This document shows positions 1 to 33,398 of a stretch of DNA of 33,398 bases, piece by piece. The notes beneath the pieces are model-generated. The model searched no databases. It was not told the origin of the DNA and worked only from the letters and a program-made list of their open reading frames with translations. The stretch comes from Acidobacteriota bacterium (GTDB lineage Bacteria > Acidobacteriota > UBA4820 > DSQY01): the NCBI GenBank assembly GCA_040752915.1, contig JBFMHB010000036.1, forward strand, positions 1 through 33,398, written 5' to 3'. Each line of letters starts with the position of its first letter. Position 1 is the first letter of the stretch. Position numbers and translations under genes: made by a program.

Positions 1-2172
1 CCCGCCCCGACCGTTGCGGCGCAACGCCCGGCGGGAGGCGCAGAGGTTCGCCGCCCTCAGGGACCGGCCCAGAGTCCCACTCCTCCGAGGCCCTCCGCCC
101 CCACGGGCGCAAGGCCTCCGGCCGGCCCCGCCCAGCGGCCCGCTCAGGGTCCGTCGCGACCTTCGGGGGCGCCTTCCGGACAAAGACCGCCGGCCCCTGG
201 AAGGCCCGCCGCGGGACCCGGCCGCAGCCGGACGGGACCGGCGCCCGGTGCGCCTGTCGCTCCCCCCCCGCGTCCGGTCGTGGAGGCCCACGCTCCGCGC
301 CCGGCCCCCGTGGACGCGCGGCGGAAGACCAAGCGCGAGCGCCGGCTGGAGAAGCTGCAGGCCCGCGTGGACCGCCAGGAGCGGCTGGACCAGGAGATCC
401 TCGACGCCCAGGCCAAGGCCGAAAAAGGCGAGGCCGTCTTCATCCGGGAAGGAATCACGGTCAAGGAACTGGCCGACAAGCTGTCCGTCAAGGTCAAGGA
501 CATCATCGCCAAGCTGATGATGCGGGGGATCCTGGTCACCATCAACCAGCCCCTGGACAGTCAAGTGGCCATCCAGGTGTCCTCCATGTTCGGTTTCCAG
601 GCGGAGGTGATCTCCTTCGAGGACGAACTCGTCCTCACCCAGGAGGACGTCCCGGCCGAAAACAAGACCCCCCGCGCGCCCGTGGTGACGGTCATGGGCC
701 ACGTGGACCACGGGAAGTCCTCCCTCCTCGAGGCGATCCACGACGTGGACATCACGAGCAAGGAGTTCGGCGGGATCACCCAGCACATCGGGGCCTACCG
801 AGTGCGCCACGGCGAGAGGGAGTACGTGTTTCTCGACACGCCCGGCCACGAGGCCTTCACCCTCATGCGCGCCCGCGGCGCCCAGGTGACCGACGTCGTC
901 ATCCTCGTGGTGGCGGCCGACGACGGGGTCATGCCGCAGACGGTGGAAGCCATCAACCACTGCAAGGCCGCGAACGTACCCTTCGTCGTGGCCGTGAACA
1001 AGATGGACAAGCCCGGAGCCGATCCGGACCGGGTCAAGCGCGAACTCATGCAACACGGCATCGTCACCGAGGAGTTCGGCGGCGAAACCGTGGCGGTCCC
1101 GGTGTCCGCGAAGTCCAGGCAGGGCATCGAGGAACTGCTGGAAATGGTGGCCCTGGTGGCCGACATGCTGGACCTGGATGCGGCCCCCGATTCCCCCGCC
1201 ATGGGAACGGTCCTCGAGTCCAAGCTGGACCGCACGCGCGGCCCCGTCGCCACCGTCCTCATCCAGGACGGGACCCTCCGCGTGGGGGACTTCTTCCTGT
1301 GCGGCTCCACCTTCGGCCACGTGCGCGGGTTGTTCGACGACAAGGGCGAGCGCGTGGAGGAGGCCGGGCCAAGCACGCCTGTGGAGATTCTCGGCTTCTC
1401 CGAAGTGCCCGCCGTCGGGTCCGTCTTCCAGGCCATGCTGGATGAGGCCAAGGCCCGGCAGGTCGCGGCCTTCCGGAAGGAGCAGGAAAAGGCCAAGGCG
1501 CTGAGGTCCTCCAAGGTGCGGCTCGAGAACGTCTTCGGCGCCATCAAGCAGGGCGAGATCCAGGAGCTTTCCGTGATCCTGAAGGCGGACGTGCAGGGAT
1601 CCCTGGAGGCCATCGCCCAGCAGGTCCAGGACCTCTCCACCGAGGAGGTGAAGATCGCCGTCGTCCACAAGGGAGTCGGCGCCGTCTCCGAGGGCGACGT
1701 CCTTCTGGCCTCCGCCAGCAACGCCATCATCATCGGCTTCAACGTGAGACCCGAGCGCAAAGCCGCGGAGGTGGCCAAGAACGAAGGCGTGGAGATCGCC
1801 CTGTTCACGGTCATTTACGATCTGGTGGATCGGCTGAAGCTGGCCCTGACGGGTATGCTCAAACCCATTGAACAAGAGGTCATCCTGGGCCACGCCGAAG
1901 TCAAGGAGATCTTCAAGGTCTCCAAGGTGGGGACCATCGCCGGGTGCATCGTGTCCGATGGCCGGATCCCGCGAACGGCCCAGATCCGGGTGCTGAGGGA
2001 CAACGTGGTGGTGCACACGGGCCGGATCGGCTCCCTCAAGCGCTTCAAGGATGACGCTTCGGAGGTGAAGGAAGGCCTCGAGTGCGGCATCGGGCTCGAG
2101 AACTTCAACGATGTGAAGCCGGGCGACGTGCTGGAGGCCTTCGAGATCCAGATCCAGGAGCGGACGCTCTAG
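1..2172 (+). CDS. infB: Translation initiation factor IF-2 (5' end outside window)
   Basis: IF-2 is the GTPase that brings initiator fMet-tRNA to the 30S subunit and promotes subunit joining. The frame is open from base 1, so the gene starts upstream of the window; 723 codons are visible. The first 90 or so codons are a Pro/Ala/Arg-rich linker, typical of IF-2 N-termini. An IF2_N-like segment (KELADKLSVKVKDIIAKLM) follows at about 460-520. The G domain is intact: GHVDHGKS at 697-720, DTPGHE at 835-852 and NKMD at 997-1008. Beta-barrel domains and a conserved C-terminal initiator-tRNA-binding domain follow. A GTG at 280 could be miscalled as the start, but the protein plainly extends upstream of it. 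It is the first visible gene of an operon with the DUF503 gene, rbfA and truB, a common bacterial order. Confidence 0.98.
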   Translation, partial: PAPTVAAQRPAGGAEVRRPQGPAQSPTPPRPSAPTGARPPAGPAQRPAQGPSRPSGAPSGQRPPAPGRPAAGPGRSRTGPAPGAPVAPPPRPVVEAHAPRPAPVDARRKTKRERRLEKLQARVDRQERLDQEILDAQAKAEKGEAVFIREGITVKELADKLSVKVKDIIAKLMMRGILVTINQPLDSQVAIQVSSMFGFQAEVISFEDELVLTQEDVPAENKTPRAPVVTVMGHVDHGKSSLLEAIHDVDITSKEFGGITQHIGAYRVRHGEREYVFLDTPGHEAFTLMRARGAQVTDVVILVVAADDGVMPQTVEAINHCKAANVPFVVAVNKMDKPGADPDRVKRELMQHGIVTEEFGGETVAVPVSAKSRQGIEELLEMVALVADMLDLDAAPDSPAMGTVLESKLDRTRGPVATVLIQDGTLRVGDFFLCGSTFGHVRGLFDDKGERVEEAGPSTPVEILGFSEVPAVGSVFQAMLDEAKARQVAAFRKEQEKAKALRSSKVRLENVFGAIKQGEIQELSVILKADVQGSLEAIAQQVQDLSTEEVKIAVVHKGVGAVSEGDVLLASASNAIIIGFNVRPERKAAEVAKNEGVEIALFTVIYDLVDRLKLALTGMLKPIEQEVILGHAEVKEIFKVSKVGTIAGCIVSDGRIPRTAQIRVLRDNVVVHTGRIGSLKRFKDDASEVKEGLECGIGLENFNDVKPGDVLEAFEIQIQERTL

Positions 2173-2229
2173 TAGGCCTTATCCTTGGGCACGGGCCCGG
2201 TGTGGGGTCGCTCCGAGGGAGGGTTTCCC

Positions 2230-2529
2230 ATGCGTCAGCCCGAACGCGCCGTGGTGGCGGTGGTCCGGGTGGATTTCAGATTGCAGGCCTCCAGGAGCCT
2301 GAAGGACAAGCGGTCGGTCATCAAGTCTTTCAGGGAGAAGGCCCAGGGGCGATTCGGGGTGGCCTCCTGCGAGAGCGGGTACCTGGAAGACGCCGGCATG
2401 GCCTCCCTCACCCTCGCCGCCCTGGCCGGTCGGGAGTCCGCCGCCCGGGACCGGCTGAGGACGGCGGTTGCCTTTCTGGAGGACCACTACGAGGTGGAGG
2501 TCTTCGCGGCCGTCGAGGAAGTGTACTGA
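2230..2529 (+). CDS. DUF503 (YlxP-like) family protein
   Basis: A 99-residue protein of the DUF503 family, often found between infB and rbfA. The family motif is visible near the N-terminus: a hydrophobic strand, then SRSLKDKRSVIKSF, then FGVASCE and an Ala/Leu-rich helix. I chose the ATG at 2230 because GAGGGAGGG lies just upstream; the frame is also open a little further upstream to 2185 without a better ribosome-binding site. It begins 57 nt after infB stops. The molecular role of the family is unsettled; the neighbourhood suggests ribosome biogenesis or translation. Confidence 0.92.
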   Translation: MRQPERAVVAVVRVDFRLQASRSLKDKRSVIKSFREKAQGRFGVASCESGYLEDAGMASLTLAALAGRESAARDRLRTAVAFLEDHYEVEVFAAVEEVY

Positions 2530-2595
2530 CGCGCCGGGAGGTCCGGCGGCACGACGAGGGAGCCGGAACCACCGGCGGCTCCAGCAGGTGAGTGG

Positions 2596-2970
2596 ATGCG
2601 GCGCTTCGCGAAATCGGACAAGGTGGGAGACCTTCTCCGCCATGGCATCTCCAACGCCCTGCTCCAGGAATTGAACGACGCCCGCCTCCGGTGGATCTCC
2701 GTCACCGAGGTCCAGGTGAACCGGGACCTGTCGGTGGCGAGGGTGTTCTACACCGTCGTGGAACCCAACCTGGACCGCAAGGGCGCCGCCGAGGCCCTCT
2801 CCGAGAATGTCCGGCCTTTGAAGGCCTACCTTTCTTCCCGCCTCCATCTCCGGCAGCTCCCGGAGATTCGGTTCGCCTTCGACGAAACGGCGGAAAGCGC
2901 CCGCCGCATCGAGGACCTGCTCGCATCCCTTCACCGCGGGGAAGAGGAGGGCGGCCGTGACTCAGGCTGA
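2596..2970 (+). CDS. rbfA: Ribosome-binding factor A
   Basis: RbfA is a small KH-fold protein that binds the 30S subunit near helix 1 of 16S rRNA and assists late maturation, notably in the cold. The 124-residue product has the expected features: an N-terminal KVGDLLRHGISNALLQEL helix, the WISVTEVQVNRDLSVARVFYTV strand pair, and the late RQLPEIRFAFDETAESARRIEDLL segment. Length is normal for the family. The gene lies 66 nt after the DUF503 gene. Its 3' end overlaps truB by 14 nt, so the two are probably translationally coupled. A 7-bp hairpin (2559-2582) sits in the leader just before the ribosome-binding site; I cannot assign it a role. Confidence 0.96.
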   Translation: MRRFAKSDKVGDLLRHGISNALLQELNDARLRWISVTEVQVNRDLSVARVFYTVVEPNLDRKGAAEALSENVRPLKAYLSSRLHLRQLPEIRFAFDETAESARRIEDLLASLHRGEEEGGRDSG

Positions 2971-3847
2971 AGTTTCGCCGCACGGTCTCATCCTCCTCGA
3001 CAAGCCATCGGGGATGACCTCTCACGACTGTGTCCAGGCCCTGCGACGCCTCTGTCCGAGAAGGTTCAAGGTGGGTCACGGCGGAACCCTGGACCCCTTT
3101 TGCACGGGCCTTCTCATCCTCCTGCTGGGGAAGGGCACCCGTCTGGCGCGGTTCTTCCAAGGGATGGACAAGGCCTACGAGGGGGTCATCCGGTTCGGGG
3201 AGGGGACGGACACCTACGACCGCGACGGGACCGTGGTCGCCACCGGAGATCCGCCCCATCTTTCCGCCTCCGAATGGCAGGAGGCCGCCAACCGCTTCGT
3301 GGGCCCGTTCCAGCAGATCCCTCCGGCCTTCTCGGCCAAAAGGATCGGCCACGTGCGGGCGTACGAGATGGCTCGAAAGGGGGAAGTCCCCGACCTGGCG
3401 CCCGTCTCCATCCAGATTTACAGGTTTGAGGTCTCACCGGTGGACGCCCGGGACCTCCACTTCAGGCTCCGCTGTTCCTCCGGAACCTACGTGAGGGCCC
3501 TCGCGCGCGACCTGGGAGCCGCCGTCGGCTCTCCCGCCCACTGCTTCCAGCTGTGCCGGACCGAAGTGGGGCCCTATTCGGTGCATGGCGCCAATCCCCT
3601 GGATGATCCCTTCGCGCCGAGCGGGTTCCTGCCCTTCGATGCCCTGGATCTCGGCTTTCCGACCTTCCAGGCCACGGATCGTGAGGAACGCCTGTTCCTC
3701 AACGGGCAAGACGTGGCGGCCCCCAAGGGACTTCAGGGACGGGAGGGGATGGTCAAGGTCCTGGCCCCGGACGGAAGGTTCCTCGCCCTCGCCCGGGTGG
3801 ATGCGCGCCTCCTCCACCCGACGGTCGTCTTCCCCGAGAAGGACTGA
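2957..3847 (+). CDS. truB: tRNA pseudouridine(55) synthase
   Basis: TruB converts U55 in the T-loop of most tRNAs to pseudouridine and also acts as a tRNA chaperone. The 296-residue protein opens with GLILLDKPSGMTSH and carries the catalytic motif GGTLDPFCTGLL, with the nucleophile Asp46. Other family blocks are present: KAYEGVIRFGEGTDTYD, QIPPAFSAKRIGHVRAYE and the CSSGTYVRALARDLG region. The C-terminus has the short PUA-like tail. The start is GTG at 2957, inside the end of rbfA. It is the last gene of the infB operon; two hairpins follow the stop. Confidence 0.97.
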   Translation: MTQAEVSPHGLILLDKPSGMTSHDCVQALRRLCPRRFKVGHGGTLDPFCTGLLILLLGKGTRLARFFQGMDKAYEGVIRFGEGTDTYDRDGTVVATGDPPHLSASEWQEAANRFVGPFQQIPPAFSAKRIGHVRAYEMARKGEVPDLAPVSIQIYRFEVSPVDARDLHFRLRCSSGTYVRALARDLGAAVGSPAHCFQLCRTEVGPYSVHGANPLDDPFAPSGFLPFDALDLGFPTFQATDREERLFLNGQDVAAPKGLQGREGMVKVLAPDGRFLALARVDARLLHPTVVFPEKD

Positions 3848-3851
3848 GGAG

Positions 3852-3872
3852 GGCCCCTGCTTCGCAGGGGCC
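3852..3872 (+). terminator. Hairpin after truB
   Basis: A 9-bp GC-rich stem (3852-3860 with 3864-3872) with a TTC loop starts five bases after the truB stop. No T-run follows on the + strand, so it could act with the next hairpin, as an mRNA 3'-end stabiliser, or as a weak terminator. Confidence 0.5.
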
Positions 3873-3906
3873 GCCCGGGGCCGACGCCTCAGGCCGCCCA
3901 TGAAGA

Positions 3907-3932
3907 AAGAGGGCCCCCTCGGGGGCCCTCTT
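3907..3932. terminator. Bidirectional terminator between truB and the beta-propeller gene
   Basis: A perfect 11-bp stem, AAGAGGGCCCC paired with GGGGCCCTCTT, with a CTCG loop. It lies between the convergent stops of truB and the - strand gene ending at 3954. The A-rich left flank gives T residues on the - strand, so it fits best as a terminator for the - strand gene and also as the end of the infB operon. Confidence 0.7.
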
Positions 3933-3953
3933 CGTTGATTCCGGGACGCTCGC

Positions 3954-5654
3954 TCAGTGGGTCTTGTCCAGCGTGAAGCTGCGGGTCGTGACCTCGCCGC
4001 CGATCCGGCCGATGACCCTCCAATAGACGGTCACCTGCGGATTGGGGACCAGGTTGGCGGCCGCGAGGACCTTGGCCCATTTCTTGTCGGAAGGCTTCCA
4101 CGACGTCGCCCGGATCCACTTCTTGGTCTTCGACGAACTGGTCACGACGGGGGTGGTGAAGGTCGGGTCCATGGAGACCAGAACCTGGTACTGGTTGTCC
4201 ACGAGGTTGTCCAGCCAGGTGAAGGTGGGGGGGCCCTGGCTCACGTTGTGCACCGGAGCAGGGTTGTCGAAGGTGACGGTGACGGTGTCCACGCCCACGT
4301 TTCCCGCCGAATCGGTGGCCAAAAGGGAGATGTCGTAGGTCCCGTCGTCGAACAGGGCGGAATTCGTCGACCAGAGCAGGGTGCCGACGTCCGAAGAGGC
4401 CACCTTGGACTGGCCGATGTAGAGCTCCACCTTCCCCAGGGAAAAGTCGTCCGAGGCCGTCCCGTTTACCGTGAACGCGCCCGTGATGACCGATCCGTCA
4501 CCCGGGGAATGGATGGCCGTGAAAGGCTCGTCATCCCGGCGCTGAACGTGGCGCGCCGACATGCCACCCTGACTCCAGGAGCCTCCGGGACCCGCGGGGA
4601 CCGCATACGCGGCGAGGACCTGGGTGCCCGGCCCCGTTCGAGTGACGATTCGCCCCTTGATCCCCCAACCGAGCAGGACGGCTTCCTTCCCCGCCCCCAT
4701 GCTGGGCATGTATCCGTAGAACGATCCGTCCACCGCATCGAACCAGGCGATGACCCCGGTGGCGTCCAGGTAGGCGACGATTCCATTGCGGTCCACCGCC
4801 ATGGAGGCCGTGACCTCCGGGGTCCACTCGGTGTTGACGTCGGAGAACACCCACAGGATGGCCCCGGTGGAGACGTCCAGCCCGTAGATCTCGCTCCCCC
4901 CATCGTCCGCCACCACGAGGGTGTCCCCGTAAATGACGGGCGCCATGCGCTTGACCAGGAGGAGGCCGCCTTGCTGGTCCCGGGCCTCCCAGAGGAACTG
5001 GCCGTGGACGTCGTAGACGTCCAGGATGCCCTCCCGGATGTAGAACAGGTCGTCGTACCGGTCCATGACCACGGGAACCTTGGAGGCGTTGAAGAAGTTC
5101 TTCCTCCAGATGACCATCCCCGAATTGGGGTTCACGGCATGCATGAAGTTGTCGCCGGTGATGTAGACGGTCCCGTCGTGCCCGACCGTGGGCGGCCCCA
5201 CCTCCGTCCCCAGGTGGACGTGGAAGCGCTGGCTGCCGTCCGGGTTGAGGGCGTAAAGGTCGCCGTCCTTTCCACCGAAGTAGATCTTTCCGTCGGCGGC
5301 CACCGCGAGAGGGGTGGCCGGTACGGCTCCGACGGATTGCTTCCAGATCATGTTCCCGGCCGTGGAGTAAGCCCGGATCTCCAGGGAGGAGGTGCCGAAA
5401 TAAAGCACCCCCCCATGAAGGACGATGGGCGTGACGATCAGTCCTCCCGGTTTGACGGCCCAGGCGGGTGTACCCTGGGGCGTGAGGGCGCGGAGCTTTT
5501 CGTCGTCCGTGGCGAAGTACACGGAACCGTCGTTGCCCAGAGTGGGAGCGAAGAGGATGGTCGCGGGCCCGTTGTATTGCCACAAAGGCTCGTAGCTCGC
5601 CTGGACGGCGAGCGTCGCCAAGAGAAACAGGACACCCCATAGGACACGGCGCAT
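3954..5654 (-). CDS. Secreted PQQ-type beta-propeller protein with Ig-like domain
   Basis: A 566-residue exported protein. A signal peptide (MRRVLWGVLFLLATLAVQAS) is followed by repeated PQQ/BamB-like blades at about residues 20-375, with recurring patterns such as DGSVYFATDD, DGKIYFGGKDGDLYALNPDG and DGTVYITGDNFMHAVNPNSG. An Ig-like module (about 382-467, with DSAGNVGVDTVTVTF) and a C-terminal domain of about 99 residues follow. No quinone-dehydrogenase catalytic sequence is evident, so I read it as a structural or binding propeller, not an enzyme. The start is the ATG at 5654, preceded by GGAGGAGGAG. The same frame stays open far upstream to 7217, but that part is antisense to the hydrolase gene. 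A strong promoter lies just upstream. Confidence 0.88.
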   Translation of the reverse strand: MRRVLWGVLFLLATLAVQASYEPLWQYNGPATILFAPTLGNDGSVYFATDDEKLRALTPQGTPAWAVKPGGLIVTPIVLHGGVLYFGTSSLEIRAYSTAGNMIWKQSVGAVPATPLAVAADGKIYFGGKDGDLYALNPDGSQRFHVHLGTEVGPPTVGHDGTVYITGDNFMHAVNPNSGMVIWRKNFFNASKVPVVMDRYDDLFYIREGILDVYDVHGQFLWEARDQQGGLLLVKRMAPVIYGDTLVVADDGGSEIYGLDVSTGAILWVFSDVNTEWTPEVTASMAVDRNGIVAYLDATGVIAWFDAVDGSFYGYMPSMGAGKEAVLLGWGIKGRIVTRTGPGTQVLAAYAVPAGPGGSWSQGGMSARHVQRRDDEPFTAIHSPGDGSVITGAFTVNGTASDDFSLGKVELYIGQSKVASSDVGTLLWSTNSALFDDGTYDISLLATDSAGNVGVDTVTVTFDNPAPVHNVSQGPPTFTWLDNLVDNQYQVLVSMDPTFTTPVVTSSSKTKKWIRATSWKPSDKKWAKVLAAANLVPNPQVTVYWRVIGRIGGEVTTRSFTLDKTH

Positions 5655-5677
5655 GTTCTCCTCCTCCGTCTCATCTG

Positions 5678-5706
5678 AATATAGCATGCGAATTATTGGT
5701 TTGCAA
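5678..5706 (-). promoter_or_regulatory. Sigma-70-type promoter of the beta-propeller gene
   Basis: On the - strand, TTGCAA (5706-5701), a 17-nt spacer and TATATT (5683-5678) match the sigma-70 consensus at 4/6 and 5/6 positions with ideal spacing. The -10 box ends 23 bases before the start codon, giving a short leader that holds the strong ribosome-binding site. The region is markedly AT-rich compared with the surrounding sequence. Confidence 0.72.
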
Positions 5707-5722
5707 CTTTCTGAAACCAATA
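5694..5722. repeat. 9-bp inverted repeat, candidate operator
   Basis: TATTGGTTT (5694-5702) and AAACCAATA (5714-5722) form a perfect inverted repeat with an 11-base spacer. The left arm lies between and partly over the -35 and -10 elements of the - strand promoter, and the right arm lies just upstream of the -35. This placement suits a dimeric repressor site. A hairpin role is less likely because the repeat is upstream of the expected transcript start for the - strand gene. Confidence 0.5.
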
Positions 5723-5831
5723 GCAAATCCCTCCACCCCGCCCCGCGCAACCTTGAAGGCCGGAATCCGTACCATAGGGACAGCCTCCCGGGTGCCCCGA
5801 CGGCGCCTTCACCGGGGGGCGGGAGGTGACC

Positions 5832-7166
5832 GTGGGGACCCGATTCGCCCTGGCCCTGGCTGCGTTGTGCCTGGCAGGATCCGCCGGGGCGCAAACCCCG
5901 GCGGCGCTGGAACCGGGCGTCGTCCATCCGAAGGTGCTCTGCCAGGGGGACCCCTCTCATTCGTACGCCCTCTACCTGCCCCGAGGCTACCATCCCGGAC
6001 GACCCTGGCCCGTCCTGTTCTGCCTGTCGCCGACGGGCCAGGGGGAAGTCCCCCTTCGCCTCGTGAAGGACGCCGCCGAGGCCGGGGGCTACATCGTGGC
6101 CGCCTCCAACGACTCCCGAAACGGCCCCTGGCAACCCATCCTGGAGGCCCAGCAGGCCCTCTGGAAAGACGTCTCCGCCCGTTTCCCGATGGCCTCCTCC
6201 GGACACCTGGCCATGGGCTTCTCCGGTGGGGCCCGGGCGGCGCTCCACCTGGCCCTCACGCACAGGGACCGCTTCCGCGGCGTGATCTCCTGCGGGGCCT
6301 TCTACGCGGAGCAGAAGGACCTTCCCAGGAAGAGCGGCCTCTCCCTCTACCTGCTGACCGGGAACAGGGATTTCAACCGCTTCGAGATGGGGCGCGCCCT
6401 GGAAACCGAACCAAAAAGAGGAAATCGCGTTTGGTTGCAGGTCTTTGAGGGAAAGCACCGGTGGCCCGATGCGGCCCAATTCGGCCAGGCCCTCGCCTTC
6501 TTCGCGGCGGAGGAAGCCTCCCCCGGCGACCCCCTCCGAAGCCGGTGGGCCGCCGACCGCGCCGGAGAGGCGGAGGATCTCCTTCAAAAGGGCCGCTCCT
6601 ATGAGGCCTATCGCCTGTTCACCCAGATCGCCCGGCTGTACCCGGAGGTGCCCGCTGGAGCGGCCGCCGCCGGAAAGGCCGCCGCCCTCGAGCGCACGGA
6701 AGAGGTGATCTCGGCCCGGGCCCGCGACCGGCGCTTCGAGGACCTTTGGGGACGCCTGAAGGCCGTCTCCAGCCAGGACCAGCTCCTGGGCCTGATCCGG
6801 GAACTGAGAAAGCTGAAGGCGGCCGGGGGCGAGGACTCGGAGGACGCCGAGGACCTGCTTCAACTGAACGCGCTCTCTCTGGAACAGCTCGGAGTCCAGC
6901 TCCTTCGGGCGGGCCGCTACGACGAGGCCGCCTTCTGCCTGGAGACCGCGGCCCTCGTCTTGCCAAGCCACTCGATCCTGAACTACAACGCCGCGTGCGC
7001 CCTGGCGAGGGCGGGGCGGAGCGAATCGGCCATGGAATTCCTGGAAAAGGCGGTGGCCGCCGGTTTCAAAGACCGCGCCCTGGCCTCGAAAGATTCCGAT
7101 CTGGATTCCCTTCGCAAGCATCCCCGGTTCCAGCGGCTCCTCGACGGGATGGGTCCGGGATCGTGA
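5832..7166 (+). CDS. Secreted alpha/beta-hydrolase with TPR-like C-terminus
   Basis: A 444-residue exported protein. After a signal peptide (about residues 1-21, ending SAGAQ) comes an alpha/beta-hydrolase domain of the esterase / PHB-depolymerase-like kind. The nucleophile elbow is GFSGG (Ser131); a probable Asp180 in GNRDF and His209 in EGKHRWPD complete a plausible triad. From about residue 230 the protein is helical, with TPR-like repeats (for example SILNYNAACALARAGRSESAMEFLEKAV). I chose GTG 5832 because GGAGGTGA at 5822-5829 is correctly spaced from it; GTG 5826 is an alternative. The substrate is unknown. It diverges from the beta-propeller gene across 177 bases. Confidence 0.85.
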   Translation: MGTRFALALAALCLAGSAGAQTPAALEPGVVHPKVLCQGDPSHSYALYLPRGYHPGRPWPVLFCLSPTGQGEVPLRLVKDAAEAGGYIVAASNDSRNGPWQPILEAQQALWKDVSARFPMASSGHLAMGFSGGARAALHLALTHRDRFRGVISCGAFYAEQKDLPRKSGLSLYLLTGNRDFNRFEMGRALETEPKRGNRVWLQVFEGKHRWPDAAQFGQALAFFAAEEASPGDPLRSRWAADRAGEAEDLLQKGRSYEAYRLFTQIARLYPEVPAGAAAAGKAAALERTEEVISARARDRRFEDLWGRLKAVSSQDQLLGLIRELRKLKAAGGEDSEDAEDLLQLNALSLEQLGVQLLRAGRYDEAAFCLETAALVLPSHSILNYNAACALARAGRSESAMEFLEKAVAAGFKDRALASKDSDLDSLRKHPRFQRLLDGMGPGS

Positions 7167-7211
7167 AGGGCTCCCGGAGGGCGTCCGCCGGCCCGCCCGT
7201 CGCCTCTGCCC

Positions 7212-7240
7212 TTGCAATTTTCGGCGTGATGTGGGATAAG
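7212..7240 (+). promoter_or_regulatory. Candidate promoter with long leader before the DEAD-box helicase
   Basis: TTGCAA (7212-7217), a 17-nt spacer and GATAAG (7235-7240) each match 4/6 of the sigma-70 consensus. If used, the helicase mRNA would carry a leader of about 180 nt (to 7425), containing an AAACGG/CCGTTT pairing near 7316-7350. No open frame in the 259-base gap from 7167 to 7425 looks like a gene. Confidence 0.4.
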
Positions 7241-7425
7241 GGCTTCTTCGCGTCCGACGATCCCGTCGCCTGCGGCCCCTACCTCGGGGAGTCCTGCGGC
7301 GGAGATCCAGGGCTCAAACGGCGGTTTCCCCGGCGATCCCACCGTTTCCGACAACCGCAGGCCGGAACCTGACGCAGGGTGTATCCGCGCGCGGCGCGGC
7401 GCACCGCGAGCGTCGCAGGAAATTC

Positions 7426-9120
7426 ATGTCGTTTTCCACCTTCGGTCTCCACCCGAACCTCCTCCAGGCCCTGGGGGATCTGGAATTCACCCGACCCACC
7501 CCGATTCAGGAAAAGGCCCTCCCGCCCCTTCTCAAGGGACGGCACGTCCTGGCCGCCGCGGCCACGGGAAGCGGAAAGACGGCGGCCTTTCTCCTCCCGA
7601 TTCTCCAGCGGTTCCTGGACCGCCCGGGCAAGGGGACCCGCGCCCTCATCCTCGCACCGACCCGCGAGCTGGCGGCCCAGATCGCCGACCACCTTCAGGC
7701 CCTGGCCCGCCACACGCCGATCCGCGGGGTCGCCATTTACGGGGGCGTGGGCATGGAGCCCCAGATCAAGGCCCTCAAGAAAGGCGTGGAAGTCGTGATC
7801 GCCACGCCGGGACGGCTCCTGGATCACATGCAGTATCCGTACACGCGATTGGATGCGTTGGAGTTTCTGGTTCTCGACGAGGCGGACCGGATGCTGGACA
7901 TGGGTTTCCTGCCGGATGTCCGACGGATCCTCGACCGGCTTCCCAAGTCCAGGCAGACCATGCTCTTTTCAGCCACGCTTCCCCTGCCCATCGTGGAGCT
8001 GGCCAGCGAGATGCTGGCAAACCCGGTGGCCATCAACGTGGAGCAGAAATCCGAGCCCGCCGCGGGCATCAACCACTCGGCCTACCCCGTCCCCCACGAA
8101 TTGAAGTCCCACCTCCTGCTGGAAATCCTCAAGCTCCCGGAGGCCCGCAGCGTCCTCGCCTTCACCCGGACGAAGCACAGGGCCAACCGCCTTGGAGACT
8201 TCCTGGAGAAGCGCGGAGTTTCCTGCGCCCGGATCCACGGCGGCCGGAGCCAGTTTCAGAGGACCGAGGCCATGACGGGCTTCAAGGCGGGCAGGTATCA
8301 GGTCCTGGTGGCCACGGACATCGCCTCCCGCGGCATTGACGTGGAGGCCCTCGGGCTCGTGGTGAACTTCGACGTGCCCCATCTCCCCGAGGAGTACATC
8401 CACCGTGTGGGCCGCACCGCGAGGGCCCAGGCGACGGGAGAGGCCTTCACGCTCGTTTCGCCGCAGGAGGAGGGCGATTTCCGCGAAATCGAGCGGCACC
8501 TTGGATGGAAGATCCCCCGGCGAACGATGGAGGGCTTCGACTACACCCGGCGGCCCGAGGAAAAGTTCGAGGTCCCCCTGGCCGAGCGGATTGCCGCCAT
8601 CCGCAAGCGCAAAGCCGAGGAGAGGGCCCGGTCCAAGTCCAAAGCAGAGCGCCGGGCGGCGGCCGAGCGGACCCTCCGGAAGGGCTCCGCGGCGGACCGG
8701 GAGTCGGGATCCCACCGGGCCGGCGACGTTGCCTTCCGGCCCGAGGAGGGAAGCGCCGCCGCGAGGTCGGCCTCTCCCGGTAAAGGACGGGGGAAGCCCC
8801 CCCGCAGGTCGCACCCGGAAGGTCCCGGCGCCCGGGGAAAGGGACAGCCGCGCGGGTCGGGTGCACAACGACCCGGGTGGAAGCCGAGGCACGGTTCCGC
8901 TCCCCCGGCGCGTGAAACGGGGCCTTCGATGCCGGGACCGCTTGTCCTTGAATCGAGGGAACCGTCGAACCTTCCCGACACCTCGGGCACCCGACAGGAC
9001 ACCTTCATCTCCCACCGGGATTCTCTGGCGGGACGGAGCCACTGGGGCCAGACCTGGAGGAAGAAGTTCGGCGGCCGCCCGGCAGAGCACGTCCCCGAGG
9101 AAAGCCAGCCCGATTCCTGA
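7426..9120 (+). CDS. rhlE: DEAD-box RNA helicase, RhlE type
   Basis: An ATP-dependent RNA helicase of 564 residues. Both RecA-like domains are complete. Visible motifs are the Q-motif region PTPIQ (24-28), Walker A ATGSGKT (46-52), PTRELAAQ (78-85), TPGRLLD (127-133), DEAD (151-154), SAT (182-184), ATDIASRGID (296-305) and HRVGRTAR (326-333). From about residue 390 there is a low-complexity, Arg/Lys/Ser/Gly-rich tail of some 170 residues, common in RhlE-like proteins and likely to bind RNA or ribosomes. RhlE-type helicases act in ribosome assembly and RNA decay. The subfamily name rests on core similarity; another DEAD-box subgroup is possible. Confidence 0.9.
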   Translation: MSFSTFGLHPNLLQALGDLEFTRPTPIQEKALPPLLKGRHVLAAAATGSGKTAAFLLPILQRFLDRPGKGTRALILAPTRELAAQIADHLQALARHTPIRGVAIYGGVGMEPQIKALKKGVEVVIATPGRLLDHMQYPYTRLDALEFLVLDEADRMLDMGFLPDVRRILDRLPKSRQTMLFSATLPLPIVELASEMLANPVAINVEQKSEPAAGINHSAYPVPHELKSHLLLEILKLPEARSVLAFTRTKHRANRLGDFLEKRGVSCARIHGGRSQFQRTEAMTGFKAGRYQVLVATDIASRGIDVEALGLVVNFDVPHLPEEYIHRVGRTARAQATGEAFTLVSPQEEGDFREIERHLGWKIPRRTMEGFDYTRRPEEKFEVPLAERIAAIRKRKAEERARSKSKAERRAAAERTLRKGSAADRESGSHRAGDVAFRPEEGSAAARSASPGKGRGKPPRRSHPEGPGARGKGQPRGSGAQRPGWKPRHGSAPPARETGPSMPGPLVLESREPSNLPDTSGTRQDTFISHRDSLAGRSHWGQTWRKKFGGRPAEHVPEESQPDS

Positions 9121-9137
9121 GCGGGCGGGCCCGATCC

Positions 9138-9164
9138 GGGGCCCCGGAGGGCGCCCGGGGCCCT
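9138..9164. terminator. Hairpin between convergent helicase and grpE genes
   Basis: A 9-bp stem, GGGCCCCGG (9139-9147) with CCGGGGCCC (9155-9163), plus an outer G-T pair and a 7-base loop. It lies between the helicase stop (9120) and the grpE stop (9178), which converge. Only two T residues follow, so strength as an intrinsic terminator is uncertain. Confidence 0.5.
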
Positions 9165-9177
9165 TCGCCGCGGCTCG

Positions 9178-9822
9178 TCAGCCTTCGCCGGTGGCGGCAT
9201 CCTGGGGACCGGTCCCCACGGCAACCTTGGCCGGCCGCAAGAGGGAATCCCCCTGGCGGTACCCGGCCTGAAGCAGACCGGCGACCTTCCCCTTCTCCCC
9301 GGGCTGAAGCGCCACGGCCTCCATGATCGTCGGGTCGAACGCGTCCCCACAGGCGGGTGAGAACCGGATGCAGGACCTGCGCTCCAGGAATTGGGCGAAC
9401 CGGCTCGAAACCAGCGAAAGGCCTTTGGCCACGGAGGGAGTGTCGGCGGCGAGGGCCGCGGCCCGGTCCAGGTCATCCATGATGTCCAATATATCCAGCA
9501 GGGTGGCCTTTTCCCGGTCGGCGAAGCGCCGCTCCAGATCCAGGGCCACTCGCTCCCTGGACCTCCTCGCCTCCTCCTCCAACTCCGCCAGCCGCTCTTT
9601 CAGGCGCGCCTCGGCGCGGGCGACCCGCCCCTCCAGCTCCTCCACGTACGTCGGCTTCAGATTGGGTTCGGCGGCGCCCACCTCCACGGTTCCATCCTCC
9701 TCGCGGCCCACCCGCCTCCGATCCACAACGGAAACGGGGTTCTTGTGCGCACGGGGGGCGGGATCGCGTTCGCCGGGTGTCTCGGTTGCCCGCTCGGGCG
9801 AAGGACACGGTTCAGCCTTCAT
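9178..9822 (-). CDS. grpE: Nucleotide exchange factor GrpE
   Basis: GrpE releases ADP from DnaK. The 214-residue product has a polar N-terminal tail, a long coiled coil (about residues 55-105, rich in Glu/Arg/Ala) and the C-terminal beta-domain with the family signatures FDPTIMEAV and GYRQGDSLLRPAKVAVG. The helix DILDIMDDLDRAAALA is the usual GrpE core. It ends the - strand cluster clpB, htpX, htrA, grpE, lying 17 nt after htrA. No dnaK, dnaJ or hrcA is in the window, so grpE is apart from its usual partners and grouped with proteases and a disaggregase. The N-terminal tail is not conserved and the exact start could be internal. Confidence 0.93.
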   Translation of the reverse strand: MKAEPCPSPERATETPGERDPAPRAHKNPVSVVDRRRVGREEDGTVEVGAAEPNLKPTYVEELEGRVARAEARLKERLAELEEEARRSRERVALDLERRFADREKATLLDILDIMDDLDRAAALAADTPSVAKGLSLVSSRFAQFLERRSCIRFSPACGDAFDPTIMEAVALQPGEKGKVAGLLQAGYRQGDSLLRPAKVAVGTGPQDAATGEG

Positions 9823-9839
9823 GGCGTATCTCCCGAAGT

Positions 9840-11159
9840 TTATTGCGACAGCAGGTCCAGGGTCACGTAGTAGGTCCAGGGGCCTCTTCCCACGCTGATG
9901 GGCAGGCCCGTCGAGCCAAGGGCCGAGCGGGACTGGGCGAGGAAATCCTCCGGGTTCTCGACGGGCTGGTCCATGACCGCCAGGATCGTGTCCCCGCTCC
10001 GGAGGCCCACCGCTTCGGCGGGCGAGCCACGGCGCACGGCCGCGACTTCAAGGGCCCGGCCCTCCGACGCCACCCGAATGCCCAGCAGTTCCCACGCCAT
10101 GGCGGGCGTCAGCCGTTCGGGCATCAGGCGGGCCTCCACCGTGGCCGAAAAGCGCTTCCCATCCCGAAGGCCCGCGAGGGTGATCTTCTGACCGGGGTTC
10201 AGAAGCGCCATCCGCGCGTTCAGGTCCCCAGCCCCGTCCAGGGTCTTTCCGTCCACGGAGGTGATGAAATCGTCCTTCTGAAGGGCGTCTTGAGGATAGG
10301 CGAAGGGGTAGGTCCGCGCGACGACCGCCCCGGAGGACTGGCCGAGCCTTTTCTTGTACGACTCGCTGGGATCGAGGACCAAGACGCCCAGCCAGGTGGG
10401 CCGGACCTTTCCGTAGGCTTTCAGCTGTTCCATCACGCGCCGGGCGCGGTTGATGGGGATGGCGAAGCCGATGCTCTGGGCCTGGCGGATGATGGCGGTA
10501 TTGACTCCGATCACCTCCCCAAGGATATTGAGCAGCGGCCCCCCCGAATTCCCCGGATTGATGGGGGCGTCCGTCTGGAGGAAGTCCGAGAACTGGCGGT
10601 CGCCCGCCGCGACGGTCCGCCCCACCGCGGAGAGGACGCCCACGGACACCGTGTTGGAGAGTCCGAAGGGATTTCCAACGGCGATGACGGTCTCCCCGAT
10701 CATGAGGTCGTCCGAGCGCCCGAGGCGCGCCGAAGGAAAGGGGCCGCCTCCCTCCAATTTCAAGAGAGCGAGATCCATCTCGGGAGCCGACCCCACCACC
10801 CGGGCCGGAAACTGCCTTCCGTCGTTGAGCGTCACCCGGATGTTGGCGCCGCCCATGATCACGTGCTCGTTGGTAAGGACGTAGCCGGCGGAATCGATGA
10901 TCACGCCGGACCCCAACGAGTTCTCCTCGCCGCGGGGAGGCCCGCCTCCGGGGAAGTCCTCCCCGAACAGGTCCCAGAAGGGGCCCGAGAACGGATTCTT
11001 CACCCGCTGCTGGGAGGAGATGTACACCACCGAAGGCGCCACCTCCCTCACCACGCGGACGACCTGCGTCTCCCGCTGGGCTCGGGTTCCCTGGGCAGGC
11101 ACCCAAAGCGTGGACAGGGCAAGGACCGCCGCCGCGACGCTCGCTCTCGCGCTTTGCAT
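9840..11159 (-). CDS. HtrA/DegP-type serine protease with two PDZ domains
   Basis: A periplasmic trypsin-like protease/chaperone for misfolded envelope proteins. The 439-residue protein has a signal peptide (about residues 1-27, ending in AQ), a protease domain with catalytic His99 (TNEHV), Asp129 (MDLALLKL) and Ser205 (GNSGGPLL), and two PDZ domains at about 245-325 and 345-430. A Gly/Pro/Phe-rich loop (about 54-78) corresponds to the LA loop of DegP/DegQ. All three catalytic residues are present, so it should be active. It sits between htpX and grpE in the stress cluster; the htpX stop is 37 nt upstream. Whether it is DegP, DegQ or DegS in function cannot be decided from sequence alone, though two PDZ domains argue against DegS. 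Confidence 0.95.
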   Translation of the reverse strand: MQSARASVAAAVLALSTLWVPAQGTRAQRETQVVRVVREVAPSVVYISSQQRVKNPFSGPFWDLFGEDFPGGGPPRGEENSLGSGVIIDSAGYVLTNEHVIMGGANIRVTLNDGRQFPARVVGSAPEMDLALLKLEGGGPFPSARLGRSDDLMIGETVIAVGNPFGLSNTVSVGVLSAVGRTVAAGDRQFSDFLQTDAPINPGNSGGPLLNILGEVIGVNTAIIRQAQSIGFAIPINRARRVMEQLKAYGKVRPTWLGVLVLDPSESYKKRLGQSSGAVVARTYPFAYPQDALQKDDFITSVDGKTLDGAGDLNARMALLNPGQKITLAGLRDGKRFSATVEARLMPERLTPAMAWELLGIRVASEGRALEVAAVRRGSPAEAVGLRSGDTILAVMDQPVENPEDFLAQSRSALGSTGLPISVGRGPWTYYVTLDLLSQ

Positions 11160-11196
11160 TTCGGATTCCCCCGCAGAACCGGGTCCCGCGACCCCG

Positions 11197-12045
11197 TCAG
11201 CCCCTCATTCCCATGAGCCTTTCGATCCGCTTGGGGATCGGCGGGTGCGTGGAGAACAGGCTGAACAGGCCGCCCCCGGTGAACGGCTTGACGATGAACA
11301 TGTGGGACGTGGCGGGGCTCGCCTGCAGGGGAACCCGCTTGGACCAGGCGTCCAGCTTCTTGAGCGCCTCCGCCAAGCCATACGGGTTTCCGGCGTAGGA
11401 GGCCCCGCCCGCATCGGCGGCGTATTCCCGGGATCGGGAGATCGCCATCTGGATGAGCAACGCGGCGATGGGCGCCACCACGGCCGCGACGAGCAGACCG
11501 ATGGGATTGAAGCCGCCTTCGCGGTCGTCGCTTCGGCCGCCGCCGAAGATGGCGGCCCACCGAGCCATGCTCGCGATAAACATGATCGCCGAGGCGATGG
11601 AGGCGGCCACCGTGCCGATGAGGATGTCGCGGTGCTTCACGTGGGCGAGTTCGTGGGCCAGTACGCCCTTGAGTTCCTCCTCCGAAAGGAGGCGGACGAT
11701 GCCGTCCGTCACCGCCACCGCCGCGTGCTCGGGGTTGCGCCCCGTGGCGAAGGCGTTGGGGCTCTCGTCGGGGATCCGGTACACCCGTGGCTTGGGGATT
11801 CCGGCCCGCTGACTGAGCTCGCTCACTACCGCGTGCAGGCGCGGGGCCTCGGCCTCCGTCACTTCTCTGGCCTGGTAGGAGGCCAGGACCATCTTGTCGG
11901 AAAACCAGTAGGAGAAGAAATTAATCGCAAGCGAAATGAAGAAGGCGATCATCGCCCCGCGCTGACCCGCCACGGCGCCGCCCACGAGCATGAGGAGCCC
12001 GGCCAGCGCCGCAAAGAGCACCATCGTTCTGAACCAATTTCCCAT
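11197..12045 (-). CDS. htpX: Membrane zinc metalloprotease HtpX (M48)
   Basis: HtpX is an inner-membrane protease that degrades damaged membrane proteins. The 282-residue protein has two N-terminal membrane segments (about residues 8-26 and 31-48), the zinc motif HELAH (His131, Glu132, His135) and the third ligand Glu207 in SREYAAD. Two more hydrophobic segments (about 143-168 and 181-202) lie between the ligands, as in the family. The ending STHPPIPKRIERL is also typical. It lies 54 nt after clpB and 37 nt before htrA on the same strand, so co-transcription is likely. Confidence 0.96.
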   Translation of the reverse strand: MGNWFRTMVLFAALAGLLMLVGGAVAGQRGAMIAFFISLAINFFSYWFSDKMVLASYQAREVTEAEAPRLHAVVSELSQRAGIPKPRVYRIPDESPNAFATGRNPEHAAVAVTDGIVRLLSEEELKGVLAHELAHVKHRDILIGTVAASIASAIMFIASMARWAAIFGGGRSDDREGGFNPIGLLVAAVVAPIAALLIQMAISRSREYAADAGGASYAGNPYGLAEALKKLDAWSKRVPLQASPATSHMFIVKPFTGGGLFSLFSTHPPIPKRIERLMGMRG

Positions 12046-12099
12046 GACCGTCCTCCAAGACCCATCCGGAAGGGCCGAGCCCCCGGATCGCGGGCCCGA

Positions 12100-14697
12100 C
12101 TACTGTAACACTTCAGCCACCCGTTCGAATGCCGGCTCGCCCGCCCCCATGGTCACGCGCACCCGGTCGCCGGAGACGAACCGCCCCGCCAGCACCTCTT
12201 GGGCCAGCTTGTTTTCCAGGTGCCTCTGGATCGCCCTTCGCAGCGGCCGGGCCCCGTAGTCCGGGTCCCAACCCGCCTCCGCGAGGAAGGACTTGACCTC
12301 CGGGGCGACCTCCAGGGCCAGTCCCCTCTCCTCGAGTCGCCGGGCGAGCCTTCCGAGCTGGATGTCCACGACGGCTTCCAGGTCTCTCCTGGAAAGGGAT
12401 CGGAAGAAGATCACCTCGTCCAGACGGTTCAGGAACTCGGGACGGAAGGTGGACTTGAGGTCCTGGAAGATTCGCTCCCTGGCGGCCGCGCCGCCCTCCC
12501 CCTCCAGTTCTCCCATCCAACGCGAACCCACGTTGCTCGTCATGACGAGGAGGGTTTGCGTGAAGTCGACCGTCCGGCCCTTCCCGTCCGTGAGCCGGCC
12601 GTCCTCGAGGACCTGGAGGAGCACGTTGAACACGTCGGGGTGGGCCTTTTCGACCTCGTCCAGAAGAACCACGCTGTACGGCCGCCGGTGAACGGCCTCC
12701 GTGAGCTGTCCTCCCTCCTCGTATCCCACGTACCCGGGAGGGGCCCCGATGAGACGGGCCACCGAGTGCTTTTCCATGTACTCGCTCATGTCCAGCCGGA
12801 CCATGGCCCGCTCGTCGTCGAAGAGGAATTCGGCCAGGGCGCGGCACAGTTCCGTCTTCCCTACCCCCGTGGGCCCCATGAACAGGAAGGAGCCGATGGG
12901 TCGCCGGGGATCGGCGAGTCCGGAACGGGACCGCCGCACGGCGTCGGACACGGCGGACACGGCCTGGTCCTGCCCGACCACCCGGGTTTCGAGACGCTCC
13001 TCCATGTGTAGGAGCTTCTGGCGCTCGCCTTCGAGCATCCGGGCCACGGGGATCCCCGTCCAGGCCGAAACGACCTGGGCCACGTCCTCCTCCTCCACCT
13101 CCTCCTTGAGGAGGGGGGAGCCCTTTTGGCTTCCCCTGAGCCTCTCCTGGACCTCGCGGAGGCGGGCCTCGGCCCCGGGCAGCCGGCCGTACCTCAACCG
13201 GGCCGCCTCGTCGAAGTTGCCGATGCGCTCGGCCCGCTCGGCTTCCCCTCGAAGGTTCTCGATTTCCTTTCGGATGGACTGGATCTCGCGGATCGCGTCC
13301 CGCTCCGCCTGCCACCGGGCGCGCAGGGCGCGTCCCCGCTCCTCGAGGCCGGAGAGTTCCTTCTCGATCTCCTCCAGGCGGGCCAGGGAGGCCGGGTCGC
13401 TCTCCTTGGTCAGCGCCTGCTTTTCGATCTGGAGGGATGCCACCCTCCGCTCCACCCCATCGAGTTCGTAGGGTCTCGAATCGATCTGGATCCGCAGGCG
13501 GGCCGCCGATTCGTCCACGAGGTCGATGGCCTTGTCGGGCAGCCGGCGGTCGGGGAGGTACCGGTGGGACAGCGTCACGGCGGCCACCAGGGCCGCATCG
13601 CGGATCCGCACCCCGTGATGGACTTCCAGCCGCTCTTTGAGGCCCCGCAAGATGCCCACCGAGTCCTCCACCGAAGGCTCTCCCACGAACACGGGTTGAA
13701 AGCGGCGCTCCAGGGCCGGGTCCTTTTCCACGTGCTTTCGGTACTCGGCGAGCGTCGTGGCCCCGATGGCGTGCAATTCACCCCTGGCCAACGCGGGCTT
13801 GAGGATGTTCGCGGCATCCATGGCGCCCTCGGCGGCGCCCGCCCCAACGAGGGTGTGCAACTCGTCGATGAACAGGATGATGCCGCCCTCGGAGGTGACG
13901 ATCTCTTTGACCACGGCCTTGAGCCGGTCCTCGAATTCGCCTCGGAACTTGGTCCCCGCGATGAGCGAGGCGAGGTCCAGCTGAACCAGCCGCTTGTCCT
14001 TCAGCGATTCGGGCACGTCGCCGTCGGAGATCCTCAGAGCGAGCCCCTCCACGATGGCCGTCTTGCCCACTCCAGGATCCCCCACGAGCACGGGGTTGTT
14101 CTTCGTCCGGCGCGCCAGGACCTGGGTCAGGCGCCGGATCTCTTCATCGCGGCCGATGACCGGATCGAGGCGCCGGAGCCGCGCCAGCTCCGTAAGGTCC
14201 CTCCCGTATTGCTCGAGCGCCTGGTACTTGCCTTCGGGATTGGGGTCGGTGATGCGCTGGGCGCCTCGGATTTCCTGGAGGGCCGCCATGAGGCGCTCGG
14301 GGGTGACCTTGGAGGCCGCCAGGGCCCGCCCCGCCTCCGAGTTCTGGGCCTCCAGAGCGGCCGCCAGGAGGTGTTCCGTCGAAGTGTAGTCGTCCTTAAA
14401 GAACCTCGCCTGGGCGTGGGCCGCGTCGAGAAGTCCGAGGGAGTCCCGGGACAGGACGGGATCGCTTCCTCCCTGGACCTTGGGCAAGCGGTCCAGGGCC
14501 GCCTGGAGACGGTTGGTCAGCGGAAGGGGGTCCACTCCGAGCTTGTCCAGGACCCCTCGGACCACTCCGCCCTCCTGGCGGAGCGCCGCCAGGACCAGGT
14601 GTTCGGGAACCAGCTCCGGATTGCCGCGCCTCTTGGCTTCTTCAAAGGCGGCCTGGATAACCTCTTTGAACTTGTCTGTGAACCGATCCCAGTTCAT
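12100..14697 (-). CDS. clpB: ATP-dependent disaggregase ClpB
   Basis: ClpB is a hexameric AAA+ disaggregase that works with DnaK to recover aggregated proteins. The 865-residue protein has the Clp N domain ([13 protein letters not shown]), NBD1 with Walker A GDPGVGKT near residue 205 and Walker B ILFIDELH, a coiled-coil middle domain (about 400-520, Arg/Glu-rich), and NBD2 with GPTGVGKT near 605, the pore loop GYVGYEEGG and [10 protein letters not shown]. The middle domain separates it from ClpA and ClpX. I chose ATG 14697 because GGAGAGG lies six bases upstream; ATG 14703 and GTG 14712 are in frame but place that motif too close. It is first in a cluster with htpX, htrA and grpE and has a near-consensus promoter. 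Confidence 0.97.
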
Positions 14698-14756
14698 TTC
14701 CATCCTCTCCACGGCGGCCCTTTCTGGATCAGGGCTCCATATCTAAGCCGGATTAC

Positions 14757-14785
14757 AGTATATATCCTTAGCATATTGATGTCAA
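14757..14785 (-). promoter_or_regulatory. clpB: Sigma-70-type promoter of clpB
   Basis: On the - strand, TTGACA (14785-14780, 6/6 consensus), a 17-nt spacer and TATACT (14762-14757, 5/6) form an excellent housekeeping promoter about 60 bases before the clpB start. No CIRCE element or sigma-32-like box is visible. An imperfect inverted repeat (CTAAGccgGAT at 14743-14753 and ATCCTTAG at 14764-14771) flanks the -10 box and could be an operator. The divergent kinase gene starts at 14876, so this AT-rich stretch is shared. Confidence 0.75.
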
Positions 14786-14875
14786 GTTTGTGGAGAGACC
14801 CAGCGCAAGGCCGACGGGAAGGGGGCTTCCCCGAGGAGTCCCTCTTGTGACAGAATGCAAACATAGGCGGCGAAC

Positions 14876-16801
<1,926 letters not shown>

Positions 16802-16808
16802 CCTCAGC

Positions 16809-17879
16809 TTGTTCGCTCTACTGCCGGTGCTGGCGGGGGGGACGGTTTCCACCTTTCCCCCGGATCCTTCCTCCCCGGCCCTGCGGGAGCCGGCCGCCAC
16901 CGCCCGGGCGGCGCTGTTCGGGGGCCGTCCCGACCGCGCCTACCGGATGCTCCTGTCCAATCCGAAGCCGGAGGGCACCTCGGGAGAGGACGCCGAGGTC
17001 CTGGCCCGGTGCCTGGTGGCCCTGGATCGACCGCTGGAGGCCGCGGCCCTCCTGGCGAGATTTCCCGGAGAGGACCCTTCTCGCGGGGCACGCTTGAGGG
17101 TCCTTCTCGACCGTTCCATGGGCCTGGCCGGCCGCATCAACCTCACGGTCCGCCCCTCGCCGCCGCCGGAGGTCGATCGAAAAACGCTGCGGTCGGCCGT
17201 CGCGGCTGCCCCCGCCCCGGACGGGGGAAGCTACCTCCTGACCCGCACCGCGTTCTTGAGCCTGGATTCCAGCGGCAAGGTCACCTCCAGCAGGGCCTTC
17301 CCGGGCGGCACGGATCTCTGCCTGGACGAGGCCGGAAAGCCCCTGGCTCTGGGCAAGGGGGTCCTCCTTTGGGGGGATCGGACGATCCCCCTGGACCCAT
17401 CGTTGGGGGAGCCCACCTCGGCCGTGGCCCTTCCGGAAGGAAACCTGGCCCTCCTGGACTCCCGGGGCAGGCGTCTCCTCAAGGTGGACCCACGCGGGGT
17501 CGCTCTGGGAAGCGCCAGGCTCACCTTGAGCGAACCGCAAAGGGTGCGCGCTGACTGGGCCGGGCGCATTTATGTGGCGGACGGGGCATCGGGACGGGTC
17601 CACGTCTTCGGCGGAGATCTGGCTCCCCTTTCGGTCATCGATCCCGCGTCCCGAGGCATCCTTCTGCGAAGCCTGAGGGATTTTCACGTGGATTTCGCCG
17701 GCAACGTCCTGCTTCTCGACGGTCGGGCGAAGCGCTTGTTCCTTTTCTCCCACGACGGGAAGCTTCTGTGGAGCTCCGTGGAGGACTCGCCGCGGATCCG
17801 CTGCGTGGGATGGGACGGCCTCGACGAGATCCTCTTCGTGGAGGACCGGGAAGGTCGCCTGGGGAGGATCGAGCCGTGA
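16809..17879 (+). CDS. Secreted NHL-like beta-propeller protein
   Basis: A protein of about 356 residues with no family I can name. The N-terminus is hydrophobic (LFALLPVLAGG) and looks like a signal peptide. A short helical stretch follows, then from about residue 130 repeated strands with an NHL/propeller rhythm (for example LLDSRGRRLLKVDPRG, IYVADGASGRVHVFGGD, LLLDGRAKRLFLFSHDGKLLW). The start is uncertain. TTG 16809 is the nearest usable codon after the kinase stop, but it gives a signal peptide without a positive n-region. The frame continues upstream within the kinase gene and includes an Arg just before the hydrophobic stretch, so an unusual upstream start is possible. Its stop overlaps the start of the next gene. 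Confidence 0.72.
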   Translation: MFALLPVLAGGTVSTFPPDPSSPALREPAATARAALFGGRPDRAYRMLLSNPKPEGTSGEDAEVLARCLVALDRPLEAAALLARFPGEDPSRGARLRVLLDRSMGLAGRINLTVRPSPPPEVDRKTLRSAVAAAPAPDGGSYLLTRTAFLSLDSSGKVTSSRAFPGGTDLCLDEAGKPLALGKGVLLWGDRTIPLDPSLGEPTSAVALPEGNLALLDSRGRRLLKVDPRGVALGSARLTLSEPQRVRADWAGRIYVADGASGRVHVFGGDLAPLSVIDPASRGILLRSLRDFHVDFAGNVLLLDGRAKRLFLFSHDGKLLWSSVEDSPRIRCVGWDGLDEILFVEDREGRLGRIEP

Positions 17880-20026
17880 AGGCCCGCCTCCTCGCCGCGG
17901 TCTTCCTCCTCATGTCGCTGGGCCTCTCGGCGCAGGTCGTGGTGGAGGAAATCGGCACCTTGCAGGACGCCTTCGTCAAGGCGGAGCAGTCCTTTGAAGC
18001 CTTTCGCTTCTCGGACGCCGTCAACGAGCTGGCTACCGTGGCGGAGACGCTCTCCCGATGGGAGGGATCCGGCCGACTCACTCCCTCTGACGAGGCGCTG
18101 TTTCAGAAGACCCTCGAGCTCCGGGGCGTCTGCTTCTTCAACCTCGGCCGGCTCGACGAAGCGCGCGCGGACTTCTCTCGGCTCGTCCAACTCCGGGCGG
18201 ACTACCCCTTCTCCCGGAGCCGGGCCCCGAAGGCCGTCCGGTTCTACGAGGAGACCCGGAACCTCCTCACCGGAACGGTGGACCTGGACGTGGATCCTGC
18301 CGACAGCCAGGTATTTCTGGATGGAAGGGCGCTCGGGACGGGAGCGGCCCGGTCCATTCCCGTGCTCAAGGGCCTCCACGTGTTCCGCTTCCTGCGTTCG
18401 GGATACGACCCGGCCGAACGGGAAGTCAACGTGGAGGTCGGAGGAAGGCAGGCCGTCTCCGTCAGGCTGGTGCCCAACGCCCGGACCATCTTCATCTTCG
18501 CTCAACCCCAGGGAGTCCAATTGAGCCTGAACGGGAAGGTGATCGGCAGGGCGGACCGCCCGGCCTCGACCCAGCCCGAGTGGGCCCACTATGCGAAGAC
18601 GATCCGGACCGACCCCGCCGCCGTCTACGTCATCCCCGCCTTGAACCTGCCCCCCGGAGAGCACACGGTGGTCCTCTCCAAACCCTGCTACGCCCCAAAG
18701 ACCTTCTTGTTGAACGTGGTCCTGGACCGGGAGAGAAACCTTCCCGGGTACGTCAAGACCGTGGTTCTCGAAAAAAAGACGGTGGACCTCGAAGTCACCT
18801 CCCGCCCCACAGGGGCCCAAGTTCTGGTAGATGGGTTGGAGATGGGTACAACCCCTTTTAGGACGAAGGGCTTCTGCATTGGGGAACACGAGTTTCTGGT
18901 CCAGAAGCCGGGGGTTGGAGAATTCCGCGCCCGACTGCCGGTGCCCGAAACCGCGGTCTTTCGCCTCGACGCCACCCTGCGGCCCACGCTGGTATGGGTA
19001 GGACTCACGCGCACCCATGAGGTTCCGCCGGAAGAACTCGCGGACCTTGCCGGCCTCCTCGACGAAAAGATGGCCGCCCTGGGGCTCTTCAACGTGACCC
19101 CGGCCTCCGACGAACGGGATCCCCTCCTCCCCGACACGTTCTTCGTTCCCGGGGTCAGCCCGGAGGTGCGGGCCTCCACGACCGCCCTCTTGTGCGAGCG
19201 GTACCGCTGTCAGGGCCTTGTGGTGGCCCGACTCGAGCGGATTCCGGACTCGGAGGAGAGGGTCCTCTCTCTCCGGCTGTTCGCCCCGGGCCTTCCCGGA
19301 TTCGACGAGTTCACGAGCCGCGCGGCCGATGCGGCCCAGACGCTGGCGGCATTGAGTCTCCTGGACGAGCCCGTGCTGTCCTTCAGGCCGGACCGGATTC
19401 TTCCCGTCGGCGAGGCCGCGGGGCGTGGCGGGCCCGTCATTCTGCGGGACCTTTCCGCCTGGGGAGGGCCCGCCCCGGGCGACGGGCTTCTCGGGGTGGA
19501 CGGAGCCGTGGTCTCCGGAGCGCGGGAGGCCCGGGAGTGGCTCGCGCGGGCCCTGGAACCGGAGATCCGGATCCTCCACGATGGGCGCGAGAGAACGTGG
19601 AAGATCGTGCCTTCGGCGTTCACCCGCGTGGTGCCCGACGGACCGGACGCCAGGAAGCGGTTCCTGCTTGCCCGGCAAGCGCTTTTGAGCGCGGAGGGTC
19701 CGGCCCAGTCCAGGGCGGCCCGCCTCAACCTGGCCTTCGCCCACCTGAACATGGGCCGGCCGAGCGAGGCGCTCGAATGCCTGGAAGGCTCCCCCGAGTC
19801 CCTCGAAGGCTCGCCGGGAGCCTCGGCCGTCGCCTACGCCCGGGCCGTGGCCCTGCTTCACCTGGGCCGGACGGAGGAGGCCAGGCCCTTCCTCCTCGCG
19901 GCGGCGGGCGACCGGGACGGTTCGCTGGACGGTCTGGGGGACATGCTCATTCAGCCGCTCGCCGAGGATCTTCTCCGCCAGATCCCTCCACCGGCGGCTC
20001 CGATGGCCTCCCCACCCCGACGATGA
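17876..20026 (+). CDS. Secreted TPR / PEGA / PDZ-like multidomain protein
   Basis: A 716-residue exported protein. In order it shows a signal peptide (about 1-20, ending LSAQ), TPR-like helices (about 21-135), PEGA-like modules (first at about 136-203 with VDPADSQVFLDG, a second with an insertion, a third with SRPTGAQVLVDGLEMGTTPF), a mixed alpha/beta region (about 380-490), a PDZ-like stretch (DLSAWGGPAPGDGLLGVDG) and C-terminal TPR-like repeats (LNLAFAHLNMGRPSEALECL). I chose GTG 17876, with GGGGAGG eight bases upstream; it overlaps the previous stop by four bases, so translation is probably coupled. No enzyme motif is visible. Shared PEGA modules and tight linkage suggest it works with the upstream kinase in the envelope. 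Confidence 0.82.
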   Translation: MKARLLAAVFLLMSLGLSAQVVVEEIGTLQDAFVKAEQSFEAFRFSDAVNELATVAETLSRWEGSGRLTPSDEALFQKTLELRGVCFFNLGRLDEARADFSRLVQLRADYPFSRSRAPKAVRFYEETRNLLTGTVDLDVDPADSQVFLDGRALGTGAARSIPVLKGLHVFRFLRSGYDPAEREVNVEVGGRQAVSVRLVPNARTIFIFAQPQGVQLSLNGKVIGRADRPASTQPEWAHYAKTIRTDPAAVYVIPALNLPPGEHTVVLSKPCYAPKTFLLNVVLDRERNLPGYVKTVVLEKKTVDLEVTSRPTGAQVLVDGLEMGTTPFRTKGFCIGEHEFLVQKPGVGEFRARLPVPETAVFRLDATLRPTLVWVGLTRTHEVPPEELADLAGLLDEKMAALGLFNVTPASDERDPLLPDTFFVPGVSPEVRASTTALLCERYRCQGLVVARLERIPDSEERVLSLRLFAPGLPGFDEFTSRAADAAQTLAALSLLDEPVLSFRPDRILPVGEAAGRGGPVILRDLSAWGGPAPGDGLLGVDGAVVSGAREAREWLARALEPEIRILHDGRERTWKIVPSAFTRVVPDGPDARKRFLLARQALLSAEGPAQSRAARLNLAFAHLNMGRPSEALECLEGSPESLEGSPGASAVAYARAVALLHLGRTEEARPFLLAAAGDRDGSLDGLGDMLIQPLAEDLLRQIPPPAAPMASPPRR

Positions 20027-20049
20027 CGCGCGATGCGCACGGAGACGAG

Positions 20050-21099
20050 ATGGCACAGGACAAGCCCGAACCTCGCTTGACGGGCCTCAGCCACGGCGCC
20101 GGCTGAGCCTGCAAGCTCGGTCCGACGGACCTGGCGGAGGTTCTCCGCCGGCTGACCCCCATGACGGACCCCAGGCTCCTCACCCCCCCGGGGCACGTGG
20201 AGGACGCCGCCGCGTACCTTCTGGACGCGGACCGGGTTCTGCTGTTCACGACGGACTACTTTACGCCCGTCGTGGATGACCCGTTCCTCTTCGGGCAGAT
20301 CGCCGCCGCCAACGCCTTCTCGGACATTTACGCCATGGGGGGAAGCCCCACCCTCGCCTTGAACCTCCTCAACTTTCCGGCTCGCCGCGAGAACCGGTTC
20401 GAGGAGATGGCCGCCATTCTCGGGGGCGGCGCGGATAAAGCCAGAGAAGCCGGCTGCCTGATCGTCGGGGGGCACACGGTGGACGACCCCGAGCCGAAAT
20501 ACGGGCTCGCTGTCCTGGGCATGGCCCACCCCGACCATCTCCTTCGCAAGGGGGGGGCGCGGCCGGGCGATGACCTCTATCTGACCAAGCGCCTCGGAAC
20601 CGGGATCCTGGCCACGGCCTTCAAGGGAGGGGACATCGGCGAAGAGGCCTACGGGCCCGCGGTGGCCTCCATGGCGACCCTCAACCGGTCGGCCTCGGAG
20701 GCGGCCCGCGCGGCCGGGGTCACGGGGGCCACCGACGTGACGGGCTTCGGCCTTCTCGGCCACCTGCTCGAAATGTGCCGGGAGGCGGACCTCTCGGCCC
20801 GCCTCTCCTTCGATTCCCTTCCTTTCTTCGAGGGAGTGGAGCGGGAGGCCATGGAGGACAACGTCCCCGGGGGCACCCGGTCCAATCTGGCCATGGTGTC
20901 CCCCTTTCTGATTCCATCCGACCGCCTGAAGCCCCATCAGGTCCTCATGGCCGCCGACGCCCAGACGTCCGGCGGCCTCCTGCTCGCGGTGCCCCCGGAG
21001 CGCCGGGAGGTCTTCGAGTCGGAGTGCAAATCCAGAGGGCAGGCGTGTTGGAGGGTGGGGCGTTTCGAAGAAGGCCCCCTTCGGATCTCCCTCGCGTAG
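20050..21099 (+). CDS. selD: Selenide, water dikinase SelD, selenocysteine-containing (UGA at 20104-20106)
   Basis: SelD makes selenophosphate from selenide and ATP for Sec-tRNA and selenouridine synthesis. Reading from ATG 20050 (GGAG five bases upstream) gives SHGAG-U-ACK, with UGA as residue 19 and Lys22 just after. This aligns with the catalytic Cys17 and Lys20 of E. coli SelD, whose sequence there is SHGAGCGCK. The frame continues without another stop to 21099 (349 residues; E. coli has 347). The rest is unmistakable: TTDYFTPVVDDPFLFG, AFSDIYAMGG, GGHTVDDPEPKYGLAVLG and TDVTGFGLLGHL. A normal gene caller would start at ATG 20161 and lose the active site. ATG 20023 is also in frame and overlaps the preceding stop, but lacks a ribosome-binding site. 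No selA, selB or selC is in the window. Confidence 0.93.
20131..20151 (+). promoter_or_regulatory. selD: Candidate bacterial SECIS hairpin in selD
   Basis: A hairpin inside the coding sequence, 24 bases after the UGA: a 7-bp core stem GGCGGAG (20133-20139) with CTCCGCC (20143-20149), extended by U-G and C-G pairs, with a GUU apical loop. A GU in the apical loop, roughly 16-37 nt from the UGA, is what SelB-binding SECIS elements usually show. A second smaller hairpin (GGUCC/GGACC, 20119-20131) overlaps its base, so the true fold is uncertain. Confidence 0.5.
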
Positions 21100-21102
21100 G
21101 GT

Positions 21103-22089
21103 TCACCCCCCGCGGGGAAGCGCCTCGGGGCCCCGGCTCTTTCCGGCCAGACCTCCCGCACCGATGGCGACCGAACCGGAGCGCCCGTCGGCCCCTCCGG
21201 CCTCCCCCAGGAGCCAGGAGCGGGTCCGGCGGGCGTCGCCGAGACGGGAGTCCTTCCCGGCCGCACCGAGAAAAACGAAGGTGAAGGGGCGGTCCCCGAT
21301 GCGGGCCCTCATCAGAAGGCAATAGCCCGATTCGGCAATGTACCCGGTCTTGGTCAGTCCGATGGACCAGGTCCCGTCGTGAACCAGACCATTTGAGTTG
21401 CCAAAAAAGCGGACCCTGCCGGAGGTCCGCGAAATCACCTCCAGTTGGGGGGCCGTGGACATGTCACAGAGGCTCCCGTACCGCCAGGCCGCTTCGGCCA
21501 GCCGGAGCAGGTCCCTCGCCGTGGATACGTTGCGCGGATCGAGACCCGTCGGATCCACATACCGGGTGTGCGCCATGCCAAGCTCGGCGGCCTTCCGGTT
21601 CATGGCGGCCACGAACGCCGCCGTTCCGCCCGGGTAGGTCCTCGCCAGCGCGTGGGCGGCACGGTTGTCCGAAGCCGTGAGGGCGATACGCAGGAGTTCG
21701 CCGCGCGTGAGCACCCATCCGACGGGCAGGTGGGAAGCCGACTGCTTGAGCCGATCCACGTCGCTCTCCTCGATGAGGATCGGCTCCGCGAGGGGAAGGT
21801 GGGAATCGAGCAGAACCATGGCGGTCATGATCTTGGTCAGGGAAGCCACGGGTCGCACCCGGTCCGGGTCCTTCTCAAACAAGATGCGGCCCGTGGCCGA
21901 GTCGGCCACCAGGGCGCTCTCGGAGCGCAGCCTCAAACGAGAAGGATCCAGGGCCGGCCAGGGCTTGTGAGCCCTGGCCTCCCTCCCCTGAAACCGCGAG
22001 GGGAAGAATGCGTCCCGCCGGGCCGGGTCGCCGAGGGCCGCGGGGGCGAGGCAGAAGAGAAGGCCCAGGCAGATTCCTCGGAGCCTCAA
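21103..22089 (-). CDS. D-alanyl-D-alanine carboxypeptidase (PBP5/6 type, S11)
   Basis: A periplasmic low-molecular-weight penicillin-binding protein that trims the terminal D-Ala from peptidoglycan stem peptides. The 328-residue product has a signal peptide (MRLRGICLGLLFCLAPAALG) and all three active-site motifs: SLTK (Ser83 to Lys86), SDN (140-142) and KTG (247-249). The C-terminus lacks an obvious long extension with an amphipathic anchor, so it may be shorter than E. coli PBP5 (about 400 residues). I chose TTG 22089 because it gives a clean signal peptide with AAAGGGA upstream; the frame is open further upstream but overlaps the macro-domain gene. It converges on selD with only three bases between the stops. 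Confidence 0.9.
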   Translation of the reverse strand: MRLRGICLGLLFCLAPAALGDPARRDAFFPSRFQGREARAHKPWPALDPSRLRLRSESALVADSATGRILFEKDPDRVRPVASLTKIMTAMVLLDSHLPLAEPILIEESDVDRLKQSASHLPVGWVLTRGELLRIALTASDNRAAHALARTYPGGTAAFVAAMNRKAAELGMAHTRYVDPTGLDPRNVSTARDLLRLAEAAWRYGSLCDMSTAPQLEVISRTSGRVRFFGNSNGLVHDGTWSIGLTKTGYIAESGYCLLMRARIGDRPFTFVFLGAAGKDSRLGDARRTRSWLLGEAGGADGRSGSVAIGAGGLAGKSRGPEALPRGG

Positions 22090-22112
22090 CAGAGCATCCC
22101 TTTCGTCTCCCT

Positions 22113-22637
22113 CTACAGGGAGAGTCCCATCTCGTCCGCCGTGGCGCGGTACAGGTCGTAGTCGCTCCGGCCGAAGCAGACGAAGACCACGCGTTCGGGC
22201 AGGCCGTTCCGGGCGAGGAACTCCGACGTGGTCTCCAGGGCGACCCGGCAGGCCTCGCGGGGAGGATAGCCGTACGCGCCCGTGCTGATGGCGGGGAAGG
22301 CCACGGACTTGAGCCCCCGCTCCGCGGCCAGGGTCAGGCAACTGCGGTAACAGGAGGCCAGAGCCTGCTCCTCCCCCTCCCGCCCGCCCCTCCAGACGGG
22401 ACCCACCGTGTGGAGGACGAACCGGGCCTTGAGGCCGTATCCGCCGGTGATCACCGCCCGGCCCGTTTCGCACCCGCCGAGCCCCCGGCATTCCTCCAGC
22501 AGCCCGGGGCCCGCGGCCCGGTGAATGGCCCCGTCCACGCCCCCTCCCCCGAGCAGGGTCGGATTCGCGGCATTGACGACGGCGTCCGTGGTCTGGAGCG
22601 TGATGTCCCCCATTTCCACGGTCATACGCGCCGCCAT
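22113..22637 (-). CDS. Macro-domain protein (ADP-ribose / O-acetyl-ADP-ribose hydrolase type)
   Basis: A 174-residue stand-alone macro domain. It shows the ligand-binding signature AVVNAANPTLLGGGGVDGAIH near the N-terminus and the second loop AISTGAYGYPPREA, both typical of the YmdB/MacroD-type hydrolases that remove ADP-ribose from proteins or deacetylate O-acetyl-ADP-ribose. The Asn and Gly-rich loop residues expected for catalysis are present. It starts one base after the stop of the upstream SRPBCC gene, so the two are almost certainly co-expressed. No ADP-ribosyltransferase, sirtuin or toxin is in the window, so the target is unknown. Confidence 0.93.
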   Translation of the reverse strand: MAARMTVEMGDITLQTTDAVVNAANPTLLGGGGVDGAIHRAAGPGLLEECRGLGGCETGRAVITGGYGLKARFVLHTVGPVWRGGREGEEQALASCYRSCLTLAAERGLKSVAFPAISTGAYGYPPREACRVALETTSEFLARNGLPERVVFVCFGRSDYDLYRATADEMGLSL

Positions 22638-22638
22638 G

Positions 22639-23100
22639 TCAGGCTTTCTCCAGGGTTTCGCGAAGGCCTTGCAGAGCTCGTCCCCAAGCGATTTCGGTCC
22701 AGACCCGCGCCTCCACCCACTCGGGGGAGCGTCCCCATCCGGAGTGGACGAGATGGACTTCCGTGCACTCGGGCCCTCCGGCTTCCCCGCAGGCGTGAAA
22801 GGTCACCGTCACGTGGGTCAGCGGATCGCAACCGTTCATGACGTTTCGGAATTGCTTGGGACCCTTCCAGTCGAAGGCGAGGAGCCTCCCGGGCGCGGAG
22901 GCCGTGATTCGACACCCGAAGGTGCAGTCGTTTTCGCGGTCGTACGGGTCCCAGAAGAGCTCGAACTTGCCGCCCGCGTAGGGCTGGACCTCGGCGTGGC
23001 GGGTCAACCAGGTCTCCAGGAGGTCGTTTTCGGTGAACAGGGCGAAGGCGCGGTCCGGCGGGCACTTCAGGCGCACGACCAGGTGAATCACTTTCGTCAC
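22639..23100 (-). CDS. SRPBCC (AHSA1-type) protein
   Basis: A 153-residue protein of the START/Bet v1-like SRPBCC fold, nearest the activator-of-Hsp90 homologue 1 (AHSA1) group. Typical features are the opening strand IHLVVRLKCPPDRAFALFTE, the turn DLLETWLTRHAEVQPYAGGKFELFW, and a late ECTEVHLVHSGW strand before the long C-terminal helix. Such proteins bind hydrophobic ligands in a central cavity; few have known functions. I chose GTG 23100 because GGAGGTGA lies four bases upstream; a longer frame to 23190 overlaps the next gene. It is tightly linked to the macro-domain gene downstream. Confidence 0.85.
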   Translation of the reverse strand: MTKVIHLVVRLKCPPDRAFALFTENDLLETWLTRHAEVQPYAGGKFELFWDPYDRENDCTFGCRITASAPGRLLAFDWKGPKQFRNVMNGCDPLTHVTVTFHACGEAGGPECTEVHLVHSGWGRSPEWVEARVWTEIAWGRALQGLRETLEKA

Positions 23101-23170
23101 GCCGTCACCTCCCTGCGGGACGGCCCGTCCGTCCCGGCCCCTTAGAATGTGCCTTCCCGCCTCTCTGTCG

Positions 23171-23470
23171 TCAACCCCGGCCCGCGCCATCCTTCCAGGA
23201 CCACCATTTGAGGCGTTCGGGGTCTGGATCCGGCTCCGAGGCGAAGTACACGGCGCAGCGAAGGACGTAGAGCATGCATCGGTCCAGGCGGCACCTTCGA
23301 ATCCCGCACAGCTCCTGGTAGAGGGCCTCGGGGTCCCTGCCGGCGAGATCTTCGGGCGACCGGATCCCCAGATCCAAGAGGTCCTGGGCCACGGAGGGAC
23401 CGACCCCCGGGATGACCTGCAATCTCTTCAGGGCAGGGCGGTCCTGAGCCCGGGCCGACGGACGGCGCAT
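23171..23470 (-). CDS. Cdd1-family helix-hairpin-helix protein
   Basis: A 99-residue protein with an HhH motif (LQVIPGVGPSVAQDLLDLGI) followed by SPEDLAGRDPEALYQELC and the Cys-containing segment CRLDRCMLYVLRCAVYFA. This matches the small family named for the Cdd1 pathogenicity-locus protein, whose function is unknown. HhH motifs usually bind DNA backbone without sequence specificity, so a nucleic-acid role is plausible but unproven. Four Cys residues (in ELCGIRRCRLDRCMLYVLRC) could bind metal. It starts 13 bases after the transketolase stop. Confidence 0.82.
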   Translation of the reverse strand: MRRPSARAQDRPALKRLQVIPGVGPSVAQDLLDLGIRSPEDLAGRDPEALYQELCGIRRCRLDRCMLYVLRCAVYFASEPDPDPERLKWWSWKDGAGRG

Positions 23471-23483
23471 CGTCGCAGCCTGC

Positions 23484-25484
23484 CTAGTTCTTCGAAGCGA
23501 GGAGGGAAACGGCCCTCTCGGCGATGGCTTCGGGCGTGAGGCCCAGGTGCCGGAACACCTCTTCTCCCGGCGCCGAGGCGCCGAACCGGTCCACTCCGAT
23601 CACATCCCCTCGGTCCCCGACCACTTCTCGCCACCCGCGGGTCACGCCCGCCTCGGCGGCGAGGCACGGTAGGGAGGGCGGAAGGACCTCCCGCCGGTAG
23701 GCCTCGGGTTGGGCGAGAAAGGTCTCCACACAGGGAAGAGAGACCACGCGGGCGCGGATCCCGCGGCGACCGAGAAGGTCCCGGGCGGCCAGGACGGCGT
23801 GAACCTCCGATCCCGTCCCGGCCAGCACCACCTGTGGCGCCCCCCCTTCCGCCTCGCGCAGGACGTACCCGCCGCGTTCGAAGCCCGAGGCCATGGGAGC
23901 GGACTCGGGATCGAGAACGGGCAGGTTCTGGCGCGTGAGGGCCAGGACCGTGGGACCGGGCCCCCTCAGGGCCATCCGCCAGGCCTGGGCCGTCTCGTTG
24001 GCGTCGGCGGGCCGAAGAACCCTCAACCCCGGGATGGCCCTCAGGCTCAGGAGGTGTTCGATGGGCTGGTGGGTGGGGCCGTCCTCGCCGACGCCGATGG
24101 AGTCGTGGGTGAAGACGAAGACGGCGTGGGTCCCCATGAGCGCGGCCAGACGCAGGGCCGGGCGGGCGAAGTCGCAGAAGACGAGGAAGGTGGCGCCGTA
24201 GGGAAGGACCCCTCCGTGGAGGGCCATTCCGTTGACGGCGGCCCCCATGGCCAGCTCCCGGACTCCGAAGCGGAGGTTTCGTCCCTCGGGGTGGGAGGCC
24301 GAGAAGTCCAAGGATCCCTTGAGGAGGGTCTTGGTCGAAGGGGCGAGATCGGCGGATCCCCCCATGAGGGCTGGAACGGCGGCGGCGAGGGCGTTGAGGA
24401 CGGCGCCCGACGCGGTCCGCGTGGCCTGGGCCCCCTCGCCGGGACGAAAGACAGGTAGGGCGGCCTCCCACCCGTCCGGGAGCGTTCCGGCCAGGCGGGC
24501 TTCGAGCTCGGCGGAGGGACCGGGATAGGCCGCCCGGTAGGTCTCCATGGCCGCCCGCCAGACCTCGCGGGACCGGGCACCCCTGCGGAGGGTTTCGCGG
24601 CAGTGGGCCGAAACGTCGCCGGGAACGTGAAAGGAGGCATCCTCCGGCCATCCGAGGGCTCGCTTCGTGGACTTCGCCGCTTCCACCCCCAGCGGCTCGC
24701 CGTGGGAGGCCGCCGAATCCTGCTTCGGACTTCCGTAGCCGATGTGCGTGCGGACCATGACGAGGGAAGGCTTCCCTCGCTCCTGTCTTGCCGCGGCGAT
24801 GGCCGATTCGATGGCGCCCAGGTCGTTACCGTCCTCCACCCGAAGGACCTGCCACCCGTAGGCCTCGAAGCGCCGACCCACGTCCTCCGTGAAGGCCAGG
24901 TCGGTGGACCCTTCGATGGAGATCCGGTTCGAGTCGTAGAGGTAGACGATTTTGCCCAGGCCGAGCGTGCCCGCCAGGGAGGCGGCTTCGTGAGAGGCGC
25001 CCTCCATGAGGTCCCCGTCGGAAACGATGGCGTAGGTGAAGTGGTCCACCACCGTGTGCCCGGGTCGGTTATAGACCGCCGCCAGGTGCGCCTCGGCGAT
25101 GGCCATCCCCACGCCCATGGCGAAGCCCTGGCCGAGCGGCCCCGTGGTCGCCTCCACCCCGGGGACATGGCCGTACTCGGGGTGCCCCGGCGTGCGGGAG
25201 CCCCACTGCCGAAAGCGCTTCAACTCCTCCAGGGGAAGGTCGTACCCGTACAGGTGCAGGAGGGCGTAGAGGAGGGCCGATCCGTGGCCGGCCGATAGGA
25301 TAAAGCGATCTCGGTCGGGCCAGGCGGGATCGGTAGGGTCATGCTTCAAGAACCGGTCCCACAGGACATAGGCCATGGGGGCGGCGCCGAGCGGCATGCC
25401 CGGATGGCCGGACTTGGCCCGCTCCACCTGGTCCACGGAGAGGGTCCGGAGCGTGTTCACACAGAGGGCGTCGACGTCCGTCAT
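23484..25484 (-). CDS. tkt: Transketolase
   Basis: A thiamine-diphosphate enzyme that moves two-carbon ketol units between sugar phosphates in the non-oxidative pentose phosphate pathway. The 666-residue protein is the usual length. It shows [18 protein letters not shown] near the N-terminus, [35 protein letters not shown], the ThDP/Mg motif [18 protein letters not shown], and in the middle domain [20 protein letters not shown] chose ATG 25484, with AAGGAGA seven bases upstream; the frame is open to 25709 but that part overlaps the neighbouring gene. A hairpin upstream probably ends transcription from the preceding gene, so tkt may have its own promoter. Confidence 0.96.
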
Positions 25485-25501
25485 GGGGCGGTCTCCTTGG
25501 A

Positions 25502-25526
25502 AAAGGGCGCGACGGGATGGCCCTTT
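25502..25526 (-). terminator. Rho-independent-type terminator after the NifX-like gene
   Basis: On the - strand AAAGGGC (25526-25520) and GCCCTTT (25508-25502) form a 7-bp stem with an 11-base loop, followed by a further T. The hairpin begins at the last base of the stop codon of the NifX-like gene and lies 18 bases upstream of the tkt start. Confidence 0.6.
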
Positions 25527-25903
25527 CAATCGGTGCAGGGAACCTGACACCCGCTCGGGTCCGTCGGCCCCTTGGCGGGCTCCACCCCGCCGGCCTCCAG
25601 GCGGTCCAGGGCCTCCCGGCAGGTGGCCGAAACGCAGGTGGCGACGTGGACTCCGCTGTTCTGAAGAATCTGGAAAGACTCGCTGCCGATCTCTCCCGTA
25701 GCGACCCACGCCACGCCGAGTCCGGCGAGCATTTCGGCGGTCTTGGCGCCGGCGCCGAGGCCGAGGGAGGCGAAGGCCCGGTTGTCGATGATGCGCACGA
25801 GGCGCGTGTCCGTGTCGGCCAGGAAGACGTAGTGGGAGCGGCCGAACCGCTTCGATACGGGCCCGTCCAGGCTCTTGTCCATGGAGGTCACGGCGATGCG
25901 CAA
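25526..25903 (-). CDS. NifX/NifB-type (dinitrogenase Fe-Mo cofactor family) protein
   Basis: A protein of about 125 residues with the fold of the NifX / NafY / C-terminal NifB family: [30 protein letters not shown] at the start, then [24 protein letters not shown] and the following strand. In nitrogen fixers such proteins carry metal clusters; small stand-alone members occur widely and usually have unknown function. No nitrogenase gene is nearby. A Cys-rich tail (CVSATC, then CQVPC at the C-terminus) could bind a metal or cluster. I chose TTG 25903 because GGGGGGA lies upstream and the family normally starts with this strand; ATG 25933 would add ten residues but has no ribosome-binding site. 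Confidence 0.8.
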
Positions 25904-25981
25904 AGCGGTCCCCCCTATCCAGGCGTTGGCCATTTTAGCGCATGGTCCGAGCCCGAAAAAGGGCGCCGGAAAGTCCAGGAT

Positions 25982-27112
25982 TCAGGATGGGTCCGCGCCC
26001 TCGTCCGGCTGGCCGATTTCTCGGGCCTTGCCGAGTCGGTCGGCCAGTTTCTGGAGATCCTGCGCGGCGCGCTCGAAGCCCTTCGACGCGTTTCCGAGGT
26101 GCGTGCCCAGCGTCGCGAAGTCGCGCTGGAAGGCCCCCATGTCCCGGTCCAGGGAGCCCAGGAGAGCGAGGACCTCGCGGGCGTTCCGTTCCACGGCGAC
26201 GGCCCTCAACCCCATGGCCACGGTCTTCAGGTAGGCGGCCATGGTCCCCGGCGAGAGCGGAAGGACGCTCTTCTCGAAAGCCGCCTTCCACAGGTCCTCC
26301 TCCTCCGGTCCGCGCGCCACGAAGGCCTCGTAGTAGAGGGCCTCGGAGGGGAGGTACATGAGGGCGAAGGGAAGGGTCCCCTCCCCGGGGCGCACGTACA
26401 GGCGGGAGATGTCCTCGATCTTCTTCCGGACGTTCTTCAGGAACTCCCGCCGCGCGCGGGGCCGCTCCTCCTCGGGGGCGTTGACGTACCGGAGGAAATC
26501 CTCCACGGGGAACTTGGCGTCGATGGGGAGCAGGCCCCCCTCGAGCCGGACGGCGGCGTCCACCCGCTTCCCGTCGCGGAAAGCGTGCTGGTAGGCAATG
26601 CGCTCCTTGGGAAACATGTCCCCGAGAATCATCTCGAGTCCGAGTTCACCCAGCTCGCCGCGCGCTTTGGGCGCCTTGAGCAGGCCCTGGAGTTCGTCGA
26701 TCTCCTTTCCCAGTTCCACCATGCGAAGCGAGGCCTGGTGGAGCATGCCCATCTTCTCGTTCACCTGGGACAGGGTGGCCTGGGTCCCTTCCATGTGCTT
26801 CTGGAGGATGCCGGTCTGGCCTTGCATGGCCTGGCTCTGGCTCGCCATCTGGTCCCTCAGGACCGCCTCCTGGGTCCCGAGGCGCTCCCCAAGGGCCCTC
26901 CGGGTTTCGGAAAGCTCCTGCAGGAGGAGTCCCTGCAGATCCGCACCGCGCCGGTCCAGGCCCTCCACACGGAGGCCCAGCTCCGACCGCAGCCGTTCGG
27001 TCTCCTCCCGGAGCCGGTCGAGGCGGGACAGGCGCGCGATCAGCAGGACCAGCGCGACGCCGGCGGCCGCCAGCGCCAGGGAGAGGGCGAGGAGAAGCCA
27101 GGTGGAAGTCAT
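25982..27112 (-). CDS. rmuC: RmuC-family DNA recombination protein
   Basis: RmuC proteins limit inversions at short inverted repeats and have a nuclease-like core. The 376-residue protein has an N-terminal membrane segment (about residues 4-26), a long coiled coil (about 28-150) and the conserved RmuC core with RGELGELGLEMILGD, VDAAVRLEGGLLPIDAKFP and LPFALMYLPSEALYYEA. The DAKFP block is the family hallmark. Its start overlaps the stop of the CvpA-like gene by four bases (ATGA), so they are translationally coupled. Confidence 0.95.
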   Translation of the reverse strand: MTSTWLLLALSLALAAAGVALVLLIARLSRLDRLREETERLRSELGLRVEGLDRRGADLQGLLLQELSETRRALGERLGTQEAVLRDQMASQSQAMQGQTGILQKHMEGTQATLSQVNEKMGMLHQASLRMVELGKEIDELQGLLKAPKARGELGELGLEMILGDMFPKERIAYQHAFRDGKRVDAAVRLEGGLLPIDAKFPVEDFLRYVNAPEEERPRARREFLKNVRKKIEDISRLYVRPGEGTLPFALMYLPSEALYYEAFVARGPEEEDLWKAAFEKSVLPLSPGTMAAYLKTVAMGLRAVAVERNAREVLALLGSLDRDMGAFQRDFATLGTHLGNASKGFERAAQDLQKLADRLGKAREIGQPDEGADPS

Positions 27113-27633
27113 GCGGGCGCTCCCTGGGGATCAGGAGGGGCGGTCGGAGGCACGGGGGGCCGGGACGGCACGGGCACGTCGGGAAGGAGGACGTCCAGCC
27201 CCAGGGCGAGGGAGGAAAGGGTCCGCATCACGGGACCGCTGGAAACGGATTCTCCGAGGCGCGGCGAGATCCCCTTGGCGAAGCGCACCGCGCCGCCCGC
27301 AAGGTAGATGGTGATCAGGAGCCCGGCGGCCACTCCGGCCAGCCGGTTCAGGCCGGAAAGGCCCGCCTGCTTCAAGAGGAAGGTCACGAGGACTCCGGCG
27401 GCCACGCACGCGCCCAGGATCAAAACGAAACCGGTCAACAGGGCGACGGGATGCCTCGCTCCTTCGGGCAGGAAGGTGAGGAAGCGGGACGCCGGAGGCG
27501 CGACGAATCCCGCGTAGAGGTACCCCAGGACGAGGCCCGCCAGTCCGAAGAGCAGGCGCACTACCCCCTTGACGAGGCCCTCCACTACAAGGACCAGCCC
27601 CACGACCGCGATCGCCACGTCCCAGCCGGTCAC
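27109..27633 (-). CDS. CvpA-family membrane protein
   Basis: A 174-residue protein with about four hydrophobic segments (for example WDVAIAVVGLVLVVEGLVKG, LLFGLAGLVLGYLYAGF, VALLTGFVLILGACVAAGVLV and LAGVAAGLLITIYLAGG), arranged like the CvpA / colicin V production family. A Pro-rich, probably disordered tail ends the protein. Family members are linked to envelope homeostasis; the role here is unknown. I chose GTG 27633 because GGGGGGT lies seven bases upstream; GTG 27660 would add nine residues. It is coupled to rmuC. Confidence 0.85.
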   Translation of the reverse strand: MTGWDVAIAVVGLVLVVEGLVKGVVRLLFGLAGLVLGYLYAGFVAPPASRFLTFLPEGARHPVALLTGFVLILGACVAAGVLVTFLLKQAGLSGLNRLAGVAAGLLITIYLAGGAVRFAKGISPRLGESVSSGPVMRTLSSLALGLDVLLPDVPVPSRPPVPPTAPPDPQGAPA

Positions 27634-27738
27634 ATCCGCACCCCCCGTTGAAGATACCACTTCCGCGGGCCCGCCGGCGCAGGCAGGGACGTTCCAGGGC
27701 GTCCCGGCCCCCCGGGAGGGGATTCCCGGCTTACCCTT

Positions 27739-28260
27739 TCACCGTGCCTCCGGTCCCAGCGAGACTCCGGCCTGCCTCCCGCCCGGCTCCAGCAGGTCCG
27801 CCACGACGGCCCTCCGATGAAGGAAGATCCGGCGCAGGCGATCCCGGACGACGGGGTGCGCCAGGCGCCCCGCCCATCCGAGCGGGAGGCGGTAGCGGAC
27901 GTGGTCCTCCATGAGCGTCCCCCCGTCTTTCTCCGTGAAGGTGTGGACGTGGACCCATTCGGCGTAAGGCCCGCGGATCTGCTCGTCCACGAAGGAGCGG
28001 GGGGGGTCCCATTTGGCGATGAGCGTCTTCCACCGGACCGGCACCCCCCACAACCGCAGACGGTACTCGATGAGGGTCCCCGCTCCCATGAAGATGGGCA
28101 TCTCCGTCCGAATCCGAAACCGGAGCCAGCCGGGCGTCATGGGTTCCAGGTTGGACGCGTCCGCGAACAGGGGAAAGACCTCGGGAGGAGGGAGCGGGAA
28201 GCGCTGGAGAGCCACGAGGTGGTGGCTTCCTCCGGCGCGGTAAAAGGTGAGGGAGTCCAT
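27739..28260 (-). CDS. SRPBCC-family protein
   Basis: A 173-residue protein of the SRPBCC (polyketide cyclase / ligand-binding) fold. The opening strand HHLVALQRFPLPPPEVFPLFADASNLEPMTPGWLRF and the later VHVHTFTEKDGGTLMEDHVRYRLP strands are typical of the cell-division-inhibitor / CDP-paratose-epimerase-associated subgroup. The last 20 or so residues are a poorly conserved tail. It differs clearly from the AHSA1-type protein at 22639-23100. It follows ymdB by 27 nt. About 105 bases between its stop and the CvpA-like gene hold nothing I can identify. Confidence 0.83.
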   Translation of the reverse strand: MDSLTFYRAGGSHHLVALQRFPLPPPEVFPLFADASNLEPMTPGWLRFRIRTEMPIFMGAGTLIEYRLRLWGVPVRWKTLIAKWDPPRSFVDEQIRGPYAEWVHVHTFTEKDGGTLMEDHVRYRLPLGWAGRLAHPVVRDRLRRIFLHRRAVVADLLEPGGRQAGVSLGPEAR

Positions 28261-28287
28261 GGCCTCCTCCCCTCCGCTGGAATCGAA

Positions 28288-29067
28288 CTAGGCCTTGAGG
28301 ACGAAACTCTCCAGGTCCCGGCAACGGCCCGTGTCGTCGTCGAGATCCGCGAACAGGCCCCCCAGCCTGGGATCGCCCTTGGCGACGTTGAGGATCCGGG
28401 GAATCCCCGTCAGGATGCGCTCGGTGGAGTCCGAAACCTCCATGCCGATGACCGAGGCATAAGGGCCGGTCATGCCAGCGTCCGTCAGATAGCCCGTCCC
28501 GCCCGGAAGGATCTCCGCATCCGCCGTGGGCACGTGGGTGTGGCTCCCTACCACCACGCTCGCCCGGCCGTCGAGGTAGAAGCCCATGGCCCGCTTCTCG
28601 CTGGTGGCCTCCGCGTGGATGTCCACGAGGATGCAGCGCTCCCCGGCGGGGAGGCCCGCCAGGATCTGGTCGGCCTTGCGAAAGGGACAATCCACCGGGG
28701 GCATCAGGACGCGCCCCTGCAGGTTCAGAACCCACAGGGCCCGACCGTCGGCGAGGCCGAGCCGGCAATGGCCGTGCCCCGGAACGGGCGGAGGGTAGTT
28801 GGCCGGGCGGAGAAGGTGCTCCTCGTCTCCGAGAAACCCCAGGGCCTCCTTCTTGTCCCAGATGTGATTTCCCGACGTGAGGACCTGGATGCCGAATCCC
28901 CTCAGCTCGTCGAAGACCTTTCGCGTGAGGCCGAAGCCTCCGGCGGCGTTCTCGCAGTTGGCCACCACCGCTTCCGGGGCGTACCGCTGGCGCAGGCCGG
29001 GCAGAAGGGCCCGGACCGCGTGCCGTCCCGGACGGCCCACGACGTCGCCGATGAAGAGGACTCTCAC
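28288..29067 (-). CDS. ymdB: YmdB-type metallophosphoesterase (TIGR00282)
   Basis: A 259-residue dinuclear-metal phosphodiesterase; the characterised homologue in Bacillus subtilis acts on cyclic nucleotides, including 2',3'-cAMP. All metal-binding blocks are present: GDVVG (Asp8), ENAAGGFG (Glu39, Asn40), GNHIWDKKE (Asn67, His68), VDIHAEATSEK and SHTHVPTAD. The TDAGMTGP segment is also a family signature. It lies 37 nt after rny, the usual rny-ymdB pairing, which fits a shared role in RNA turnover. Despite the name it is unrelated to the macro-domain YmdB of E. coli. Confidence 0.95.
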   Translation of the reverse strand: MRVLFIGDVVGRPGRHAVRALLPGLRQRYAPEAVVANCENAAGGFGLTRKVFDELRGFGIQVLTSGNHIWDKKEALGFLGDEEHLLRPANYPPPVPGHGHCRLGLADGRALWVLNLQGRVLMPPVDCPFRKADQILAGLPAGERCILVDIHAEATSEKRAMGFYLDGRASVVVGSHTHVPTADAEILPGGTGYLTDAGMTGPYASVIGMEVSDSTERILTGIPRILNVAKGDPRLGGLFADLDDDTGRCRDLESFVLKA

Positions 29068-29104
29068 CCTCCCGGACCTCCTTCATCCCGACGGCTTCCC
29101 CGAC

Positions 29105-30661
29105 TCACGTGGCGTACCCCACGTGGCGAGTCTCCCGAACGACCTGCACCTTCACCTGGCCCGTGAACCGAACCTCCCTCTCGATGCGCTCCGCCACGTC
29201 CTTGGCGAGCCAGAGGGTGTACTCGTCGTCCACCTGGGCCGCGTCCACGAGCACCAGGATCTCCCGGCCGGCCTTCATGGCGTAGGCCGTCCGGACCCCC
29301 TTGAAGCCCCTCACGAGGGCTTCGAGCTGCTCCATGTGCTCCACGTACCGCTCGAGGCCCTGCTTTTGCACGCCGGGCGCCGTCAGGGCGAGGTTCTCCG
29401 CCGCCTCCAGGAGATGGGCCTCGGGGAGCATGGACGGATTGTCGGGGTGGAGGTGGGCGATGCAGGCCGCCACCGCGGGAGATTCTCCGAATCGCTTGGC
29501 CAGCTGGGCGGCGACGAGGGTCGGGTGGGTGTCGTCGGTGTGCTCCTCGATGTGCCCCACTTCGTGGAGGATCCCGGCGCGCTTCACGACGTCCACGTTG
29601 AGCCCAAGGGCCTGGGCCATGTAGGCCGCGATTTTGGCCGTCTCGAGGGAGTGCTCGAGCAGGTTCTGGCCCTGGGACATCCTCAGCCGCATCCGTCCCA
29701 CGAGCTGGACGAGGTGCTCGTGCATGGCGGGGATTCCCAGGTGGAAGAGGGCGTCCCGCCCGTAACCGACGATGGACTCCTCGAACTTGTCCCGGCACTT
29801 CTCGTAGAACTCCTCGATGCGGGCCGGGTGGATCCGGCCGTCCTCCACGAGCGCCTCGAGGGTGGCCTTGGCCAGCTCCCTCCTCCAGGGGTTGTGGCAC
29901 GCCAGCATGATGATCTCGGGCGTGTCGTCCACGATCACGTCCACGCCCGTCACCCGCTCGAAGGCCCGGATGTTCCGCCCTTCCCGCCCGATGACGCGCC
30001 CTTTCATCTCCTCGTTGGGCAGGCGAACCACCGCCACGGCGCCCTCGAGGGGAAGGAAGGGGACGATCTTCTCCACGGCCTGGGTCGTGATGATCCGGGC
30101 CAGCGTCTTGGCCCGGTCGCGGGCGTTCTCCTCCACCTTCTTGATGATCCGGGTGGCGTCCTTCCGGGCGTCGTACTCCAGCTGGCGCATCAATTCGGCC
30201 TTGGCGTCCGTCGTGGAGAGCCCCGCGATCTCCTCGAGCTTGGACCGCTGGGACTTGAGAAGCGCCTCGGCCTCACGCTTCTCCTTGTCCACGATCTCCT
30301 CGCGCTGGGCGAGCTTCTTCTCCCGAGCCGCCAACTCGTTCTGGCGCTCCTTGATCTGGTTCTGCAGGCGGTCGTTCTGCTGCTCCCTCGCGGCCAGTTC
30401 GGACTCGAGCTTGGAGAGTTCCTTGCGCTTGGCCTTCCACTCTTTTTCGTGGGCCTGGTCCTTGGCCAGTAGCCGCTCCTTGGCGGCCAGTTCGGCGTCC
30501 GCGCGTATCTTCTCCGCCTCCCGCCTGGCTCGGCTCAGGATCAGGGAGGCTTCGGACTGGGCCTGCCGCACCTCGCTCCGGCGCTGCAGGACCACGATGC
30601 CTGCCACGATCCCGGCCCCAAGCAGAAAGGCCAGGAGGGAAAGGACGATGGTGAGCGTCAC
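29105..30661 (-). CDS. rny: Ribonuclease Y with altered HD motif
   Basis: RNase Y is a membrane-anchored endonuclease that starts mRNA decay. The 518-residue protein has an N-terminal membrane helix (about 5-25), a long coiled coil (about 30-150), a KH domain (GRVIGREGRNIRAFE, 221-235) and the HD domain with the C-terminal RNase Y block (GREILVLVDAAQVDDEY, QVVRETRHVGYA). Length and order match B. subtilis Rny (520). Unusually, the canonical HD pair reads HE (His366-Glu367, in ILHEVGHIEEH), and the later metal-ligand Asp reads Glu422 (AAENLA). His337 is kept. I checked the codons: GAA and GAG. Both changes are conservative, so activity may be retained with a modified site, but it could also be reduced. 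Confidence 0.93.
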   Translation of the reverse strand: MTLTIVLSLLAFLLGAGIVAGIVVLQRRSEVRQAQSEASLILSRARREAEKIRADAELAAKERLLAKDQAHEKEWKAKRKELSKLESELAAREQQNDRLQNQIKERQNELAAREKKLAQREEIVDKEKREAEALLKSQRSKLEEIAGLSTTDAKAELMRQLEYDARKDATRIIKKVEENARDRAKTLARIITTQAVEKIVPFLPLEGAVAVVRLPNEEMKGRVIGREGRNIRAFERVTGVDVIVDDTPEIIMLACHNPWRRELAKATLEALVEDGRIHPARIEEFYEKCRDKFEESIVGYGRDALFHLGIPAMHEHLVQLVGRMRLRMSQGQNLLEHSLETAKIAAYMAQALGLNVDVVKRAGILHEVGHIEEHTDDTHPTLVAAQLAKRFGESPAVAACIAHLHPDNPSMLPEAHLLEAAENLALTAPGVQKQGLERYVEHMEQLEALVRGFKGVRTAYAMKAGREILVLVDAAQVDDEYTLWLAKDVAERIEREVRFTGQVKVQVVRETRHVGYAT

Positions 30662-30704
30662 GTCTGCCTCCCCTTCTATTCAGAAAGGGGGACCCGGGGC
30701 TGGA

Positions 30705-31004
30705 TCAGCGGAGTGCTTCCTCGAGGACCTCCGAGACCTGCTTGGAGGCGTCCTCCACCCGCTCCTCGTAGGCCTTTCTCGAAGCCTCGATGGCGAGCAG
30801 GCGGTCAGCGAGGTTTAGCGCGGCCAGGATGGCGATCTTGGTCATGTCCGTGAGCCGCGTCTCCTTCTGGATCTTGCGCATGGTCTCGTCGACCGTGCCG
30901 CCGACCCGTTGCGCCCTCTCCGGCGAACCGTGGACCCTGACCTGAAAGGTCTGGCCCAGGATGTCCAGTTCGACGAGGTGGTCCCCCTGGGGGTTCATGG
31001 TCAT
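30705..31004 (-). CDS. zapA: Cell division protein ZapA
   Basis: ZapA binds FtsZ and bundles protofilaments at the Z ring. The 99-residue protein has the family's N-terminal globular part (VELDILGQTFQVRVHGSPERAQRVGGTVDE), the MTKIAILAALNLADRLL helix and a C-terminal coiled coil. Length is typical. It overlaps the upstream coiled-coil gene by four bases (ATGA), implying coupling. rny follows after 43 bases. The order pheT, zapB-like, zapA, rny is a recognisable arrangement. Confidence 0.92.
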   Translation of the reverse strand: MTMNPQGDHLVELDILGQTFQVRVHGSPERAQRVGGTVDETMRKIQKETRLTDMTKIAILAALNLADRLLAIEASRKAYEERVEDASKQVSEVLEEALR

Positions 31005-31246
31005 ACCGCCTCGAACTCCTGGAGGAGTTCCTCGACGACCGCCTTCAGTTCCTGGCGCTCCTTCTCGAAGAACCGGACCTGCTGACGGAGCTTCTCGGCC
31101 TCGTCCTTCAGGGCCGCGTTCTCCTCCTGGAGCTTGCGGTTGGCGTCCCTGGACTCCCTCAACACCCGGGCCACTTCCCTGGCCCTCTCTTTGAGCCGGT
31201 CGAAGAGCTCTGGAGAAAGATCCTTCACGTCGCCTTCGAAAAGCAT
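31001..31246 (-). CDS. Small coiled-coil protein, ZapB-like
   Basis: An 81-residue protein almost entirely heptad-rich (LKDEAEKLRQQVRFFEKERQEL), with no transmembrane segment. It lies immediately before zapA and overlaps it, and nine bases after pheT. Size, coiled coil and location suggest a ZapB-type partner of ZapA, but coiled coils are easy to misassign and there is no signature motif to prove it. Confidence 0.75.
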   Translation of the reverse strand: MLFEGDVKDLSPELFDRLKERAREVARVLRESRDANRKLQEENAALKDEAEKLRQQVRFFEKERQELKAVVEELLQEFEAV

Positions 31247-31255
31247 GGCTGTCTC

Positions 31256-33298
31256 CTAGCGCAGGACGGCCCCGAAGGCCTCCTGCAGGGCGCCCGCCAC
31301 CCGGTCGGGCACGGGCGCGACATCCGCGTCGGACAGGGTCCGATCCATGGATTGGAAAACCAGCGAGAAGGTCACCGCCTTCCTCCCCGGTGGAATGCCC
31401 TTGCCCTCGTAGGCGTCCACGAAGCGCACCTGGGAGAGCAGCGGCAGGTCCAGGGCCAGGAGGAGGGACTCGACACGGCCCCAGGGGATCCCGGACTCCA
31501 GCAGGAAGGTGAAGTCCCTGATGACGGCCGGGAAGCGCGAGAAGGGGTGGAAGGACGGATCCGGAAGGGATTCCCCGAATCCGTCCAGATTCAGTTCCGC
31601 GGCGTGGAGCGCCCCGCTCTTGATCCCCACGGCCTCGAGGGCTTCACCAGAGAGCGAACCCAGACGCCCAACGGGACGGCCTTCGCAGAGGACGGTCAGG
31701 CGGAGGCCCGGATGGAAGGGCGCCCCCTCCTCCTCGACGAAGGAGACGCGGAAACCCAGCCTGTTCAGGACGGTCTCCACGCGGCCCTTCAGGTGCAGAA
31801 GACCGGGGGGCTCCGGCTCGCCCCACCGGACCGGCGGATCGTCCGCGTAGAGGACCGCCGCCGCCCTCGGCCGCTCCCGGAGGCCGTTTTCTCCCTCCAG
31901 GTAGACTCGGCCGACCTCGAAGAGGGCGAGACGCCTCTGGCCCCGGGCCCGGTTCCGGGCGACGGCGGCGCACAGGGGGCCCAGGAGGGTCGTCCTCAGG
32001 ACCGAGGCCTGGGGGCTGAGCGGATTGGCGAGCCCCCTGGCCGGTCCCTCCCCCACGGCGGCCTCCAGCGCGGGATCGGTCATGGACATGTGAACGACCT
32101 CGCGAAAACCGGCGGCGGAGAAGGCGTCCCTCAAGCGCTCCTCGAGCAATAGCTCGGCCGGGCGCCCGCCCACGGGATCCACCCTCTGGGGCAGATCGGA
32201 CGGCAGGTCCGAAAGCCCCCGAATCCGCACCACTTCCTCGATCAGATCCGCTTCGCGGGAGACGTCCACCCGGAAGGATGGCACGGAGACCTCCCAGACG
32301 ACGCCCGCGAGCTCATCGACCCTCTCCACGCCGAAGCCGAGGCACCGCAGAATCTCCTCGCAGCGCCTGGGGGGGACACGGATCCCCACGAGGGCCTCCA
32401 GGCGGGCGTGGCGCAGGCGGACCGGGGGACGAACGGGGGCCTGGGCGGCCACATCCACTCGTCCCTTCGCCAGCTTCCCCCCGCAGATTTCCAGGATCAA
32501 TCGGGCGCACCGGTCGAGGGCCGTCTCCGGCCCCCGCCAGTCCACGCCCCGCTCGAAGCGGTGGGAGGCGTCGGTGTGGAGGGCCATCCTCTTGCTCGTC
32601 CAGCGGACGTTGACGGGATCGAAAACGGCTCCCTCCAGAAGGACGTCCCGTGTAACCGGAGTCACCCCCGTGTCCTCCCCGCCCATGACGCCAGCGAGGG
32701 CCACGGGCCTCCTGGCGTCGGCGATCACGAGGTGGTCAACGCCGAGGGTTCTTTCCACGCCGTCCAGCGTCGTGATCTTTTCCCCTTCGACGGCCCGGCG
32801 AACCACGATGCGCCGCCCCTCCAGGCGGTCCAGGTCGAAGGCGTGGAGCGGGTGGCCGAGCTCCAGGAGCACGTAGTTCGTGGCGTCCACCACGGCGTTG
32901 ATGGGCCTCAAGCCGCACTGGAGGAGCCGCTTCTGCATCCACGGCGGGCTCTGCCCCACCCGGGCGCCCACGATCACGCGCGCCGCGTAGCGGGGGCACA
33001 GGTCCGGGGCCTCCACCGTGACCGAGGTCAAATCCTGGATGGGTGGACCTTCCTCAGGGCAGTCCGCCGGCGGAGGATTCAGGGGCCGCCCGAAGAGGAC
33101 CGACGCCTCGCGGGCCAAGCCGAAGGCGTTCATGCAGTCGGGCCGGTTGACCGTGATCCCGAACTCGCACACCGTCTCGCCTTCCGCCGAATCCATCCCC
33201 TCCACCTCGCTCCCGGAGAGCGTGAAGGCCTCGGCGGCCACGGCCGGGTCGCCGGGGAGGTCCACATATTCGCCGATCCAGCTCAGGGGGAATCGCAT
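31256..33298 (-). CDS. pheT: Phenylalanyl-tRNA synthetase beta subunit lacking the EMAP domain
   Basis: PheT forms the alpha2-beta2 enzyme that charges tRNA-Phe. The 680-residue protein shows the B1 start (MRFPLSWIGEYVDLPGD), the B3/B4 editing domain (RPINAVVDATNYVLLELGHPLHAFD), the B5 domain, the core domain and a C-terminal anticodon-binding FDX-ACB domain (FHPFSRFPAVIRDFTFLLE). Typical bacterial PheT is about 790-800 residues because an EMAP/OB-type tRNA-binding domain of about 110 residues sits between B1 and EITPNRPDC. Here SGSEVEGM passes almost directly to FGITVNRPDC, so that domain is absent. The start ATG lies seven bases after the pheS stop. Confidence 0.96.
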   Translation of the reverse strand: MRFPLSWIGEYVDLPGDPAVAAEAFTLSGSEVEGMDSAEGETVCEFGITVNRPDCMNAFGLAREASVLFGRPLNPPPADCPEEGPPIQDLTSVTVEAPDLCPRYAARVIVGARVGQSPPWMQKRLLQCGLRPINAVVDATNYVLLELGHPLHAFDLDRLEGRRIVVRRAVEGEKITTLDGVERTLGVDHLVIADARRPVALAGVMGGEDTGVTPVTRDVLLEGAVFDPVNVRWTSKRMALHTDASHRFERGVDWRGPETALDRCARLILEICGGKLAKGRVDVAAQAPVRPPVRLRHARLEALVGIRVPPRRCEEILRCLGFGVERVDELAGVVWEVSVPSFRVDVSREADLIEEVVRIRGLSDLPSDLPQRVDPVGGRPAELLLEERLRDAFSAAGFREVVHMSMTDPALEAAVGEGPARGLANPLSPQASVLRTTLLGPLCAAVARNRARGQRRLALFEVGRVYLEGENGLRERPRAAAVLYADDPPVRWGEPEPPGLLHLKGRVETVLNRLGFRVSFVEEEGAPFHPGLRLTVLCEGRPVGRLGSLSGEALEAVGIKSGALHAAELNLDGFGESLPDPSFHPFSRFPAVIRDFTFLLESGIPWGRVESLLLALDLPLLSQVRFVDAYEGKGIPPGRKAVTFSLVFQSMDRTLSDADVAPVPDRVAGALQEAFGAVLR

Positions 33299-33305
33299 GG
33301 GGGCC

Positions 33306-33398
33306 TCAGAATTGCTCCAGGAAGCGCGCGTCGTTCTCGTAGAAGTGGCGGATGTGGTCGATCCCGTACTTCAGCATGGCCATCCGGTCGATCCCCAA
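33306..33398 (-). CDS. pheS: Phenylalanyl-tRNA synthetase alpha subunit (3' end only)
   Basis: Only the last 30 codons are inside the window. They read [20 protein letters not shown] and end DARFLEQF, the conserved C-terminus of PheS, including part of motif 3 (GIDR). The stop at 33306-33308 lies seven bases before pheT. Confidence 0.93.

Follow-up and report, generated by a model that had tools for sequence, protein, structure and literature searches.

The window, a stretch of 33,398 nucleotides from an Acidobacteriota bacterium, encodes a full-length RNase Y homologue, RnyB, that is probably a non-cutting partner or regulator of an intact RNase Y copy (RnyA) in the same genome. In many bacteria, RNase Y is one of the main enzymes that start mRNA decay. 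Alignments show that RnyB has lost the canonical catalytic residues, and that RnyA keeps its HD residues but has lost the basic residue usual in the GxxG loop of the KH domain. Judged from these sequence comparisons, the reading we favor, with somewhat more confidence than doubt, is that RnyB is a pseudoenzyme serving as the non-cleaving, RNA-capturing or regulatory subunit of a heteromer with RnyA. Catalytic inactivity, pairing of the two proteins and the direction of RnyB's effect are what we infer from the patterns described below.

Identity and gene neighborhood of rnyB

The rnyB reading frame opens with a GTG codon at 30661 and its stop codon ends at 29105 (Table 1). The RNase Y profile TIGR03319 matches residues 8–517, i.e., the full length of the protein, at 508.2 bits (cut-off 454.35), and Pfam RNase_Y_N and KH_1 identify an N-terminal transmembrane/coiled-coil region and a KH domain whose GxxG loop is present as GREG. 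The neighborhood is also that of an RNase Y gene, with ymdB adjacent and zapA and pheT nearby as in other Acidobacteriota. A PDB sequence search with the single window sequence found no match; a PDB fold search gave weak matches, none at E < 0.001, including KH proteins (Dim2p) and HD phosphohydrolases (PgpH, 3ccg).

Table 1 Features of the rnyB region (positions within the window).
Feature	Coordinates	Strand	Basis or remark
rnyB, probable pseudo-RNase Y paralogue, 518 aa	29105..30661	-	ORF; TIGR03319; Pfam RNase_Y_N, KH_1, HD; motif alignment
rnyB layout: TM helix, coiled coil, KH, degenerate HD, C-terminal domain			
KH GxxG loop, G225-R226-E227-G228	29978..29989	-	alignment
His337, first HD-site His, kept	29651..29653	-	alignment
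H366-E367-V-G-H370 in place of H-D-I-G-K	29552..29566	-	alignment
L404-H405 in place of the His-His pair	29447..29452	-	alignment
Glu422 in place of the final metal-ligand Asp	29396..29398	-	alignment
ymdB-like TIGR00282 metallophosphoesterase, downstream neighbor conserved with rny	28288..29067	-	252.8 bits, just below the 254.15 cut-off; synteny
zapA, upstream neighbor conserved with rny	30705..31004	-	Pfam ZapA; synteny
ZapB-like short coiled coil	31001..31246	-	weak Pfam ZapB match below cut-off; adjoins zapA in relatives of the order too
pheT, upstream neighbor, marker of the ancestral rny locus	31256..33298	-	TIGR00472, 531 bits; synteny
DEAD-box RNA helicase, RhlE/CshA group	7426..9120	+	about 20 kb from rnyB; possible RNA-decay partner

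Two RNase Y types in Acidobacteriota

The same genome (a draft assembly, 98% complete) carries a second RNase Y on contig C96, with canonical HDIGK, HHED and VCDA motifs and 34% identity to the window protein. A canonical type (A) and a window-like type (B) turn up again within the family and the order and, beyond these, in additional acidobacterial families; our sample comprised 48 copies of each from about 15 families. Of 35 genomes that are at least 90% complete and carry A, B or both, the two types occur together in 32; three contain B without A, and in none does A occur alone. This co-occurrence traces to few ancestral events rather than to many independent observations. The B-only genomes (G005, G112 and G310) are drafts of 260–570 contigs. 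Binning error does not explain the coexistence of A and B, since G066 carries the two on one contig of 6 Mb.

One further acidobacterial genome (G021, a single contig of 2.4 Mb) holds a pair of RNase Y copies that have diverged strongly; the first is A-like (HD...HH...AAN, with a GKEG loop) and the second sits at the pheT-zapA locus (HDIGK, LDRD, AH). The final Asp is lost in both of these copies (L082, cpy1; L085, cpy2), which is unusual, and their long branches make placement unsure.

Active-site residues of the B clade

RNase Y catalysis is defined by the residues H...HD...HH...D, and in place of these the window protein has HE, LH and E. Alignment with canonical relatives, which read HDxGK, HH[G/E/D/F]D and AD at the corresponding columns, bears out the motifs picked from the DNA by an earlier sequence-only reading: HE at 366–367, His370, HLHPD and AAEN (Glu422). 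No alternative HD pair lies nearby that could be the real motif, and sequencing error is ruled out as the source of HE, which recurs in most gene copies from independent assemblies. HE is found in none of the 66 single-copy RNase Y proteins examined. That reading counted two changes, both Asp to Glu; the substitutions are as described, but the count is too low, since four canonical positions differ (367, 370, 404 and 422).

Across the 48 B proteins the site is degraded in several ways. Asp is lost from position 367 in 47 of them (35 Glu, five Gly, four Ala, three Lys, one Asp) and likewise from position 422 (19 Glu, 16 Arg, nine Asn, two Cys, one Asp, one Lys). Lys370 is kept in none, and His404 is replaced in every copy (by Leu in 43, Met in three and Ala in two). 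His405 is retained in 29, and His337 gives way to Arg in 12 (Arg being the state of one B family) and to Leu in one. The canonical site, by comparison, is present in all 48 A proteins and all 66 single-copy proteins (26/26 and 40/40). We dropped an apparent loss of His380 throughout B, as 15 of the 48 still have His-Pro in this loop and the loss is partly an alignment shift. The B copy of one genome (G104, locus L109) combines HE and LH with an intact final Asp (MADK), and is possibly near an early stage of site loss.

The paired Asp-to-Glu changes had been interpreted as the adaptation of a working metal site. We consider it distinctly unlikely that the HE/E site is still catalytic, perhaps with another metal or with slower or altered cleavage. 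Glu can sometimes hold a metal, and the positions of the usual four HD ligands remain potential ligands in the window protein (H337, H366, E367 and E422), together with H405. Twelve species from three families still have this HHEHE arrangement, and part of the B clade may have kept it under selection as an ancestral state; it may be an early state of the clade, later broken down further elsewhere. However, in orthologues from this locus the residue at 367 varies without regard to that at 422, with Lys, Gly, Ala and Arg among the residues found, and the joint states of the two positions (Lys367 with Glu422; Glu367 with Arg, Asn or Cys422) reject matched covariation. Lys367 with Glu422 occurs even in a genus of the window's own family (G006 and G008), and the sister family has lost H405 while keeping HE and E422. 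The complete loss of His404 and Lys370 also argues against a working site, and copy A in the same genome already covers the catalytic role. These alignments do not fit an adapted catalytic site upheld over the whole B clade, though they leave some room for residual metal binding in the HHEHE species, this one among them.

Selection and predicted fold

Despite its altered active site, rnyB is shown by codon comparisons to be under purifying selection, with the KH domain, coiled coil, transmembrane helix and C-terminal domain kept. Pairwise pN/pS for B within genera and families is 0.06–0.30 overall and 0.03–0.26 in the HD domain, which is thus still constrained, generally less than the HD domain of A; these values are rough, several dS being saturated. 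Constraint in most B pairs is highest, or close to highest, in the KH domain, and nearly all columns that are invariant in canonical KH domains are invariant in B too. An AlphaFold2 model built from 16 sequences gives confident KH and HD cores (pLDDT about 90) with poor global placement (pTM 0.43), and carries no information on metal or partners.

The loss of active-site residues is what a decaying pseudogene would show, but it is highly improbable that rnyB is decaying or that it results from an error of assembly or binning. Full-length open frames occur in dozens of species, their low pN/pS and intact KH domain agree with the sequence-only reading that the changes are not random decay, the operon is conserved, and both copies stand on one contig in G066.

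Origin of the two copies

In a tree computed without the catalytic columns, 45 B proteins form one clade (SH-aLRT 100) that falls among single-copy canonical acidobacterial RNase Y, and A forms a separate clade. A reduced tree again recovers A and B as one clade each, with support of 100. A sister grouping of A and B, as expected if a recent duplication of B had yielded A, is rejected by the AU test (p-AU 0.005).

Gene order points the same way. B occupies pheT-(zapB)-zapA-rny-ymdB; in G017, G039, G016 and G208 this place is held by an rny that is single-copy and canonical. A is found outside the pheT/zapA/ymdB locus, and in the family and order to which the window belongs it is flanked by a metallo-beta-lactamase-fold gene, an otherwise unassigned gene presumed to encode a radical SAM protein, and mqnE. 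These comparisons show, as far as phylogeny and synteny can tell, that it is B that occupies the ancestral rny locus. Tree and synteny together thus indicate that catalysis was lost from the resident copy and is kept by one of separate descent. Perhaps A arrived by transfer; it sits near Bacteriovoracaceae in the tree.

Reciprocal change in the KH loop

In KH domains, the GxxG loop touches the nucleic-acid backbone.(PMC7949032) The first variable residue of this loop (R226 in the window protein) is Arg in 46 of 46 B proteins and in 65 of 66 single-copy proteins, the remaining one having Lys. In A it is Arg in none of 44 proteins, the position being occupied by His, Ala, Thr, Gln, Tyr, Ser, Val or Ile. 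It is suggestive that each paralogue seems to have relaxed what the other keeps, a pattern that reflects few ancestral events and does not amount to statistical proof. The loss of one GxxG-loop Arg would presumably alter RNA binding.

Proposed role of RnyB

These patterns suggest a division of labor between the two proteins. RnyB would be anchored in the membrane, bind RNA through its KH domain and join RnyA through the coiled coil and the C-terminal dimerization regions; it would supply RNA binding, anchoring or regulation while RnyA cuts, conceivably splitting the work as RNase J1 and J2 do. RNase Y dimerizes by its N-terminal part, and a C-terminal strand has been modeled within the dimer interface.(PMC9775385) Single HD-motif mutations almost abolish activity of the Bacillus subtilis enzyme, and overproduced H368A/D369A RNase Y is dominant negative and mimics RNase Y loss, an effect that its authors attributed to mixed oligomers or substrate competition.(PMC10303841) Because RnyB keeps the parts used in dimerization, we infer from this mutant behavior that it forms a heteromer with RnyA. 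The H368A/D369A protein resembles RnyB in joining an inactive HD domain to an intact KH domain, coil and C-terminus, and differs from it in being a laboratory mutant, whereas rnyB is a natural, conserved gene.

The same mutant lends itself to another interpretation, that RnyB is a trans-acting brake on RnyA, dominant-negative and competing for substrate, rather than a stimulating subunit: excess inactive RNase Y in B. subtilis does mimic loss of the enzyme. We regard a brake as unlikely, as the retention of B over many genera and the missing basic KH-loop residue of A suggest that A may depend on B instead of simply being inhibited by it.

Rather unlikely, too, is an independent RNA-binding or scaffold protein, one that anchors mRNA or degradosome partners at the membrane unpaired with RnyA. 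Such a protein would account for the invariant KH core and GREG loop and for the retained coiled coil and transmembrane helix, and the single RNase E/G and single RNase J of this genome could be its partners. The near-strict co-occurrence of B with A and the reciprocal KH-loop change in A, however, are better explained by joint work.

Relation to known ribonucleases

RnyB resembles RNase Y (Rny/YmdA, TIGR03319) in its full-length homology, domain order, transmembrane helix, KH domain, ymdB-adjacent locus and score above the family cut-off; it differs in having HE, Leu-His and a final Glu, in a genome with a second, canonical RNase Y. Since it passes the profile cut-off and lacks the defining catalytic residues, RnyB is accurately filed as a probably non-catalytic member of the RNase Y family. 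In the open-access papers searched, we found no description of such an RNase Y paralogue.

A parallel exists in the Firmicutes RNases J1 and J2, decay-nuclease paralogues of which one has a departed catalytic motif and weak activity and forms heteromers with the active one.(PMC4419217, PMC7864078) As with RnyA and RnyB, an active and a degenerate paralogue co-occur (in our data, in 32 of the 35 genomes at least 90% complete). The J proteins differ in having an unrelated, metallo-beta-lactamase fold, J2 keeps some activity, and their heteromers have been shown, whereas those of RnyA and RnyB are predicted.

Many B copies without the catalytic residues score above the equivalog cut-off of NCBIfam TIGR03319, so that annotation pipelines would name them ribonuclease Y. 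Annotation by a full-length profile thus attaches that name to a protein that is probably non-catalytic.

Biological meaning

Our data raise the possibility, which we offer tentatively and with more doubt than conviction, that in a large part of Acidobacteriota RNase Y is an obligate two-gene heteromer, in which the resident copy would have given up cleavage and would keep RNA capture (the GREG loop), and the separately derived copy would keep cleavage, its own RNA capture having relaxed. A natural pseudo-RNase Y throughout a clade, matched by a complementary loss in the active paralogue, would offer a direct way to separate the roles of the KH domain, the coiled coil and the HD domain.
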